From contig NZ_CP012200.1 of assembly GCF_001484685.1 (NCBI RefSeq), forward strand, positions 986,321-1,050,320: a stretch of DNA of 64,000 nt. The letters are read 5' to 3'. The notes beneath the pieces are model-generated. The model saw only the letters and a program-made list of their open reading frames with translations, was not told where the DNA came from and ran no database searches. The first letter of the stretch is position 1. Each line of letters opens with the position of its first letter. Positions 1-64,000 of this stretch are shown here, one piece after another. This stretch comes from Thermococcus sp. 2319x1. Lineage in GTDB: Archaea > Methanobacteriota_B > Thermococci > Thermococcales > Thermococcaceae. The translations under genes were made by a program, and so were the position numbers.

Positions 1-1244
1 CCAAAGTAATTTACTCCTCCACAATCCATGGATATGAAGGTGCTGGAAGGGGTTTCTCTGTCAAGTTCCTAAAGAAGGCCAAGGAGAAGAGAGAGTTCAA
101 GGAGATACATCTCTCAGTTCCAATTAGGTACGAGAGCGACGACCCGATTGAGAGGTGGCTCTTTGACGTTCTCCTGCTGGACGCCGAGCCTGTGGAGCTA
201 ACTGAGGAAGACTACGAGCTTATTAGGAGAAAAGAAGTCTACTTTGAAAAGCCCGACCTTGATGACTGGTTTGAAAACGATAGAGAAGATTTGAGGCACT
301 TCGTCGGTATTTACGTTCTTGCCCACTACAGAAACAGACCGAGCGATGTGGCACTTTTAGCCGATGCACCACACCATGAAGCAAGGGTTCTAAGGCTCAA
401 AAACGGAAAGATAGTCTGTGCCGTGCAGATAGCCAAAGAAGGGGGAATTCCGAAAAAGGACATAGACAAAATGGCTAAGGGCTACAAGCCGAGAGGGAAC
501 ATAATCCCTGACATGATGGTGAAACACCACTATGCAAAAGATTTTGCGAAGTTAAAAGGTTATAGGGTGGTTAGAATAGCCACCCATCCAGATGCGATGG
601 ACATGGGTCTTGGGAGCAAGGCGCTCGAACTGTTAATTCAAGAGGCCGATAGAGAAGGTCTTGACTGGGTAGGAAGCGGGTTTGGAGCAAGTGAAGAGCT
701 CATAAGGTTCTGGATAAGAAATGGGTTTGCCCCTGTTCATTTAAGTCCTTCAAGAAACCCAGTAAGCGGGGAGTACACGGCAATAGTGATAAAGCCAATA
801 AGCAAGAAGGCTCAAGAGATAGTTAGGAAAGCCAACGATGAATTTAGAATTAGACTCACGGAGTGGCTTGGAGACACGCATAGAGATTTAGAGCCAGAAA
901 TAGCAAGATGGCTCTTTGAAACACCTTTTGGAGAGAGCGTCAACTACCCGATAACCCTGACGGATGTGCAGAAGAAGAGGCTCGAGATGTTCGTGGACAA
1001 AGTCCTAACGTATGATACCGTTCTTGATGCAGTGAAGCCGGTGGTAAAGCTTTATTTCCTCGACGGCTGGATGAAGCCTTATCTCGATGAGAGACAAATA
1101 CACCTCCTTATCTACCGCGTTCTTCAAGCACATACGTGGGAAGAAACTGCAAAGTTCATTGATAGAAGCCCAATGTTCACGATGATAGAAGTTAGGGACA
1201 TAATAAGAGGCCTCTGGTACTACTACAAGCACATACTCAAGTAG
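1..1244 (+). CDS. tmcA: tRNA(Met) cytidine acetyltransferase TmcA, C-terminal part (5' end outside window)
   Basis: The frame is open from base 3 with no start, so the gene begins before the window. The product belongs to the TmcA/Kre33/NAT10 family, which acetylates cytidine in tRNA and, in Thermococcales, widely in rRNA, using ATP and acetyl-CoA. The visible part starts at the end of the helicase module (IHGYEGAGRGF), followed by a GNAT domain with an acetyl-CoA loop (THPDAMDMGLGSKALE) and a helical C-terminal tail ending YYYKHILK. Full-length family members are about 800 residues, so roughly half is present. The stop codon abuts a C/D sRNA on the other strand. Confidence 0.93.
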   Translation, partial: KVIYSSTIHGYEGAGRGFSVKFLKKAKEKREFKEIHLSVPIRYESDDPIERWLFDVLLLDAEPVELTEEDYELIRRKEVYFEKPDLDDWFENDREDLRHFVGIYVLAHYRNRPSDVALLADAPHHEARVLRLKNGKIVCAVQIAKEGGIPKKDIDKMAKGYKPRGNIIPDMMVKHHYAKDFAKLKGYRVVRIATHPDAMDMGLGSKALELLIQEADREGLDWVGSGFGASEELIRFWIRNGFAPVHLSPSRNPVSGEYTAIVIKPISKKAQEIVRKANDEFRIRLTEWLGDTHRDLEPEIARWLFETPFGESVNYPITLTDVQKKRLEMFVDKVLTYDTVLDAVKPVVKLYFLDGWMKPYLDERQIHLLIYRVLQAHTWEETAKFIDRSPMFTMIEVRDIIRGLWYYYKHILK

Positions 1245-1301
1245 GCTCAGCTTCGTCGATCCCGGGCATCAGTACCCCAAAGGCCAATGTCATCATCGCC
1301 T
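1243..1301 (-). ncRNA. C/D box guide sRNA candidate
   Basis: Read on the minus strand there is a perfect C box (ATGATGA, 1296-1290), an internal C'-like CTGATGC (1272-1266), and a D box (CTGA, 1250-1247). AGGC just outside the C box pairs with GCCT just after the D box, giving the terminal stem. The C-to-D interval is 39 nt, the usual archaeal C/D sRNA size. D' is degenerate. Such RNAs guide 2'-O-methylation of rRNA or tRNA; I did not identify targets. It fills the gap between the convergent tmcA and queE genes. Confidence 0.6.
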
Positions 1302-1335
1302 GAGAAAAACTCCACGAGCAGGTTAAAAATTCGTC

Positions 1336-2091
1336 TCAAAGGACGTTTAGATACTTGTGCACCTGAAAGCTTAAACCAACGTTTTCTCTTCCCATTATCT
1401 TTGCGGCGATGTTGTAAAGCCTCATAAGTTGATGCTGGGAAATATCAATCGGCTCCTTGGGCTGTATGGCAAGGGGGGCTAAGTTCTTCAGCAACTCCGC
1501 GTACCATCTCACGTTTTCTTCTTTTGTGTCTTTTGTGACCACAAGCTTTGCATAAGTCTTTGCCCCTGCCTTCTTGAGTATCCTAATGCTCTCCACTTCT
1601 CTGAGCACCAGCCCTCGCCAATTTTCACTTGCTTTGGCGGTCTCATCTTTTATGTCAACACTCGCATAATCTACAAGGTGGGAAACCTCTCCTATTCTTT
1701 CCGGCCTGCTGCCGTTGGTCTCTAAGAAGTTTTTGAATCCCAAATCGTGCATCTCCTCCATGAGGGCGTAGAGGTTCTTCGTCTGCAGAGTTGGCTCTCC
1801 GCCGGTGTAGCTTATTGAGTGTATATCTCCGGTGTCCAGCTTTAAGATAACATCAACAACTTCTTCAAGCTTTGCCGGGTTGGGCTTGTATTCAAACTTT
1901 CCAGTAAAAGGCTTCACTTCGTAGCGCCATCTTGGAACGTTAGAAGCTATGATATAGCTTGCAGAGTCGCACCAGATGCATCTAAGGTCACAACCGGCAA
2001 ATCTAACAAAAATCTGCCTTCTGCCAAAGGCACTTCCCTCTACGCTTCCCCCCTCTCCCTGCCAGCTGTTGAAGATTTCGGCCAGGAACAT
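1336..2091 (-). CDS. queE: 7-carboxy-7-deazaguanine synthase QueE (radical SAM)
   Basis: 251 residues. It carries the QueE-type cluster motif GCDLRCIWCDSA (C-x3-C-x2-C) near residue 34 after the typical N-terminus EIFNSWQGEGGS, and a SAM-binding TGGEPTLQ motif. QueE converts 6-carboxytetrahydropterin to 7-carboxy-7-deazaguanine, an early step to preQ0 and, in Euryarchaea, archaeosine in tRNA. The start ATG at 2091 follows GGTGATTCC. It is the last of three closely spaced minus-strand genes (2858 to 1336), so the two unknown proteins upstream are probably cotranscribed. Confidence 0.9.
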   Translation of the reverse strand: MFLAEIFNSWQGEGGSVEGSAFGRRQIFVRFAGCDLRCIWCDSASYIIASNVPRWRYEVKPFTGKFEYKPNPAKLEEVVDVILKLDTGDIHSISYTGGEPTLQTKNLYALMEEMHDLGFKNFLETNGSRPERIGEVSHLVDYASVDIKDETAKASENWRGLVLREVESIRILKKAGAKTYAKLVVTKDTKEENVRWYAELLKNLAPLAIQPKEPIDISQHQLMRLYNIAAKIMGRENVGLSFQVHKYLNVL

Positions 2092-2099
2092 GGAATCAC

Positions 2100-2348
2100 C
2101 TAAAGCTCTATGCCCTTCACCTTGTCACTCACGTATCCCTCAAGTATTTCAATCTTGACGCTTCTATTTTCTCCAGTCAGATCTGCCATAAGCTCTACCC
2201 CTCTGGCGTAGTCCCAAAGTCTTCTTTTTGCTTCTTCATCAATAGCCTCGCACATAATAATGATCTCCCTCGGATCCTCTTTGCTTGCTATTTCTATGAC
2301 CTTCATAGCATCGCTAACGGTAAAGAGCCCCTTTTTCTTAAACAGCAT
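2100..2348 (-). CDS. Small conserved-looking protein of unknown function
   Basis: 82 residues from ATG 2348, chosen over an in-frame GTG at 2357 because AGGTGAG sits just before it. The protein is charged, with alternating predicted strands and helices, no cysteine pair, no signal peptide and no membrane segment. It lies 9 bases after the gene upstream and 9 before queE, so it is almost certainly part of the same transcript. I do not recognise the family; a link to tRNA modification would only be guilt by association. Confidence 0.7.
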   Translation of the reverse strand: MLFKKKGLFTVSDAMKVIEIASKEDPREIIIMCEAIDEEAKRRLWDYARGVELMADLTGENRSVKIEILEGYVSDKVKGIEL

Positions 2349-2357
2349 TTCCCTCAC

Positions 2358-2858
2358 CTACACGTACTTCATCAAAATAGAAACGGCCTCTTCCAGAACG
2401 TGCCTATCTTCGGCATCTACAACGTTCTCCAAGTGGTAAAGACCCTTTATATTAAGAATTATGTAAGCCTCGTCCCTATCCAAGCCAAGGTCGTAAGCTT
2501 CATAGTAAACCCTTTCCTCCCCCAGGGCTTCGTTAAGCATTTCAACGAAATAGTTTATCTCATCCGTCGTTAAGTCTTCCCATTTGCTCTCCATCTCGTC
2601 GAAATACCTCTCAAGGGTTCTTAGGGTTTCCAAATCAACTTTAAGCGTCCCCTCTACGTATGGGAACTCCCCAACCCTGAATATCTTCACGCCCTCGTCA
2701 TCCCTTACGCCCACATAGTCCCATAGGAGGACTCCCTCTATGACGTTGACTCCATATCTGCTCGCGAGATATGTGAACCTTTCCATAGCCTCCTCCATAT
2801 CCTCCAAAAACTCCTCTTCATTGGTAAATCTAACCACCTTGCTTATTGTTCCGGCCAT
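2358..2858 (-). CDS. Acidic protein of unknown function
   Basis: 166 residues, strongly acidic (runs such as EEEFLEDMEEAMERF), soluble, no recognisable motif. ATG 2858 follows GGTGTAAAGC, and a TATA-like GGCTTATAACCC lies about 36 bases upstream on this strand, making this the first gene of the queE operon. The product may adopt a small alpha/beta fold, but I cannot assign it. Confidence 0.7.
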   Translation of the reverse strand: MAGTISKVVRFTNEEEFLEDMEEAMERFTYLASRYGVNVIEGVLLWDYVGVRDDEGVKIFRVGEFPYVEGTLKVDLETLRTLERYFDEMESKWEDLTTDEINYFVEMLNEALGEERVYYEAYDLGLDRDEAYIILNIKGLYHLENVVDAEDRHVLEEAVSILMKYV

Positions 2859-2891
2859 GCTTTACACCTTGAAGATTCATCACTCCTCAAG

Positions 2892-2901
2892 GGTTATAAG
2901 C
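2892..2901 (+). promoter_or_regulatory. TATA-like element for the candidate RNA (palindromic, may serve both strands)
   Basis: GGTTATAAGC is centred about 25 bases before the start of the GC-rich block at 2922, the right spacing for an archaeal TATA box. Read on the other strand it also sits correctly for the gene starting at 2858. Confidence 0.45.
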
Positions 2902-2921
2902 CTTTAGGGCTAATGTTTATT

Positions 2922-2991
2922 GCCCGAGGAGTATTGGGTTGCGATGACCTCGGGACCCCCAGGGGGGCAACATCCCTAACGCCCCCCTACC
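2922..2991 (+). ncRNA. Candidate GC-rich structured RNA
   Basis: A block far richer in G+C than its flanks. It can fold into two stems: CCCGAGG (2923-2929) with CCTCGGG (2948-2954), enclosing a loop that contains GCGATGA, and GGGGGGC (2962-2968) with GCCCCCC (2981-2987). In AT-rich hyperthermophiles such islands are a known hallmark of non-coding RNA genes, some of them H/ACA guides. No ORF of note covers it. I could not match it to a named family, and no clear ACA box ends it. Confidence 0.4.
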
Positions 2992-3010
2992 AAAGTTTTT
3001 AAAACTTTGG
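2990..3010. promoter_or_regulatory. Perfect inverted repeat over the TATA box of the HTH-CBS gene (putative operator)
   Basis: The ten bases CCAAAGTTTT are followed by one T and their exact reverse complement AAAACTTTGG. The centre TTTTTAAAA is also the likely TATA box, about 26 bases before the expected start site near 3026. Binding of a dimeric HTH protein here would block TBP, suggesting autoregulation by the next gene. Confidence 0.55.
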
Positions 3011-3035
3011 CTGCATTAATAACTGGTGGTTATTT

Positions 3036-3596
3036 ATGGTTATCGTTCCCAAGCCTATTGACCCTCGCGAGATAAAGAAGCTTAGAAAGGAGCTTGGCAT
3101 AACACAAGAAGAGCTTGCGGAAAAAGCTGGAGTTACGCAGGCTTACATAGCAAAGCTTGAAAGCGGTAAAGTTGATCCTAGATTATCAACTTTCAATCGA
3201 ATTCTCCAGGCTTTGGCTGAATGTAAAAAGGCTCGATTTAGGGCTAAGGAAATAATGTCCTCTCCCATAATAGGGGTCAAACCATACGAAACTGTTGAAA
3301 ACGTTGTTAGGTTGATGAGCAAACACAACATTTCCCAAGTTCCCGTAATAGCGGGCAACAAGGTGGTCGGTTCTGTTACGGAAAAAACTCTCGTTAGGAA
3401 GAGCTTTGAATATGAAGACTTGCTTTCAAAGAAGGTTATGGAGATTATGGACGAGCCTTTTCCAATAATAAATGAGGATGAAAGCATTGAAGTCGTGAAG
3501 TACCTCCTCGAGGAGCATCCAGCGGTTATAGTTCAGGACAGAGAAGGCAAGCCCGTTGGAATAATAACCCGCTCAGATCTGTTCAAAATAAAATAA
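3036..3596 (+). CDS. XRE-type HTH transcriptional regulator with a CBS-domain pair
   Basis: 186 residues. Residues 12-60 form a Cro/C1-type helix-turn-helix (IKKLRKELGITQEELAEKAG, then AYIAKLESGK), followed by two CBS domains (about 67-125 and 127-186), which usually bind adenosyl nucleotides or other small ligands. This fusion is common in Archaea as a one-component sensor-regulator. The ATG at 3036 has GGTGGT upstream. It is transcribed alone from a promoter that contains a perfect palindrome. The ligand and regulon are unknown. Confidence 0.85.
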   Translation: MVIVPKPIDPREIKKLRKELGITQEELAEKAGVTQAYIAKLESGKVDPRLSTFNRILQALAECKKARFRAKEIMSSPIIGVKPYETVENVVRLMSKHNISQVPVIAGNKVVGSVTEKTLVRKSFEYEDLLSKKVMEIMDEPFPIINEDESIEVVKYLLEEHPAVIVQDREGKPVGIITRSDLFKIK

Positions 3597-3753
3597 GAAG
3601 TCAGCTCGAAGAAGGTACAAGGGTAAACTCGAAGAGAAGCTCGCCAGTTGTGCGTTATAAACCTCAAGCCGGAAGAGGGGAATCCCGGATTATTGGCATT
3701 GAAAATATTTAAGGCTTCCTGCAGAAAAAAGAGGGAACCGGGAGTTTTTGAGA

Positions 3754-4953
3754 TTAACCGTACATAACTTCGTGTGAAGCTATCTGCTGAGCTAATCTTT
3801 CCTCTGAGCCAAGGACTTTCTCAACGGCCTTTATGAAGTCCTCGTGGGTTACGTACTCCCTTCTTTCCCTGATGGCAAACATTCCCGCCTCTGTTACAAT
3901 GGCCTTAAGCTCTGCACCACTTGCCCCTTCCGTCATCTCCGCTATGGCCTTGAGGTCAACGCCCTTAAGGTTCATCTTTCTCGTGTGAACTTTAAGGATT
4001 TCCCACCTTCCTTTGAAGTCTGGCAGCGGAACCTCTATAAGCCTATCAAATCTTCCCGGTCTAAGTAAAGCCGGATCAAGGATGTCAGGCCTGTTTGTGG
4101 CAGCAATAACTTTAACGTTGCCCCTCGGATCAAAGCCATCCAGTTCAGCCAAAAGCTGCATTAAAGTTCTGTTGACCTCTCTTTCTCCACCGGTTGTTTC
4201 GTCCAATCTCTTTGCACCTATTGCGTCTATCTCATCAATAAAAACTATTGACGGTGCTTTTTCCCTTGCCAGTTCAAAAAGCTCGCTAACTAATCTGGCG
4301 CCTTCCCCTATGTACTTCCTCACAAGTTCACTGCCGACGACCCTTATGAAGGTTGCATTTACCTCATTAGCCAACGCCTTTGCCATTAGGGTTTTTCCAC
4401 AGCCGGGAGGACCGTAGAGAAGTACCCCTTTGGGTGGCTCAATCCCAACCCTTTCAAAGAGCTCAGGGTGCTTGAGTGGAAGCTCTATGGCCTCTCTTAG
4501 CTCCATAAGTTGCTTTTTCAGTCCACCTATGTCATTGTAGGTGACCTTGGGTCTCTCAATTACCTCAAAGCCCAGCACAGATGGGTCTTTTTGAGACGGC
4601 AAAAGTTCTATAACCGCCATTGTTCTTTGATCCAAGGCGACTCTGGCACCGGGCTTTAGCTTCTCCCTTTCTATCCACGGTGCAATCCTCACAACGAACC
4701 TTGGGCCATTGTAGTTTTGAACAATAGCCCTGTCTTCATCCAAAAGTTCAATTAAAGTACCAGCGAAAGCTGGAGGCTGCCTCAGTCTGGACATCTCCAT
4801 CCTTAAGCGTGAAAGCTCCCTCTCAAGTCTCTCCTTATCAGCCTCAAGCGTTCTCACTTGGAGTTCAAGCTGCCTTATTCTACGCTTGAGGTAGTAAACG
4901 TAATCATCATAACCCTCTTCGTGCTTCACGTTGACATCTTCAACATCGCTCAT
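3754..4953 (-). CDS. pan: Proteasome-activating nucleotidase PAN
   Basis: 399 residues, the family length. It has an N-terminal coiled coil (about 15-65), an OB domain, and an AAA+ module with Walker A GPPGCGKT, Walker [15 protein letters not shown] and the second region of homology ([19 protein letters not shown]). The C-terminus MYG fits the HbYX motif that docks into the 20S proteasome alpha ring and opens its gate. PAN unfolds substrates with ATP for the archaeal proteasome in the cytosol. It stands alone, with AGGAGG before the start. Confidence 0.96.
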
Positions 4954-5227
4954 AATCTAAACCCTCCTGTATATAACTTATGAAGAAGAACCTTATTAAC
5001 TTACCCATACACTCTCCCTGTGAGTAGGAATTCTGAAGAGCTTATAAACTTTTGGTTTATGGATGCCCTTTCAAAAAACGTGAAACCTCCTCTATAAACA
5101 AACCGCCCATTTTGACCTTGATTTTGGCCGATCACATCTTAAAACGGAAAACTTCACCCTCGAATTGTTCGAAAGGTTTAAGTAATCTTTTGTTATTATT
5201 TGTACTCGGACGTTCAGGGAGGTGGTA

Positions 5228-5908
5228 ATGATGGTGAAGGTAAGGTTTCTGGGACATGCAGCATTTGAAATAGAGGGGGAAGGGAAAAGAATACTAATAG
5301 ACCCGTTCTTAACCGGGAACCCAAATGCGGCAGCAAAACCTGAGGACTTTGACAAGGTTGACCTGATTCTTGTGACCCATGCACACGGAGATCACGTTGG
5401 TGATGCAGTAAAAATTGCTCAAAAAACTGGGGCAAAGATAGTGGCAATGTACGACATGGCCAACTATCTCGTAGAAAACAATAGGGGTATAACGACAATA
5501 GGAATGAACTACGGCCCAACTGAGGTTGAGGGGGTCAAAATAATTCAAGTCCCGGCATGGCATTCAAGCAGCGACGGAAAATACAGCATTGGAAACGCCT
5601 GCGGATACATAATAGAACTCGAAGGAAAGAAAATCTACCACGCTGGAGACACCTACGTTTTCAAGGACATGGAGCTCTTCGCTGAGCTTTATGGAATAGA
5701 TCTTGCCTTGCTTCCAATAGGGGGACACTTCACGATGGGGCCCAAAGAGGCGGCAAAGGCCGTTGAGCTCCTTAAACCGAAATACGTTATACCAATGCAC
5801 TATGGAACCTTCCCACCAATAGCCAAGGACCCAGAAGAATTCAAAGAGCTTGTTGGAGACAAGGCAGAGGTCATCATACTAAAACCAGGAGAGGTCTTTG
5901 AGCTTTGA
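5228..5908 (+). CDS. Metal-dependent hydrolase, UPF0173 family (metallo-beta-lactamase fold)
   Basis: 226 residues from ATG 5228; GGGAGGTGG lies just upstream and a second ATG at 5231 is equally possible. The metal-binding HAHGDH motif, then HAGD and a late MHYG give the usual set of metal ligands. UPF0173 proteins are small stand-alone metallo-beta-lactamase-fold enzymes whose substrates are not known. A TATA-like GGTTTAAGTAA lies about 50 bases upstream. Monocistronic and ordinary for the group. Confidence 0.85.
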   Translation: MMVKVRFLGHAAFEIEGEGKRILIDPFLTGNPNAAAKPEDFDKVDLILVTHAHGDHVGDAVKIAQKTGAKIVAMYDMANYLVENNRGITTIGMNYGPTEVEGVKIIQVPAWHSSSDGKYSIGNACGYIIELEGKKIYHAGDTYVFKDMELFAELYGIDLALLPIGGHFTMGPKEAAKAVELLKPKYVIPMHYGTFPPIAKDPEEFKELVGDKAEVIILKPGEVFEL

Positions 5909-5942
5909 AAAAACCTTTTAAACTTTCTTTTTTAGCCTCAAT

Positions 5943-6965
5943 GTGGTGAGTGTATTGAAGACTAAGCGTGTCGCATTAATAATCATTGCGGCCTTAATAC
6001 TTGCCTCTTTCATAGCCGTCCCGATTTATGCCCAGCAGGAAGAGAATAGACCTGAGTACGAACTGATAATAGTTAGAAACGATGACCTCATAGATTATAT
6101 TACCGTTCAACCCTATGCGAGACTTCTTAACATTCCTGTTCTTCCCGTTAACCCCCAAAAGCTGGATGAAAAGACATGGGCTCAGCTTTATTCATACATC
6201 CAGTTAGGGTGGAAAAAAGTCTTGATAGTTGGGAACTCAAACGCGGTTAGCAAGGAGGTCGAGGATGAGCTCCTCAAGATGGGATACAGCGTTACGAGAA
6301 TAGGGGGAGATGTAAGGACTGAAACAGCGGAAAAATTGGCTGTTCACTTTTACCCTCAGGGGTCAAAAGCAGTAGTGCTGGCTAGTGCTTTAGATTATGG
6401 CTCTGCCCTTGCCGCATCAAAGTTTGCAATGGAGTATGATCTACCGCTCTTACTAACTTTAGAAAACGATCTCTCAGAGCACGCAATCGCGGGGTTAAAC
6501 CATTTAAGGCCAAACCTTGTTATTCTGGTTGGAACAGGATTGAATGAAACAATTGAAGTAAAATTAAAGAGTATGGGATACGAAACCTACTGGCTCGGAA
6601 AGAACGTAGAAAAACCCCCCGTGTCTCCTCCAGAAAGGCCATCTCCATATAGATATTTTCTCATAGGTGCCATGCTATCACTGGCAGTTGCCCTCCCGAT
6701 AACACTGTACTGGGCAAAGAGGAAATGGTATTCCCACAAAATACCTGTGGAAGTTCTGACAGAAAAAGAAAGAATCGTTGTAAAAGCCCTAATAGAACAG
6801 GGTGGAAAAGTGAAGCAAGAAGACCTCCCAGAGCTTACCGGCTATTCGAGACCAACAGTGAGCAGAATAATCCAAGAGCTTGAAAAGAAACAGCTGGTTG
6901 AGAGGGAGAAAATCGGCAAGACTTTCATTGTCAAGCTTGTGAAGGAAATAGACCTTAAGGAATAG
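5943..6965 (+). CDS. Membrane-anchored protein with CWB2-like ectodomain and cytoplasmic winged helix
   Basis: 340 residues. A hydrophobic N-terminus (about 8-30, signal or anchor) is followed by a domain resembling cell-wall-binding repeat 2 (KVLIVGNSNAVSKEVEDEL, then VTRIGGDVRTETAEKLAV). A Pro-rich stretch and one membrane segment (about 238-257) precede a C-terminal winged helix (KQEDLPELTGYSRPTVSRII). The layout is a one-component regulator with a sensor outside and a DNA-binding domain inside. The start could be GTG 5943/5946 or TTG 5955, the last being well placed after GGTGAG. Target genes are unknown. Confidence 0.75.
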   Translation: MVSVLKTKRVALIIIAALILASFIAVPIYAQQEENRPEYELIIVRNDDLIDYITVQPYARLLNIPVLPVNPQKLDEKTWAQLYSYIQLGWKKVLIVGNSNAVSKEVEDELLKMGYSVTRIGGDVRTETAEKLAVHFYPQGSKAVVLASALDYGSALAASKFAMEYDLPLLLTLENDLSEHAIAGLNHLRPNLVILVGTGLNETIEVKLKSMGYETYWLGKNVEKPPVSPPERPSPYRYFLIGAMLSLAVALPITLYWAKRKWYSHKIPVEVLTEKERIVVKALIEQGGKVKQEDLPELTGYSRPTVSRIIQELEKKQLVEREKIGKTFIVKLVKEIDLKE

Positions 6966-7023
6966 GTCAGAAAGCCCTACCGCTCATCACATATCAGCGT
7001 CCTGACTTTTCTTCATCCCCTAT
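6962..7023 (-). ncRNA. C/D box guide sRNA candidate
   Basis: On the minus strand: terminal stem ATAGG with CCTAT, C box GGATGA (one mismatch to TGATGA), D' box CTGA (6997-6994), C' box GTGATGA (6990-6984, perfect), guide of 13 nt (GCGGTAGGGCTTT), and D box CTGA (6970-6967). The architecture is complete and symmetrical. It starts 22 bases after the stop of the zinc-finger gene on the same strand, so it may be processed from that transcript. Targets were not identified. Confidence 0.65.
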
Positions 7024-7045
7024 ATAAAGGAAGGAAAGAACAAAA

Positions 7046-7192
7046 TCACGCTTTTCTAAAAAGATGCCCATGGGACTTGTTTATATGCTTGATGTAATCC
7101 TTGCTCTTTCTAAAGACCATTCCACATCTTGGGCATCTAAAAAAGACCTCCCCGTCTCTGTCCTTGATTTTTATTGCCTTAAGCACCGCCAC
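7046..7192 (-). CDS. C2H2 zinc-finger microprotein (48 aa)
   Basis: I translated this by hand. The product has one classical finger, [17 protein letters not shown] followed by INKSH: C-x2-C-x12-H-x4-H. A basic tail (HLFRKA) and a short N-terminal strand complete it. GTG 7192 follows GGAGGAGA; GTG 7186 is an alternative. Single-finger small proteins of this type are frequent in Thermococcales and Sulfolobales and probably bind DNA, RNA or protein; the role here is unknown. It lies between a C/D sRNA and an unrelated helical protein on the same strand. Confidence 0.8.
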
Positions 7193-7248
7193 TCTCCTCC
7201 ACCCCCATGCCCTAATTTAGTTATTGATTTTTAAGCTTTATCCCACTA

Positions 7249-8058
7249 TTAAAGCCATATCCTGTTTCCTTTTACCTTCAAATAACCCATTTTCTGCAGT
7301 TCTTTTAATATATCCTCTATTGCCTCTTCGTCAAAGTATATGTTTATCTTCTCTTTTCTCCCTTCTACCGTTAGAGGCTCATGCTCCAGGAGGGTTTCGA
7401 CTAATTCCATTTTTGTGTCCTTCTTTTCGGCTATTTTGAGTATTGTATTTGCCAGTACGGACTTTCCAATTCCCACGAACATCGCCTCAACTAAAGATTC
7501 CTCGGTAGCATATTCCTCCGCTATCTCCAGAGCCCTCTTTATCAGTTCTTCCTCAATCTCAAGAACTTCAACAAAGTACTTTCTCATAAAGGAAAGCTCA
7601 GTTGTAAGGGTTGCATCGAGCTTATCTTCTATTTCTTCCAGCACGTCTTCAAGCTCGTCAATGTTAAACCTGAGCTCAATTTCAAGTTCATCAAGTTTGG
7701 GCTTTTTAACAAGCCTGAGCCTCTCTTCCCCCTCGACGTATCCGTTCTCTATCAAGGCCGTTAGGAGCGTCAGCTTGGGAATGTTAACCTCATCAAAGAG
7801 ATCCTTAAATTCTTTCTCTTCTCCAACATTCCATTCATCCATAAGGGCATCAAAAGTTGCTCTTATTCCTTCGAGAGTATCCTCAAGTACTTCAATACCT
7901 TCAGATTTCCTGATCAGCTCACTGAACTTGTCTTTGATTACAATGAGGTGGTGAAGCTCCCATCCAAGCTCTTCTCGGGTTTTGTTCATTATCCCCTCTT
8001 TACTGAGTTCCTTTGAAAGTCTTATCATATCTTCCTTACTAAGCACCTCAAATCTCAC
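7249..8058 (-). CDS. Helical protein with C-terminal winged-helix-like segment, unknown function
   Basis: 269 residues from GTG 8058, which follows GGTGAT with good spacing (an in-frame TTG lies at 8070). The protein is acidic, rich in Glu/Leu and almost entirely helical in appearance. The last 45 residues (IYFDEEAIEDILKELQKMGY, then a basic strand) look like a winged helix. No enzyme motif, signal or membrane segment is visible. Probably a lineage-specific conserved protein. Confidence 0.65.
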   Translation of the reverse strand: MRFEVLSKEDMIRLSKELSKEGIMNKTREELGWELHHLIVIKDKFSELIRKSEGIEVLEDTLEGIRATFDALMDEWNVGEEKEFKDLFDEVNIPKLTLLTALIENGYVEGEERLRLVKKPKLDELEIELRFNIDELEDVLEEIEDKLDATLTTELSFMRKYFVEVLEIEEELIKRALEIAEEYATEESLVEAMFVGIGKSVLANTILKIAEKKDTKMELVETLLEHEPLTVEGRKEKINIYFDEEAIEDILKELQKMGYLKVKGNRIWL

Positions 8059-8106
8059 GTTTATCACCAAAAATAGAAAAGGGTTCCCAAGTTATAAACC
8101 TTGAGC

Positions 8107-9228
8107 TTAGATAACCTTTACAATTCTCTCTGCCCAAGGAGAGATTCTAACCTTTATGTAGCCTTTAAGTTTCTCATCAACTCGCCTGTCTCCAGTATAA
8201 ACCCTAATCGCCCCTTTAACTTTCGAAGGAGTCGCCACAACAATAATATTTTCCTTTGGTATATGCCTCAAAACTTCCGGAGAAAACTGCTGGTTGCCCC
8301 TACCAAAAAGAAAGTTCAAGCCCCCTACAACAGTCACAATGATTTTCGGGTTTCTATGAAGGTATTCCAGCAAATCTTTTTCCTGGGCATCTTTCACGAG
8401 AAGCTTCGCTTTCCTGTTTTTTATCTCAACTATATCGACCCCCAGCAAAGTTCCATCTATTCCAAGCATGTCTTTGAGCTTTTTTATAGTTGAGCCGGCT
8501 CCCAGAAAGTAGACTCCATCCTCAAGCTCCTCCACAATGGCCTCCACTATAGCATCAAGTTCTCCCTCTTCATCAAGTGGAATAGTCTCCTTTGCCCCCT
8601 GCACAAGGGTCTCCACATAGGGAGTTAAGGCTTTTCCATAGAGCTTTGCTTTTACTTCATCGTGCCGGTAAGCGTTTTCATCGAGGTCAAGGATTTCCCT
8701 TTCTACAAGCTTTGCGTTTCCTTTTGCGAATTCCACAAGAAGCCTTGCAGCGTCCTCTGGAGAGGTAGCAAAAACCCCGGAGAACATCTTAACTCCAGTA
8801 GGGATCCCAAGAATGGGTTTTTCTTTATCTATTACCTCATACACATCTCTAGCTGTCCCGTCTCCCCCTGCAAAGAGCAGTATGCCTACTTTATCTTTCA
8901 TAAGCTTTGCAAGTGTTTTAGTGTCTTCCCTTGTGGTATCCGGAATTTTAACTCCCGATATTTCCCTATATTTGATCTCTCTGTGCTTAATAACTCTATA
9001 CGGGAAATTGAATTCTTTAAGTGCTTCTTCCCCCAGTCCATCAGGCCCTGTCAAAAATTCGACATCAAGGCCATAATGAGAGAGCTCATTTAAAAAAAGC
9101 TTTGTAAAATCAAGCGCCACGGGCTTTGCCCCTCGCTTTATAGCCTCCTCGACCACACCATCTGTGCCTTTTAGAGCGACCCTTCCACCCATTCCGGCTA
9201 TAGGATTGACTATTAAGCCAACTCTCAT
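8107..9228 (-). CDS. ATP-NAD kinase-like protein (NAD kinase/diacylglycerol kinase fold, AcoX-type)
   Basis: 373 residues from ATG 9228 (AAGGTGAG upstream; the frame is open further but starts inside the gene before). N-terminal MRVGLIVNPIAGMGGRVALK and the motif LFAGGDGTARDV mark the PF01513 NAD-kinase superfamily (GGDGT). The longer, AcoX-like form differs from the canonical PpnK-type NAD kinase of about 280 residues, and its substrate is uncertain. It lies 11 bases after the channel gene and ends the minus-strand run. Confidence 0.8.
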   Translation of the reverse strand: MRVGLIVNPIAGMGGRVALKGTDGVVEEAIKRGAKPVALDFTKLFLNELSHYGLDVEFLTGPDGLGEEALKEFNFPYRVIKHREIKYREISGVKIPDTTREDTKTLAKLMKDKVGILLFAGGDGTARDVYEVIDKEKPILGIPTGVKMFSGVFATSPEDAARLLVEFAKGNAKLVEREILDLDENAYRHDEVKAKLYGKALTPYVETLVQGAKETIPLDEEGELDAIVEAIVEELEDGVYFLGAGSTIKKLKDMLGIDGTLLGVDIVEIKNRKAKLLVKDAQEKDLLEYLHRNPKIIVTVVGGLNFLFGRGNQQFSPEVLRHIPKENIIVVATPSKVKGAIRVYTGDRRVDEKLKGYIKVRISPWAERIVKVI

Positions 9229-9239
9229 TTTTCTCACCT

Positions 9240-10750
9240 TTATCTCATGTATTTCCTTGCAAAGACCGTCAGAAAGACGGCCCACATGAACATTCCAAAG
9301 AGAGCCTCAAGTGAGGCAAAAACCCTTCCAACCCCAATGGGATGGAGATCACCGTAGCCAAGTGTTGTTGCGGTTACTACGCTAAAATACTCGTAATCGA
9401 GAAAACTTCTCAACGGCACACCAGAGCTTGTAACGCTTTTTGTGAAGTAGAAAATTGTTGGAAATACAAGGTTGACCATAGCTATCCAGATAATAATCGG
9501 CCTCTTCCAGTCCGTTCCGTATTTACACGTCAAATCTGCAAAAAACCACTCAAAAAGTCCCTCTAAAAGATGAATGTAGTGTTTTACTTTGGTTCTAACC
9601 CTACCAGCGGGAAGGTGTGGAAGACTCACTTTGATTCCGAGCTTGGGTAAATATGTCATGTACCTCCCCATTTTCTGCTTTCTTCTGGCAAGCATCTCCA
9701 AATAGTAATATTGATCTGCCTTCTCTTTGTCGCCACTTTTTCCCATGTAATCCTTGCCAGCCGGTAGAAAAACTCCTCCATTGTTGGATTGTTGAAGCTG
9801 CATTCCTCAAGGATCACGAAGCCTCTCACACCCAGCTCCGTCAGAAGATTTGGGAGCACCGTCAAGTTCCATGTTGTGTCCCCATAAAATGAAACACCCC
9901 TAAAGACCAGATTATTGTAAATTGTGGTGTGCACAAACTCAGGAACTTTTAACCTCCCGCCCCTTATCTCCACGTGCCCCGGAACTTCAAGATTCTCAAG
10001 CTGAAGTGTTCCATCGAAGTTTCTAACGAATATCCTGACCTGTCTCTTAAACCTCGGACTGGGATCAAATTCTACATTTTTTATAAGAAAGATCTTTGCC
10101 TTTACATGCTTCCTTGACATTCCAGGCAGGTTTATTCCATGTTCCTCTAAAAGTTCCTTAAGCAGAGGGTATCTGGAATTCACCCCTATTCTTCTAACGT
10201 TTTTAAGGTCTGAAAATTCTATTCTTCCATACACTGTTTCCTTCTCTCCATATTCCCCCTCACCTATGCTTGTCCCTTCTACGTGGTGGACTGAGTTCAT
10301 CATCAAATATCGAACCGTGCTGTTCCTCACATAAATTGAGTTTTCAAATTTGATGTCAAGGATATTGAATCCAAAAAAGACCGAGTCTTTTACCCATAGC
10401 GTGGCTATAGACGATGCCAAGAGTATAACCTTGTCAATTTCGCAGTTAAAAATAGACAGCCCTTTTAATTCAGAATTTTCAACAATAAGGGTCTTTATCT
10501 TTGAGTTCTTGAAAATAAGGGGTTTATCACTTGTCAAGTTAGAAATTTTAGCCTCATACAGCTGGACACCTTCAAAATATCTAACTCCCCTCTCCAGCTT
10601 TCTCTTAAAGGCCTTTTCTTTAATTTCCCTTATTTTTCCCCCATAAAGTAGTTCACCTTCCTCGAGGGGGATATGGAGTGAGCAGTACTTTGAACCAGCT
10701 AAAGACTTTGTTCCGCATTTTTTCCCATTTTCAAAGACATATTCACACAT
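9240..10750 (-). pseudogene. Two-TM potassium-channel-like protein with N-terminal Zn/beta-helix-like domain, split by a one-base frameshift
   Basis: Two overlapping frames (10750-9656 and 9803-9240) make one protein. The N-terminus has a C-x8-C/C-x3-H cluster (CEYVFENGKKCG, then YCSLH). A repetitive beta-rich region of about 280 residues follows, with pentapeptide-like sets of small residues, then two membrane segments around a pore loop with the K+ selectivity filter TTLGYGD. The frames join if the A5 run at 9737-9741 (minus strand GGGAAAAAGTGG) had six A: ITWEK continues as SGDKEKADQYYYLEML. It may be a recent lesion, a sequencing error or a -1 shift on AAA. Start ATG 10750 follows GGTGGGAGC. 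Confidence 0.75.
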
Positions 10751-10762
10751 GCTCCCACCAAA

Positions 10763-11161
10763 TTACTCCTTAGCTATCACGATATCATCAAGACTTTTTA
10801 ATCTTGCCCTTCTCACCGATTCCTCGATTTTTATGGGGATTTCTCTGAGGGGTCTAAGGACTATTGCCTCAATCTGCGAAAAGCCTAGCTTTTTCCTGGC
10901 ATAGGCTCTGTGATGGCCGTCCAAGATATAATAGTTTCCCTTGTGCTCTAGAACTATAACGGGAGCATCGTAACCGTGGGCTATCTCTTGAAGCACTACT
11001 AACAGCTTCTTCTCACTCAGCTCCCACTGGGTCGGTATAAGGGCATCAAGGGGAAGATACTTGTGCTCCAGTTGGAATGGCACACCATAAAGGGCTTCAT
11101 TTTCTTTCTTTATCCTCTCAGCTCTTTTAAATGCCTCCTCTCTGGTTATGAGTCTAATCAC
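10763..11161 (-). CDS. ParB/Srx-superfamily domain protein
   Basis: 132 residues from GTG 11161, overlapping the methyltransferase stop by 8 bases and preceded by GGGGAG. The core LPLDALIPTQ, then YYILDGHHRAYARKKLG is the ParB/sulfiredoxin-like signature (DGHHR). Some Thermococcales proteins of this superfamily are not partition proteins; the free-serine kinase SerK is one, but it is longer (about 240 residues). The biochemical activity here is therefore open: phosphotransferase, nuclease or binding protein. Translationally coupled to the methyltransferase. Confidence 0.75.
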   Translation of the reverse strand: MIRLITREEAFKRAERIKKENEALYGVPFQLEHKYLPLDALIPTQWELSEKKLLVVLQEIAHGYDAPVIVLEHKGNYYILDGHHRAYARKKLGFSQIEAIVLRPLREIPIKIEESVRRARLKSLDDIVIAKE

Positions 11162-11840
11162 CTTTAACTCCCCTAACAACTATAAACGCCCCAAAGTTCT
11201 TTAGCTTATCGCTGAACTTTTGGTCAAACTTCTCAGCAAGTCCCAAAAATGGAAAAAATGAAGGAAAGTATATAATTCCCTTGCTCTCCACGTCTCTGAA
11301 ACCTGCCTCTTCCATTAGCCTTTCAAGCTCTTTGGGCGTATAAAATCTCGCATACCGGTATGCAGTTTCCACAAAAAGACTTTTTAAGCGCTTGAAGAGG
11401 AACCATAAACTTTTACCGTTCATCGTGCCAATCACCACTTCCCCTCCAAGCTTCAAAACTCGGTAGATTTCTCTGAGAACCGTTTCAGGTTCATGTATAA
11501 ATTCAAACATCGTAACGCTCAAAACTAAGTCAAATGTGTTCTCCTCAAAGGGTAACGAACGTGCATCTGCCCTGATGAACTTAACATCTGGAAGCTTTTT
11601 TCTTGCTATCTTTAGCATTTCTTCACTCAAATCAACTCCAACAACTTCAAACCCTCTTTTATAGAGTTCTAAGGTATAGTTACCAGTTCCGCATCCAAGG
11701 TCGAGGGCTTTTCCGCTTTTGGTTTTTATCATAGAGAATACTAACCTTTTTTCCGTTTTATCAACATAGCACCCGACTCTTGTCTTATACCACTCATCGT
11801 AGCGAGGGGCGATTTTATCGAAGTATTCCACGTTATACAC
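11154..11840 (-). CDS. Class I SAM-dependent methyltransferase
   Basis: 228 residues. Motif I KALDLGCGTGNYTLELYKRG, motif post-I GVDLSEEML, and LSVTMFEFIHEPETVLREI place it in the UbiE/COQ5-like small-molecule methyltransferase group. The substrate cannot be told. GTG 11840 overlaps the stop of the upstream thiamine-binding-like gene; GTG 11831 is an alternative start. The two overlaps on either side indicate one polycistronic message with adk at its head. Confidence 0.85.
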   Translation of the reverse strand: MYNVEYFDKIAPRYDEWYKTRVGCYVDKTEKRLVFSMIKTKSGKALDLGCGTGNYTLELYKRGFEVVGVDLSEEMLKIARKKLPDVKFIRADARSLPFEENTFDLVLSVTMFEFIHEPETVLREIYRVLKLGGEVVIGTMNGKSLWFLFKRLKSLFVETAYRYARFYTPKELERLMEEAGFRDVESKGIIYFPSFFPFLGLAEKFDQKFSDKLKNFGAFIVVRGVKGD

Positions 11841-12114
11841 CCAGTTTGCTCTCTATTGTAAGCTCCTTATCTTTTCTGTCATCAATCCTTAAACTTATCA
11901 CAACTCTCTGGGCTCCAGTTTTAAATATTGCTTCGTGGCACTTTTTAATGAGAGCGAGTATTTCATCAATGTCCCCTTCAACAACAGTCCCCATTGGGCA
12001 CGTCATGTACTTCAACCCGCTATCTTTGATTACTTCAAATACTGGCTCTAAATACTCCCCCACACTCGGTGTTTGCGTTCCAAGGGGGAAAATACAAATT
12101 TCAGCCACCGCCAT
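11833..12114 (-). CDS. MTH1187/YkoF-family (DUF77) thiamine-binding-like protein
   Basis: 93 residues, the family length. The pattern EICIFPLGTQTPSVGEYLEP, then YMTCPMGTVVEGDIDEIL is characteristic of PF01910, a ferredoxin-like fold that forms tetramers; some members bind thiamine or related ligands. It follows adk by 6 bases and overlaps the methyltransferase, so it is in the same operon. The physiological role is unclear. Confidence 0.85.
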   Translation of the reverse strand: MAVAEICIFPLGTQTPSVGEYLEPVFEVIKDSGLKYMTCPMGTVVEGDIDEILALIKKCHEAIFKTGAQRVVISLRIDDRKDKELTIESKLGV

Positions 12115-12120
12115 TTTGCA

Positions 12121-12795
12121 TCACCTGAACTCTTCCCTTTTTCTTTCTCTATTCCATATATAATCCAAGAGAGGCCTTATCCTCTCCCAGACTTCCTCAA
12201 TTCCTCCGTGTCCATTTATCTGCACATAAACCCCCTGGCCCTTGTAAAATTTAATGATGGGCTCCATGTTGTTGATGTAAATGTCGTATCTCCTGGAAAC
12301 TATCTCCGGCTTGTCATCCTCTCTCTGAACAACCTCACCTCCACAAATATCGCATTTTCCGGGGACTTTTGGTGGATTGTATTTTATATGGTACACAGCC
12401 CCACAGTTTTTGCATATCCTTCTTCCGGAGATTCTCGTTATGCTTTCTTCCTTTGAGATGAAAATGTCTATTGCCAGGTTTATCCTAATGCCGTGGTCGT
12501 AGAGGAAGTTCTCAAGGGCTAATACTTGCTCAGCCGTTCTTGGGTAGCCGTCAATGATGAAGTTTTCCCTCTTTCTCCTCAATCTTGAGAGCACGAGGGT
12601 GTTTATAACGGTATCAGGCAAAAGCTCGCCCCTTTCTATGTATTTCTTCATCTCCAAGCCAAGAGAATTTCCTTTGTTTATCTCTGCCCGGATTATATCC
12701 CCGGAGGCTATGTACTCGAGGCCGTATTTCTCAACGATTTTCCTCGAATGTGTCGATTTTCCAGAACCCGGAGGCCCAAAAATCAGAATGTTCAT
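12121..12795 (-). CDS. adk: Adenylate kinase
   Basis: 224 residues. P-loop ILIFGPPGSGKSTHSRKI, NMP-binding region, DGYPRTAEQ, and a long LID carrying four cysteines (CKNCGAVYH then CDICGG) that should bind zinc. This is the bacterial-type, Zn-LID adenylate kinase found in Thermococcales, which converts AMP and ATP to two ADP. ATG 12795 follows GGTGATCGA. It is the first gene of the minus-strand operon reaching down to about 8.1 kb. Confidence 0.94.
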   Translation of the reverse strand: MNILIFGPPGSGKSTHSRKIVEKYGLEYIASGDIIRAEINKGNSLGLEMKKYIERGELLPDTVINTLVLSRLRRKRENFIIDGYPRTAEQVLALENFLYDHGIRINLAIDIFISKEESITRISGRRICKNCGAVYHIKYNPPKVPGKCDICGGEVVQREDDKPEIVSRRYDIYINNMEPIIKFYKGQGVYVQINGHGGIEEVWERIRPLLDYIWNRERKREEFR

Positions 12796-12852
12796 TCGAT
12801 CACCAATAGGGATATATATCTTCAGTGCATTAAAGTATTATGGTGATGCCTC

Positions 12853-13302
12853 ATGCCCAGACTCTCAACCGGATTTGTTAGGGCGAGTGGTTATGCAAAC
12901 AAAGTTAGAAAAGTTCTCTTCGCCTTAACACGTGGCAAGCTCAACCCCGAGGAAGTTGTAAGAGCGTCAGCCCAGCTAAACCAATACCTCTTTGATAAGC
13001 TCCAAGAAATGGGCGTGAAAAAAGAAGACGTCGTAAGAATTTCGATAGGGTTTGACATCAAAAATGAAGAGATAGAGTGGAACTATGACACGCTGAGAAT
13101 CGAGGTCTACAAGAAAGAGGAAGAGGAAAAGCTTGCGGAGGCTATGAGAGAGGTTGAAGAAAGCGAGAAAGCCCTAGAAATTGCGATAGACGAGTTGAGC
13201 AAACTTTCAGAGAAACTAAGAGAACTCAGCAATGAAATTGCCCAAACTATAGAGAGGCTCAAAAGGGAGCATACATCCCTAAAGCTCGAGTTCGAAAAGT
13301 AG
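12853..13302 (+). CDS. DUF2258-type archaeal protein with C-terminal coiled coil
   Basis: 149 residues. The N-terminal 80 residues (RLSTGFVRASGYANKVRKVL, then VVRISIGFDI) match the DUF2258 family as I know it, found in Thermococcales and Crenarchaea. Residues 85-149 are a long Glu/Leu heptad-rich helix, certainly a coiled coil. No enzymatic motif. It is divergent from adk and convergent with the NYN gene, with only 3 bases between stops. Function unknown. Confidence 0.75.
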   Translation: MPRLSTGFVRASGYANKVRKVLFALTRGKLNPEEVVRASAQLNQYLFDKLQEMGVKKEDVVRISIGFDIKNEEIEWNYDTLRIEVYKKEEEEKLAEAMREVEESEKALEIAIDELSKLSEKLRELSNEIAQTIERLKREHTSLKLEFEK

Positions 13303-13305
13303 TTA

Positions 13306-13827
13306 CTATTCGTATCCTTCACTCTGGTAGCTTTTTCCTTCCATTTTTATCACATAATCGGCTGCATTCTGAAGTGCAACACTAAACCCGGGCTCGGCTC
13401 CTATAACTACAGTCTCCTTACCTTTCCTTTTTGCTTCGCTTATTATGGGGAGAAAATCCGCATCCCTCGTAGCCAAGGCTATCACCTCTATATCACTGTT
13501 GTATATTAGCTCCATCGCCTCAATGGCAATCCTCACGTCTGTATCCCCGGCAACTATTATGGGCTCAAATCCTTGATTAACAACTGCCTCAATAAGCCCC
13601 TGAGGAGCGTACTGGTTTAATACAACCTTAGCTACTCTGATTTTCCCTATCTTTTCAAGTGCCTCCTTGATGTTTTCGAGCTTAATCCCAAATTCCTTCC
13701 TCAGTATATTAGGGCCGTCTATTATCAACCCTATGCTTTTTTGGGGAGTTTCAACTTTTTCTTGCTTTTCTTTTTCCTTAGGCTCCCTTTCTTCTCTTTT
13801 CAGTATTCTGAACAGTGCTGTTCTCAT
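13306..13827 (-). CDS. NYN-domain protein (LabA/DUF88-type putative RNase), copy 1
   Basis: 173 residues from ATG 13827 after GAGGTGG; a basic linker ([15 protein letters not shown]) precedes the domain. [15 protein letters not shown] gives the first catalytic Asp, and [11 protein letters not shown] the distal acidic residues of the PIN-like NYN fold, implying metal-dependent RNA cleavage. It is a close paralog of the next gene upstream, with long identical stretches such as [18 protein letters not shown]. The start lies 50 bases inside that gene. Confidence 0.85.
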
Positions 13828-14329
13828 CCACCTCACCCCTTTCAAGGATAATTACGTAATCCGCAGCATGTTTTAAAGCGGCACTAAACCCGGGTTCAAT
13901 TCCAATTATGGCGGTTTCTTTTCCTTTTTCTTTTGCCTTCAAAATTATCGGGAGAAACTCCGCATTTCTCGTGGCCAAAGCAATAATATCAATGTTTGGA
14001 TTGTATATCTCTCTCATAGCCTCGACGGCAAGTTTTACTCCAGTTTCTCCAGCAACGATTATCGGTTCAAAACCTTGATTTGCAATCGCTTCAATAAGCC
14101 CCTGAGGAGCGTATTGGTTCAGAACGACTTTTGCTACCCTTATATTGCCGAGTTCTTCCAATGCTGTAACAATATCCTCAAGGTGCACATTGAATTCCTT
14201 TCTAAGGATATTTGGCCCATCTATAAGGAGAGCAATCCTTTTTCCTCGCTGGATTTTCTTCCTCATCATTGCAATACTCTTAACCCCTTCCTTTGTCATA
14301 GAGACTATTCTCTCCCAATTACTGGGCAT
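13778..14329 (-). CDS. NYN-domain protein (LabA/DUF88-type putative RNase), copy 2
   Basis: 183 residues from ATG 14329, which follows GGTGGTAAC (ATG 14347 is also in frame). [16 protein letters not shown] and [11 protein letters not shown] mirror copy 1, but ATRDAD has become ATRNAE, so one acidic residue has moved or changed to Asn; catalytic strength may differ. The two genes are a tandem duplication in one operon. Substrate unknown. Confidence 0.85.
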
Positions 14330-14447
14330 CGTTACCACCGCAATCATTATGAAAAGTCTACATAAAAAAGTATGGCCTTAAAGTATAAAAAACTTAAGGA
14401 AACGGTCAGACGAAAGTATTATAATCGATGAAAGTCTAGTAAAAAAC

Positions 14448-15053
14448 ATGAGCAGAGTCCCTTTCTACCTTAGGGAAAGACTTGACGAGATAAGGCAGAG
14501 GGTATTGTACGAAACCTATGAAGCCCAAAAGCTTCCAAAATGGGAACAGGTAGTCCTTACCTGGATTGCACTCTTTTCCTTCTGGGTGGTGATAAGTGGA
14601 AATACAGAGATTGAGAATTTATTCATCGGAGGGATAGCAACCCTGATGATTTCTCTATTCATGTACGAAATGCTCACCGAAGATATAAGGCAGAGCGGCC
14701 ACATTGTAGAGAAGATTCTTTATATAGGTCTCTTTGTTATTCCCCAGTACCTTTTCATAATGGCATTTCGGCTAATCGAAAGCAACTTCAAAGTAGCAAA
14801 ACATGCTATATTAATGGACGTAAACCCGGGAATAATAAAGATCAAGACCGACCTGCATTCAGATACTGGAATAACGATTTTGGCAAACTCCATAACCCTC
14901 ACTCCCGGGACTTTAACCCTCGATGTCGACAAAAAACTCGGAGAAACCTATCTCTACGTACATTGGATAAACGTTGAAACGCTCAACAGAGAGAAAGCCG
15001 GTGAAAAGATTAAGGGGGACATCGAAGCATGGTTGAAGAAAATCTTCTGGTAA
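14448..15053 (+). CDS. mrpE: Mrp-type Na+/H+ antiporter subunit E
   Basis: 201 residues with membrane segments near 35-85 and 95-115 and a soluble C-terminal domain containing ILANSITLTPGTLTLDV, the MrpE/MnhE signature. First gene of an eight-gene, tightly overlapping operon (14448-18293) in the order E-F-G-A'-A''-B-C-D, exactly that of MbhA-H in the Thermococcales membrane-bound hydrogenase. A TATA-like AAGTATAAAAAAC lies about 60 bases upstream. Confidence 0.9.
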   Translation: MSRVPFYLRERLDEIRQRVLYETYEAQKLPKWEQVVLTWIALFSFWVVISGNTEIENLFIGGIATLMISLFMYEMLTEDIRQSGHIVEKILYIGLFVIPQYLFIMAFRLIESNFKVAKHAILMDVNPGIIKIKTDLHSDTGITILANSITLTPGTLTLDVDKKLGETYLYVHWINVETLNREKAGEKIKGDIEAWLKKIFW

Positions 15054-15304
15054 GCCCTTTTGGATGGGGCGCAGTAGTGCTCATAATAACCTCTATAATC
15101 CTCTCCTATCGAGTACTCTTCGGGCCTACCTTAGCGGACAGAATAGTCGGTATAAACACCGTAACAACAAAAACAGTTATTATACTGGCTATTTTCGGAT
15201 TCATGGCAAAGGAGTACTTCTTCTTAGACCTTGCAATAGTTCTTCTCATGGTTAACGCTGTTGGAGGACTAATATTAGCAAAGTACATGGAGGGGGCAAA
15301 GTGA
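15029..15304 (+). CDS. mrpF: Mrp-type antiporter subunit F
   Basis: 91 residues, three membrane segments, with the conserved GPTLADRIVGINT between the first and second. Overlaps mrpE by 25 bases. Equivalent to MbhB. Part of the ion-translocating membrane arm. Confidence 0.9.
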   Translation: MVEENLLVSPFGWGAVVLIITSIILSYRVLFGPTLADRIVGINTVTTKTVIILAIFGFMAKEYFFLDLAIVLLMVNAVGGLILAKYMEGAK

Positions 15305-15615
15305 TAGAATACCTCCTTCTTCTCCTTGGAGAGTCCATAATGATATTCGGAACCCTCGGGATACTCCGCTTTCCCGATGTGTATACTCGCCTTCATGCGG
15401 CAACAAAGTGCGACACCGGTGGAGCGATGAGCATCCTCATAGCCTTGGCTATTGCCTCGGAAGCTCCGCTATTGATTAAGCTGAAATTTCTCGTGCTGGC
15501 GTTTTTAATAGCCCTAATAAACCCCATGGTCTCACATGCAATAGCGAGAGGAGCCTATAAGTATGGAATAAAACCGAAAGTTGTGGTGGATATGTATGCC
15601 TGGGATAATCCTTGA
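15301..15615 (+). CDS. mrpG: Mrp-type antiporter subunit G
   Basis: 104 residues, three membrane segments. The motif LGILRFPDVYTRLHAATKCD is diagnostic for MrpG/MnhG. Starts with GTG in a GTGA overlap with mrpF. Equivalent to MbhC. Confidence 0.92.
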   Translation: MIEYLLLLLGESIMIFGTLGILRFPDVYTRLHAATKCDTGGAMSILIALAIASEAPLLIKLKFLVLAFLIALINPMVSHAIARGAYKYGIKPKVVVDMYAWDNP

Positions 15616-15826
15616 CATACTTCTCTTAACCATGATCCTCCTATCCATCGCCGTGGTAGAGGAAGAGAACCTCGTTAGCGCGGTTGTTAAATACGCCTTT
15701 CTCAGCCTAGCCTTTGTTCTTGTGTTGGCCCTTTTAAAGGCCCCAGACGTTGCCCTTTCTGCCATTGTTGTAGGAGCAGTGGTCATAGGCGTGTTTCTCT
15801 TTACGATTCGGGAGGTGGGAAAGTGA
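15596..15826 (+). CDS. Mrp A-subunit fragment, DUF4040/MbhD-like
   Basis: 76 residues from ATG 15596, overlapping mrpG by 20 bases. Three membrane helices with LLKAPDVALSAIVVGAVVIG, matching the DUF4040 region found near the C-terminus of bacterial MrpA and as stand-alone MbhD in Thermococcales. Confidence 0.85.
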   Translation: MPGIILDILLLTMILLSIAVVEEENLVSAVVKYAFLSLAFVLVLALLKAPDVALSAIVVGAVVIGVFLFTIREVGK

Positions 15827-16068
15827 AGCGATTAGCTGCCATTCTTTTACTCTTAGCTCTTGCCTATGTTTTCACCGGCTTGGATTACTCCAAAAGCGAA
15901 GGTGGAAGCTATGAGTATTACATCACTAACTGGAAAGAAGTTGGAATTCCCAATCTCGTAACGGCAATCCTGGCTGATTGGAGAGCATACGACAGCTTAG
16001 GAGAAGCAACGCTTCTTTTTACCGCTGTGGCCGGCTTTTACATTCTCTTAGGAGGGAAGAAAAAATGA
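15823..16068 (+). CDS. Mrp A-subunit C-terminal fragment, MbhE-like
   Basis: 81 residues. Two membrane segments flank an extracytoplasmic loop with ILADWRAYDSLGEATLLFTA, which corresponds to the extreme C-terminus of bacterial MrpA and to MbhE. GTG start in a GTGA overlap. The large NuoL-like part of MrpA is absent here. Confidence 0.85.
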   Translation: MKRLAAILLLLALAYVFTGLDYSKSEGGSYEYYITNWKEVGIPNLVTAILADWRAYDSLGEATLLFTAVAGFYILLGGKKK

Positions 16069-16487
16069 AAATGAGCCTGATAGTAAGGACAACAACAAAG
16101 CTCATAAGCCCGTTTCTGGTAGCTTATTCCGCTTATCTAATGGTCTACGGCCATCTAAGCCCGGGAGGAGGGTTCCAGGCGGGAGTCATCTTGGCGGTAA
16201 GTATTGTTCTCTTAATAACCTCCCACGGTTACAGCAGGGTTAGAAAAACCTTTAAGTTCTGGGAGGTTCAGCTCATCGAAGGAGTCTCGGGGGAATTTTT
16301 AGCCCTCTTGGCAACGGCAGGTGTGTTCTTCAGGGGATTTTTCTACAACTTTTTGCGAGGGGGGAGGTTTGGTTCTCTTCTAAGCGGTGGAACAATTCCT
16401 CTCTTCAACATAGGCGTTGCATTGAAGGTTGGGGCAGCGTTTACGTTCATGTTTTACATCCTGCTGAGGTGGGTGGAGCGTGATTAA
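16065..16487 (+). CDS. mrpB: Mrp-type antiporter subunit B
   Basis: 140 residues from ATG 16065 (ATGA overlap). LSPGGGFQAGVILAVS is the MrpB signature; four membrane helices. Equivalent to MbhF. Confidence 0.92.
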   Translation: MKMSLIVRTTTKLISPFLVAYSAYLMVYGHLSPGGGFQAGVILAVSIVLLITSHGYSRVRKTFKFWEVQLIEGVSGEFLALLATAGVFFRGFFYNFLRGGRFGSLLSGGTIPLFNIGVALKVGAAFTFMFYILLRWVERD

Positions 16488-16773
16488 TCCCGAACTTGCT
16501 GGGATTATAATAATCCTCATAGGGCTCTATGGTCTGATGACGAAAGAGAACCTGATCAAGATAGTCCTCTCCATAAACGTGGTCTCCATAGGGCTCGTCC
16601 TCTTCTTTATTGGGACTGGCTATGTAGAGGGAGCAGATGTTCCAATAATGCCTAGAGAGAAAGTTGTCGATCCTTTACCCGCTACCCTTATGCTGACCAC
16701 CCTCGTTGTTGATGTTGCCATAACTTCCCTTGCATTGGCATTAATCCTAAAGATGGGGAGGGAAGAAGAATGA
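16480..16773 (+). CDS. mrpC: Mrp-type antiporter subunit C (NuoK-like)
   Basis: 97 residues, three membrane helices, GTG start overlapping mrpB by 8 bases. IIILIGLYGLMTKENLIKIV and DPLPATLMLTTLVVDVAITS are conserved in MrpC/NuoK-like proteins. Equivalent to MbhG. Confidence 0.92.
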   Translation: MINPELAGIIIILIGLYGLMTKENLIKIVLSINVVSIGLVLFFIGTGYVEGADVPIMPREKVVDPLPATLMLTTLVVDVAITSLALALILKMGREEE

Positions 16774-18293
16774 TTCCCCTTATCGTTGCGTTTCCACTTA
16801 TTATGGCATTTTTAACCTCCATTCTTCCAGCCCTAAGGAGAGAAAAGTTCTCCAAGTATCTGTTCATGACCGGCATGCTGTCCCCGTGGCTTATTCTACC
16901 CCAAATAATCAACAATATCCCTTCCAACGAGGTTGTTGGGAACTGGAGCAGAACCTCTGGCATTGAAGTTGCCATAGATGCCTATAACATCCCCTTTATA
17001 GTGGCAGAGCTCATTCTCTCGGCCTTTGTTGCTCTCTATGTGTGGAGCTATTATCCAAGAAAGATTGAAAACAAAGCCTATGTCCTCATCCTTCTTCTTC
17101 ATGCGGGGCTTTTGGGGGCTTTTATAAGCAGGGACCTCTTCAATTATTACATCTACATGGAGATAGCATCTGTGGCGAGCTTTGCCCTTGTGGGAATTTC
17201 AAAGGAGAAAGGAGCAAGAAGGGCGGCTTTCAAATACGCGGTCTTTTCCCTTCTGGCTTCATACATTTTCATCTTGGGGATAGGGATTATCTACCTGAAA
17301 ACAGGCTACCTGAACCTGGCCCTTATAAAAGAAAACCTGAGAATGTCGAGAGAGATTAACGCAGCTTTGGCACTATCTTTTACATCTCTGCTCTTGAAGA
17401 GCGGCATTTTTCCCTTGCACTTCTGGCTTCCAGATGCTCATTCTAAGGCAGATGCTCCAGTAAGTGCCCTGCTTTCCGGCCTTGTAGTCAAAGCCCCAGC
17501 ATACGGAATGATTCTCCTCACACTGACGTTCCCGGTCAATACCGCTATGCAAAGAACATTGCTTGCTCTGGCGTTTCTTTCGATGTTTTTTGGCATAGCA
17601 ATGGCAATTTTACAGAAAAACTCCGAGAGGCTTTTGGCATACCACACTGTTTCGCAGATGGGATACGTCTTATTGGGGATTGCCCTCCTAAACCCCTTGG
17701 CCGCAGCTTACTATGCCTTAGCACACGCCCTCTTTAAGGGAGGCCTTTTCTTAAGTGTAGGAAGCTTAGCGGAGCACTATGAAACTCGGGATTTGGAAAA
17801 ACTGTCGTATAGGAATAATAAGATTTTAATGCTTGCAATCGTTTTGTTGAGCCTTGCTATCGGAGGTATCAGTCCATTTATCGGGGCATTTGGGAAGGCT
17901 ATGCTAATTGAGAACCTCAAGGGATTTCTGAAATATGCTTTTTATGCGGGAGGAACCGGCACTCTGGTTTCGTTTACAAAGCTCAACTATTATCTTTCGA
18001 AAAGAGGAGAAAAAATTGAAATTCCCAAGAGAAAAGAAGTGATTTCATTGTCTCTTGGAATCCTAACACTCCTCGGAGGTATCTACCTCTACCCGCATCT
18101 CAGCGTCCTCAAAGACTCAATTAGCCTCGTCATTGCCATCTTTCTCTTTTTCCTGCTCAGGAAGCTGGGAGTCTTTGAGGTATCCCTTAGGGCTTTTACG
18201 CCGGAGCAATTCAAAACCCTGGGCAAAGAGATAAACGCCTATATGCTCCTCTTCACTGCTGTGTTGCTATTGTTCTTATTCAATTTCCTTTAG
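16770..18293 (+). CDS. mrpD: Mrp-type antiporter subunit D (NuoL/M/N-like)
   Basis: 507 residues, about 14 membrane helices. The proton-path features are present: a Glu in YIYMEIASVASFALVG, a Lys in LLKSGIFPLHFWLPDAHSKA, and ALFKGGLFLSVG. Last gene of the Mrp operon, ATGA-coupled to mrpC. In the membrane-bound hydrogenase the next gene would be a linking or hydrogenase subunit; here the next gene faces the other way, so this is a free-standing cation/proton antiporter. Confidence 0.93.
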   Translation: MIPLIVAFPLIMAFLTSILPALRREKFSKYLFMTGMLSPWLILPQIINNIPSNEVVGNWSRTSGIEVAIDAYNIPFIVAELILSAFVALYVWSYYPRKIENKAYVLILLLHAGLLGAFISRDLFNYYIYMEIASVASFALVGISKEKGARRAAFKYAVFSLLASYIFILGIGIIYLKTGYLNLALIKENLRMSREINAALALSFTSLLLKSGIFPLHFWLPDAHSKADAPVSALLSGLVVKAPAYGMILLTLTFPVNTAMQRTLLALAFLSMFFGIAMAILQKNSERLLAYHTVSQMGYVLLGIALLNPLAAAYYALAHALFKGGLFLSVGSLAEHYETRDLEKLSYRNNKILMLAIVLLSLAIGGISPFIGAFGKAMLIENLKGFLKYAFYAGGTGTLVSFTKLNYYLSKRGEKIEIPKRKEVISLSLGILTLLGGIYLYPHLSVLKDSISLVIAIFLFFLLRKLGVFEVSLRAFTPEQFKTLGKEINAYMLLFTAVLLLFLFNFL

Positions 18294-18683
18294 CGAAACT
18301 TCCATAACCTCTTCAATATTCTGCAACTCCGCGATAAGCTCTTCCCTGCTTATGTCCATCTGACTTACGTCGACAACAGCTACTATTGCCCCAAGGCCAA
18401 TTTGCTCCATTTCCTCGGCCTCACTAAACAGGATATTGACTCTATGCTTCCCAAGAGTGCCGGTGATTTTAGCCAGAACTCCCGGTTTGTCCTTAACAAT
18501 TAGTTCGATCTCTACAAGTTCTTTTCCGGGAAGGGCGATCCTTTCGAGGTGAATTTCGTTTAGATCGGTGTCAATTTCCACCAAGAAGTAAGCTCCTCTA
18601 ACAAGCCCTACTTCGTATGCCCATTCCAGCGGTATTTCTATCTTTCCGTTCTCCTTAATCCTTAGAATTTCATAGTGCCTCAT
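18276..18683 (-). CDS. ACT-domain regulatory protein with AbrB-like N-terminus
   Basis: 135 residues. Residues 1-50 (YEILRIKENGKIEIPLEWAY) look like a small AbrB/swapped-hairpin-like strand pair. Residues 57-130 (VEIELIVKDKPGVLAKITGT, GKHRVNIL) form an ACT domain that typically binds amino acids. The 3' end overlaps mrpD by 18 bases in convergent orientation. Likely a ligand-responsive regulator; target unknown. Confidence 0.75.
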   Translation of the reverse strand: MRHYEILRIKENGKIEIPLEWAYEVGLVRGAYFLVEIDTDLNEIHLERIALPGKELVEIELIVKDKPGVLAKITGTLGKHRVNILFSEAEEMEQIGLGAIVAVVDVSQMDISREELIAELQNIEEVMEVSLKEIE

Positions 18684-18775
18684 ATGGATAACTAATGTTT
18701 CGCAACATAAAAACCTTCTTCCCTTTTAGAAAATTTTTTAATAAAGGAAATACCAGAAAGGGTGGAGGTGCACCC

Positions 18776-19909
18776 GTGGAAATTGGCGTGATCGGCTATG
18801 TGTTCGTTATAATCGCAATTGCAAGGCTTTTTGCGGAGATATTTGAGCGCTTGGGTTATCCAGGGTTTCTCGGGGAAATCTCAGCAGGTTTGGTACTTGG
18901 GACTTTTCTCGTCTCAATGCCAAGGGAGGAGCTAAACCTTCTCGCAGAACTTGGGGTATTTTTCCTAATGATGTACGCCGGATTGGAGCTTACCCCAGAA
19001 GAAGTCCATCTCGGAGGTAAAAAGAGCCTCCCCCTCTATATCTTAACCTATGCCTTGATGACCTTCGTAACACTACCTTTTACAAATTACAAAATCTCAC
19101 ACGAAAACCTCATAGTAGGTTCAATACTCTCCGTTGCCTCTGCTCCCATAGTTCTCAGATTATCGAGATTTTTTGGAGAAGATTTTCTGCACATAGCCCT
19201 CTCATATGCGGTGATAAGTGAAATCGGAGCCCTTGTTAGCCTATATCTCTTAGTTAACTTTGAGGTTTATCACTTAACGTATTTCGGCCTGTTTGTTGAA
19301 CTACTAAAGGATGGACTGTTCCTGGGAGTCCTCCTTGGAATAAACTATTTCCTAAACGTCAAGCACAAGGTTTTGATTATCCGAGCACTTAGGAATTTAA
19401 AAAGTGACGAGGCGGTTTTTGGTCTGGTGATGATTCTCGCAACCTCCATAGCCCTTACCAGCGAAATGATCGGCCTTCACTTCAGCATTGGTGCCTTTAT
19501 CGTTGGACTCTTGCTTCACAGTGACTTAATGGGAACCAAGCAGTATAAGAGGGTATACACAATAATATCCGGTGTGACCTATGGGATTTTTGCCCCAATC
19601 TTCTTTGCTTGGCGAGGGATAAACTTTGAAACTGAATTTTCAGTGGAAGTGGTTTACTTCTTCATCCTAATTTATATCATCAGGATTCTTTTAACCATGG
19701 GCTTCACCCGGAGCAGGGATATTAGAAAAACGATAGTAAGGGCAAGCGGGATAGCGAGCTTTGGAGTTCTTGGACTGCTTGTGGGCGAGTTAGGATACGA
19801 GTATGGAGTGTTAAGTCAGCACCTCTATGCACTGGCATCTTTGGCCAGTATCTTGGGAATGTTTGTCTCCACGACACTTGGAAAAGTTCTCTCGGTTGAA
19901 AATTCCTAG
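18776..19909 (+). CDS. Kef/NhaA-like cation:proton antiporter (CPA2 family)
   Basis: 377 residues from GTG 18776, preceded by GGTGGAGGTG; the upstream in-frame stretch is not typical of the family. RLFAEIFERLGYPGFLGEIS (membrane helix 1/2 signature) and about 12 membrane segments fit monovalent cation:H+ antiporters of the CPA2 group. No C-terminal TrkA-N domain. With the Mrp operon just upstream this stretch is devoted to Na+/K+/H+ balance. Confidence 0.85.
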   Translation: MEIGVIGYVFVIIAIARLFAEIFERLGYPGFLGEISAGLVLGTFLVSMPREELNLLAELGVFFLMMYAGLELTPEEVHLGGKKSLPLYILTYALMTFVTLPFTNYKISHENLIVGSILSVASAPIVLRLSRFFGEDFLHIALSYAVISEIGALVSLYLLVNFEVYHLTYFGLFVELLKDGLFLGVLLGINYFLNVKHKVLIIRALRNLKSDEAVFGLVMILATSIALTSEMIGLHFSIGAFIVGLLLHSDLMGTKQYKRVYTIISGVTYGIFAPIFFAWRGINFETEFSVEVVYFFILIYIIRILLTMGFTRSRDIRKTIVRASGIASFGVLGLLVGELGYEYGVLSQHLYALASLASILGMFVSTTLGKVLSVENS

Positions 19910-20004
19910 CTTTTTCTAGCCTATTTTTGGTTTTAGGTCTTTTCAAGACGTTTTAAGGGGATATGGAGCCATTTATACTGTTTTACAATTGTTCCGAGCA
20001 AAGG

Positions 20005-20020
20005 CGAAAGGTTTATAAGC
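20005..20020 (+). promoter_or_regulatory. BRE/TATA promoter upstream of pdaD
   Basis: CGAAAGGTTTATAAGC is a near-ideal Thermococcales BRE-TATA pair. It predicts a start near 20041 and an 80-base leader before pdaD. A second TATA-like element (CATAAAATATATG, about 20089) is so close that its transcript would lack the AGGAGGT site. Confidence 0.55.
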
Positions 20021-20122
20021 AAACCTACATGTAACATCAAATTGATAGCAAAATTCTTAGTTAAATGGGCTTAAAATTATGATTAACCATAAAATATATG
20101 AAAAAAGAGGAGGTAAACTGCT

Positions 20123-20599
20123 ATGAGCTGGACAACTCCGAAAAAAGCCATTTTACTCGCCGCAAGTGCTGAGGGGGGAACAAAACTAAACGCATTTGAT
20201 AACGCTTTACTCAAAATAGGGATTGGAAACGTCAACTTGGTAAAGCTCAGCAGTGTCATTCCAGCCCACATAGAGTGGATTGACGAACTTCCCAAGAACA
20301 TTCCAATAGGGATGCTCCTTCCAACAGTTTACGCTCACATAGAGAGCGATGAACCCGGATCAACAATTAGCGCCGCCCTCGGCGTCGGGATTAGCGAGGA
20401 CAATACCGGTGGGCTAATCTACGAATACAGTGGCTACTGCACCAAAGAAGAAGCCGAAAGAATGGTAAAGAAAATGGTAGAAGAGGGCTTTAGAGTTAGG
20501 GGCTGGAAGCTTAAGGAATTCAAAGTTGCCGTTGCCGAAATAACGGTTAAGGATAAACCTGCCGCCGCCATTGCGGCCGTTGTTATGCTGCCCTATTGA
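20123..20599 (+). CDS. pdaD: Pyruvoyl-dependent arginine decarboxylase
   Basis: 158 residues, family length. The self-cleavage site is in NLVKLSSVIPAHIEWI: cleavage at Ser-Ser creates the pyruvoyl group at the new N-terminus of the larger chain. It converts arginine to agmatine, the first step of archaeal polyamine synthesis. AGAGGAGGT precedes ATG 20123. It heads a cluster with speD and speE that can make spermidine via N1-aminopropylagmatine. Confidence 0.95.
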   Translation: MSWTTPKKAILLAASAEGGTKLNAFDNALLKIGIGNVNLVKLSSVIPAHIEWIDELPKNIPIGMLLPTVYAHIESDEPGSTISAALGVGISEDNTGGLIYEYSGYCTKEEAERMVKKMVEEGFRVRGWKLKEFKVAVAEITVKDKPAAAIAAVVMLPY

Positions 20600-20653
20600 T
20601 CTTTTAATTTTCCAAAAAGTGGGGGGTGTTGTGGATGGAGGGAGGTGAAGGCG

Positions 20654-21025
20654 ATGGCTCAAGTAATCGAAACCCCAATAGGGATGCACGTTATTTTGGA
20701 CCTCTACGAATGCGATCCCGAGATACTGGACGATATGGAGAGAATAGAAGAGATACTTACCAGAGCTGCTGAAGTAGCGAATGCGACTATTATTGATAAA
20801 CGCTTCCACAAGTTTTCTCCTCAAGGCGTTTCTGGTGTTGTTGTCGTTTCTGAGAGCCATATAACAATTCACACATGGCCGGAACATGGCTACGCAGCAG
20901 TTGACGTTTACACATGTGGAGACCATACGATGCCCCTTAAAGCGGGCGAGTATATTATCAAAGAACTAAAATGCAAAAAACCAACTGTTGTAAAGCTCGA
21001 TAGGGGGCTTCTCTTTAAGGAGTGA
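20654..21025 (+). CDS. speD: S-adenosylmethionine decarboxylase proenzyme
   Basis: 123 residues from ATG 20654, with GGAGGTG 7 bases upstream. The processing site is VVSESHITIHTWPEHGYAAV: cleavage at Glu-Ser yields the pyruvoyl cofactor. The product, decarboxylated SAM, is the aminopropyl donor for the next gene's enzyme. Only 54 bases separate it from pdaD, so cotranscription is likely. Confidence 0.95.
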   Translation: MAQVIETPIGMHVILDLYECDPEILDDMERIEEILTRAAEVANATIIDKRFHKFSPQGVSGVVVVSESHITIHTWPEHGYAAVDVYTCGDHTMPLKAGEYIIKELKCKKPTVVKLDRGLLFKE

Positions 21026-21135
21026 TCTCTATTTCTTTTCTTACCTTCTAAAACAAGATTTTTGTTGAATATTAAGGCAAACTGGAGGCAAAAGTTTAAA
21101 AGACGTCTGGTAAGCTTTCAACCGAGGTGAGCATA

Positions 21136-21990
21136 ATGGAATTCATCGAGTGGTATCCAAGGGGATATGGCGTGGGATTTAAAGTTGTTTCAAAAATAAC
21201 CGAAGTAGAGAGCGAATATCAGAAGATAGAGCTTTATGAGACTGAGGGCTTTGGAAAGCTTCTTGTTATTGATGGTACCGTCCAGCTCGTTGAGCATGGC
21301 GAGAGAAGTTATCACGAGCCGTTGGTTCACCCCGTCATGCTCGCTCATCCAAACCCAAGGAAAGTTCTCGTCATAGGAGGGGGAGATGGGGGAACTTTAA
21401 GGGAAGTGCTTGAGCACAAGACCGTTGAAAAGGCGGTTATGGTGGAGATAGACGAGAAAGTTGTTGAGATTTCAATGAAATACCTGAAAATTGACGGGGG
21501 ACTTCTGGAGAGGGCTCTCAAAGGAGAAGAGCCTAGGGCGGAGCTCATAATAGGGGATGGCGTTGAATACATGAAGGGGCACAAAGACCGCTTTGACGTA
21601 ATAATTGTGGACTCAACGGATCCCGTCGGCCCGGCAAAGCTGCTGTTCAGCGAAGAGTTCTATAGAGATGCATACGAGGCCTTAGGAGAAAAAGGCCTGT
21701 ACATTACACAAGCCGGGAGCGTTTATCTCTTTACAGATGAACTTCTTGATGCCTATAAAAACATGAAGAAGGTCTTTGATAGGGTTTACTACTTCAGCTT
21801 TCCCGTAATAGGCTATGCCTCTCCATGGAGCTTCCTTGTTGGAGTTAAGGGCGACGTAGACTTCACAAAGGTTGATCTAGATAGGGCGAAGAACCTTAGC
21901 TTGCAGTATTACGACCCAGAAAGGCACGAAACTCTGTTCCAGATGCCGAAATACGTTAGGGATCTGCTGGAAGGAAAGCTTAAGCTTTAG
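21136..21990 (+). CDS. speE: Aminopropyltransferase (spermidine synthase family; agmatine aminopropyltransferase in Thermococcales)
   Basis: 284 residues from ATG 21136 after GAGGTGAGC. Motifs [18 protein letters not shown] and [18 protein letters not shown] are the family signature. Characterised Thermococcales enzymes act preferentially on agmatine to give N1-aminopropylagmatine, later hydrolysed to spermidine; that preference is inferred, not visible here. A TATA-like AAAGTTTAAAAGA about 40 bases upstream suggests its own promoter as well. Confidence 0.93.
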
Positions 21991-22310
21991 AGCATCTCAT
22001 TCGCTTCCTTTTCAAAGCTTTTTATAAATTCTTTCATTTTGCTCAAAAGGGTATTTAATGCCTCCTTTGGGGCTTTTGCTTTGTAGAGATAGCCAAGCCA
22101 TCCCCTGTTTATCAGCTCCTTCTCAACCAGTCCCAGCTCAAGGAGGTGCTTAAGCCTCTCCCTAACAATTCTCTCAGACAAATCAAGCTTTTTTGATATC
22201 TGCCTTGGTGTTAGTTGCTCTTTTAGAAGGAGAGAATATATTTTAATTTCTGAGCTTGTAAGCTCAAATTTTTCAAGTGTATTTGTGAGGGCCTCCAACA
22301 GTTCCTCCAT
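21987..22310 (-). CDS. TrmB-like HTH transcriptional regulator (short form)
   Basis: 107 residues. The N-terminal 75 residues are a winged helix of the TrmB type ([40 protein letters not shown]); no sugar-binding domain follows. It overlaps the 3' end of speE by 4 bases and is divergent from ubiA, from which it is separated by 92 bases with a candidate operator. It probably regulates itself and perhaps the UbiA-flippase-glycosyltransferase group. Confidence 0.8.
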
Positions 22311-22320
22311 TTTTAATCAC

Positions 22321-22340
22321 TATGAAAATTTTTCTTCATA
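22321..22340. promoter_or_regulatory. Imperfect inverted repeat between the HTH gene and ubiA (candidate operator)
   Basis: TATGAAAATT followed by TTTCTTCATA is an imperfect dyad (TATGAA/TTCATA arms). It is close to the regulator start at 22310, and the ubiA TATA box (ATATTTATAAACC, about 22361-22373) is 20-30 bases away. Confidence 0.35.
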
Positions 22341-22402
22341 CCTATTCATAATTTAGTGAAAATATTTATAAACCTTTCCGAAAGAGGTTCAACGGTGGTG
22401 AT

Positions 22403-23197
22403 ATGTTAAGGGCCGTGATAAAAAACACCAGAATAATCGATGGTAAATCGTTCATAGGAATGGGACTACTTGGCCTGGTAATGAACCTCACTTATAACCC
22501 CAATTTCAAAGGTGCCTTCATGGTTCTGATTTCACTGATATTATATGTTGCATACGCTTTTGCTGTAAACAATTGCTTTGACGTGGACACTGATTCAATA
22601 AATCCTCTAAAGAGAAATAAAAATCCAATAGCCAACGGGGAGCTCGGCTTTAGGATGGGAATTCTATCATCAGTTGCAATTGCAGTTTTGGGTATATTAT
22701 TTGCAGCCTTCCTTAGCTATGGAGAGCTTCTAATTTACGTTTCAATGATAATGCTGGCTACTCTTTACTCAGCACCCCCAAGACTTAAGGCACAGCCCAT
22801 ACTGGACGTTCTATCACATGGAATATTTTTTGGAGCAATGCCCTTCCTCTATGGTGCATACTTCGATGGAGTTTTAACGAAATACGAGGTTGCAATAGGA
22901 GCGGCTCTCCTGTTCTATTCATTTTCGATGGAACTCAGGAATCATCTTGAAGACTATGAAAGTGACTTAAAAGCAAATTTAAAGACTACCCCAATTGTTA
23001 TTGGTAAAAGCTTATCAGAAAAGCTCGTGGTAGTGTTTTCAGCTCTTTCAATAGCTCTTCTCTTAGCTGTTCTGGATGTTCCTTTTGGGGTCCTCGGGGT
23101 TATGTTTTTGGGGGTTAGGGTGAATTACAGAACTCTTGATGCAGTTGTCGTTTTCCTGTTAATTCTGCATGCTTTAAGAACGTTATTGGGTGCGTGA
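22403..23197 (+). CDS. UbiA-family prenyltransferase
   Basis: 264 residues, about 8 membrane helices. The two Asp-rich motifs are NNCFDVDTD and a later DYESDLKAN. The family transfers prenyl chains to aromatic, quinone, glycerol or sugar acceptors. One archaeal member makes digeranylgeranylglyceryl phosphate for lipids, but this gene's company (flippase-like protein, glycosyltransferase) also suits lipid-carrier or glycolipid synthesis. ATG 22403 follows GGTGGTGAT. Confidence 0.85.
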   Translation: MLRAVIKNTRIIDGKSFIGMGLLGLVMNLTYNPNFKGAFMVLISLILYVAYAFAVNNCFDVDTDSINPLKRNKNPIANGELGFRMGILSSVAIAVLGILFAAFLSYGELLIYVSMIMLATLYSAPPRLKAQPILDVLSHGIFFGAMPFLYGAYFDGVLTKYEVAIGAALLFYSFSMELRNHLEDYESDLKANLKTTPIVIGKSLSEKLVVVFSALSIALLLAVLDVPFGVLGVMFLGVRVNYRTLDAVVVFLLILHALRTLLGA

Positions 23198-24125
23198 GAT
23201 GAGAAAGGCAACTTTAAGAAAGCTCTTTAGCGCAGTGGCTTTTTTAATCTCTCTGGCTTACCTCTACAAGAACGTTGATTTTAACGAGCTTGCCATGGCA
23301 ATAGGCGAGGCAAACTATGCCTATCTTCTTCTCTCCTTCCTTCTGTCCATTCTCACCATTTTACTCGGTGCATTGAGGTGGTATCTGCTCCTGAGAAAAG
23401 TTCAAAAGGCCAGTTTTGGAAAAACCCTCCAGGCATTTGTAAGTGGTTACTACCTAATGGCGATTCTTCCTCCAACGCTGGGGCATATGGCAAAGGTCAA
23501 GCTTGTTGGAGGGGATTACTTTGCAGCCCTTTCTTCCCTTGCCCTTGGAATGGCCGCAGAGGTAATTGTCCTCCTCTCCTTCAGTTTAATATTCCTTGGC
23601 TTCACAAAGCTGGGTCTTTTGGGAATAGCGATAATACTTGTCGCTTTTGTTTATGATAACGCCTTTCATAGGATTGCGCTCACCTTCTTTAAGCTCTGGG
23701 AAGATTTAGGGGCAAAGAGAATTTCAAAGACGCTCAAAGAATGGTGGCATAGAGGCTACTCGGGCTGGACAAAGGCAAAAGAAAGCAAGACCGGTTTTGC
23801 CACAGCATTTTTGATTTCACTCGCAGTAATAGCCCTTCAGGTTTTTGGTTTAGTCTTTGTGGGAAAAGCTTTCTCGCTGGAAATCTCAGTCAAAGGGGCA
23901 TTTTACGCCTTTCTTATGAGCGTTCTCTTTGCTTCTCTTAGTGGAATACCCTCGGGAATCGGAGCCAATGAGTTTGGCATTCTTATAGGAATCGGCCCAT
24001 CAACAAAAGGGGCTTTGACGGCATTTCTCTACAAATTTATTTTCCAGTACGAGTACTCAATACTCGGCGCATTTGTGTTCTATAAACTTCTCGGTGGTGG
24101 ATATGAAGGTAGCGCTGGTCAGTGA
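23190..24125 (+). CDS. Flippase-like integral membrane protein (UPF0104/AglD-MprF N-terminal domain family)
   Basis: 311 residues, about 8 membrane helices. The family is recognised by the pattern LGALRWYLLLRKV, then SGYYLMAILPPTLGHMAKV and SGIPSGIGANEFGILIG. Related domains flip or move lipid-linked compounds (MprF) or take part in archaeal N-glycosylation (AglD C-terminus). Overlaps ubiA by 8 bases and the glycosyltransferase by 23, so the three are coupled. Confidence 0.8.
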   Translation: MREMRKATLRKLFSAVAFLISLAYLYKNVDFNELAMAIGEANYAYLLLSFLLSILTILLGALRWYLLLRKVQKASFGKTLQAFVSGYYLMAILPPTLGHMAKVKLVGGDYFAALSSLALGMAAEVIVLLSFSLIFLGFTKLGLLGIAIILVAFVYDNAFHRIALTFFKLWEDLGAKRISKTLKEWWHRGYSGWTKAKESKTGFATAFLISLAVIALQVFGLVFVGKAFSLEISVKGAFYAFLMSVLFASLSGIPSGIGANEFGILIGIGPSTKGALTAFLYKFIFQYEYSILGAFVFYKLLGGGYEGSAGQ

Positions 24126-25239
24126 CTGGTATTATCCAAAAATAGGGGGAGTTGCAAGCCATATGCACAACTTAGCCATAAAGCTCAGAGAAAGAGGACA
24201 CGAGGTGGCGATAGTCACAAATAACAGAACCACCGGAAAGGAAAAGGAGCTTGAGAAATATGGAATAGAACTTATAAAAATTCCCGGTATTGTAAGCCCT
24301 ATTCTGGATGTAAACCTGACATATGGAATAAAATCCTCAGATGAGCTCAATGAATTTCTAAAGGACTTTGATGTGATTCATTCCCATCATGCCTTTACAC
24401 CCCTCGCTTTAAAAGCCGTTAAGGCTGGAAGGACAATGGGAAAAGCCACTCTGCTTACAACCCACAGCATCTCCTTTGCCCACGAATCAAGGCTCTGGGA
24501 GGCGTTAGGATTTACAATCTCCCTCTTCACAAGCTATCTAAAGCACCCTCACCGGATAATAGCAGTAAGCAAGGCTGCAAAGGCATTTATAGAGCACTTT
24601 ACAGATGTTCCAATTTCAGTTGTGCCAAATGGGGTTGATGATAAGCGTTTCTTCCCTGCAAAGAGTAAAGACAAGATAAAGGCCAAGTTTGGACTTGAGG
24701 GTAACGTGGTGCTTTATGTAAGCAGAATGAGCTACCGAAAAGGACCTCACGTGCTTTTGAATGCATTCTCCAAAATAGAAGATGGTACTCTTGTAATGGT
24801 CGGTAACGGAGAGATGCTTCCTTTCCTAAAAGCCCAAGCTAAATTCCTTGGAATAGAAGACAGGGTTGTCTTTATGGGATACGTGCCGGATGATATTCTC
24901 CCAGAAGTTTTTAGAATGGCAGATATCTTCGTGTTGCCATCAGTATCTTCGGAAGCATTTGGTATAGTTATCCTCGAAGCTATGGCCTCAGGAATTCCCG
25001 TTATAGCCACAAACGTTGGTGGAATACCCGAAGTGGTTAAGGAGAATGAAGCCGGCCTCTTAGTGCCTCCCGGAAACGAACTTGAGCTGAGAAAAACAAT
25101 TCAAAAGCTTTTGAAGGATGAAGAACTAAGAAGGTGGTACGGGAACAATGGGAGAAAAGCCGTTGAGGAAAAGTATTCATGGGACAAGGTTGTGGTGGAA
25201 ATAGAAAAGATTTATGAGGAAATCCTCTCAAATCTTTAA
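24103..25239 (+). CDS. GT4-family (GT-B) glycosyltransferase
   Basis: 378 residues from ATG 24103, with GGTGGTGG upstream inside the preceding gene. N-terminal VALVSDWYYPKIGGVASHMH and the donor-site motif SSEAFGIVILEAMASGIPVI (E-x7-E) are typical of retaining GT4 enzymes such as PIM mannosyltransferases. Cytoplasmic face of the membrane. Together with UbiA and the flippase-like protein it suggests synthesis of a glycolipid or lipid-linked sugar. Confidence 0.88.
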   Translation: MKVALVSDWYYPKIGGVASHMHNLAIKLRERGHEVAIVTNNRTTGKEKELEKYGIELIKIPGIVSPILDVNLTYGIKSSDELNEFLKDFDVIHSHHAFTPLALKAVKAGRTMGKATLLTTHSISFAHESRLWEALGFTISLFTSYLKHPHRIIAVSKAAKAFIEHFTDVPISVVPNGVDDKRFFPAKSKDKIKAKFGLEGNVVLYVSRMSYRKGPHVLLNAFSKIEDGTLVMVGNGEMLPFLKAQAKFLGIEDRVVFMGYVPDDILPEVFRMADIFVLPSVSSEAFGIVILEAMASGIPVIATNVGGIPEVVKENEAGLLVPPGNELELRKTIQKLLKDEELRRWYGNNGRKAVEEKYSWDKVVVEIEKIYEEILSNL

Positions 25240-25250
25240 GGGGAAAGCAC

Positions 25251-25964
25251 ATGAAAATGGAAGAGCTGACGTGGGAAGAATTTGAAAAGGCAAAAGCCAA
25301 GGTATCTGCTGTTCTTCTTCCCGTGGGCAGTGTTGAAGCTCATGGAAAGCACCTACCTCTGGGCACTGATGTTTTTGCCCCCCTTGAAATTGCAGGGAGA
25401 GTTGAAAAAAAGCTGAAGGATAAAGGAATAGAAATCCTAATAGCGCCTCCGATCTGGTATGGGCACAGCTTTGTACTGAACGTTTATCCGGGAACTATAA
25501 ACGTGAGAGCAGATAGTCTGAGGAGATACGTTAGGGATGTGATGAGTGAATTTGCAGAGGAGGGCTTTAAAAAGGTAATCATCTTAAATGGGCACGGTGG
25601 AAACGTTTATCCGCTCATAGAGGCGGGTGAAGAAGTTGCAGAGAGTTACAACGTCGAGATAATCCTCATAAACTGGTGGATGGACTTCAGAAAAGAAATA
25701 CTTGAAATATGTTCTTCCCAGGGGCACGCAGGAGAAGATGAAACTTCGGTAATGCTTGCAATAGCGCCGGAACTCGTCAAGATGGAGAAAGCGAAAGGCG
25801 AAAAGAGAAGTGCTCCGGTTAGAGTAATAAGAAGAGATATAGGACTTGAGCTTTTCCCAGACGGAATCAATGATAATCCGCAAGGAGCAACAAGAGAAAA
25901 GGGAGAAAAGATTTTGGAAGTGGTTAGTGAGAGAATAGCAAAAATGCTGGAAGGAGTGTTATGA
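25251..25964 (+). CDS. Creatininase-family amidohydrolase
   Basis: 237 residues. VLLPVGSVEAHGKHLPLGTD (metal ligands Glu and His), LNGHGGN and GHAGEDETS are the creatininase (PF02633) metal-site motifs. In Archaea this family includes ArfB, a deformylase in riboflavin/F420 synthesis, and dehydratase-like members; which applies here cannot be read from sequence alone. It follows the glycosyltransferase by 11 bases. Confidence 0.82.
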   Translation: MKMEELTWEEFEKAKAKVSAVLLPVGSVEAHGKHLPLGTDVFAPLEIAGRVEKKLKDKGIEILIAPPIWYGHSFVLNVYPGTINVRADSLRRYVRDVMSEFAEEGFKKVIILNGHGGNVYPLIEAGEEVAESYNVEIILINWWMDFRKEILEICSSQGHAGEDETSVMLAIAPELVKMEKAKGEKRSAPVRVIRRDIGLELFPDGINDNPQGATREKGEKILEVVSERIAKMLEGVL

Positions 25965-26614
25965 AGGAGGTTTTAAAAGAGATTGATACAAGGATAAAAA
26001 GACTTGAAGCGGAAATAGAGCTAGCCGAGAGCAGGCTGGAATTTCTCGATAAGATAGGGGCGAGCTCCAGATATAAGCTCCTCGAAAAAAAGCAGAGAAT
26101 CAGCGAGATGTATGTGCTCTTTCTCATGCTCTGGGGGTTTATAGGGCTAATGCTCCTTCTATATCTCAAATATAGATATGCAGAGATGCTGCCATTTTCG
26201 CTAACTCCCTATATCCTCTTGATGGTGTTTTTTATCCTCTTACCCGCCGGATACTATGCAATCTCTTCCAGAAAGCCCGAAGAAGAAACCCCAATTGACT
26301 ATCTCAATAAAAGAGAAAGGATGGCACGCCTGCTTATAAATCGCTTTTACAAGCCTCTAAGAGAGGCCCTTGAAAAAAATGATAACGTCAAGCTAAAAGA
26401 GCTGGCGGACATTATAAGCACGGGAGAACTCGCCAGAGCTGCTGAAGAACTCAACGAGGGCAATCCAAAAGCCATGGCATATGCCCTTTACATCTACCTT
26501 GCCAGAGATACCGTAAGCCCCGAAGAAATCCAAGAAGCATTGGCACTCGTAAAGAACAAACCTCTAAAAATTCTGCTCTCAACACTTCTCAAGGAAAGCT
26601 CGAGCGAGCAATGA
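25961..26614 (+). CDS. Two-TM membrane protein with N-terminal coiled coil, unknown
   Basis: 217 residues. Residues 1-45 form a charged coiled coil (IDTRIKRLEAEIELAESRLE). Two membrane helices (about 50-68 and 80-100) form a hairpin, and the C-terminal 115 residues are a helical cytoplasmic domain. ATG 25961 overlaps the creatininase stop (ATGA). Function unknown; perhaps a scaffold or sensor. Confidence 0.7.
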   Translation: MKEVLKEIDTRIKRLEAEIELAESRLEFLDKIGASSRYKLLEKKQRISEMYVLFLMLWGFIGLMLLLYLKYRYAEMLPFSLTPYILLMVFFILLPAGYYAISSRKPEEETPIDYLNKRERMARLLINRFYKPLREALEKNDNVKLKELADIISTGELARAAEELNEGNPKAMAYALYIYLARDTVSPEEIQEALALVKNKPLKILLSTLLKESSSEQ

Positions 26615-26645
26615 AAGGTTTTTAAACTCAAGGGAAAAAGAAAAG

Positions 26646-26713
26646 AATGACCGATGATGGCAACAGGGTAGCTACCGAATTTGATGTGGAAGCCGTTCCA
26701 GTCTGAGGTTATT
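26646..26713 (+). ncRNA. C/D box guide sRNA candidate
   Basis: AATGACC (26646-26652) pairs with GGTTATT (26707-26713) as a 7-bp terminal stem with one G-U. Inside lie a C box ATGATGG (one mismatch), a D'-like CCGA, a C' box TTGATGT, a guide of 15 nt (GGAAGCCGTTCCAGT) and D box CTGA (26703-26706). Spacing fits archaeal C/D sRNAs. It fills the gap between two genes and overlaps the usp stop by a few bases. Targets not identified. Confidence 0.7.
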
Positions 26714-27551
26714 CACACGGCACTAACAGGACGGGAAGTTTTGAGTCCCTAACCACCCTTTCTGCCGTGCTTCCGAGCAAAAGGTCTTTTAGAACGCTCC
26801 TACCCTTCTTGCCCATAACTATGATCGAAGAATCCTTGGCCAGGGCGGTGCCTAATATAGAATGCGAGGCTATTCCCGTGAGCACCTCAGTTTTTACCGG
26901 AACGCTAAACGTCTTCGCAAATTCTGCCAGCTTTGCCTTTGCGTTTTCAATGTTCTTTTCAAGATCTTCCGGCTTTCCATAGTCCACTACGTGAATAATA
27001 ACAGCTTCTTCGATTAGCTCCTCAAACCTCTTTGCCGCATTTACAACTTTTTCAGAACATTCAGAAAAGTCCAAAGCAATCAAGGGCCTCTTGAAAATCT
27101 CTTTACAATTTGAGAGACATTTAATTTTCTCCTCTTCCCCGTCCCATTCGTATTTTACAACCAAGACAGGTTTTTTAGTCGCCCTAACAAGGTTCGAGGC
27201 AGTGCTGCCCAGGAGCATCTGCCTGAGGATGTTCTCACCTTTAGACGGCACAACAATCAAATCCACATTGTTCTCCTGAGCTATTTCAGCTATTTCCAAT
27301 GAGGGTATTCCAATTTTCACGATTGGTTCAACGTCAATTCCCTTTGCCTTTATTTCCCCGGCAAGCTTATTTAGCTCCTCCTCGTCTATTTTCATAAGCT
27401 CTATTGCCTCTATATCCGTAGCTGTGATATCAACTATGTGAACTAGGTAGAGCTTCTTAGCACCGACTTCAAACAGCTGGGGAATGCACTCCCTAAGGGC
27501 GTGCATAGAGACCTCAGAGAAGTCCGTTGGAAAGAGCACCTTTTCAAACAT
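26709..27551 (-). CDS. Tandem universal stress protein (UspA, two domains)
   Basis: 280 residues, two Usp domains (1-140 and 148-280). Each ends with the nucleotide-binding pattern: VPSKGENILRQMLLGSTASN in the first, MGKKGRSVLKDLLLGSTAER in the second. That is the ATP-binding form G-x2-G-x9-G-S/T. A role in stress signalling or as an ATP-dependent partner is inferred. Divergent from gcvT, from which it is separated by 94 bases. Confidence 0.9.
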   Translation of the reverse strand: MFEKVLFPTDFSEVSMHALRECIPQLFEVGAKKLYLVHIVDITATDIEAIELMKIDEEELNKLAGEIKAKGIDVEPIVKIGIPSLEIAEIAQENNVDLIVVPSKGENILRQMLLGSTASNLVRATKKPVLVVKYEWDGEEEKIKCLSNCKEIFKRPLIALDFSECSEKVVNAAKRFEELIEEAVIIHVVDYGKPEDLEKNIENAKAKLAEFAKTFSVPVKTEVLTGIASHSILGTALAKDSSIIVMGKKGRSVLKDLLLGSTAERVVRDSKLPVLLVPCE

Positions 27552-27645
27552 GCGACCACCAGATATATATCGTCGTGAGGGTATTTAGCTCTTTAGGAAG
27601 GAAAACATTATATTTGAAGGGGCATATTTCATGGATGGTGATACT

Positions 27646-28839
27646 ATGAAGAGGGTGCACATTTTTGACTGGCACAGGGAGCATGCAAAGAAGATTGAGG
27701 AGTTTGCAGGCTGGGAGATGCCCATCTGGTACTCGAGCATAAAGGAGGAACACCTTGCCGTCAGGAATGGAGTAGGGGTTTTTGATGTTTCCCACATGGG
27801 AGAAATCTTCTTTAGGGGGAAGGATGCGCTCAAGTTCCTTCAATACGTGACCACAAATGACATTTCCAAACCTCCTGCAATAAGCGGAACCTACAGTTTA
27901 GTCCTCAACGAGAGGGGAGCCGTGAAGGATGAAACCTTGGTTTTCAACATGGGAAACGACACTTACATGATGGTCTGTGACAGCGATGCCTTTGAGAAGC
28001 TCTACGCCTGGTTCACCTCAATTAAAGGGGCAATTGAGCAGTATACAAAGCTCGACCTTGAGATAGAGAACAAAACCTATGACATGGCCATGTTCTCGGT
28101 TCAAGGACCAAAAGCAAGGGATCTCGCCATGGATCTCTTTGGAATTGACATCAACCAGCTCTGGTGGTTCCAGGCTAAGGAAGTCGAGCTTGATGGCATA
28201 AAGATGCTCCTCTCAAGGAGCGGTTATACGGGAGAGAACGGCTTTGAGGTCTACTTTGAGGATAAGAACCCCTATCACCCGGACGAGAGCAGGCGCGGAA
28301 AGCCGGAGAAGGCCCTCTACGTGTGGGAGAAAATACTTGAGGCCGGGCAAAAGTACGGCATAAAGCCGGCCGGACTTGGTGCTAGGGACACGCTCAGACT
28401 TGAGGCCGGCTACACCCTCTACGGCAACGAGACCAAGGAGAAGCAGCTCCTAAGCACGGACATAGATGAGGTGACACCTCTGCAGGCCAACCTTGAGTTT
28501 GCAATCTTCTGGGACAAGGAGTTCATAGGCAAAGATGCTCTCCTCAAGCAGAAGGAGAGGGGCCTCCCAAGCAAGATGGTGCACTTCAAGATGGTTGATA
28601 AGGGTGTTCCAAGGGCAGGGTACAAGGTATATGCAGAGGGCAAGGAGATTGGAGAAGTTACGAGCGGAACAAGCTCACCGCTCCTTGGAGTGGGCATCGG
28701 TATAGCCTTCGTCAAGCCCGAGTACGCAAGGCCCGGAATGGAGATAGAGATCGATATAAGGGGGCAAAAGAAGAAGGCGTTAACCGTTGCCCCACCTTTC
28801 TACGACCCCAAGAAATACGGAGCATTTAGGGAGGAATGA
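27646..28839 (+). CDS. gcvT: Glycine cleavage system T protein (aminomethyltransferase)
   Basis: 397 residues from ATG 27646, preceded by GGTGATACT. N-terminal [35 protein letters not shown] and [13 protein letters not shown] are GcvT signatures. It transfers the methylene group of aminomethylated H protein to a folate or tetrahydropterin-type carrier. The archaeal protein is slightly longer than the bacterial (about 365), with an insert [18 protein letters not shown]. Other gcv genes are not in the window. Confidence 0.95.
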
Positions 28840-28868
28840 TTTTAAACCCTCCCTCCCTTTTTCCTACC

Positions 28869-29699
28869 ATGTCCCGAAAGCACGCCGTCCTCGCTATTTC
28901 CCTCTGGTCAACCGTTGCCAGCGCCTTCAAGCTCTCCCTACGCTATCTTACCCCTCTCGGGCTCCTCTTCTACGCCTCTCTGACTTCACTGATCCTCTTT
29001 GGAGTTCTTTACGCCCGCGAGTTCTCCCTTCGGAGGGAGAACCTCCGCTCGGCTTACCTTGGCCTCATAAACCCTCTAACCTATTACGCCGTCCTCTTCT
29101 CGGCCTACGACCTCCTTCCGGCTCAGGAGGCTCAAGCTTTAAACTACACCTGGCCCCTAATGCTGGTTCTCCTCTCAATCCCCCTCCTCGGAAAGAGACC
29201 CAATCCAAAAACAATCTCCGGCCTGTTTTTAGGGTTCCTTGGAGCAATAATCGTGGCCACGAAGGGAGACCTCACGAGGCTGAGCTTCTCAGACCCCTTT
29301 GGCGTCGCCCTCGGTCTCGGGAGTGCGGTGATATGGGCGTCCTACTGGCTCCTGAACCTAAGGGATGGTAGGCCTCTCATTGAGAAGATGTTCTGGAACT
29401 TCCTCTTCGGCTTCGCCTACGTATCGGTGGTTCTCTTAATCTCGGGCGAATTCATCGTTCCCCCGCTTGAGGGCCTCATCGGTGCAGTCTACGTGGGCCT
29501 CTTCGAAATGGGAATTACCTTCCTCCTCTGGTACAGAGCGGTTGAAAGCGATATGGCCTTCGCCTCGAACCTTGCCTACCTCGTCCCCTTCATGAGCCTC
29601 TTTTTTATCTCCCTGCTTGTGGGCGAGAGGATAGCCCCCGCCACCGTCCTTGGGCTGGCGATGATAGTTGGGGGCATAATCCTCGGAAGGGGATGGTAA
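28869..29699 (+). CDS. EamA/DMT-family transporter
   Basis: 276 residues from ATG 28869, ten membrane helices in two repeats of five, typical of the drug/metabolite transporter superfamily (SYWLLNLRDGRPLIEK central loop, LVPFMSLFFISLLVGERI near the end). An ATG at 28836, ATGA-coupled to gcvT, is also in frame, but the TATA-like TTTTAAACCC between them suggests a leaderless start at the later ATG. G+C is clearly above the genes at 20-26 kb. Substrate unknown. Confidence 0.85.
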   Translation: MSRKHAVLAISLWSTVASAFKLSLRYLTPLGLLFYASLTSLILFGVLYAREFSLRRENLRSAYLGLINPLTYYAVLFSAYDLLPAQEAQALNYTWPLMLVLLSIPLLGKRPNPKTISGLFLGFLGAIIVATKGDLTRLSFSDPFGVALGLGSAVIWASYWLLNLRDGRPLIEKMFWNFLFGFAYVSVVLLISGEFIVPPLEGLIGAVYVGLFEMGITFLLWYRAVESDMAFASNLAYLVPFMSLFFISLLVGERIAPATVLGLAMIVGGIILGRGW

Positions 29700-29739
29700 A
29701 GCTTTTAAATGGGGAACGGCTTAATTATGGCGGGCCAGG

Positions 29740-29817
29740 GGGGTAGTAGTTTAGCCTGGTCCAGGACACCGGCCTCCCAAGCCGGTAACCCGAGTTCAAA
29801 TTCCGGCCACCGCACCA
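29740..29817 (+). tRNA. tRNA-Gly(CCC), with mismatched acceptor and T stems (possibly a pseudo-tRNA)
   Basis: Anticodon arm CCGGC-CTCCCAA-GCCGG is intact with anticodon CCC, D arm is normal, and CCA is encoded. However, the 5' acceptor strand GGGGTAG pairs with CCACCGC at only 5 of 7 positions (2-71 and 6-67 broken). The T stem CCGAG/TCCGG has an A-C mismatch and replaces the nearly invariant G53-C61 by G-U. A TATA box (TTTTAAAT, 29703-29710) lies correctly upstream. Either a decaying gene or one damaged by an integration event at the island edge. Confidence 0.7.
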
Positions 29818-29916
29818 TCTTCTTCTCACGGACATTGCTCACACCTTCCTGCCCACGAGGAGCCTGACAGAACCTCTCCAGGGGGCCGTCTATGCGCTCG
29901 TACCCCGGAATCCCAT

Positions 29917-30246
29917 GGTTGTGACTCCTCGGCGACTTCGAGTTCACTGGAAAAACCAAGAAGTTCATAACCGAGAAGATCGAAGGCGCAAAAGCGAGAC
30001 ACATAGGGAGCGTGCAGTTCTCCATAGACGACTCGGCGATAGTGGCAAAGCTCATCGCGGAGGGGAAGAGGCTGGGGGAGATAGAGTATAACCCTCCACT
30101 ACGCGGTGCCGAAGCTGGAGGGGAGGCTTCTGCTCACGCCGGGCCTGATAGAACTCCAGAAGAGGGAACTGGGTTACACCGGGGCGGACGATGAGATAAG
30201 CGACGAGGAGCTTGAGGCGTTTTTCGAGGGGAAGGGGGAGCTTTAA
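29917..30246 (+). pseudogene. Remnant of a GC-rich gene, unknown family
   Basis: Two frames join into one coherent acidic/basic protein tail: LGDFEFTGKTKKFITEKIEG and onward to KRLGEIEYN in one frame, then LHYAVPKLEGRLLLTPGLIE to the stop after FFEGKGEL in another, with the shift near 30090. No start is visible; the 100 bases before it are unreadable as coding. G+C is much higher than the secreted-protein genes that follow, which suggests decay of an incoming gene from a GC-richer relative. I do not recognise the family. Confidence 0.5.
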
Positions 30247-30374
30247 GTCGAATCCCCCAAATTCTTTCGGATTCGTTGGGTTTCTACAGGGACATTCTCC
30301 GGGACGGCACACGATTACCCCGTTAGAGATTTATCTCCATACGACAGGCGTTGACTGTTTTTAAACCTATCGAA

Positions 30375-30446
30375 TGTGTTAAACACAACCTTAAAACGTA
30401 AGACTTATATGGCTCAATTTGTTATTACTAATGCCTCCTAAGGAGG
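30375..30446 (+). promoter_or_regulatory. Promoter region of secreted-protein copy 1 with two palindromes
   Basis: TGTGTTAAACACA (30375-30387) is a perfect 6-1-6 dyad. A TATA box CTTATATGG (30404-30412) follows, and a second perfect dyad CCTCCTAAGGAGG (30434-30446) overlaps the expected start and includes the Shine-Dalgarno sequence. Neither dyad is kept before copy 2 at 35156. Confidence 0.45.
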
Positions 30447-30453
30447 TACTACT

Positions 30454-30822
30454 ATGGGGCGTAGGATACTGTTCGGAGTCCTCTTGGTGGGAGGACTATT
30501 AATCGGCCTTGTGAATGCCGCAAGCGGTGTTTCAACCCAAAGCTGCTGGACGCCCTGGGACCACAACAGCGACGTCAGGCAGTGGGGTCAGAACGAGTGG
30601 GTGTGGGCTGGAATTCACGGACAAGTCCTTGTTTGCGACGGGAAATTCCAGAGAATCCTCACCGACACAGTTTATGGAACAGCCACGGCGAAGGGAATGG
30701 AATGGTATCGTCCCGAACACAGGGTTACTTCTTCCTATGCATATTACAAAGTAGTTTACAAAAGGTACTCTGAGACGTATTCCGGCACTGCAATAGCAGA
30801 CATACCCAATTACCGGGGGTGA
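30454..30822 (+). CDS. Small secreted protein, island copy 1
   Basis: 122 residues. A strong signal peptide (ILFGVLLVGGLLIGLVNA, cleavage near residue 22-24) leads to a mature chain of about 98 residues, rich in Trp, Tyr and Gly. It has two cysteines (SCWTPWDH and VLVCDGKF) that could form a disulfide outside the cell. Residues 1-81 are nearly identical to the copy at 35156, but the C-terminal 40 residues (YYKVVYKRYSETYSGTAIAD) are unrelated apart from a final ADIP. AAGGAGGT precedes the ATG. I know no family for it; size and export recall small bacteriocins such as the lactococcin 972 group, but I see no homology. Confidence 0.75.
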   Translation: MGRRILFGVLLVGGLLIGLVNAASGVSTQSCWTPWDHNSDVRQWGQNEWVWAGIHGQVLVCDGKFQRILTDTVYGTATAKGMEWYRPEHRVTSSYAYYKVVYKRYSETYSGTAIADIPNYRG

Positions 30823-30826
30823 ATTG

Positions 30827-31849
30827 ATGAAAAATCGCCTTCTTCTGTTCCTTTTTATTATTTCTCAGCTTGTCATACTGTCATCTTCTGCGATGTCTTC
30901 CAACTATACAACCCTTAATATAGATGGGCTTTACCTAAAATATGCGCTATTGGCTCCTAACGATACTCCGGGACATGATGTCAACATATTTGAGGTGTAT
31001 CTTCCCAGAATGCCGGAACGACCAAGGAATCTAATTCTAGAACGACTAAACGACACAAAAACGGATGAGCTCGTGTCTTTGGTTGTTCGGGGAGACGTAT
31101 TCCTGACATTTAGAATATTGAACATACAAAATGAGATCGCGCTGGTAAACACCACCCTTGAGCTCAACGATGTCTGGATTTACAACAGGCATTACCTGAA
31201 AAAGATCGTTATGTCCACCATTCTCACCCTTGATCTTAAACGTATGGAGTACGTAAATGACAATGGTTCGGCAATTGGGAGACCAACTTTTCTCGTCTTT
31301 CCCTGGGAGCTACCTCCTAAAAAAAGCCTGTTAGTAAATATGAGTGATGTCGGAAGATTAGGTGCGGTAACCCAAGACCTCGTCGTGGACAACGTATCCT
31401 ATTCCAAGTGGGTGGACGCAAAGTTAAACACATATTACCGAACTTTTGAACCTCCGTACATCTACATTTCAAGCTCACAGGTTCCTTTCTACTGGAAACT
31501 CAGTGACGGGTACTACTCGGCCACGATTTGGAATTATTACATTTATGACTTTGATATGGGAGTGCTGATAACAGGACTTTTTGATGTGACGCCTGAGTTC
31601 CTAGCCCTTGGGGTTATAAACGGTGACAGTTATGACTACCTAGCCGCAAAAAAGATGGACGAACTGCAGAAAAAGGGTATAAGGCACGAACTTTGGAATC
31701 CCGGTTTCAATCTCTATGATACAAACATTGAGTTCCCGGAGACTTCGTCAACAGCAACTCCAAACACGGGGATGAGGTACTTCTTCACGGTTTCCCTCGT
31801 CGTCCTGCTCCTCACCGCCATTTTCACCAGGAGGTGGGGAAGAGGATGA
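30827..31849 (+). CDS. Membrane-anchored secreted partner protein, island copy 1
   Basis: 340 residues from ATG 30827, 4 bases after the small secreted gene. N-terminal signal peptide (LLLFLFIISQLVILSSS), a beta-rich extracellular region with many N-glycosylation-like sites, and a C-terminal membrane anchor (YFFTVSLVVLLLTAIFTRRW) with a basic stop-transfer end. Paralog of the 35533 gene: shared GLYLKYA/GIYLTYA, EPPYIYI/MPPYIYV, DMGVLITG and the GFNLYDTNIEFP/GFNLYATNVEFP motif before the anchor. Function unknown; the fixed pairing with the small protein suggests immunity, processing or display. Confidence 0.75.
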   Translation: MKNRLLLFLFIISQLVILSSSAMSSNYTTLNIDGLYLKYALLAPNDTPGHDVNIFEVYLPRMPERPRNLILERLNDTKTDELVSLVVRGDVFLTFRILNIQNEIALVNTTLELNDVWIYNRHYLKKIVMSTILTLDLKRMEYVNDNGSAIGRPTFLVFPWELPPKKSLLVNMSDVGRLGAVTQDLVVDNVSYSKWVDAKLNTYYRTFEPPYIYISSSQVPFYWKLSDGYYSATIWNYYIYDFDMGVLITGLFDVTPEFLALGVINGDSYDYLAAKKMDELQKKGIRHELWNPGFNLYDTNIEFPETSSTATPNTGMRYFFTVSLVVLLLTAIFTRRWGRG

Positions 31850-32440
31850 AAAACGGCGGCCATCCTACCGGTGCTCATCTCAATCCCAGCCACCACGCAC
31901 CAAGCATACTCCAACCCATACTGGTTCAAAGAAGGAACCTACATCAAATATGTCACAAAAATGCCTGAACATCCAGACAGGCACGAGGTAAACGTATCTC
32001 CCGTGTGGCCACAGCTTCTTCCCAAAGGATACATACGCTAAAATAAAGGAGTCCTCCACCTTTAACCTGAGCGATATCCCACGTTTTTCATAGACGTCAG
32101 CAATCCCCCAACGAAAGGGGAGCACGTTCTCTCGCCGGCGTTTATGAAAAAACACCATTTACTAAGGGAGTATATTGTTGTAACGAACGTCTCCCTCACC
32201 TAGATGGAAGACAAAATCCTCCATACCCATTACAGAGATTTTCTGCCTCCTTATCTCTACATGGAAGGGAGAAGCAGAATACTTAATCTATGACCTAAAC
32301 ACCGGGGACGGAGTGGAAACCGTAACCCAGCTGGTCTACGATATTGACACGGGAATATTAACCTAGTTCCCACGACATGTGAAGTGATCCCCCTCTTCAC
32401 GGCCAGAATCGCCCCAAAATCCTTATCCAAAAACAAGAAA
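31850..32440 (+). pseudogene. Decayed third copy of the membrane-anchored partner
   Basis: Several frames, interrupted by stops, encode pieces clearly related to the gene at 35533: NPYWFKEGTYIKYVTKMPEH (cf. PWFRDGIYLTYAMMMP), KMEDKILHTHYRDFLPPYLY (cf. MENKVLHTHYKDFMPPYIY), and TQLVYDIDTGILT (cf. TQLVYDMDTGVLI). At least four stop codons or shifts are present and the C-terminal anchor is lost. It begins right after the copy 1 stop. Confidence 0.7.
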
Positions 32441-32522
32441 AACCAGTGAACTCTTCAACAATCGCCCCGAACTCTGTAAGTTACGCGTGGAGGTTGATTT
32501 CGTTGTGAGTGTTTTTCGGGTG

Positions 32523-32640
32523 GTGTTCTCTGATTATTGAGTAGATTTTGGATTTTTATGATCAAGATTTCCTTCTGAAAGTCTATAACAACAACCATCA
32601 AAAAAGCTAAGTAATTCTAACAGCCCGATGGGAACTAAGG
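32523..32640 (+). repeat. Diverged direct repeat, unit A
   Basis: This stretch matches 34889-34996 over its length, for example GTGTTCTCTGATTAT, TTTTATGATCAAGATT and the closing CCGATGGGAACTA. It lies after the decayed partner copy, while unit B lies before the second intact module, so the pair marks the edges of an ancestral duplication. Confidence 0.65.
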
Positions 32641-33175
32641 TTGTTTAGGACATTCATTCACGAAAATGTTGCATGGGGAGGAGACTCTGAACAACACTAG
32701 CGTCCATAGGAACGAAATTACCGCTGTGGAGTACGGATAAAACCTGAAAACCCACACGAAAACATTCGACACCGGAGCCACGGCCGAGTAGACGAACCAT
32801 ACTCTGCCCTCTCTTGCGCAGTACTCTGAATCTCTGTAGGTAGAGCATATGATCCACTCCAAAGTTGAAGAAGCCAACCAGAAAAAACCGGTGATAAGAA
32901 GGGCCACGGGATGGAAGCAATTGCTTCCAACGTAACCCCCAGAGTGCCAAAACCAGCTCGGCAATCCACCAGTGTAAAAATAAAACGGGAGAAACCTCAG
33001 CCCCGTAAAGCCTCTATCACCACCCCACGATGTCAGACACACTCCGTTCTTACACGGTGGAAGGTTTCCGCTTGGATACAAAGTCAGGGTTCCGGTTTTT
33101 GTCTTTTCCACGACCCATCAAATGGTATGGATATAATCATTAACCGAGTTCTGCCATGTGCATCATCCGACAGCA
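32641..33175 (-). other. Stretch without a convincing gene
   Basis: A minus-strand frame of 158 codons (33111-32635) is hydrophobic and unusually rich in Trp, Phe and Cys, but all three minus frames are open for long stretches here, no ribosome-binding site precedes the GTG, and codon use is erratic. It is probably decayed sequence, perhaps of a membrane protein following the three minus-strand genes upstream. Confidence 0.35.
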
Positions 33176-33664
33176 CTAAATGGGAGGTGGCAAAAGGAAA
33201 AATGTTACGAAACCCGCCAATAGACTGGAAATCCGGATCAAATGAACTCTTCCAGGTGAAGACCTCGAGACGATGATTCCCATGTAATAGTAAGACACAA
33301 CGAGAGAAACTACAAGAAGGCTTTGTTCAAGAATAACTCTGAGTGGAAGAAATTCCGGAATAAGCATATTAAAAAGCCTTAAAGCGAATGCAATCACCCC
33401 ATAAAACGCGGCGGGTCTGAAATATTTTACAGAATCTTCCGTTACAATGATATTCGACCGCAGGATCATTTTCAAAAGACCTAATGGGACAATCAAAAAC
33501 GCCATACCCCTAATCGTATAACCAACACTTGAAATTAAAAATAACAGCAGCGCTCCAGCCCACCCAGATCCAAAGCCCCACACTGTAAATGACAATATTT
33601 GGGGCAGATAAAACATCCAAGAATAAAAGGAAATTCTCAGCAATGTTCTACCAAGTTCGGACAT
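33176..33664 (-). CDS. Polytopic membrane protein, island minus-strand operon gene 3
   Basis: 162 residues with about five membrane helices (QILSFTVWGF, ALLLFLISSVGY, MAFLIVPLGLL, VIAFALRLFNML, SLLVVSLVVSYYYMG). ATG 33664 follows the previous stop directly (TAGATG). No motif recognised. Small polytopic proteins in such a position are often immunity or transport helpers, but this is inference. Confidence 0.6.
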   Translation of the reverse strand: MSELGRTLLRISFYSWMFYLPQILSFTVWGFGSGWAGALLLFLISSVGYTIRGMAFLIVPLGLLKMILRSNIIVTEDSVKYFRPAAFYGVIAFALRLFNMLIPEFLPLRVILEQSLLVVSLVVSYYYMGIIVSRSSPGRVHLIRISSLLAGFVTFFLLPPPI

Positions 33665-34054
33665 CTAATCACTCTCCACGATTTTATCAAGCCTGTAGAG
33701 GACGGGTAACACTATGAACAGGCAAAACCATCCAAGGATTGGTTTTATCCGTCCGCCAATCAAAGCCGGGAAGTACGCGAGGATAATACCAAGAGCCAAA
33801 AGCCCCACAAGCTTTGTCATGCTCTTTGTTATGCTTCTGTCTGAATTTTTTCTTTCGTAGAAGCCATTTCTAGTCTTAAATCTTTCATATACAAGAGACA
33901 GAATTAATATCACTGAAACAACGACGAAGGGAATTACCACAGCGTAAATAATTCCTTCCCCAATCTCCCAGATGTTCCATTTACCCAAGGTGGCTTCAAT
34001 CAGTCCGACAATGGCGATAAAAGAGTAAATATAGAAAAACCTCAAAAGGTTCAT
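33665..34054 (-). CDS. Four-TM membrane protein, island minus-strand operon gene 2
   Basis: 129 residues from ATG 34054, chosen because GGGGTGAG lies just before it. Four membrane helices with a basic cytoplasmic loop (RFKTRNGFYERKNSDRSITK). The gene sits between a secreted protein upstream and another membrane protein downstream with almost no spacing. No known domain. Confidence 0.6.
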   Translation of the reverse strand: MNLLRFFYIYSFIAIVGLIEATLGKWNIWEIGEGIIYAVVIPFVVVSVILILSLVYERFKTRNGFYERKNSDRSITKSMTKLVGLLALGIILAYFPALIGGRIKPILGWFCLFIVLPVLYRLDKIVESD

Positions 34055-34059
34055 AAATC

Positions 34060-34779
34060 TCACCCCACGTATACAAAGGCTATGTCCGCGTTGACCCCAG
34101 TTTCAATTATCGAGACTACAAGACCTGCAAGGTTAGACTTCAACGCCAAGTTCTTTAGAGCACTTAGAGTGAACTTTGTGCCAAGAGACTCAACGAGCTT
34201 TTTAATGCCATAAAAACTCATCGCAAGCTTTGTAGTGTCTCCGAACGATGACATGGAAGTTCCCAAAGTACCAACTATCGTCCACCCTCTCTTTGTGAAT
34301 TTCACAGGGATTCTGACTCCGACCTTCCAAGTCAACCAGCCTTCTTTCTTGAAGTGGAACGTGTTCTTCTTGTTCCCAATCCACGGGCCGAGATACTCCA
34401 CCTTTTTGTACTCATTCGAGAGTATCTTTTTTCCATCTATGTCTGTGGCTTCATTTAGGTTCACCACGGCACTCTCTGGGAATATAACTACAAATTGATA
34501 CTGGCCGCTAAAGGGTATCCTGTGGTACTTTACTTCAACTGTATACCATCTGTCTCTGCTTATCATCCACACATCAAGTTTTCTGAGTTCACTGGATATA
34601 GGAAGCGAATAGTGATCCGCGTTGGACCCCATTATTGACATCGAAACATATGATCCCAGGCCAATGCCACTCTGTGGTCTTATCTTTTCCATTCGAACCG
34701 GCATCGCTATAACACTCCCGGCTGTCACTCCAACCATCAGCAGTCCCAAGAGGACTGCCATCAAAGGCTTCCACTTCAC
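34060..34779 (-). CDS. Secreted protein of unknown function, island minus-strand operon gene 1
   Basis: 239 residues, GTG 34779 after TTGGAGGGAAC, with a TATA-like ATTTTTAAAGG upstream. Signal peptide (LMAVLLGLLMVGVTAGSVIA), beta-rich middle, and a C-terminal amphipathic to hydrophobic region (LKNLALKSNLAGLVVSIIET) that is not a standard membrane anchor. The combination of an exported protein with an amphipathic tail and two small membrane proteins in one operon resembles a peptide-toxin/immunity arrangement, without sequence support for that role. Confidence 0.65.
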   Translation of the reverse strand: MKWKPLMAVLLGLLMVGVTAGSVIAMPVRMEKIRPQSGIGLGSYVSMSIMGSNADHYSLPISSELRKLDVWMISRDRWYTVEVKYHRIPFSGQYQFVVIFPESAVVNLNEATDIDGKKILSNEYKKVEYLGPWIGNKKNTFHFKKEGWLTWKVGVRIPVKFTKRGWTIVGTLGTSMSSFGDTTKLAMSFYGIKKLVESLGTKFTLSALKNLALKSNLAGLVVSIIETGVNADIAFVYVG

Positions 34780-34888
34780 GTTGTTCCCTCCAATAGTTTT
34801 TACCTGAGTATTAAGGCTGAGCCTTTAAAAATTTTTTTCTTTAATAGTAAATTACAAACTAATAACAATAGTTCTCACCACATGTGAA

Positions 34889-34996
34889 GTGTTCTCTGAT
34901 TATCGGGTAAATCTCGGATTTTATGATCAAGATTCCCTTCTGGAAGCCATCACGACCACCAATCAACCAATCCTAACGATCCGATGGGAACTAGGG
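34889..34996 (+). repeat. Diverged direct repeat, unit B
   Basis: Counterpart of 32523-32640. Just before it, CACATGTGAAGTG (34879-34891) also matches the end of the decayed partner copy (CGACATGTGAAGTG, about 32377), so the homology begins inside the old gene. The remaining sequence between 34780 and 35155 holds only the minus-strand promoter (around 34830) and the TATA box of the next gene (AACTTTTAAGGAC, about 35108). Confidence 0.65.
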
Positions 34997-35155
34997 TATA
35001 GTTTCTGGCTTCATTTTTCCCCTTCTTTTTCTGAAAATTTCAGGGATTTAAGCCTGACGCCCCGCTGCTTATCCTGATGGTATCCTTTTTCACATTCCAC
35101 ATAGTAAAACTTTTAAGGACCCGGTCATTATTACTGCTCGTTTGGGGGTGCTACT

Positions 35156-35518
35156 ATGGGGCGTGGGATACTGTTCGGAGTCCTCTTGGTGGGAGGACTA
35201 TTAATCGGCCTCGTGAATGCCGCAAGCGGTGTTTCAACCCAAAGCTGCTGGACGTTATGGGATCATAACGGCGATGTTAGAGAGTGGGGTCAGGATGAGT
35301 TGGTGTGGGCTGGAATTCACGGACAAGTCCTTGTTTGCGACGGAAAATTCCAGAGAATCCTCACCGACACAGTTTATGGAACAGCCACAGCAAAGGGGGT
35401 TACCGTGATAGGTAGGGGCATCAGGAAAGGCTCAGATATCTCATACGCATACGTTACGTACACTAGAGATGGCAAAATAATCACTGCCTTTGCGGACATA
35501 CCCCCCTACTTTGGATAA
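35156..35518 (+). CDS. Small secreted protein, island copy 2
   Basis: 120 residues. Signal peptide and residues up to about 81 differ from copy 1 at only six or seven positions, including both cysteines (SCWTLWDH, VLVCDGKF). The C-terminal 39 residues (VIGRGIRKGSDISYAYVTYT) are different, ending again in ADIPPYFG. Mature size about 97 residues, Trp/Tyr/Gly-rich, presumably extracellular. The sequence keeps near-identical DNA with copy 1 across the N-terminal part, consistent with recent duplication or gene conversion. First gene of a run to 40009. Confidence 0.75.
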   Translation: MGRGILFGVLLVGGLLIGLVNAASGVSTQSCWTLWDHNGDVREWGQDELVWAGIHGQVLVCDGKFQRILTDTVYGTATAKGVTVIGRGIRKGSDISYAYVTYTRDGKIITAFADIPPYFG

Positions 35519-35532
35519 TCGGGGGAAACAAA

Positions 35533-36555
35533 ATGAAGAGGATAGTTCTATCTTTCTTAATCCTTCTTTTGCTTGTTTTACCTTCCCCCATTGTACAAAG
35601 TATAGAAAAGCCGAAGACGTCCCCATGGTTCCGGGATGGAATTTATTTGACGTACGCGATGATGATGCCCACGAATCCAAAGAAGGGGGAAGTTAATGTT
35701 ATTGAAGTGTGGCCCAAGCTAATTCCTGCTCAAAACGTTCTTAAGATTATTGGGGATTGGGATGAGAGCTCAACTGTGACCCTTCTGGTTTATGGAGACA
35801 TGTATCTAACCCTTAAAATCACGAATATAACCGGTGACATTGCGTATGTTCACATCGCGCTGGAGTTAAACAATGTGAGTCCGAAATCTGGAAGTACTAT
35901 TCACAAATTAAATCTGAACAGGACTCTCATCCTTAACCTAAGCGACATGGTTTACTATGAGGGAGATGGAACACCAATTGGCAGGCCCATGTTTTTTGTG
36001 GATCTAGCTCATTTGCCAAAAAAGAATGACTATCTGGTCTATCCAGCCTTCCTCAAGAAGTACGGCATTATCTCGGACAGTATAACCATAAAGAACGTCT
36101 CATACACTTGGATGGAAAACAAGGTGCTTCACACGCACTACAAAGATTTCATGCCACCATACATCTACGTTGATGGTAGAGGACGATATCTCGTGTATAA
36201 TCGAAAAACAGGAGAAAGCTTCGATATCGCGACTCAGTTGGTTTACGACATGGATACAGGCGTTTTAATAACAACCGGGGTTTGTGATATCACCCCCGAA
36301 CTTGTTAGTTTAGGCATTGTTAAGATGATCGCTTTGGATCGGGTTAACTCCAAGAAGCTTGATAGGCTCATCGATGAGGGGAAGGCGGATAAGGAATGGT
36401 ACGCTCAGGGGTTCAACCTCTACGCTACGAACGTTGAGTTCCCGGATTACGGAACAAAACACTCGCCCTCAACTCCAATGAAGTACTTCTTTGCCCTGGC
36501 ACTGCTCGTCCTCATGATAACCTTTGTCTGGAATGAAAGGAGGTGGAGACGGTGA
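35533..36555 (+). CDS. Membrane-anchored secreted partner protein, island copy 2
   Basis: 340 residues. Signal peptide (IVLSFLILLLLVLPSPIVQS), extracellular beta-rich domain with many Asn-x-Ser/Thr sites, and C-terminal anchor (YFFALALLVLMITFVWNERR). Paralog of the 30827 gene and of the decayed 31850 copy. It overlaps the PEGA gene by 4 bases (GTGA), which ties the small secreted protein and its partner to the ABC system that follows. Confidence 0.75.
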   Translation: MKRIVLSFLILLLLVLPSPIVQSIEKPKTSPWFRDGIYLTYAMMMPTNPKKGEVNVIEVWPKLIPAQNVLKIIGDWDESSTVTLLVYGDMYLTLKITNITGDIAYVHIALELNNVSPKSGSTIHKLNLNRTLILNLSDMVYYEGDGTPIGRPMFFVDLAHLPKKNDYLVYPAFLKKYGIISDSITIKNVSYTWMENKVLHTHYKDFMPPYIYVDGRGRYLVYNRKTGESFDIATQLVYDMDTGVLITTGVCDITPELVSLGIVKMIALDRVNSKKLDRLIDEGKADKEWYAQGFNLYATNVEFPDYGTKHSPSTPMKYFFALALLVLMITFVWNERRWRR

Positions 36556-38141
36556 GGTGGAAGCTCATTTTTCTGACGTTTTTGATGGCCGGTCTACTCG
36601 TTCCTCCCGCGTATTCGGCCGGAGAAAGCACGATGGAGAGGCCCGGCTACCTGTTCGTTGAAGCACCTGGAAACGTGGCCGAGATAGTTGGGGTGGGCTC
36701 TTACACCACCCCCGTTGGTCTGGTGCTCAAGCCGGGAAACTACACCGTCAAAATAACCGGAAACGCAACCGTAATCGCCGGGGTTTCGGTGAAGGCTGAG
36801 AAAGCCACAATCCTCCGCGTGAATCCTGAGGAGATTGCGAAGGCGGTTTCTGGAGATGGGATTGTGTCGATATGGGCAATCTTCAACGAGAGCGCCAACT
36901 ACAGCTGGGAGAAGCTCAACCCGCCTTTTAATCCGTTTGCGTTCCCGGGTGGGTGTGGAAGCAACTCCGGGTATCTCAACATATCGAACCCCTACCCAAT
37001 GGGCCTCGCAGTGCGGGGAAGGGACGAGGTGTACATAACCCTTAATGGAACCTTCATGCACATTGGGGACGATGACGGGAAACCCTGTATTTTCTATGTC
37101 GAAGTGTATCCCGGGGGAAGCGAACGCCAAGAAAGTGTTAAAAATGCCACCTATCTCGTCCCTTGGGCGCGGCTGGAGATAACCTCTGTTCCCGAGGGTC
37201 TGACGATATACCTCAACGGCGGTCACAACCGCTACATCTTCTACACCCCTCTGAGCCTCTACGTTCCGGCCATTCCCCAAGACGTCTACAACGCAACCGC
37301 CGTCGGCTACTACGGGACGATACAGATTCCCGTCATCCATAAGCTCGACATCCACGTCGTTGGAATCGCGGAGAACCACTACCTCGTTGAGAGCGTCTTG
37401 AAGGTTGTCCCCAACGAAAACCGCCACATCAACGTGGACATGGAAAAGGTGAAGTCCTCGCTGACGGTGGAGAGGGAGACTGTGAGAGCAATTCCTCTCA
37501 AGGTAGATTCAGAGCCGGACAACGCTTCCATAGTGGTTACCGACGGCGTTCTACGGGCCTTCGCCGTCACGCCGGCGACCCTCTTCCTCCCGCCTGGAAA
37601 CTACACCGTCATCGCCTCTAAGGGCAACCTCTCGGCCGGGAAATCTGTGGCCCTGATGGAAGGCTCGAACCTCTTCCTGAAGCTCTCCCCTGCCAACGCG
37701 ACCCTCAACGTCGTGACGTCTCCGGACAACGCAACAGTGCTCCTTAACGGCGAGGAGGTCAAAGCTAAAAACCTCACCCTCAGCCCCGGGCGCTACAACA
37801 TCACAGTGAAGGCTCCCGGCTACCTCACGAAGAGCTTGGATATAATCCTGGCCCCAAATGAGTCAAAGACGGTTGAAGTAAACCTGGAAAAGAAGCCCGC
37901 GGGGGAGAACTCGGAAATCGTCATCTCGCCCTCTTCTGGTGGGTCTGACGATATGAAACCGGGGGAGGTAACAGAGACCGACAAGAACGACGCTTCCGGT
38001 AAAACCCAAACCAATCCGCTGCCCCCAATGGATAACGTCCAAAGCCCGGGAGGAAAGAAAAACGGCTCCCTGTGGGCCAAGCTGGCTATCCTAGCTGGGG
38101 TTGTTGTGGCGGTTTACCTGGTCCTGAGAGTGAGGAGGTGA
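36552..38141 (+). CDS. PEGA-domain surface protein with C-terminal anchor
   Basis: 529 residues from GTG 36552 (AAGGAGGTGG upstream). Signal peptide (LIFLTFLMAGLLVPPAYSAG), several PEGA-type beta domains (ITSVPEGLTIYLNGG; KVDSEPDNASIVVTDG with FLPPGNYTV; VTSPDNATVLLNGEEV with LSPGRYNITVKAPGY), a Ser/Pro/Asp-rich linker, and a C-terminal membrane helix (LAILAGVVVAVYLVLRVRR). PEGA domains are usual in archaeal surface proteins. G+C is higher than in the two upstream genes. Likely the extracytoplasmic partner of the ABC exporter. Confidence 0.82.
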   Translation: MRWKLIFLTFLMAGLLVPPAYSAGESTMERPGYLFVEAPGNVAEIVGVGSYTTPVGLVLKPGNYTVKITGNATVIAGVSVKAEKATILRVNPEEIAKAVSGDGIVSIWAIFNESANYSWEKLNPPFNPFAFPGGCGSNSGYLNISNPYPMGLAVRGRDEVYITLNGTFMHIGDDDGKPCIFYVEVYPGGSERQESVKNATYLVPWARLEITSVPEGLTIYLNGGHNRYIFYTPLSLYVPAIPQDVYNATAVGYYGTIQIPVIHKLDIHVVGIAENHYLVESVLKVVPNENRHINVDMEKVKSSLTVERETVRAIPLKVDSEPDNASIVVTDGVLRAFAVTPATLFLPPGNYTVIASKGNLSAGKSVALMEGSNLFLKLSPANATLNVVTSPDNATVLLNGEEVKAKNLTLSPGRYNITVKAPGYLTKSLDIILAPNESKTVEVNLEKKPAGENSEIVISPSSGGSDDMKPGEVTETDKNDASGKTQTNPLPPMDNVQSPGGKKNGSLWAKLAILAGVVVAVYLVLRVRR

Positions 38142-38145
38142 GGCA

Positions 38146-38916
38146 ATGCGGACACAGATGAAATGGGAGCTTGAGGACCCCTACAACCTCATAGTATTCA
38201 TGTTTGGTTTCGTTATGCTGGGCATCACCTTCTTTTCCGGCCTGACGGGTAGCGACGTGACCTTCATGATAAGTGGGCCTGACGGGATCATCGTTTCAGA
38301 AGCAGCCAAAACCTTGGGCCTCATGCTTCCGAGGCTTGGAACCGAAGAGTACACAATATTCGCCCTTACCGGGGCCCTACTGGTTTCACTGATGATGAGA
38401 TACGACAGGGACACGAGAGTCGCCAAAAGCGTCTACAGCCTGCCGGTAAGAAACCATTCCGTGGTGCTCTCAAAGGCACTATCGGCCATGGTCTTGCTCT
38501 TCATTGCCTCGCTCCTTCCGGCGTTTTTAGCGTTTATCTACATTCACTGGGACGTTTCAAATCTAATTGAGAGGGCGCTCTTTGACGAGGGCTTCCTGAC
38601 GGGTTACCTACTCTACTGGGCGATGATGGTGCTCTACGTTGTCTCGGTGTCGGCCCTTGTGGCAATGCTCTCCCCCAACACCTTTGCCTCTCTCCTGGGA
38701 AGCATTACCCTCCTATACTCCCCCCTCGTGCTCAAACTGAGGAGTCTCCCTCCGGCGGTGATTGAGGACGCGTTCTTCAAGGCCTACACAACCCAGTTTT
38801 ACCCCTCCGACAGGATAGCGGCGTTCATTGATGGTTCATTCTATATGGGTATCCTCCTTCCGGCGGTGATGCTGGGGGCGGCCCTCATACTTAGCGAGTG
38901 GAGGGATGTCTCATGA
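38146..38916 (+). CDS. ABC-2 type permease
   Basis: 256 residues with six membrane helices. The loop YDRDTRVAKSVYSLPVRNHS followed by KALSAMVLLFIASLLP is the pattern seen in ABC-2 permeases of the NosY/CcmB-like group. It lies 4 bases after the PEGA gene and overlaps the next gene by ATGA. With the ATPase at 39347 it should form an exporter or a mechanotransmission-type transporter. Confidence 0.8.
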   Translation: MRTQMKWELEDPYNLIVFMFGFVMLGITFFSGLTGSDVTFMISGPDGIIVSEAAKTLGLMLPRLGTEEYTIFALTGALLVSLMMRYDRDTRVAKSVYSLPVRNHSVVLSKALSAMVLLFIASLLPAFLAFIYIHWDVSNLIERALFDEGFLTGYLLYWAMMVLYVVSVSALVAMLSPNTFASLLGSITLLYSPLVLKLRSLPPAVIEDAFFKAYTTQFYPSDRIAAFIDGSFYMGILLPAVMLGAALILSEWRDVS

Positions 38917-39350
38917 GGCTCCTGAAGGCGGTACTGCTGTCGGTGGTCATCTTGACGCTCCTTGTATTTCCGATAGAGAAGAACGCGTTGACCCGGCCGA
39001 TTTCTGAGGTCGTGCTCTTGGGGCAGGGGATTGTAGTGCCGTCCGCCGGAATGGCAGTGCTCAGTGCCAGCGCCGACGGGGAAACCAGCTATACCGTTAG
39101 GGTCTTTGACCCCGAAAACAGTAATGCTATTCTTGAAAGAAACGTGACCGGAAGTTTCAGGGGCAGGGTTATGCTGGAGCATTCAGGGCCGTACTACTTC
39201 TCGGTTCAGACAATGACCCCCGTAACGATGGCGTTGAGGGTCATCAACAGGCACCCCTCGGTAGCGGTGCTCAACATCAGGTATGGGGTGGGGGGAATAA
39301 GCGCCCTTCTTCTGTCTGTTATCCTGCTGCTGGAGGGGAGGAGAAGATGA
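38913..39350 (+). CDS. Two-TM protein with extracytoplasmic beta domain, unknown
   Basis: 145 residues from ATG 38913. Membrane helices at each end (LKAVLLSVVILTLLVFP and GISALLLSVILLLEGRR) enclose about 100 extracytoplasmic residues with beta-like strands (SYTVRVFDPENSNAILERNV, GPYYFSVQTMTPVTMALRV). Coupled by ATGA overlaps to both neighbours. Probably an accessory subunit of the ABC transporter. Confidence 0.7.
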   Translation: MRLLKAVLLSVVILTLLVFPIEKNALTRPISEVVLLGQGIVVPSAGMAVLSASADGETSYTVRVFDPENSNAILERNVTGSFRGRVMLEHSGPYYFSVQTMTPVTMALRVINRHPSVAVLNIRYGVGGISALLLSVILLLEGRRR

Positions 39351-40009
39351 TAACCGCGAAGAACCTCACAAAGAGGTTCGGAAAGCTCGTGGCCCTGGAC
39401 TCGGTGAACTTAAAGATTGATAAAGGGGTAACGCTGATACTCGGCCCCAACGGTGGCGGAAAGAGCACCTTTCTGAACCTCTGTGCCGGGTTATACCGGC
39501 CAAGCAGGGGAGAGATCAGGGTGCTGGGGGCTAACCCATGGAGCAACGATCGCCTGAGGAAGAGAATAGGCGTGTCCTTTGATCCACCCGCGCTTCCCCG
39601 ACACAGGAGCGGAGAGGAATGGCTCAAATATCTGGCAGAGTTCAAGGGACTCGACGATGGTGAGGTCAACAGGGTGGCGAGACTATTCTCCGCTAACGGC
39701 TATCTTGATAGAAAGATAGGTGAGTACTCCGCAGGAATGTTGAAAAGGATCAGCCTGGCCCAGGCTTTCTTAGGAATGCCAGAGCTGGTGCTTCTTGACG
39801 AGCCCCTTGCAAACCTCGATCTCAAGGGGATTAAGGAGGTGGCGGGAATTCTGAAGGAACTGGCGGAGAAGGGCACCAACATGGTGGTAGTCTCCCACAT
39901 ATGGCGCCCCCTCCTTGAGTTCGCGGACAGGGTGGTTGTCATTGCTGCAGGGAGAGTGATGCTGGAAGGAACTCCCGACGAGGTGATCCCCAGTATCGAG
40001 GAGATTTAA
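39347..40009 (+). CDS. ABC transporter ATP-binding protein
   Basis: 220 residues. Walker A GPNGGGKST, signature YSAGMLKRISLAQA (a YSAGM variant of LSGGQ, common in ABC-2 exporters), Walker B LVLLDEPLANLD and H-loop VVSHI. It pairs with the permease at 38146. Last gene of the island operon. The region to 40277 contains only weak minus-strand open frames and the ahcY promoter. Confidence 0.9.
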   Translation: MITAKNLTKRFGKLVALDSVNLKIDKGVTLILGPNGGGKSTFLNLCAGLYRPSRGEIRVLGANPWSNDRLRKRIGVSFDPPALPRHRSGEEWLKYLAEFKGLDDGEVNRVARLFSANGYLDRKIGEYSAGMLKRISLAQAFLGMPELVLLDEPLANLDLKGIKEVAGILKELAEKGTNMVVVSHIWRPLLEFADRVVVIAAGRVMLEGTPDEVIPSIEEI

Positions 40010-40277
40010 GCTTTCTTCCACTCCTCCTTTTATCAATCACGAAAAAACCTCCTGAACGCTCCCATCGCTCTTCGCTATGAGCTCGTCTTTTTGCTGTTTT
40101 CCCGATGCCATTCAGCCTAATTAGAAGATGAACATCAAAATTTTCTTTTGGATCTTCTTCAGAGTCAGTTAAGCACTCCCTAAGCCCCCTCTCTCTTAAT
40201 AAATTCTTACAAGCAACCACCGTTGCCTCAATAATCACCTTTTTAACTCTTTGACCTTATCCCCAAAAGGTGATTGT

Positions 40278-41543
40278 ATGGAGTGCACAAAAGATTATTG
40301 CGTAAAGGACCTTAAACTTGCACCAGAGGGGGAGAAAAAGATAGACTGGGTTTCAAGGTTTATGCCCGTCCTCCAGCATATAAGAAGGGAATTTGAAAAG
40401 GAAAAACCCTTTAAAGGGGTTAGAATTGCTGCAACTCTTCATCTCGAAATGAAAACAGCCTTCTTGCTCTTGACTTTAAAAGCTGCAGGAGCGGAGGTTT
40501 CGGCAACTGCCAGCAATCCGTTGAGCACACAAGACGATGTTGTTGCAGCTTTGGCAAAGAATGGGGTGAAGGTCTACGCCATAAGGGGAGAAAGCAGGGA
40601 GGAGTACTACGAGTTCATGCACAAAGCCCTCGACATTAACCCAAACATCATTATAGACGACGGAGCGGACATGGTTTCAACGGTCTTAAAGGAGAGACAA
40701 GAGCTAATCCCCGAAATATGGGGTGCCAGTGAAGAAACTACCACAGGCGTGATAAGGCTAAGGGCGATGGAAAAAGAGGGAGTGCTCAAGTTCCCGGTCA
40801 TAGCTGTTAACGATTCATATACAAAATATCTCTTCGATAACCGCTACGGGACAGGTCAATCAACGTGGGACGGCATAATCAGAAGCACAAACCTCCTTGT
40901 TGCAGGCAAAAACGTCGTGGTCGTTGGCTACGGCTGGTGCGGAAGAGGAATTGCCATGCGTGCAAAGGGGCTGGGAGCGACGGTTATAGTTGTTGAGGTA
41001 GATCCTATTAGGGCATTAGAGGCAAGAATGGACGGGTTTTTGGTTATGTCAATGAAGGAAGCGGCTAAAGTTGGAGATATCTTTGTTACCTCAACCGGAA
41101 ACATAAACTGCATACGCAGGGAGCACTTTGAAGTTATGAAGGACGGGGCAATAATGGCAAATGCCGGACACTTTGACGTGGAGATATCAAAGCCCGATTT
41201 AGAGAGCCTGGCCGTGGAAATAAGCAAACCAAGGCCAAACATAACAGAGTACAAAATGAAGGATGGAAGAAGGTTATACCTCCTGGCAGAAGGTAGGCTC
41301 GTTAATTTGGCTGCAGCAGATGGGCATCCAGCCGAGATTATGGACATGAGCTTTGCTTTGCAGGCGAAAGCAGCAGAGTACATCAAGGACAACCGTGGAA
41401 AGCTTGAACCTAAGGTCTACGTCCTTCCAAGGGAGATCGACGAGATGGTTGCAAGGATTAAGCTTAAGGCAATGGGCATTGAAATCGAGAAGCTAACTGA
41501 AGAGCAAAGGAAGTACCTTGAGAGCTGGGAACACGGGACTTAA
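40278..41543 (+). CDS. ahcY: S-adenosylhomocysteine hydrolase
   Basis: 421 residues from ATG 40278 after GGTGATT. NAD-binding [20 protein letters not shown], substrate region [20 protein letters not shown] and [14 protein letters not shown] are conserved in the family. It hydrolyses S-adenosylhomocysteine to adenosine and homocysteine, relieving product inhibition of methyltransferases. Like other archaeal enzymes it lacks the C-terminal KPDHYRY-type extension of the mammalian form; here the end is YLESWEHGT. Monocistronic. Confidence 0.95.
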
Positions 41544-41620
41544 CTCCACTATTTTGTTGCCTCTGGTTTCCATTTTTCTCCATAGAAGTTGTTCCTTAAA
41601 AAAGAAACCGAGGTTTGGAG

Positions 41621-42007
41621 ATGAAAAAATTCAAACTAATCCCAATCGGCCATGTTCATAAAGACAGTGAGTCCTTCCTCGAAATCTACCCAGAGTTCGC
41701 TGAGGCTCTTGAAGGCCTTAACGAAGGGACTGGATAAAGCTTATCTTATGGTTCCATGAGAGCGACACCCCAGAGAAAGGGAAAACGTTGAAAGTCCATC
41801 CTCGTGGGAATCCAAAAAAACCCGCTAAGAGGAGTTTTTGCAACTCGCTCGCCAGTTAGACCAAATCCCATTGCCATTTACACCGTGAAGATTGTTAAAA
41901 TAAAAGGGACAAAGATATTTATCAATGAGATAGATGCCTTTGATAGTACTCCTATAGTGGATATAAAGCCCTTCGTAAAAGGGCTTGACTGTCCAAAAGG
42001 GATTTAA
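41621..42007 (+). pseudogene. trmO/TsaA-like tRNA methyltransferase, broken by two frameshifts
   Basis: Three frames make up one TsaA (TrmO) protein: FKLIPIGHVHKDSESFLEIY up to an in-frame TAA (41735-41737); WFHESDTPEKGKTLKVHPRG in the next frame (from about 41749); and LRGVFATRSPVRPNPIAIYT to FDSTPIVDIKPFVKG in a third (after the A7 run near 41812-41818). TrmO N6-methylates the t6A37 modification of tRNA-Thr. Start ATG 41621 follows GGTTTGGAG. Key motifs are still readable, so decay is recent. Confidence 0.8.
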
Positions 42008-42031
42008 GTTTTTTGTTATCTCTTTTTTTGG

Positions 42032-42829
42032 GTGTTCAGCTTGATATACAAGGCAAAGTTCGGAACCCCCGAAAAAGGGTGGGTAATCCTAGTTCACGGC
42101 CTTGGAGAGCACAGCGGAAGATATGGCAAGTTAATAAAAATGCTGACTGAAGAAGGTTTTGCCGTTTACACCTTCGACTGGCCTGGCCACGGAAAAAGTG
42201 AAGGAAAGAGGGGCCACGCGAGCATAGAGGAGGCAATGGGGATAATTGATTCCATAATTGAAGAGCTAAACGAGAAACCTTTCCTCTTCGGTCACAGCCT
42301 TGGAGGATTAACGGTGATAAGATACGCCGAGACAAGGCCTGAGAGGATAAGAGGGGTCATAGCTTCGTCTCCCGCTCTTGCAAAAAGTCCCAAAACTCCA
42401 AGCTTCATGGTTGCCCTTGCAAAAGTTCTCGGAAAAATAGCTCCCGGCTTAACGCTTTCCAACGGCCTTGACCCGAAGCTTCTCTCTAGGAATCCCGAAG
42501 CAGTTAGACGCTACATCGAAGATCCCCTAGTCCACGACAGGATTTCGGCAAAGCTTGGCATGAGTATCTTTGACAACATGGAGCTCGCACATAAAGAGGC
42601 CCACAGGATAAAGGTGCCCGTGCTTTTGCTTGCTGGCACTGGAGACTTAATAACCCCTCCAGAAGGAGCAAGAAAGCTTTTTTCGGAGCTTAAAGTGGAG
42701 GACAAAGCACTGAAAGAATTCGAAGGAGCCTACCATGAGATTTTTGAAGACCCAGAGTGGGGAGAAGAATTCCACAGGACTATAGTGGAATGGCTCATTG
42801 CCCATTCCGATAAAAAGAATTGGGCTTGA
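42032..42829 (+). CDS. Alpha/beta hydrolase (monoacylglycerol lipase-like)
   Basis: 265 residues. ILVHGLGEHSGRYGKLIKML and the nucleophile elbow GHSLGG are hallmarks of the serine aminopeptidase S33/lysophospholipase-type group; catalytic Asp in AGTGDLITPP and His in GAYHEIFED complete the triad. Acts on lipid esters by inference. GTG 42032 lies about 28 bases after a TATA-like ATTTAAGTTT, consistent with a leaderless message; TTG 42041 is possible. Confidence 0.88.
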   Translation: MFSLIYKAKFGTPEKGWVILVHGLGEHSGRYGKLIKMLTEEGFAVYTFDWPGHGKSEGKRGHASIEEAMGIIDSIIEELNEKPFLFGHSLGGLTVIRYAETRPERIRGVIASSPALAKSPKTPSFMVALAKVLGKIAPGLTLSNGLDPKLLSRNPEAVRRYIEDPLVHDRISAKLGMSIFDNMELAHKEAHRIKVPVLLLAGTGDLITPPEGARKLFSELKVEDKALKEFEGAYHEIFEDPEWGEEFHRTIVEWLIAHSDKKNWA

Positions 42830-42839
42830 AAATGAGGTA

Positions 42840-43240
42840 AACTCCCATTTAACTGTAGAGAGTGACTAATGGAAGGCTGGAAGATGATGTAAATGAAAAA
42901 CTGTCATAAGTGCTCCTGAAAGCCCTGAAATTGCTGTGAAAATAGATGATTCCTCCGTTCGAGAGTTTAGATACTCTCCGCTTCCAAGGGAAAAATGCCT
43001 AAACCTATTACGCTTGAGGATTAATTGCCCACGAGTTCGGCCACTCAATCCACTGGCTTTTAAGGGGAGAGGATATAGAGAAACTTGAAGACGAGTAAAT
43101 CTGGCTTTATACAGAGGAAGCAGTTCTTGGGCTACTATCTCGGCTATAAATTTATCCGATGGCTTGAAAGGGAGTATTCTCTTGAAGAAATTGCAAAGCT
43201 TGAAAAAGAAAAGATCAAAATCCTACAGTTTCTACGCTAA
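42840..43240 (+). pseudogene. Remnant of a zinc metallopeptidase (HEFGH)
   Basis: Scattered frames contain ESPEIAVKIDDSSVREFRYS, then IAHEFGHSIHWLLRGEDIEK with the HExxH zinc motif, an in-frame TAA, LYTEEAVLG (possible third ligand Glu), and, after another shift, YYLGYKFIRWLEREYSLEEI to the stop. No start codon with a ribosome-binding site remains. It resembles small archaeal Zn-dependent proteases as a group; the exact family is uncertain. The last bases overlap the purA stop. Confidence 0.65.
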
Positions 43241-44256
43241 ATGTTCTCCCTTAAGTCGATGATGTGCTCTAATTCCGGCCCAGTTTTTATAAGGCCCACT
43301 GGCACTCCAACCCTTTCCTCTATCTCCTCAATGAACTCTTTAGCCCTCTTCGGAAGCTTGTCAAAGTCGGTCACTCCAAATGCCTCCTTATCGTACTTAT
43401 CGAGCATAGTTACCGCCAAAATTGTCGCACCGTTAACCCTTGCGGAGTACCTTGCGAACTCAAAGTCAAACCATCCAACTCTTCTCCTTCTTCCGGTAAC
43501 TGTGCCGTACTCGACCAATCCCAGTCTATCGGCCTCCTCTTCGCTCATCTCCGTTGGAAATGGACCCGCACCGACCCTCGTTGGAAAGCTCTTGAAGACC
43601 ACTATGACGTCATCAACCCTTGTTGGGCCTATTCCGACGTCACTTGCTATGGCTGATGCGGAGGTATCCTTGGATGTAACGTAGGGATAAGTGCCGAAAT
43701 AGAGGCTTAAGCCAAACCCCTGCGTTCCCTCCACCAAAACGAGCTTTCCATCGTCGAGGGCATCGTTGACCTCTTGAGCCACATCGGTTAAGTAGGGCTC
43801 AAGTTCCTTGAGGTCCTTTACCTGCCTAGCCTTTCTCAATGCCCTATCAGCGTTAGCTGGACCGCAGCCAGAGCCAGTGGTTCCTATCTTTCCGTGGAGA
43901 TAGCCGTTTGTCCTGTCGAGCTCTTTGTGCTTCGGCTCTATTAAAGTGCAGCGATAATCAATGCCCACCCTATCCTTAACGTTGAAGTCTTTTAGATGCT
44001 CAAGTTCGTGGAAGAAAACTTCCGGATCAACCAGAACTCCAGCCCCGACCAGAAGCCTTGCATCTCTGTTCATAAAACCCGTGGGAAGCTGTCTTACCGC
44101 ATACTTCTTTCCGTTTATAAAAACGCTATGCCCTGCGTTTGTTCCCACTCCGCCCCTTGCTATGACCTCTGGTTTATCGCGCATAGCGAGATAAGCGATT
44201 ATCGACCCTTTCCCTTCATCTCCCCATTGACCACCAACGACAATGTAGCTTGGCAT
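43237..44256 (-). CDS. purA: Adenylosuccinate synthetase (short archaeal form)
   Basis: 339 residues, the short Thermococcales-type enzyme (bacterial forms are about 430). GTP site [22 protein letters not shown], and [15 protein letters not shown] are diagnostic. It joins IMP and aspartate with GTP in AMP synthesis. ATG 44256 is at the head of a monocistronic unit divergent from mobA. Confidence 0.95.
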
Positions 44257-44384
44257 GGCTCCTTACCCATAGTTAAGAGAATGACACCCTTAAAACAGTT
44301 TCGATTAAGCGATGAGATAAAAATTGACAAGAAAATGCAAAAACTTAATATACCTCAGCCCTTATTCCTCACAAGGAATCCAAG

Positions 44385-44972
44385 ATGATTGCCGCTGTGC
44401 TTGCCGGAGGAAAAGCAAAGCGTTTTGGGGAAGAGAAACTACTTTACAAGGTTAGTGGGAAGCCTCTGATAGCCCACGCCATAGAGAGGGTCTCGAAGGC
44501 AGAGAAAATAGAAGGGGTAGTGATAATAACCTCAAGGGAGAAAAAAGAAACGTTTGAAAGACTTGGCTTTAGAGCCATAGTCGACGAACTTGAAATAGGG
44601 CCCATAGGGGGTGTTTACACAGCTTTAAGAGAGCTGGGCGATGTTTTTGTAATAGCAGGAGACATGCCCTCGATAAAACCCGAATTCGTCGACTATATCA
44701 TAGAGAGGTTCCATGAGCTTAACCCCATTGTGTGCGTTCCAAAATGGGAAAACGGGTATCTTGAACCCCTCCATGCTGCATATTCAAAAAACTTCTCTAA
44801 AATATTGGAGGAGCAGATAGCAGAAGGAAGGTACATGCTTAACGAAGCAATAAGACTCTCTAACCCATGCTACATAGAAATAGAGCCCCTCCCCAAAGAA
44901 TGGCAGGAGAGCTTTTTTAACGTAAACACTAAAAGCGATTTAAGGAAGATTAAAGGTTCTTTGAGAGTATAA
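44385..44972 (+). CDS. mobA: Molybdenum cofactor guanylyltransferase MobA-like
   Basis: 195 residues. LAGGKAKRFGEEKLLYKVSG is the nucleotidyltransferase signature of the MobA/IspD fold, and VFVIAGDMPSIKPEFVDYII supplies the metal-binding Asp. It attaches GMP to molybdopterin; in Thermococcales the cofactor mainly serves tungsten enzymes. A TATA-like AAACTTAATATACC lies 35 bases upstream, implying a very short leader. The 3' end overlaps the GNAT gene by 23 bases. Confidence 0.88.
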   Translation: MIAAVLAGGKAKRFGEEKLLYKVSGKPLIAHAIERVSKAEKIEGVVIITSREKKETFERLGFRAIVDELEIGPIGGVYTALRELGDVFVIAGDMPSIKPEFVDYIIERFHELNPIVCVPKWENGYLEPLHAAYSKNFSKILEEQIAEGRYMLNEAIRLSNPCYIEIEPLPKEWQESFFNVNTKSDLRKIKGSLRV

Positions 44973-45843
44973 TAACGTTATCAAGCACTTTGGGTTTAAA
45001 TTCTTCCACAAATTCTTTTCCGATTATCGTGCGGAGCTCTTTGAATCCAAGCCCCTTCGCTCTGGCGAGTAGAAGAGGGATGTCTCCCTCTCTCCCCCAC
45101 AAGTAGCCCGTAACAACAGAACTATCATAATAAACCCCTTCAAGAACATAATAAGACTTCCCCAGCCTTCCGCTCTCGAAATAAACCCTATCATCTATCC
45201 CCGCTATCTTATCCCTAAAAGCCAAGAACCAGTGGTGGTAGGAGCTTTGGAACTTTCCCGCGACCATTTCTAGGCCCTTAACTTCTTTCCACGAGAATTC
45301 AAACACCTCAGGCTCTAACTCAATAGTAGAAAAAGAACTTAAGTCAAACTCCACAAAGCTGGCATTGTAGAGAACATCCCTTATGCCGAGCTTTTCATAG
45401 AAGCCGATTGCCGATTTTTCAGGCGTAACTGTAACCAGCTCACAGCCTTTCTCACGGGCCAACCCTTCGACAAATTCAACAATAGCCCTGCCCACACCTT
45501 TGCCTCTGAAGCTTTTATGCACCTCAAGTACATCTATGTGGGCGATTTTTCTAATTTTGCCCCCCATGGGCTCTTCACTGACTAAGACCTCCCCGTTCCC
45601 CATTATACCGCCATTTTCTTCCGCAACTATGGGAAACTGCCCCTCTAAAAGGAGGTTGTTTATATGAATTGCACAGGTTTCAACGCTCATCCAAGGGCCG
45701 CCATGGAGATAGCGCTCCTCAATGCTGAGTTCTTCATAGCTGGCTTCTCCACCTCCACTTTTCTTTATCCATCTCTCAACTCCGGAGCAGTGGACATCAA
45801 CTATGGCTTTGCAGTCATCAAGCCTTGCAATCCTAACTCTCAT
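44950..45843 (-). CDS. GNAT-family N-acetyltransferase
   Basis: 297 residues from ATG 45843 with GGTGGT upstream. The N-terminal 165 residues are a GNAT domain: IAHIDVLEVHKSFRGKGVGR contains the acetyl-CoA binding R-G-K-G-V-G. A second, divergent half of about 130 residues (KEVKGLEMVAGKFQSSYHHW) may be a degenerate GNAT or substrate domain. Substrate unknown. Confidence 0.82.
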   Translation of the reverse strand: MRVRIARLDDCKAIVDVHCSGVERWIKKSGGGEASYEELSIEERYLHGGPWMSVETCAIHINNLLLEGQFPIVAEENGGIMGNGEVLVSEEPMGGKIRKIAHIDVLEVHKSFRGKGVGRAIVEFVEGLAREKGCELVTVTPEKSAIGFYEKLGIRDVLYNASFVEFDLSSFSTIELEPEVFEFSWKEVKGLEMVAGKFQSSYHHWFLAFRDKIAGIDDRVYFESGRLGKSYYVLEGVYYDSSVVTGYLWGREGDIPLLLARAKGLGFKELRTIIGKEFVEEFKPKVLDNVIILSKNL

Positions 45844-45867
45844 AAAAACCACCAAAAAAGAAGAAAA

Positions 45868-46824
45868 TTAAAGCTCCGCCTCGCTTAAGAACTCAAGAAG
45901 GTCCAAGAGCCTTCTGTCCTTTATCTTCGTTATGTAGTCACTAACCCCTTCCCTTCCGATCTTGCCGTCCTTGTACAGGGCGACAGCCTTTACTCCTTCA
46001 AAGAACTCTCTCATCTCTGGAAATGCCCTGGCAAACATGTCTATGTTGTTGTAAATCTCATCAAACCTGTCTTCGATCATGAGCTGCCACACTACATCTA
46101 TTAGGGCATCAAATGCAACGTCAAAGTACTCGCTGTCTCTTCCATAGAGCATTGCATAGAGGCATTCATGCAGGGCCGCCTCGTAGTTGTCTTCATCCTC
46201 AAATATCTCCTCAAAGACAAGGTGTATCTGGGATTTCAACCTGTTGTTCAGCTCTTGTGAAAGAAGCTCAGCAAGCTCTGCCTTTGCCTCTGCTATCTTC
46301 CCCATCTCGAAGGTTATGTAAGCTTTGTAAATCCTTATCTGCTTAACATCCTCCTCCTTCCCAAGCTCTTGGAGGGCTTTTTCTGCCCTGTCCATTAGCT
46401 CTAATGCTTTTTCGTACTCTAAAAGCTCCTCATGAATGAGCCCCATGTTGTAGTAGATTTTTGCAATGTTTTCCAGATTTCCCTTCTCGGTCTCCTCTTC
46501 AAGCAGTCCTCTGTAGAGGTCAAGTGCCTTTTCTAATTCTCCCAAGAGGTAATATAAATCGGCGAGGTGATATTTAGCCTCAAAGGTATTCTCTTCCTCA
46601 GCGAGCCTCTCAAACTCCTCAACCTTGTCAACATCCAGAAATTCAAGGAAATAATAAACCACAAGCTTGTAAAGCTCATAATCCTTGCACTCTAAGGCGA
46701 GCTTTTCAGCCTTTCCAAGAACCTCTTTCAGCTCTTCTTCACTAAGCTCATCGGCCTTGTAATATAGCAAACTTGCCAGCTTTTTACAGTCTTTCTCCTG
46801 AATTGCCTCGAGTATTTCTTCCAT
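45868..46824 (-). CDS. TPR-repeat protein
   Basis: 318 residues from ATG 46824 (GGGGTGC upstream); the open frame continues 17 codons further but without a ribosome-binding site. Helical throughout, with TPR motifs visible at YHLADLYYLLGELEKALDLY and IYYNMGLIHEELLEYEKALE. Likely a protein-interaction scaffold; partner unknown. It is the last intact gene before the pseudogene and IS-like region. Confidence 0.8.
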   Translation of the reverse strand: MEEILEAIQEKDCKKLASLLYYKADELSEEELKEVLGKAEKLALECKDYELYKLVVYYFLEFLDVDKVEEFERLAEEENTFEAKYHLADLYYLLGELEKALDLYRGLLEEETEKGNLENIAKIYYNMGLIHEELLEYEKALELMDRAEKALQELGKEEDVKQIRIYKAYITFEMGKIAEAKAELAELLSQELNNRLKSQIHLVFEEIFEDEDNYEAALHECLYAMLYGRDSEYFDVAFDALIDVVWQLMIEDRFDEIYNNIDMFARAFPEMREFFEGVKAVALYKDGKIGREGVSDYITKIKDRRLLDLLEFLSEAEL

Positions 46825-46874
46825 TTTATCGCACCCCAAGAAAATTAGGCAATGGAACCTTTTAACCTTTAACA

Positions 46875-47095
46875 TTTTTCTTTTGAAAGCCTCGCCCTTG
46901 AGCGGTTGAAATCTGTTGAGTGGCCCTTTTGGGTGATAACCCCGAGCTGGCTTTGCCGGTAGGGGTAATGGGCACGAGACCGGGCCCTCGGGCTGAGCCG
47001 AAACCGGCGACGGGAGTAGGTGGTGAGCCCGTAAACCTCTCTGTCAATGGCGAGGGAGTTAACGGCGGGGAAGAGAACAAAACATAAAAAGGCTT
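46875..47095 (+). mobile_element. GC-rich structured block, possible 3' end of an IS605-family (TnpB) element
   Basis: Sharply GC-rich for this genome. A GTG-started frame (from 46917) reads ALLGDNPELALPVGVMGTRP, then GVGGEPVNLSVNGEGVNGG to a stop just after 47080, in the style of TnpB C-terminal tails. The DNA folds well: CCCC-GAG-CTGGC-TTT-GCCGG-TA-GGGG (46940-46965) and ACGGG/CCCGT (47010-47032). An overlapping tail and structured RNA is what the end of a tnpB gene with its omega RNA looks like. The zinc-finger part and the rest of TnpB are missing, so the assignment is tentative. Confidence 0.4.
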
Positions 47096-47097
47096 AT

Positions 47098-48171
47098 GGG
47101 GGTTGAAGCTCTGTGAAAGCTGCAACGCCTCGGCGAGCTATAGGGTCTACCAATATGGAGAGGTCGTAAAGGAGGGAACCGCAAAAATCAAATGGCTTAA
47201 AGGAACTCTCTACATAACAGTCCCTCTGGAGCTCTACGATGAGTTTATCGTTTATCTCTCTCCGAACTTCTCCTGTGAGGTAAAGCCTGTAGAATATAGG
47301 GTGATTGCCGGACTGAACCTCAACAAGCTTAGAGACATCAGCGTTAAGGTTGGGAAAGCGATTGAGTTGCAATGGAATGGCACTGTATCCAAGAACTCTT
47401 CCTCAAAGCTAAGATTCAATGCCTCAGGGAGGCTTTTAGGAATTGATGTAAAGCTCTACAATTACAGGGGAAAGGAGGTTTCGGGGATATTAGAATGGGG
47501 AAATAGTAAAGGATGGCTGGACATGGATACCTGGCGAAGATATACGTGGGGAGGTAACACTAACCTTAAACCTCCCACCCGGAACTGGAGTAAGTGCAAC
47601 CGCTTATCATGCTCGGGAGAGGGAGCAAATTAACGGAGACCTCTTGATTAAAGACAAAGAAAACCACACAGATTTTAATTACCCCTTCGGAGCTATGTTG
47701 TGGGACAGAGGAGGTATCGAGGCATAGTTTGAAGCAAAAGGTGAAGGAGATGTCCTGGTCTTTGACTTCGGCAACGAAAAAATATCCAGAGTATCAATAA
47801 AACGCAACGAAGTCTGTGCTGAGCTCTACACCCTATATTATGGCAAAAAGAAGCATTGCTCTCTGCTCCCAATGAAGAAAATACACAATTTAAAGGTATC
47901 TTTGATTAGAATCCCCGACGGAAGGCGGCTCCTGCGGATTAAGGTTGATAAGGTTGTCTTCAGCGAAATGGTAAATTCCCCCAATTAGATTCTGGTATTT
48001 TGGAGATAATATCTCCCTGATAAGTCTTGATGCATCTTTGCACAGAAACCCGGACTACTATGTAGTGCCACCTGATGAAAGAAAAACGGATATTGCCCTT
48101 GGGATTTCAACATTGGCACTGGTATTTGCCATAGCATTGTGGATACGTGAGAAAAGGAAGCAAGCGTCATG
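47098..48171 (+). pseudogene. Broken beta-rich surface protein with C-terminal anchor
   Basis: Starts mid-protein, directly after the GC-rich block (CESCNASASYRVYQYGEVVK). It shifts frame near 47550, continues as VTLTLNLPPGTGVSATAYHA, meets TAG at 47725-47727, goes on as FEAKGEGDVLVFDFGNEKIS to VVFSEMVNSP, shifts again at the C5 run near 47976, and ends with NPDYYVVPPDERKTDIALG, a membrane helix and a basic tail to the TGA at about 48169. So it once encoded a surface protein of about 360 or more residues. No family recognised. Confidence 0.7.
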
Positions 48172-48207
48172 AGAATACCTTTTAAACTCTCCCGTCGATC
48201 ACAAATC

Positions 48208-49128
48208 ATGCTTGAAGTGATTTTCCTCGGAACCGGAGGTATAATGCCCAGCAAAGAAAGAAACGTGCCCTCCATAGCGTTAAGATACAACGGGGAGATT
48301 ATCCTCTGGGACATTGGAGAGGGAACTCTAAGACAGCTGAACATAGCCAAGCTGAGCCCCATGAAGATTGAGAAGATTTTCATAACCCACTTCCACGGCG
48401 ACCACTACCTTGGTCTGATGAGCCTTGTTCAAACAATGACCCTCTGGAACAGGGAAAAGCCCCTCCACGTTTACGGTCCAAAGTACACCTTCGAGTTCAT
48501 TCAAAACTACCTAAAAAGTGGATTTTTCAGGCCAAGCTTTGATATACATGTCCACGAGCTCGGAGAGGCAAGGTTAAAGTTTGGAGACTATGAAATATGG
48601 AGCTTCAAGGTGGAGCACGGCGTTCCAGCATTAGGCTATGTTTTCAAGGAGAAGGACAAAAGGGGAAGTTTTGATCTTGATAAAATTAAAGAACTCGGCC
48701 TAAAGCCCGGTCCCTGGATGAAAGAGCTTGAAACCAAGGGAAAGATTGAGATTAATGGCAAGTTTATTCACCTCGAAGATGTGACTGGAAGTCCCAAGAG
48801 GGGTGTGAAAGTCGTTTATACCGGCGATACCGAGCCCTGCGAGAGGGTGAAGCTCTTTTCTGAAAAGGCAGATGTTTTAATTCACGAAGCAACTTATCTT
48901 AGTGAAGAGGATAGGGGAGAGAGCTATCACTCAACGGTTCCAGAGGCCTGCGAAGCTGCAAAAAAAGCAAAAGTTAAACTCCTTGTTCTCTTCCACAGAG
49001 CTCCCAGATACACGTATGAAGAGTATAAGCAGGGGGCGGAAAAACTCTGCGGGCATAGATTTATAATACCCAAAGACTTCGATGTGCTTAGAATTGGTGA
49101 AGGCTATGAGCTATCTTCGCTACGTTAA
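48208..49128 (+). CDS. rnz: Ribonuclease Z (tRNA 3' endonuclease)
   Basis: 306 residues from ATG 48208; a TATA box (CTTTTAAAC, about 48180) lies 28 bases before it, indicating a leaderless message, and the longer open frame is unlikely. FLGTGGIMPSKERNVPSIAL, FITHFHGDHYLGL, VYTGDTEPC and HEATY are the RNase Z signature in the metallo-beta-lactamase fold. It removes 3' trailers from tRNA precursors. The gene overlaps the next by 23 bases. Confidence 0.94.
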   Translation: MLEVIFLGTGGIMPSKERNVPSIALRYNGEIILWDIGEGTLRQLNIAKLSPMKIEKIFITHFHGDHYLGLMSLVQTMTLWNREKPLHVYGPKYTFEFIQNYLKSGFFRPSFDIHVHELGEARLKFGDYEIWSFKVEHGVPALGYVFKEKDKRGSFDLDKIKELGLKPGPWMKELETKGKIEINGKFIHLEDVTGSPKRGVKVVYTGDTEPCERVKLFSEKADVLIHEATYLSEEDRGESYHSTVPEACEAAKKAKVKLLVLFHRAPRYTYEEYKQGAEKLCGHRFIIPKDFDVLRIGEGYELSSLR

Positions 49129-49774
49129 GGTCATAGGGACAATGCACGTATCTCCAAAAAGCAGAAGGGATGTTAGAGAGACCATATTAAAGGAAAAACC
49201 AGACGCAGTTGCCGTCGAGCTTGATAGACAGAGGTTTTACTCCCTCCAGTCCTCGGAGAGGATAACGTTTAAGGAAGCAGTAAAGCTCGGAAAGAAGGCC
49301 CTCTTGGGATACATCCTTATGAAGGTTGAGGAGAGGATTGGAGAAGAATTTGGCATGAAGCCCGGAAGAGAAATGATGGAAGCAATCCAGACAGCATCTC
49401 TTCTCGGAGTTCCGCTGTATTTAATCGATGAAGACATACAAAGTATAATGGAAAGGCTTCTCAGAGCACCTTTGAGGGAGAAGATACTCCTCCTACTTGA
49501 GAGCTCCTTGGTTTTTCTTCCGATTGCTCCCGAATCAGAAAACCCGGAGGATATAATGGAAGGCTATAAACTAATGATGCACAGATTTAAGCTCCGCTAT
49601 CCATATCTTTTCAGGATTCTCGTGGAGGAGAGAAATGAGATAATGGCAAGGAACCTAAAAGCAATCGTTGATGAGCTCAAGGGGAGAGGGGTCAAAAAGC
49701 CAAAAGTGGTGGCGGTTGTTGGCCTTGGACACAAAAAAGGCATAGAAAAGCTTTTGAATTCTTACAGAGAATAG
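49106..49774 (+). CDS. TraB-family protein
   Basis: 222 residues from ATG 49106 within the end of the RNase Z gene. VKVIGTMHVSPKSRRDVRET, PDAVAVELDRQRF, and the late VVAVVGLGHKKGIEKLL are the TraB/PrgY pattern (GTxH, ELD, GxGH), a Tiki-like putative metalloprotease fold. The archaeal short form lacks the usual C-terminal membrane helices. Function in Archaea unknown. Confidence 0.85.
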   Translation: MSYLRYVKVIGTMHVSPKSRRDVRETILKEKPDAVAVELDRQRFYSLQSSERITFKEAVKLGKKALLGYILMKVEERIGEEFGMKPGREMMEAIQTASLLGVPLYLIDEDIQSIMERLLRAPLREKILLLLESSLVFLPIAPESENPEDIMEGYKLMMHRFKLRYPYLFRILVEERNEIMARNLKAIVDELKGRGVKKPKVVAVVGLGHKKGIEKLLNSYRE

Positions 49775-49817
49775 AAGAACTTTTATACAATAACGACAAG
49801 ATTGTATGGGTGATACC

Positions 49818-49994
49818 ATGGAAAGGCAACACTTAAAATGCCCTCTATGCGGAGGAACAAGCTTTAAGGTTGAAGAAGGAAAGCTGGACAGCAAGTGGGG
49901 CTTTACGGCGCATAAGGTGAAGATAGTCATCTGCGAAAACTGTGGTTATGTTATGATGTTCTACAAAGGAAGAACGATATGGGACTTCGATTAG
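49818..49994 (+). CDS. Zinc-ribbon protein
   Basis: 58 residues from ATG 49818 after GGTGATACC. Two CxxC knuckles: CPLCGG near residue 8 and CENCGYVMMFYKG near residue 42. Small zinc-ribbon proteins of this type probably bind nucleic acid or a protein partner. A TATA box (CTTTTATAC, about 49785) gives its own promoter. Confidence 0.78.
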   Translation: MERQHLKCPLCGGTSFKVEEGKLDSKWGFTAHKVKIVICENCGYVMMFYKGRTIWDFD

Positions 49995-50040
49995 TCCTAA
50001 ACTTTATATTCTATCCATCCAATTTTTCTTGGGGTTGGAA

Positions 50041-50220
50041 ATGAGGGAAAAACTGAAGCGCATGCTTAAAGTTGATATTCTCGACATTGAATACGAGGGA
50101 GACAAAGTGATTGTTTATGTTCCCAAGGATCAGGTTAGGATAGCCGTTGGGAGTGGAGGAAGCGCTGTAAAGGCAGCAGAGCTTGTACTTGGCAAGAAAA
50201 TCGAGATTAGAGGTAGATGA
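50041..50220 (+). CDS. Small KH-domain-like RNA-binding protein
   Basis: 59 residues from ATG 50041 (GGGGTTGG upstream). VIVYVPKDQVRIAVGSGGSA followed by VKAAELVLGKKIEIRG has the KH GxxG loop (VGSGGSA) and resembles the KH domains of archaeal NusA. A minimal stand-alone KH protein; RNA target unknown. Followed 3 bases later by the M50 protease gene. Confidence 0.75.
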   Translation: MREKLKRMLKVDILDIEYEGDKVIVYVPKDQVRIAVGSGGSAVKAAELVLGKKIEIRGR

Positions 50221-50223
50221 GCA

Positions 50224-50805
50224 ATGGTGCTTGGCTTTAGGAAACAGGAGCTTGAGGACTTAGCCATATCCTTCATTGTTCTTACCCTTGTTTTTTCCCG
50301 ATTTGAGCTCAGGCTAATCCCCTATGTTGCCCTTGGAATATTTACGGCGTTTGTGTTCCACGAGCTTGCCCATCGACAGGTTGCAAGGAAGTATGGATAC
50401 TACGCGGTTTATAGAAGATGGGACACTGGAATAATGCTCGCTCTGCTCTTGGGGATACTGAACAAGCTTCTAGGCCTTAGGTTCATTTTCGCAGCGGTTG
50501 GGGCCGTTCAAGTTTACTCTCTCTATGCAGGCTGGAAGGATAGGGAGATTTATGGAAAGATAAGCCTTGCCGGACCTGTAACGAACATATTGGTGGGAGT
50601 GTTTGCACTCGTTTTACTGCTATTTGGAAAATTTTCCGGTATTTTGTGGGCTTCCCTGTACTATACGGCCTTCATAAACCTCTGGCTGGCATTCTTTAAC
50701 CTTCTACCGATTCCTCCTTTGGATGGCTATAAGGTTTTAAGGTGGAATCCCGGCTACTGGGGAGTGGCTATAGGGATAGCCTTTCTCCTCCAGTCCCTCC
50801 TTTAG
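50224..50805 (+). CDS. M50-family (site-2 protease-like) membrane metalloprotease
   Basis: 193 residues, about six membrane helices. The zinc site HELAHRQVARKYG lies in helix 2, and FFNLLPIPPLDGYKVLRW carries the N-P-x-x-x-D-G type motif with the metal-ligand Asp. It is the short archaeal rhomboid/S2P-like form without a PDZ domain. Intramembrane proteolysis of unknown substrates is expected. Confidence 0.88.
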   Translation: MVLGFRKQELEDLAISFIVLTLVFSRFELRLIPYVALGIFTAFVFHELAHRQVARKYGYYAVYRRWDTGIMLALLLGILNKLLGLRFIFAAVGAVQVYSLYAGWKDREIYGKISLAGPVTNILVGVFALVLLLFGKFSGILWASLYYTAFINLWLAFFNLLPIPPLDGYKVLRWNPGYWGVAIGIAFLLQSLL

Positions 50806-50876
50806 TTTCACTCTTGGTGATACAGGAGGGAAAGGTTAAAATACAACAAGTCCAATCATCTAAGGGAGGTGAAAAA

Positions 50877-51446
50877 ATGAAGTATAAAGAGCCCTTTGGT
50901 GTTAAGCTCGATTTTGAAACCGGGATAATTGAGAACGCAAAGAAAAGCGTCAGAAGGCTCAGCGACATGAAAGGCTACTTCATTGATGAGGAAGCCTGGA
51001 AGAAAATGGTGGAAGAGGACCCTGTGGTCTACGAGGTCTATGCAATAGAGCAGGAAGAAAAAGAAGGCGACTTAAACTTTGCAACAACCGTTCTCTACCC
51101 CGGCAAAGTTGGAAACGAGTTCTTCATGACCAAAGGTCACTACCACTCAAAAATAGACAGGGCAGAAGTTTATTTTGCCCTTAAAGGCAAGGGCGGTATG
51201 TTGCTTCAAACACCCGAGGGAGAGGCAAGGTTCATCGAGATGGAGCCGGGCACTATAGTTTACGTTCCTCCATACTGGGCTCACAGAACTATAAACACCG
51301 GGGATGAGCCGTTTATCTTCCTTGCACTGTACCCGGCAGACGCGGGCCATGACTATGGGACAATCGCCGAAAAGGGCTTTTCTAAGATAGTGGTTGAAGA
51401 GAACGGAAAAGTTGTTGTCAAGGACAATCCCAAGTGGAAGATGTAA
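50877..51446 (+). CDS. pgi: Cupin-type phosphoglucose isomerase
   Basis: 189 residues from ATG 50877, preceded by GGGAGGTGAAAA. Metal-binding cupin motif FMTKGHYHSKIDRAEVYFAL (His-x-His, Glu) and EMEPGTIVYVPPYWAHRTIN. This metal-dependent enzyme, unrelated to the usual PGI, interconverts glucose-6-P and fructose-6-P in the modified Embden-Meyerhof pathway of Thermococcales. Monocistronic. Confidence 0.95.
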   Translation: MKYKEPFGVKLDFETGIIENAKKSVRRLSDMKGYFIDEEAWKKMVEEDPVVYEVYAIEQEEKEGDLNFATTVLYPGKVGNEFFMTKGHYHSKIDRAEVYFALKGKGGMLLQTPEGEARFIEMEPGTIVYVPPYWAHRTINTGDEPFIFLALYPADAGHDYGTIAEKGFSKIVVEENGKVVVKDNPKWKM

Positions 51447-51557
51447 TCCCGTTTTCTCTTTTTTGAGAGCTGGATAAAATGTCCAATAGAAAATGAGACC
51501 TTTGAATATGTAAAAGATTTTTATAGGCTTAAAACATATCCCCTTACGGTGGTGTTA

Positions 51558-53243
51558 ATGACTTTCGATAAAAAGAAAATTGAGGAGATTAAGAAGGCCG
51601 AGCAGGAATGGGAAGAAAAGACCGTAAAACCGTTCATTCAAAAAGGGCCTGAAAGAAAGGAGAAGTTCATGACAGACGACGGCTTTGAAATTAAAAGGGT
51701 CTACACACCTGCAGACCTCGAGAACTGGGACTATTTGGAGAAGCTAAACTTCCCGGGTCAATATCCGTTCACCAGAGGGGTTTATGCTACAATGTATAGA
51801 GGAAGGTTCTGGACGATGAGGCAATATGCCGGTTACGCAACCGCTGAAGAGTCAAACAAGCGCTACAAATATCTTCTCGAACAAGGGCAGACCGGTTTGA
51901 GTGTTGCCTTTGATTTGCCAACCCAACTTGGCTACGATTCCGATCACCCCATGGCGGAGGGAGAAGTTGGAAAAGTAGGCGTTGCCATCGATTCTCTCTG
52001 GGACATGGAGATTCTTTTCGATGGCATTCCCCTCGATAAGGTTTCTACATCAATGACAATTAACGCCACAGCCGCCAATCTTTTGGCCATGTATATTTTA
52101 GTTGGTCAAAAGCAGGGTGTTTCCCAGAAACAGCTTATGGGTACAGTCCAGAATGATATTCTCAAGGAGTACATAGCGAGAGGTACCTACATCTTCCCAC
52201 CTCAGCCCTCTATGAGACTAACAACCGATATTATAATTTACTGTGCTGAAAACGTTCCGAAGTGGAACTCGATAAGCATAAGCGGTTACCACATCAGAGA
52301 AGCCGGAGCAAATGCGGTTCAAGAGGTTGCCTTCACACTGGCCGATGGAATAGAGTACGTCAAAGCGGTGATAGCAAGGGGCATGGACGTTGACAAGTTC
52401 GCACCAAGGCTCAGCTTCTTCTTCAGTGCCCACAACAACTTCCTTGAGGAGATAGCAAAATTCAGAGCTGCCAGAAGATTATGGGCAAAGATTATGAAGG
52501 AAAAATTTGGCGCAAAAGACCCAAGGTCAATGCTCCTAAGGTTCCACACGCAAACGGCTGGTTCAACTTTGACCGCCCAACAGCCTGAGAACAACATAGT
52601 AAGAGTCGCTATCCAAGCCCTTGCAGCGGTATTGGGAGGAACTCAAAGCCTACACACCAACTCCTACGACGAGGCTTTAAGCCTTCCAACGGAGAAGAGC
52701 GTTAGAATAGCCTTAAGGACACAGCAGATCATAGCTTACGAAAGCGGCGTCGTTGATACAATAGATCCCCTCGGAGGAAGCTACTACATCGAATGGCTTA
52801 CAGACCACATAGAGGAAGAGGCCATGAAGTACATCGAAAAAATCGAGGCCATGGGGGGCATGATGAAGGCCATTGAGAGGGGTTACATCCAGAAGGAGAT
52901 AGCCGAGAGCGCCTACAAGTACCAGAAAGAGATTGAGGAAAAGAAGCGCATTATAGTTGGAGTTAACGAGTTTGTCGTTGACGAGCCAATAGATGTTGAA
53001 ATTCTCAAAGTAGATCCAAGCATTAGGGACAAGCAAATAGAGAGGCTAAAGAAGCTGAGGAGCACAAGAGATAACAAGAAGGTTGAGGAGGCCCTTGACA
53101 AACTCAGAAAGGCTGCGGAGAATGAAGACGAGAACTTAATGCCCTACATCATTGAGGCACACAAACACCTCGCAACACTCGGTGAGGTTACGGACGTTTT
53201 AAGAGAGGTATGGGGTGAATACAGGGCTCCACTTATCTTCTGA
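51558..53243 (+). CDS. mcmA: Methylmalonyl-CoA mutase, large (alpha) subunit
   Basis: 561 residues from ATG 51558 after [38 protein letters not shown]-like [18 protein letters not shown] and [20 protein letters not shown] are catalytic-domain signatures. As in other Archaea, the cobalamin-binding domain is not fused; a separate small subunit gene must exist elsewhere. It interconverts methylmalonyl-CoA and succinyl-CoA. The stop touches the stop of the next, convergent gene. Confidence 0.95.
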
Positions 53244-55397
53244 TTACCCCATTTTCTTTTCTAAATATACCACAAGGGCGAGGAGTATCACAAGTGCGCC
53301 AATTATAAGATATGCCCCCCGTGACTTCAGTTCACCAACTTCCGCCCCTCTGCCCGCTTTTTCAAAGTTTATTGTGACATTTCCTTCCCCAATCACTGCC
53401 AGGGCTATGAAGTCCTCGTAACTCCTTATACCGAGTTCTCCTTCAATGGCTTTTCCCTTCCCCTTAAAAGCTCCTTTGAAGTTCGTAGATAAGGGATCAA
53501 AGTTTTCTTTTTCGTTGTTTAGGGTGAAGTAATACACCCTCAGCTCCACATCCCTATCTGAGGAAAGAGAAAATTTCAGCTTCTGACCTCTGAGAGAGGT
53601 GGCATTTATTATAAAAGTCCTCAGTCCTTCGCCGAATTCCCTTCTCCTAAGCTCGAAACTAACGTTTCTCAGCCCGTTGAGATAATCCGACACCAGTAAG
53701 ATGCCCTCGAAGTAGCCTTCTCCCTCGACCATTACCATAAAATCGCCCTCGGTGAACACTATGTAGTCGCTTCTTCCCCTCTCTTGCGTCGAAGATGCTA
53801 TGATCTTTCCTGAAAGGTCTAGGAGATGAATTCTAAGGTCCTTTCCCTGTCGTATGTGCCTCCCGTAGAGGACGGCAATCTTCTCCCCGTCCCATGGCTC
53901 AAAGGCGAAGGGAGGGGTTATCTCGTTCCCCATTACTCTATAAGGCAAGCCTACATGGTGGTGTTCGCTGGTGTAGTTGACCTTCGCGAGCCAGTTGTCG
54001 CCGTAAACCGGGAGTATCCCTATTCCCCTGACCTCCAGTTTTAGGGGAATCTCGATGTCGTTAACCGTCACGCTGAAATCTATCGGTTCATTGAGCATGA
54101 AACCCTGCGGTAGGCTTGGAAGCTTTAAAACGAGCGTTACCTGAGCATTTTGAACCACGTCAAGCTCCTCAATTTGAGTATCTCCATAGTAAAAGTAGGC
54201 CTTTATAGAATCCGGCAGCCCTCTAATGCCGAACTCCGCTTTTCCGTTGCCAACAACAGTTATAACATAGCTCACGCTTCCTCCAAGTATGCCCTTAGCG
54301 TAGGAATTGACCGCTTTTGCAGTCAGTTCTGCCTTTAGGAAGAGCGGGAAGGTAACAGAGTAGGAGCCCGATGTGACCCCAATGGTTAGAATTTGCACAT
54401 CTTCTGGAACTTTAAACTCGAGATATGCCTCTTCGTTTGGATTTATTGTAACATCGGCAAAGTAGGGCTCACCCACAATGGCGGAGTTCCGGTAGACAGC
54501 CACTTTTCCCAAGAAGCTTGCCTTCCCATCGTTTCTTAACCATACCCTCAGCTTTCCACCTTCCTTCTCAACCTTCACAAGAGAAATCTTTGGCATTTCG
54601 AAGTAAAAGCTCTCCTGCTTTACTACGCCATAGTCAATCAAAACTGTGCCTTGAGTTACATCTATGTCAAAGACCACTTCTCTCTCTTCCTTTGAGTTAA
54701 GGTAAACCTCTTTCTTGTCTAAGGTCATTCCGCTAACCAGAAGCTTAACCGTGACTCCAACAGGATCCCCATGGTTTTTAAGAAGGACGTGAAGCTTTTC
54801 ATCCCTCCAAATCTTCTCAATCGTCACAAGTTCCTTGAGAGAAGTTACCGTTATGGTCTTTGACAGCTTGGCTTCTTTTAGCATAAAAGTTAGCTGATTG
54901 TAGGAGGGGGAGATCTTCAAAGTTAAGCTTTCTCCGGGTTTGAGAACAACAGGCTGCTCCACTATTCCAACTCCCTGAGCAAGAACCATAAGTGCATCGC
55001 TGATTTCGTAATAACCCGTGTTCTTTACCTTTACCTTTATGTAGGCATCAAAGGACTCCACAAGGGACACCTCAAAGTCCTTCTTTTTTAGAACCTCAAC
55101 GCTAGAGTAGTTACCGCTTAGATGGAGCCTGAGGGTAAGCGTATCCAAATATAAGCTCCCGACTGTGTAGTTCACCCCATTGAAGAGAACACTTTCCCCA
55201 AAGTGAAGCCCCTTGATCAGGCTCGTGTTTTCACCATTTAAGAATAGAAAGACGATATCAGGATTGCTCTGGGAAACATCAAAAGTTACAGTGGTGTTAT
55301 CCACTATCAGAATATCATCCATTCCGAGCTCAACCGAGAGAGCAAAAGCGTTCCCGGCAAAGAGGAGAAGCATGAAAAGTGGTAAGGCTTTCCTCAT
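53244..55397 (-). CDS. Large surface protein with C-terminal anchor, ABC-exporter partner
   Basis: 717 residues. Signal peptide (ALPLFMLLLFAGNAFA), a series of CARDB-like or alpha-galactosidase-NEW3-like beta-sandwich modules (patterns such as VKPGESLTLKISPS, VKVKNTGYYEISDALMVLAQ, WLRNDGKASFLGKVAVYRN), and a final membrane helix (GAYLIIGALVILLALVVYLE). It is the third gene of an operon with an ABC ATPase and permease, 3 bases after the permease stop. Probably the extracytoplasmic component of that system. Confidence 0.75.
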   Translation of the reverse strand: MRKALPLFMLLLFAGNAFALSVELGMDDILIVDNTTVTFDVSQSNPDIVFLFLNGENTSLIKGLHFGESVLFNGVNYTVGSLYLDTLTLRLHLSGNYSSVEVLKKKDFEVSLVESFDAYIKVKVKNTGYYEISDALMVLAQGVGIVEQPVVLKPGESLTLKISPSYNQLTFMLKEAKLSKTITVTSLKELVTIEKIWRDEKLHVLLKNHGDPVGVTVKLLVSGMTLDKKEVYLNSKEEREVVFDIDVTQGTVLIDYGVVKQESFYFEMPKISLVKVEKEGGKLRVWLRNDGKASFLGKVAVYRNSAIVGEPYFADVTINPNEEAYLEFKVPEDVQILTIGVTSGSYSVTFPLFLKAELTAKAVNSYAKGILGGSVSYVITVVGNGKAEFGIRGLPDSIKAYFYYGDTQIEELDVVQNAQVTLVLKLPSLPQGFMLNEPIDFSVTVNDIEIPLKLEVRGIGILPVYGDNWLAKVNYTSEHHHVGLPYRVMGNEITPPFAFEPWDGEKIAVLYGRHIRQGKDLRIHLLDLSGKIIASSTQERGRSDYIVFTEGDFMVMVEGEGYFEGILLVSDYLNGLRNVSFELRRREFGEGLRTFIINATSLRGQKLKFSLSSDRDVELRVYYFTLNNEKENFDPLSTNFKGAFKGKGKAIEGELGIRSYEDFIALAVIGEGNVTINFEKAGRGAEVGELKSRGAYLIIGALVILLALVVYLEKKMG

Positions 55398-55400
55398 GGC

Positions 55401-56198
55401 TCATCCCTCATACTCCTTCCTGTATAAACCCAAGAGAGTAAAAATAAGGCTCAGCAAGACAACACTAACGAAAAACAGAGCACTCATAGCTGAATCTCCT
55501 TTGTAGCTGTCCAGTCCAGTGTGAAGCGTAAAACCCCTCTTTAGCAAAACCCCTATTTGATAGCTCAGGTTAAAGCGCTCCGGGTTATCAAAAAAGGGCA
55601 ACTGTGGGAGTATGAATTGAGCAGTAAACACCAGCCCAAAGCTTGCAAGGGATGCGTAGAGGGGTCTCGAAAGAACCACTGAGAGAAGCATTGAAACCGC
55701 CCCAAGGCTTCCAAGAACGAGAACTGTAACCCCAAGGGCAAAGAGGAAGTCGTCAAAAGTTGCCCTAAATCCCTCAAAGCCCGATTTGTAGAGAAGAACC
55801 ATGTAAACCTGCATCACAAAGTAGGGGATGCCAAAAATCATGAGCACAGCAGTAATCCCAGAAAGAAACTTGCCAAATACTATTTCGCTTTTCTTTATCG
55901 GTTTTACGAGGAGAAGTCTTATCGTGCCCCTGTCAATTTCACTTGCGAGCAAATCGCTCATAACAATAATAACGACCAGCTGGCCGATTACACTCGCCCA
56001 GAAGTTTATTAAAAACTGGGAAACGTTTATCTGGAATGAAATCTCCAAGGCTTTCGCGCTGTATTCGGTTATCTCCTCATGGGTGAAAAAGTAGACTATC
56101 ACGGGAAGAAGCATCAAAACCAGCATTACCTTAAGACGCCTTGATTTTAAAAGCCTATAAACCTCGTTTTGATATAGAACGCTAATCACTTTCCTCAC
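55401..56198 (-). CDS. ABC-2 type permease
   Basis: 265 residues with six membrane helices. ASEIDRGTIRLLLVKPIKKS followed by EIVFGKFLSGITAVLMIFGI is typical of NatB/ABC-2 permeases. It overlaps the ATPase gene by 17 bases and precedes the surface protein gene. Direction of transport is outward by family; substrate unknown. Confidence 0.86.
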   Translation of the reverse strand: MRKVISVLYQNEVYRLLKSRRLKVMLVLMLLPVIVYFFTHEEITEYSAKALEISFQINVSQFLINFWASVIGQLVVIIVMSDLLASEIDRGTIRLLLVKPIKKSEIVFGKFLSGITAVLMIFGIPYFVMQVYMVLLYKSGFEGFRATFDDFLFALGVTVLVLGSLGAVSMLLSVVLSRPLYASLASFGLVFTAQFILPQLPFFDNPERFNLSYQIGVLLKRGFTLHTGLDSYKGDSAMSALFFVSVVLLSLIFTLLGLYRKEYEG

Positions 56199-57120
56199 CT
56201 ATGCTGAACTTTTCCATAAGAATTCTCTCAAGCGGGCTTGTGTGGGGTTTGAAAAGCTTTAGGCGAATACCCCGGGAAACTAAATGCTTCGGGAACTGCA
56301 GGAAAAACTCGTCAAGGAACCTCGGATCGACTTTAACCCTAATTATGTTCTCCTCCTCCCAGACTTCCCTAACGTATGGCTTTTCCTTTAGGAACTCAAT
56401 TGCTATCTTGTTGTCCGAAGTGGAAACATCATAATCGTTTTCCTCTATCTCCGTCAGCTCACTTATCTTTCCCTGGGCTATCAAACGGCCCTGATTTATA
56501 AGGCCAACGTAGTTGCACATCTTCTCAACTTCGCTCACTATGTGTGAGCTTACAAAAATAGTCTTTCCTTCCTTTGCCAAGGAGAGGATTTTTCCTATGA
56601 ACTCTATTCTCCCTAGAGGGTCAAGATTGGCTGTGGGTTCGTCCAGTATTAAAAGTTCCGGATTACCAATTAGAGCAGAGGCAAAAGCTACCCTTTGTTT
56701 TTGTCCCGAGGAGAGTTCCTTTATTTTGTTCAAGGCTAATCTACCAACCCCAACGTAGCGCATAAGCTCCTTCGCCTGTTCCCTAGCTTCCTCCTTTTTT
56801 AAGCCTGAAAGTCTGCCCATATAAGTCAGAAAGTCAAAGATCGTCATATCATCATAGGCTATGGGTATTTCGGGCATATAGCCAACGTTTTTCATTATCT
56901 CAACTCTCTTTTGGGGCATCTCAAGGTTAAAAATTCTGATTTCTCCATAAGTGGGTCTCAATGCCGCCGTGAGCATTTTAATAGTGGTGGTTTTACCAGC
57001 ACCATTGGGCCCCAAAAAGCCATAGACAACCCCTTTAGGAACTTTAAGGTTAAGATGATAGATTATGTTCCTTTTTCCGAAAAACTTTGTGAGATCTCTG
57101 GTTTCTATAACGTATTCCAT
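56182..57120 (-). CDS. ABC transporter ATP-binding protein
   Basis: 312 residues from ATG 57120 (the frame opens earlier). Walker A GPNGAGKTTTIKML, signature LSSGQKQRVAFASAL, Walker B LLILDEPTANLDP, H-loop FVSSHIVSEVE. The C-terminal 90-residue extension is usual in the CcmA/NatA group. First gene of the three-gene exporter operon. Confidence 0.9.
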   Translation of the reverse strand: MEYVIETRDLTKFFGKRNIIYHLNLKVPKGVVYGFLGPNGAGKTTTIKMLTAALRPTYGEIRIFNLEMPQKRVEIMKNVGYMPEIPIAYDDMTIFDFLTYMGRLSGLKKEEAREQAKELMRYVGVGRLALNKIKELSSGQKQRVAFASALIGNPELLILDEPTANLDPLGRIEFIGKILSLAKEGKTIFVSSHIVSEVEKMCNYVGLINQGRLIAQGKISELTEIEENDYDVSTSDNKIAIEFLKEKPYVREVWEEENIIRVKVDPRFLDEFFLQFPKHLVSRGIRLKLFKPHTSPLERILMEKFSIGEESD

Positions 57121-57230
57121 CTTCAACACCAGACTGTAGACGATGATCTTAACCAATAGATAATAATCTAAAACGAAGTTAAATGTTTTGTGGAATTCTG
57201 TCTTAGTTTCTGTATACAGATTTTGCCAGC

Positions 57231-57536
57231 ATGGCTCATAGTTCCACCCACGTTCACGGGTTCGTGAGCGTGCATGAAGTCGTAGATGAGGACTTCCTTA
57301 AAAGCATTGAAGCAACAGATGAAAAAGAAGGAGTAAAAAACGCTGGAGACATCAGGCCCGGAAAGCTACCGAAAAAAGAGCTTAACAAAATGCTGATAAC
57401 CTCAATCGTGCGCAGGTTAAGAAGATTGTACTTCAGCGTCCCAAAAAGTGAGGACAGAATACTAATCGAAGAAACCCTTGAGGACCTCACCCAACTAATG
57501 CTAATCAACAACATTGCAACGTTTGTAGTGCTATGA
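57231..57536 (+). CDS. Hypothetical protein, probable element cargo
   Basis: 101 residues. Soluble, charged, with a C-terminal helical segment (KMLITSIVRRLRRLYFSVPK, ILIEETLEDLTQLMLINNI). No motif recognised and no clear ribosome-binding site; an ATG start at 57231 is assumed. It lies in the 1.1-kb stretch between the ABC operon and tRNA-Val that carries other element-like remnants. Confidence 0.5.
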   Translation: MAHSSTHVHGFVSVHEVVDEDFLKSIEATDEKEGVKNAGDIRPGKLPKKELNKMLITSIVRRLRRLYFSVPKSEDRILIEETLEDLTQLMLINNIATFVVL

Positions 57537-57633
57537 AATACACCATCACAACTGTTACCTCTATCATTTCAATTTTCATTTCACAGCAACTTGCCAACTT
57601 CCTGACCATTGATTTTTATCACCCATACCCTCA

Positions 57634-58016
57634 TCATCCACCCCTTCGGCTCCAATTCAAATATTTTATCTTCATTTTTTCCTTAACCTTGAGTTCAATA
57701 TAATGCCTTCCACTCTTGTAGTCAATCTGAACCACATCACCATCAACTTCCATAACAACCCTTTTTCCGAAGGACCCAAGAGGCCAACAAATCCAATAAG
57801 ACCAAGGACGAATCCCACAAATTCATAGAAATCCTTTTCCGTAGTATCCAAGGTTTTTGAATAGACTGCTTCTCTGACCCCGACATACTTAGATGTAATC
57901 AAGCTGAACGTATTATCCCAATAAATTGTGTATTTCCCGACACCGTACTTGCTAACATTTACAATGATATGGATCGGGCTCGTAAGCCTCCCATAATCGA
58001 CACGGCTCACCCCCAT
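57634..58016 (-). pseudogene. Frameshifted one-TM protein, probable element cargo
   Basis: From ATG 58016 the frame reads VDYGRLTSPIHIIVNVSKYG to FVGFVLGLIGFVGLLGPSEK (a membrane helix). At the A5 run (57762-57766) the sensible continuation moves to another frame: RVVMEVDGDVVQIDYKSGRH to YLNWSRRGG and TGA at 57634-57636. One extra A would restore it. The unshifted frame ends as a basic tail at 57672. Beta-rich domains on both sides of a single membrane helix; no family recognised. Confidence 0.55.
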
Positions 58017-58066
58017 ACACAATTTTAGAGTGGTCTGTGTACACACTCATAAAAGAAGGGCTCTCA

Positions 58067-58302
58067 ATGGAGAAAAGGCACGAAAGAAGCGAAAGACAAG
58101 GCTCAATATCACAGTTGATGAAGAGGTCGGCGAAGTGTTTGAGCGGCTTTACATTAAAAAGTCTAAGTTCATTAATGACCTCCTCAGAATCGTTCTTTTT
58201 GGGGAGGGCGATATTATGAATTTCTTAGAATCGTTATGGTGGGCCCGCGGGGATTCGAACCCCGGACCTTCGCCGTGTGAGGGCGACGTCATAACCAGCT
58301 AG
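58067..58302 (+). pseudogene. Possible N-terminal fragment of an SSV-type integrase, int(N), reading into tRNA-Val
   Basis: The frame covers a ribbon-helix-helix-like segment (KTRLNITVDEEVGEVFERLY) and runs without a stop into the antisense of tRNA-Val (WWARGDSNPGPSPCEGDVIT), ending inside the tRNA gene. In SSV-type integration the integrase gene is cut at attP, leaving int(N) overlapping the 3' half of an intact tRNA, which is the geometry here. The natural ATG 58067 is out of frame unless the A4 run at 58073-58076 had one more A. No int(C) is in the window. Confidence 0.4.
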
Positions 58303-58313
58303 ACCACGGGCCC
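58237..58313 (-). tRNA. tRNA-Val(CAC)
   Basis: The minus strand gives GGGCCCG acceptor paired with CGGGCCC, a D arm, the anticodon arm TCGCC-CTCACAC-GGCGA with anticodon CAC, T arm CGGGG-TTCGAAT-CCCCG, discriminator A and encoded CCA. All stems pair. A TATA box (ATTTATAAGC on the minus strand, 58347-58357) is properly placed. No intron. Confidence 0.95.
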
Positions 58314-58389
58314 GCCCAAGTGGTCATCCATATCTCTCCAAGCATTGCTTATAAATTTTTCTTACCCTTTACTGATACTGTCGGGATAA

Positions 58390-58428
58390 GCAGTGGGGCG
58401 TCAGGTTTAAATCCCAGACACTGCCACA
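58390..58428 (+). other. tRNA-like 3' fragment
   Basis: GCAGTG (58390-58395) pairs with CACTGC (58419-58424), and between them AGGTTTAAATCCC resembles a T arm. D and anticodon arms are absent. It could be an old tRNA end left by recombination next to tRNA-Val. The rest of the 294 bases between tRNA-Val and the helicase gene shows nothing else. Confidence 0.25.
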
Positions 58429-58606
58429 GAATAAGAAAGGGGGAATATGCAAGCTGAAACCATTATTCACCATTTACTCCCTTAAAACCCTTTCTCCGAA
58501 AAAATCCCACCAGAAAAGATAATCAGAGCAATAAACCTCCAAGTTTAAACGATTTTTTCCAAAATTTGACAACGGCACAGGATTGCATTGGTTCTTCAAG
58601 TTTTAA

Positions 58607-61114
58607 TCACTCATTTCTTAACTTTCTTCCTTCCTCCAGTTCCCTTCTCAGAGTTCTTGCCTCAAACTCTGCATCTTTTGCTCTAAATACCTTGGCTATC
58701 CTTTCGATTGCCTCGAGCTTTCTGATTATGCCGTCGAGCCATGTAAAGATGTCCCCAGGATAGAGCACGAGGGAGTACTGCTTTCTGAAGTAATCTGCAA
58801 TCTGTGTTGGATGCTTCCCCTGTCTTCTGAGCTCGATTATCGTGGATGAAACCCGCTCCATGGCATATTCCGTACATTCTTCTTCCTCGCACATAAAGAA
58901 GTCTTGGTAAATCAGAAACAGCTTGTCCTGCACGTTTGGACTGACCTCCGGCAGAACTTTTTCGAGCTCCTCTAAGATAGAGGCAAAGCTTGGGGAAAAA
59001 ATGTTGCTGCTCAGTCTTCCTCTCACGGCACTTTCAAGCTCTCTCTGGAGCATTCCTGTGAGATAAACGTTCTCAAATGGTAAAAGCTTAATTGCCATCT
59101 CCCTTGGGTGTCTTTTGAAGAGGCTTTCCCTTATAAACTGAGCCTCCTTTGGAAGGAGAAAGCTCATGCTCACGGCCCTTCCGTATGGGGTAACGTCTAC
59201 AATCTTGCCCCTCACCTTTACAAAGTCGAATTCTTCAAGCTTTTCAAGAACTTTTTCGGCATTTTGATTTGCTCCGAGGCAGAGGGACTGTACCTTTTCG
59301 ATATCGTCAAGGTAAGAGAAAACACAAGAGTGAGCCAGAACTTGATCTAGCTCAAGCTCATCACTCCATTCAACGTGAACAGGTTCAATTGATGCCGTCA
59401 AAAGTTTAAACGCCACTTCATCTTCACTTCCGTCCATCTGAGCAGAATACTTTCTACCGGGCTCCACTATGAGATAAACCTTGCCCTTTTCGTGATACAA
59501 AGGCCTGCCAGCCCTTCCAAGCATTTGGTGGAATTCCCTAACAGTGAGCCATTTGTTCCCCATTGCGAGGCTTTCGAAGATTACCTGAGAGGCCGGAAAG
59601 TCAACTCCCGCCCCTAGGGCAGCGGTTGTTACAACGACGTCAAGCATTTGGGCTTGAAACTCCATTTCAGTGAGCTTCCTCTGGGGATAGGGCAAACCGC
59701 TGTGATAGGGCTTTGCCTTCAAACCCCTGCTCGTTAAAAATGCCGCAAGTTCGTGACACCTCTTTCTTGAGAATGTAAACACTATGCTCTGTCCCTTAAA
59801 ACCCTGGGGAGACTTTCTCATTGTTTCAGCTTTGCACAGCTGAGCAATATGACGCCACTTCTCGTTTTCGTTTCTCGCTATTATCACGTGCCTCTCAAGT
59901 GCAACTGGTCTCTCATCGTAAAGAACAAGCTTCAACCCAAGTTCTTTTGCAAGATCTTGAGGATTTCCAATCGTTGCGCTCAAACCTATGAACTGGGCAT
60001 TTGGATAGAGCTTTCTGAGTCTTGCAATAAGGCCATCAAGCCTTGCTCCCCTTTCTTCGTCGTCCAGCATGTGAATCTCATCTATGACTATTGTTCCGAC
60101 GTTCCCTATTTCCCTCCCAGCCCTTAGGAGGTAATCAATGCCCTCGTAAGTTCCAACTATTATTTCGGCATCTATACCTGTATCGACAACAACGAGCTCA
60201 TCTTTGGTCTTTATCCTGCTCATTCCAACCCTTATAGCGACCCTAAGGCCGAGCTTTGAGTACCTCCTCTTGAAGTCCTCGTACTTTTGGTTTGCCAGAG
60301 CCACAAGCGGCACCAAGAAAAGAAACTTTTTCCCTTTGAGGGCTTTTGGAATGCCAGCGAGTTCCCCAATGAGAGTTTTCCCACTCGCCGTTGCGGAAAC
60401 TATCAGCAGGTTTTCTCCTTCGAGAAGTCCATTCTGCAGAGCTAAAACCTGAACTGGAAGGAGTTTTTCTACGCCTTCTTCTTTTAGAACCTCCTTAAAC
60501 TCTTCCGGGATGCTTACCTCATCTATGGACAGCTCTTTAACATTAACATGTTTTGGCTCCAGTTCGTCCCACTTCGTAACCTCTGGATTTTTTGTCGGGT
60601 CAAAACGGGGATCAAAGACAGCCAGAACTTTATTTAGATCTTTAAATCTCTCAAGAAGTTTTTTTGCTTGGTCAAGCATTCCAAGGCTTCTAAACCTATA
60701 GCGGAGCTCGTTTTTGAGTTCTTCCTCGGCACAGCTCTCACAGATAAATTCATGGTGATATCTTATCCTATTCCCTTCCGTCAGCACGGTTATTTTCCCA
60801 TTTAAAAGACAGAGTCTGCAAAGCTCTGCTTTCTCAACCCTCTTGTTTTGAAGCCTCACCCTGAAATACTCTTCCCATTCTGCGGCATCGGAGGTTAAGA
60901 CGATTCTCGCAGCTTTCAGCATTTTTTCAATCTCTTTTGGATTTTGATAGTTGCTCCCTTCCAGAACCTTGAAAAGTTTTCCAGCTCTCATTATCAATCT
61001 AAAAACCCTCTCCGCCTTTAGGTTTTGAATCTGAGAAAGCTTTTCGAGTTCATCCTCAATGTAGAATGCTTCAAGCTCACCGCTCTTTTTTCCTTTTCTG
61101 ATTACAAAGAGCAT
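58607..61114 (-). CDS. Ski2-like DExH helicase with N-terminal zinc module (ASH-Ski2 type)
   Basis: 835 residues from ATG 61114 (the frame opens earlier but inside the Lrp gene). An N-terminal domain of about 190 residues holds a zinc knuckle pair (CRLCLLNGK, then CESC). The helicase core follows: SATASGKTLIGELAG, VIDEIHMLD, GLSATIG, and QMLGRAGRP. A helical Ski2-type C-terminus ends the protein. It matches the archaea-specific ASH-Ski2 group described in Thermococcales as a partner of aRNase J in RNA turnover; that link is from memory of the family. It overlaps no coding sequence and follows the Lrp gene by 5 bases. Confidence 0.82.
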   Translation of the reverse strand: MLFVIRKGKKSGELEAFYIEDELEKLSQIQNLKAERVFRLIMRAGKLFKVLEGSNYQNPKEIEKMLKAARIVLTSDAAEWEEYFRVRLQNKRVEKAELCRLCLLNGKITVLTEGNRIRYHHEFICESCAEEELKNELRYRFRSLGMLDQAKKLLERFKDLNKVLAVFDPRFDPTKNPEVTKWDELEPKHVNVKELSIDEVSIPEEFKEVLKEEGVEKLLPVQVLALQNGLLEGENLLIVSATASGKTLIGELAGIPKALKGKKFLFLVPLVALANQKYEDFKRRYSKLGLRVAIRVGMSRIKTKDELVVVDTGIDAEIIVGTYEGIDYLLRAGREIGNVGTIVIDEIHMLDDEERGARLDGLIARLRKLYPNAQFIGLSATIGNPQDLAKELGLKLVLYDERPVALERHVIIARNENEKWRHIAQLCKAETMRKSPQGFKGQSIVFTFSRKRCHELAAFLTSRGLKAKPYHSGLPYPQRKLTEMEFQAQMLDVVVTTAALGAGVDFPASQVIFESLAMGNKWLTVREFHQMLGRAGRPLYHEKGKVYLIVEPGRKYSAQMDGSEDEVAFKLLTASIEPVHVEWSDELELDQVLAHSCVFSYLDDIEKVQSLCLGANQNAEKVLEKLEEFDFVKVRGKIVDVTPYGRAVSMSFLLPKEAQFIRESLFKRHPREMAIKLLPFENVYLTGMLQRELESAVRGRLSSNIFSPSFASILEELEKVLPEVSPNVQDKLFLIYQDFFMCEEEECTEYAMERVSSTIIELRRQGKHPTQIADYFRKQYSLVLYPGDIFTWLDGIIRKLEAIERIAKVFRAKDAEFEARTLRRELEEGRKLRNE

Positions 61115-61119
61115 CCCTA

Positions 61120-61602
61120 TCATCTCCTTTGGGAGCCCTTGGAAATCTGAACTCCATTGTCTTTTATGACATCGAGGATTATGGTAACCCTCCATCGTCG
61201 GAGGTTTTTGCGAAAATATCTTTGAGAGAGAAGTCTTAAAAAGCTTTTCAGCTCGTCCGTGTTCCTGAAGTTAGCCCTTATCATCACCTGAAACTCCCCG
61301 GTTTTTTTATAGATGCCCAAGACGTTTTCGAGAGTTCCTATCTCTTGCAAAACCATCTCAGCTTGGGGATCATCGGCGAGGAGTTCAAGCTCGATTAAAG
61401 CCAGCAAATACTCCTCAAGAAAAGCAGGCTCCACAAGAGCTGAATAACCCCTTATCGCGCCGAGTCGCTCGAGTTTATCCACCCTATTCTTTATGCTCGC
61501 TACAGATAACCCAAGTTTTTTACTGAGGTCTGTGAAGGTAATCCTACCGTTCTTTCTAAGCTCCAACAGAATTTTTTTGTCGATTTCGTCTATGTCCACC
61601 AT
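61120..61602 (-). CDS. Lrp/AsnC-family transcriptional regulator
   Basis: 160 residues from ATG 61602 (ATG 61611 also in frame). N-terminal winged helix-turn-helix (DEIDKKILLELRKNGRITFT, LSKKLGLSVASIKNRVDKLE) and C-terminal RAM-like ligand domain. A TATA-like ATTTAAATATCTT... region lies about 25 bases upstream, shared with the divergent surroundings. Regulated genes unknown, but the helicase is cotranscribed. Confidence 0.88.
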   Translation of the reverse strand: MVDIDEIDKKILLELRKNGRITFTDLSKKLGLSVASIKNRVDKLERLGAIRGYSALVEPAFLEEYLLALIELELLADDPQAEMVLQEIGTLENVLGIYKKTGEFQVMIRANFRNTDELKSFLRLLSQRYFRKNLRRWRVTIILDVIKDNGVQISKGSQRR

Positions 61603-61642
61603 ATCAATCAAAAATATTGAAGAGAAGATATTTAAGTTTTCG

Positions 61643-62341
61643 CTACTCTACCGGGTGCACCTGAGGGAGGGTTGAAAGCTTTATCGGCGCTCCAAATGCC
61701 CTATCCCCCGCATCCCCAAGGCCGGGGAGTATATAGCCTTTATCGTTGAGCTCCCTGTCTATCTTTGTTACGAATATCTCAACTTCTGGGAATTTTTCCT
61801 TTATCCTGCTTATTCCTTCAGGAGCCGCAAGAACACCCAATACAATTATCCTCTTTGGAGTACCGTATTTCTTGACCTCTTCTATTACCCTCAGCAGGGT
61901 TGAGCCGGTGGCTATCATGGGATCGGCTATGATGACAGTGTCTTCGGGCGTTATCTGGGGGATTTTTATGTAGTTCATCTCTATCTCAAACTTTGGAGCT
62001 TTTCCTCTTGATGCCGAGACTATACCAATCCTCGCATGTTCAAAGACCTTTACAAGGCCTTCCATTAGGGGAACAGCGGCTCTAAGGACTGTTACTATGA
62101 CCACGTTTCTCCTGTCCTTGACTATTATTCCCTCAGTTTCTTCCAAAGGTGTCTCGACTTTTACTTTCTCTGTCTCCATTGTCTTGATTATCTCATAACC
62201 CATAAACCTTCCAAGCTTTACAAGCCCTTTTCTAAAGGCTATGGAGTCTGTCTCTTTATCTCTAAGCTCTGTTAGTACTTCCATCAGATATGGGGAGTCA
62301 TCAAAGGAGTAAACACCTTTCCACCTCTTATCCTCTATCAT
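61643..62341 (-). CDS. upp: Uracil phosphoribosyltransferase
   Basis: 232 residues from ATG 62341, with GAGGTGAT upstream. [20 protein letters not shown] and the PRPP loop [20 protein letters not shown] are diagnostic; C-terminal GDAGDRAFG binds uracil. It salvages uracil to UMP. Directly downstream of the uracil permease gene with only a few bases between, so uptake and salvage are coupled. Confidence 0.95.
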
Positions 62342-62346
62342 CTCGA

Positions 62347-63630
62347 TCACCTCAACAGTTGATCAAGCAAAATGGCCGTTAAGGCTCCTACAGCCATGCC
62401 TGATTCTAAAATGCTCCCCACAATTCTTGGAAAGTGCTCAAGGAATTCCGGCGGCAATTGGGGAGCTCCAAGTCCCACAATCAGAGCACTTGCGATTATG
62501 ACCATGTTTCTATCGTTTAGCTCTACCTTCTCCTTTATTAACCTAAGCCCGGTAACACTTATCATGCCGTAGAGCGCTATCGTGAGTCCCCCAAGTACGG
62601 GTTGAGGGAGAGAAGCCAAAACACCTGAAAACTTTGGGATCATGGCTAAGAGGATTAGTATCGCCCCTCCTACCTGCACCACTTGTCTGCTTGCAACCTT
62701 AGTTAGAGCCACCAATCCTATGTTCTCAGAATAGCTTGTTGTCCCGCAGGCTCCAAAAACTCCAGCAATTGAACATGCAAGCCCTTCGCTCATTATTCCC
62801 CTATTGATGTTTGTGTTTGTTATCGGAGCTTCAGATATAGCGGAAATTGCGTGGTAATCTCCAACGCTCTCTATTATGCTCACGATGAATGCGAAGAGAA
62901 GGGTTATTATTGCAGAGGCTTCAAATACTGGCGTGCCCCATGGTAGAGGTCTTGGAACATTTACCAATGGTAACTCTTTAACCAATCCGAGATCAGCCAT
63001 TCCAAGGGGAATGCTGAGGATGTAACCCACCAACGCTCCCACTATTACGGGCATTGCCCTTAAGGCTCCTTTTCCTTTAAGTGCGACGTAGACGGTCGTT
63101 GAGAATGTCACAAGTGCGATAAAGAAAGCCTTCGGTATTGTTGAGCCGCTCGGATCGGCAAAGAAGTTGAAGGTGTACTTGACCGCCACATGGGCTAGAG
63201 AGAAGCCTATGAGCATTATCGTGACCCCCGTAACTACTGGAGAAAAGAGCCTCTTGACCTTTCCGACAATTCCAAACGCTCCTATTGCCGCTTCGATTAA
63301 CCCGCCTACGATTAGAGCTCCTTCTACAGCAGCCAATCCCAAGCTTTTCCCTATGCTGATAAGCCCCGGAATAAAGGCGAAGCTTGAGCCCTGAACGATT
63401 GGGTATCTTGACCCTATCGTGGTTTGAAGAAGGGTCGCTATTCCCATTGCTAGGAGAACCACCTGGATTAGGAGTGCTATCTCCCTCTGCTCAAGTCCAA
63501 TTGCCGTCCCCACTACAAGGGGCACTGTAACCGTTGCTCCGAACATTGCAAGAACGTGCTGAAAGCCCAAAAGAACAGCTTGCTTTAATTCAACTTTTTC
63601 TTCTATTCCAACTTTAATTCCGTTTGCCAT
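62347..63630 (-). CDS. uraA: Uracil/xanthine permease (NCS2 family)
   Basis: 427 residues, 14 membrane helices. [20 protein letters not shown] and [20 protein letters not shown] (Q/E-box equivalent) are NCS2 signatures, and the upp gene next to it argues for uracil as substrate. ATG 63630 stands behind a TATA-like ATTTTTTAAATTAC. First gene of the uraA-upp operon. Confidence 0.93.
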
Positions 63631-63742
63631 TAAAGCCCGCTCGAGATATGTCGTGAGTAATTTAAAAAATTTTCGGTTTAAGTGATAGTTTTATGGCAAC
63701 ATTGAAAAAGAGATAACAAAAATTGGTCATAAAAATGAAAAA

Positions 63743-64000
63743 TCACTCGCCTCTTTCCTCAGGGGGTATGCTACCTTCTTTTACCGGGATTAAGCATAGG
63801 AATTCGAGGGTTTCTGAGTCGGGATTTTCGTATCCGTGCGGCTCATTCGGGGGGATATACAAAAAGCTGCCCGGTATAACTTTCACAGTTTTTCTTCCGT
63901 TTGTTATATAGCCCTCTCCCTTTACAACGAATATCTCGTGCTCCCAGTCATGCTGGTGGATTGGTATTTTTCCTCCTTTCCTAATAACAAAATACCTCAT
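63743..64000 (-). CDS. Cupin-domain protein, partial (5' end may lie beyond the window)
   Basis: At least 85 residues. HQHDWEHEIFVVKGEGYITN and IPGSFLYIPPNEPHGYENPD are the two cupin motifs with three metal-ligand His and one Glu. The ATG at 63998-64000 is the last codon of the window and typical members are about 110 residues, so the true start is probably outside. Substrate unknown. Confidence 0.8.
   Translation of the reverse strand: MRYFVIRKGGKIPIHQHDWEHEIFVVKGEGYITNGRKTVKVIPGSFLYIPPNEPHGYENPDSETLEFLCLIPVKEGSIPPEERGE

Follow-up and report, generated by a model that had tools for sequence, protein, structure and literature searches.

The window analysed here is a stretch of 64,000 nucleotides from Thermococcus sp. 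2319x1 (G000:C1:986321-1050320 of a single-contig genome of 1.96 Mb), and near position 47,000 it holds a G+C-rich block followed by a gene fragment. The original prediction, which drew on the letters alone, saw in the block a possible stranded 3' tail of an IS605 tnpB gene with omegaRNA-like folding. Its composition does stand apart, with a G+C content of 0.62 at 46900-46999 and 0.64 at 46950-47049 (100-base windows) against 0.38-0.52 in windows from 45000 up to the block and 0.38-0.53 over 47000-48999. The strong stems claimed for it fared unevenly: R1, the family model described below, opens its conserved stems with CCCC/GGGG (46940-46943 with 46962-46965), whereas ACGGG (47010-47014) and CCCGT (47028-47032) are absent from the family's consensus pairs, in which CGGGC pairs instead with GCCCG and encloses a small CCG/CGG hairpin. 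By itself the folding energy is ordinary (z -1.77, equalled by 8 of 200 shuffles on the + strand and 139 of 200 on the - strand), and a significance claimed from it alone was dropped on this test of both strands. Rfam finds nothing in the block at its curated thresholds and nothing sensible at permissive ones; the L21 leader, matched only permissively (15 bits, E 4.9), was rejected as chance. Elsewhere in the window, the C/D-box sRNA sR22 at 26650-26708 exceeds its Rfam threshold with 76.9 bits.

The block is a copy of a dispersed element of ~400 bp found in the Thermococcaceae. Two of its parts, 46864-46902 and 46935-47063, recur in relatives as DNA matches, and matches to the block occur in 33 of 61 genomes (33/37 in the same family, 0/24 outside it). 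By blastn, the core block matched 46 of the loci fetched; two were the window locus itself and were dropped, and in 32 of the remaining 44 rows, representing 31 distinct places, both ends were found by pattern, the other 12 rows being set aside. At 28 of these 31 places the 22 nt preceding the left-end (LE) motif contain TTAC, and intact copies end in GGAGGTCAG or near it. The 23 full-length copies that were aligned (alignment A1; 381-420 nt as cut) are 58-99% identical in pairs, with a median of 70%, and share one order from 5' to 3': the LE with its CGCCCTTTAGGGCGGGG palindrome, a BRE/TATA-like box (GAAACCYTTTTAAA, found by pattern in 18/23 and ending 16-18 nt before hairpin H1), a domain of hairpins H1, H3, H4 and H5, a 3' domain starting AUAACCCC, the right-end (RE) palindrome, and GGTCAG. 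The parts that can be recognised in the window are collected in Table 1.

Table 1. The window copy and its surroundings (window positions; G007 is a related genome compared below)
Feature	Positions	Strand	Basis and remarks
Left flank with degenerate TTAC target at its end	46861-46873	+	Orthologous-site alignment; CCTTTAAC at 46866-46873, CCTTAC in G007
LE remnant ATTTTTCTTTTGAAAGCCTCGCCCTT	46874-46899	+	DNA matches in many relatives, consensus LE in A1; second arm of LE palindrome lost
3' part of hairpin H5 and linker of the tnpB-less 5' domain	46894-46933	+	Profile alignment
omegaRNA-like 3' domain, tnpB-less scaffold variant	46934-47080	+	R1 match (122.3 bits, E 8.6e-38); final five bases are flank
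RE remnant	47054-47075	+	About 22 nt deleted, including most of the RE palindrome; GGTCAG terminus gone
Downstream gene fragment, outside the element	47113-47633	+	Alignment to G007 and G003; open frame

Two models were built, R1 for the 3' domain and R2 for the 5' domain; the window copy was left out of both, and the copies behind them had been found by similarity to the window block. R1, which covers tnpB-linked and tnpB-less copies alike, matches in 36 of 41 genomes of the family and R2 in 26 of 41; across the phylum R2 is present in 52/115 genomes, every one of them within the family, with as many as 20 copies in a genome (G069), 14 in G003 and 12 in G009. All 14 of the R2 matches in G003 lie directly upstream of an R1 match. 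A pattern search of named records gave 18 loci, 16 of them in MAGs titled Thermococcus, Thermococcaceae or Thermococci, the remaining two in a Fibrobacter MAG and a Prevotellaceae MAG.

Hairpin H3 takes several dissimilar sequences yet stays paired: 130 of 132 cells in 22 of 23 rows, where shuffles average 101.5 and reach at most 121, and 52 of 54 cells when only the nine distinct arm pairs are counted, a result matched by 1 of 2000 shuffles, with the proviso that the arms were picked as hairpins and that this selection favours pairing. Pairing in H5 (19/23 rows) is not clearly above shuffles (39/2000 for all pairs, 399/2000 for distinct ones). RNAalifold draws 60 pairs on A1, 20 of them with at least one double change, and its covariation term is small (-5.3 of -65.7 kcal/mol); its pairing of the LE with H1 was not accepted because the LE should fall outside the transcript. 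As seen by eye, MAFFT sets the variable loops in H3 and H5 one or two columns out of register, and the hairpins were therefore re-read by an anchored search, which favours paired arms and from which one copy that lacks H4 (L036) was excluded.

The coding potential of the block had been the other strand of the original prediction, and here too only part of the claim stood. A Gly/Pro-rich frame of 55 codons is indeed open at 46920-47087; at its start it differs from the frame of TnpB, which meets a stop after eight codons counted from ATA at 46936. In the 23 aligned copies the TnpB frame (I-T-P) of the 3' domain is not conserved, with a stop within 40 codons in 14 and a later one in another, and the lengths of the domain are spread over all three phases (10, 5 and 8 copies). 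The same frame runs open to the end in eight of the 23, as one would expect if the block were the coding tail of TnpB or of some other protein, but the stops in the majority and the mixture of phases led us to reject such a tail, which we regard as almost inconceivable.

What is left of the element in the window amounts to 202 bp (46874-47075). Its R1 match is the best in its own genome, and the best R2 match in the window reaches 14.7 bits (E 0.29). The LE ends at GCCCTT (46894-46899) and is fused there to the GCCCTT of hairpin H5, a joint at a common word from which it follows that an internal deletion of ~180 nt removed the promoter, absent from this copy, and H1-H4; the copy terminates in GAAGAG where intact copies have GGTCAG. 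The transposase had been thought lost from this spot, whereas the copy retains some of H5, the linker and a scaffold of the tnpB-less variant, which place it in the class that carries a hairpin domain at the position of tnpB. The source genome as a whole offers little with which such a copy could work, as it yields neither an R2 match nor a TnpA (PF01797) match, and its second strong R1 match (114.6 bits, 1451771-1451945) belongs to a C-terminal tnpB fragment with no PF01385 match, the next-best R1 match scoring 23.9 bits. The A1 profile finds further fragments of the family at G000:C1:1372641-1372783, 706845-706889, 436666-436705, 1849153-1849191 and 1857683-1857719, each made up of the LE with some of the 5' region, of the LE alone, or of the RE alone. 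Because the promoter and most of the 5' domain are lost, the RE is damaged, the genome has no R2 match and no TnpA match, and the cognate tnpB is fragmentary, we take the window copy as dead, a decayed, internally deleted relic that can probably do none of the transcription, mobilisation or guiding that we propose below for intact copies. The trans-acting guide that had been suggested for the block, in effect a functional small RNA at this locus of the source genome, could point to the strength of its R1 match, but with the promoter, the terminus and the RE palindrome gone and no intact partner found in the genome we consider it very improbable.

The orthologous site in relatives bears on the history of the copy and of the gene beyond it. 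G003 holds a copy of 402 bp there, while G007 (in which the right flank is identical), G002 and G006 have none, and the right junction of the window copy is common to G003 and to the empty-site sequence of G007. The downstream gene had been described as truncated exactly at the block; compared with G007, ~208 bp are missing, starting at 47112/47113 and thus 37 bp beyond where the element stops, and this loss, which judging from G007 and G003 took the start codon and a signal-peptide-like region and left a frame ending at 47633, is on these alignments a separate event from the element. The fragment resembles a pseudogene. At the shared site (window 46861-46874, L069 in G003, L060 in G007) the right junction is the same (before AACAAAACAT) and the left flank differs: relative to G007, 80 bp in G003 and, on a count made by eye, ~120 bp in the window are missing between an upstream TTAC and the element, and both gaps end at a TTAC-like word. 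They could be adjacent deletions made by TnpA or the outcome of recombination between two copies.

The kinship of the 3' domain can be read from tnpB elements. In 13 TnpB loci (L111-L120, L127-L129), chosen for an LE-like match or a TnpB match of the ~440-codon frame class, the A1 profile finds the 3' domain and RE on 13/13 and the LE on 12/13, so that intact TnpB copies elsewhere do share the scaffold, as the original prediction had proposed to check. The LE matches span profile positions 1 or 2 to 61-94, and L118, the exception, was cut before the LE. Measured from the first ATG, the TnpB is 424-439 aa long in ten of the 13; for L118, L119 and L129 the start rule gave 227. Many of the 13 proteins end ...KTITPSL..GRGN..TLPEG..NETPQT.., their final codons overlapping the scaffold, and the RE ends 19-75 nt past the tnpB stop in 12, the pattern preceding the stop in L128. 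When the element profile was run at E 1e-3, 31 of 34 other TnpB loci (L011-L013 and L080-L110, L012 and L100 being the same gene) have no match and three, L080-L082, have short end matches only, and on this ground other TnpB subfamilies were ruled out as the source of the element. An alignment of 13 3' ends (A4) gives both classes a AUAACCCC/GGGGU stem, an AGACC hairpin, CAAAC and the RE, and places the window copy with the tnpB-less ones. The homology to an IS605 tnpB 3' end foreseen for the block is thus upheld by R1, by the A1 profile and by A4: by sequence likeness, the 3' domain is homologous to the 3' end and right end of an IS605-type TnpB subfamily of ~430 aa, the region in which omegaRNAs arise.

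The two classes part company in two respects. R2 finds none of 14 tnpB loci at E up to 1, and the 5' domain is therefore specific to the tnpB-less class in this sample; and in its middle the scaffold of tnpB-less copies departs from that of tnpB-linked ones, so that one TnpB might not be able to use both. In four tnpB-linked loci (L111, L113, L114 and L117) a TATA-like box was seen by eye to end ~25-31 nt before the tnpB ATG. The layout suggests that tnpB elements may make an mRNA with no leader, and that its promoter sits where the one for the RNA would sit in tnpB-less copies. A tnpA gene lies just upstream in some elements, with PF01797 matches beside tnpB or R1 matches in G002, G012, G021 and G062; the L119 element spans 1884 bp between its LE motif and RE.

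That intact copies have moved is plain from empty sites. Joined flanks of nine G003 copies were searched against G007, G002 and G010. In G007 four of the nine sites are uninterrupted, at 94-98% identity over 180-190 bp; the flanks of L069 lie 80 bp apart there, L062 is represented by its left flank alone, and the sites of L063, L065 and L066 gave nothing in that genome. G002 and G010 each have three of the nine sites uninterrupted, at 76-91% identity. In eight filled/empty pairs that were aligned (four with G007, three with G002, one with G010) the element is joined immediately behind the position of TTAC, which is kept in six, and the first 16 bases of the right flank agree at 13-16 positions; insertion has been 3' of TTAC, without target duplication. 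As the right flank matches the empty allele, a guide derived from the flank would address that allele, which is a matter of geometry and not proof of cleavage. Movement may lie in the past, as only 11 of 41 genomes gave a TnpA match and the single one in G003 has an internal stop. At L064 (G003:C1:1694600-1696000) sub-threshold matches to the C/D-box RNA sR39 were seen at both borders of an intact element copy (L064:332-382 and 758-789); the empty site in G007 reads by eye as one C/D RNA, and insertion may have interrupted a gene for an sRNA.

Judged by its ends, which tnpB and tnpA-tnpB elements share, and by its target, the family appears to be a non-autonomous element of IS200/IS605 type, as in PATEs. 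The simplest alternative to any role for its RNA is a plain PATE or MITE, nothing more than ends recognised by TnpA with some residual tnpB 3' sequence between them, whose RNA is functionless and whose conservation comes from spread alone. Such elements exist: PATEs of Haloquadratum have IS605 ends and no transposase, according to the available part of their description (PMC3119063). The ends of the present element are hairpins, as TnpA requires, and some copies, like that in the window, have decayed. One would nevertheless hardly look for a new conserved domain in a mere deletion derivative, and copies of such diversity mostly keep the promoter-like box at a fixed spacing together with the 5' domain and its paired hairpins, which makes this alternative rather unlikely in our view.

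We think it fairly probable instead that the family is a PATE-like, non-autonomous IS200/IS605-type element carrying an omegaRNA used in trans, of which the block is a dead, deleted copy. Directly supported are the family itself, its ends and target, its past movement, the lack of a conserved coding frame, the promoter-like box, the class-specific 5' domain and the homology of the 3' domain; from these we infer how intact copies would be transcribed, mobilised and retained. TnpA, supplied in trans, would recognise the shared hairpin ends and mobilise intact copies of ~400 bp, inserting them 3' of TTAC with no duplication. A structured 5' RNA domain stands in place of tnpB, about where transcription should start, and from its own BRE/TATA each copy would make a single RNA composed of the 5' hairpins, the omegaRNA-type scaffold and then some 16-20 nt of right flank as guide, 16-20 nt being the guide length of other TnpBs. 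TnpB, likewise supplied in trans, would bind the element RNA, cleave and so promote retention. One could also imagine a decoy, in which the RNA binds TnpB as a competitor or parasite, shielding tnpB-less copies or silencing TnpB without guiding cleavage; a scaffold like the tnpB-linked one and yet different in the middle would suit it, and the additional 5' domain could block cleavage. Intact copies nevertheless show good conservation of the border of RE and GGTCAG, which would set the guide, and the putative guides agree with the flanks of empty sites, so that we judge a decoy improbable.

Guide RNAs used in trans might also account for an old RNA family. The prediction had set any likeness to a known structural RNA against a TnpB origin, and such a likeness is found in part: HgcC (RF00062) and sot0042 (RF02656) match the 3' domain of relatives, tnpB-linked and tnpB-less, below the curated thresholds of Rfam, and neither has a match on the window copy. 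On a set of six loci HgcC appears on four at 27.1-37.7 bits (L029, L078, L021 and the tnpB fragment L014; none on L062 or L026). On a second set of 20, at E up to 0.01, it appears on 9 of 14 tnpB-linked loci at 31.4-44.8 bits and on four of six tnpB-less ones at 28.5-32.7 bits (none on L064 or L067). The best scores, 44.8 for the tnpB-linked L119 and 37.7 for the tnpB-less L029, do not reach the HgcC gathering cut-off of 50 bits; sot0042 scores up to 40.7 bits on the 20 loci. Sot RNAs are transcripts that overlap TnpB. By these likenesses the element family would connect the HgcC of Rfam to TnpB guide RNAs.

Genome G036, which we take to be T. kodakarensis KOD1, has four strong R1 matches, three of them tnpB-linked (at 250966, 424922 and 743247) and one tnpB-less (at 1474313), the last a copy that has lost its 5' end and lies within the 5' part of an apparent protein gene. 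In the part of PMC4247193 available, HgcC1-3 of T. kodakarensis show sense transcription from start sites within transposase genes, HgcC4-5 have no link to transposases, and the setting of HgcC4, inside the 5' part of a protein gene, agrees with the copy at 1474313. Taken in order, the four matches would correspond to TK0298, TK0495, TK0850 and TK1679 (HgcC4); no strong R1 match in G036 could be assigned to HgcC5. In P. furiosus, by the same portion of that paper (PMC4247193), HgcC is transcribed antisense to a transposase gene, and this does not fit an omegaRNA. Together with the diverged middle of the scaffold, the weak covariation outside H3, the sub-threshold Rfam scores and the scarcity of TnpA, it makes up our main doubts.

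A wider reading is quite possible, and we put it forward tentatively: that the protein-free mobile elements of Thermococcaceae are promoter-driven omegaRNA genes, each programming a borrowed TnpB against its own empty site, a form of RNA-guided retention without an encoded nuclease; that archaeal HgcC RNAs are largely TnpB guides, some of them standalone copies; and that the 5' hairpin domain is a new omegaRNA module for action in trans. Our literature search found no paper covering both HgcC and TnpB, and, among the papers listed, no report, by title or start of abstract, of tnpB-less omegaRNA elements in Thermococcales; as most subscription papers fell outside the search, this is weak evidence of novelty. 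TnpB and PATEs have reportedly been studied in Geobacillus.

Should the RNA prove to work in trans, a transposon could be reduced to its ends and a guide RNA and still persist through RNA-guided cleavage, and the selfish role of TnpB would become directly testable in the genetically tractable Thermococcus. The family also suggests what HgcC may do, an RNA of hyperthermophiles whose function is described as unresolved in the accessible part of PMC5732400. Among known systems, the PATEs of Haloquadratum, as far as the available part of PMC3119063 describes them, are alike in having no transposase, near-terminal palindromes in common with IS605 elements, no target duplication, core deletions mediated by repeats, and many copies; the present family differs from them in its promoter-like box, its conserved hairpin domain and its omegaRNA-type 3' scaffold, no such RNA role for PATEs being found in that part of the paper (PMC3119063). 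With the TnpB omegaRNA and the archaeal sense overlapping transcripts (sot0042, RF02656) the family shares the 3' domain, the right end and the position beside the would-be guide flank, but it is unlinked to tnpB, carries an extra 5' domain of ~150 nt and has diverged in the middle of the scaffold. HgcC (RF00062) resembles tnpB-linked and tnpB-less copies alike, below threshold, through a Rfam model of 130 positions that covers the 3' part only and is without the family's 5' domain. A further parallel lies in the standalone IscB omegaRNAs and HEARO RNAs: as copies of a transposon's guide RNA that lack the nuclease, they are presumed to act in trans, but they belong to IscB rather than TnpB and are bacterial.
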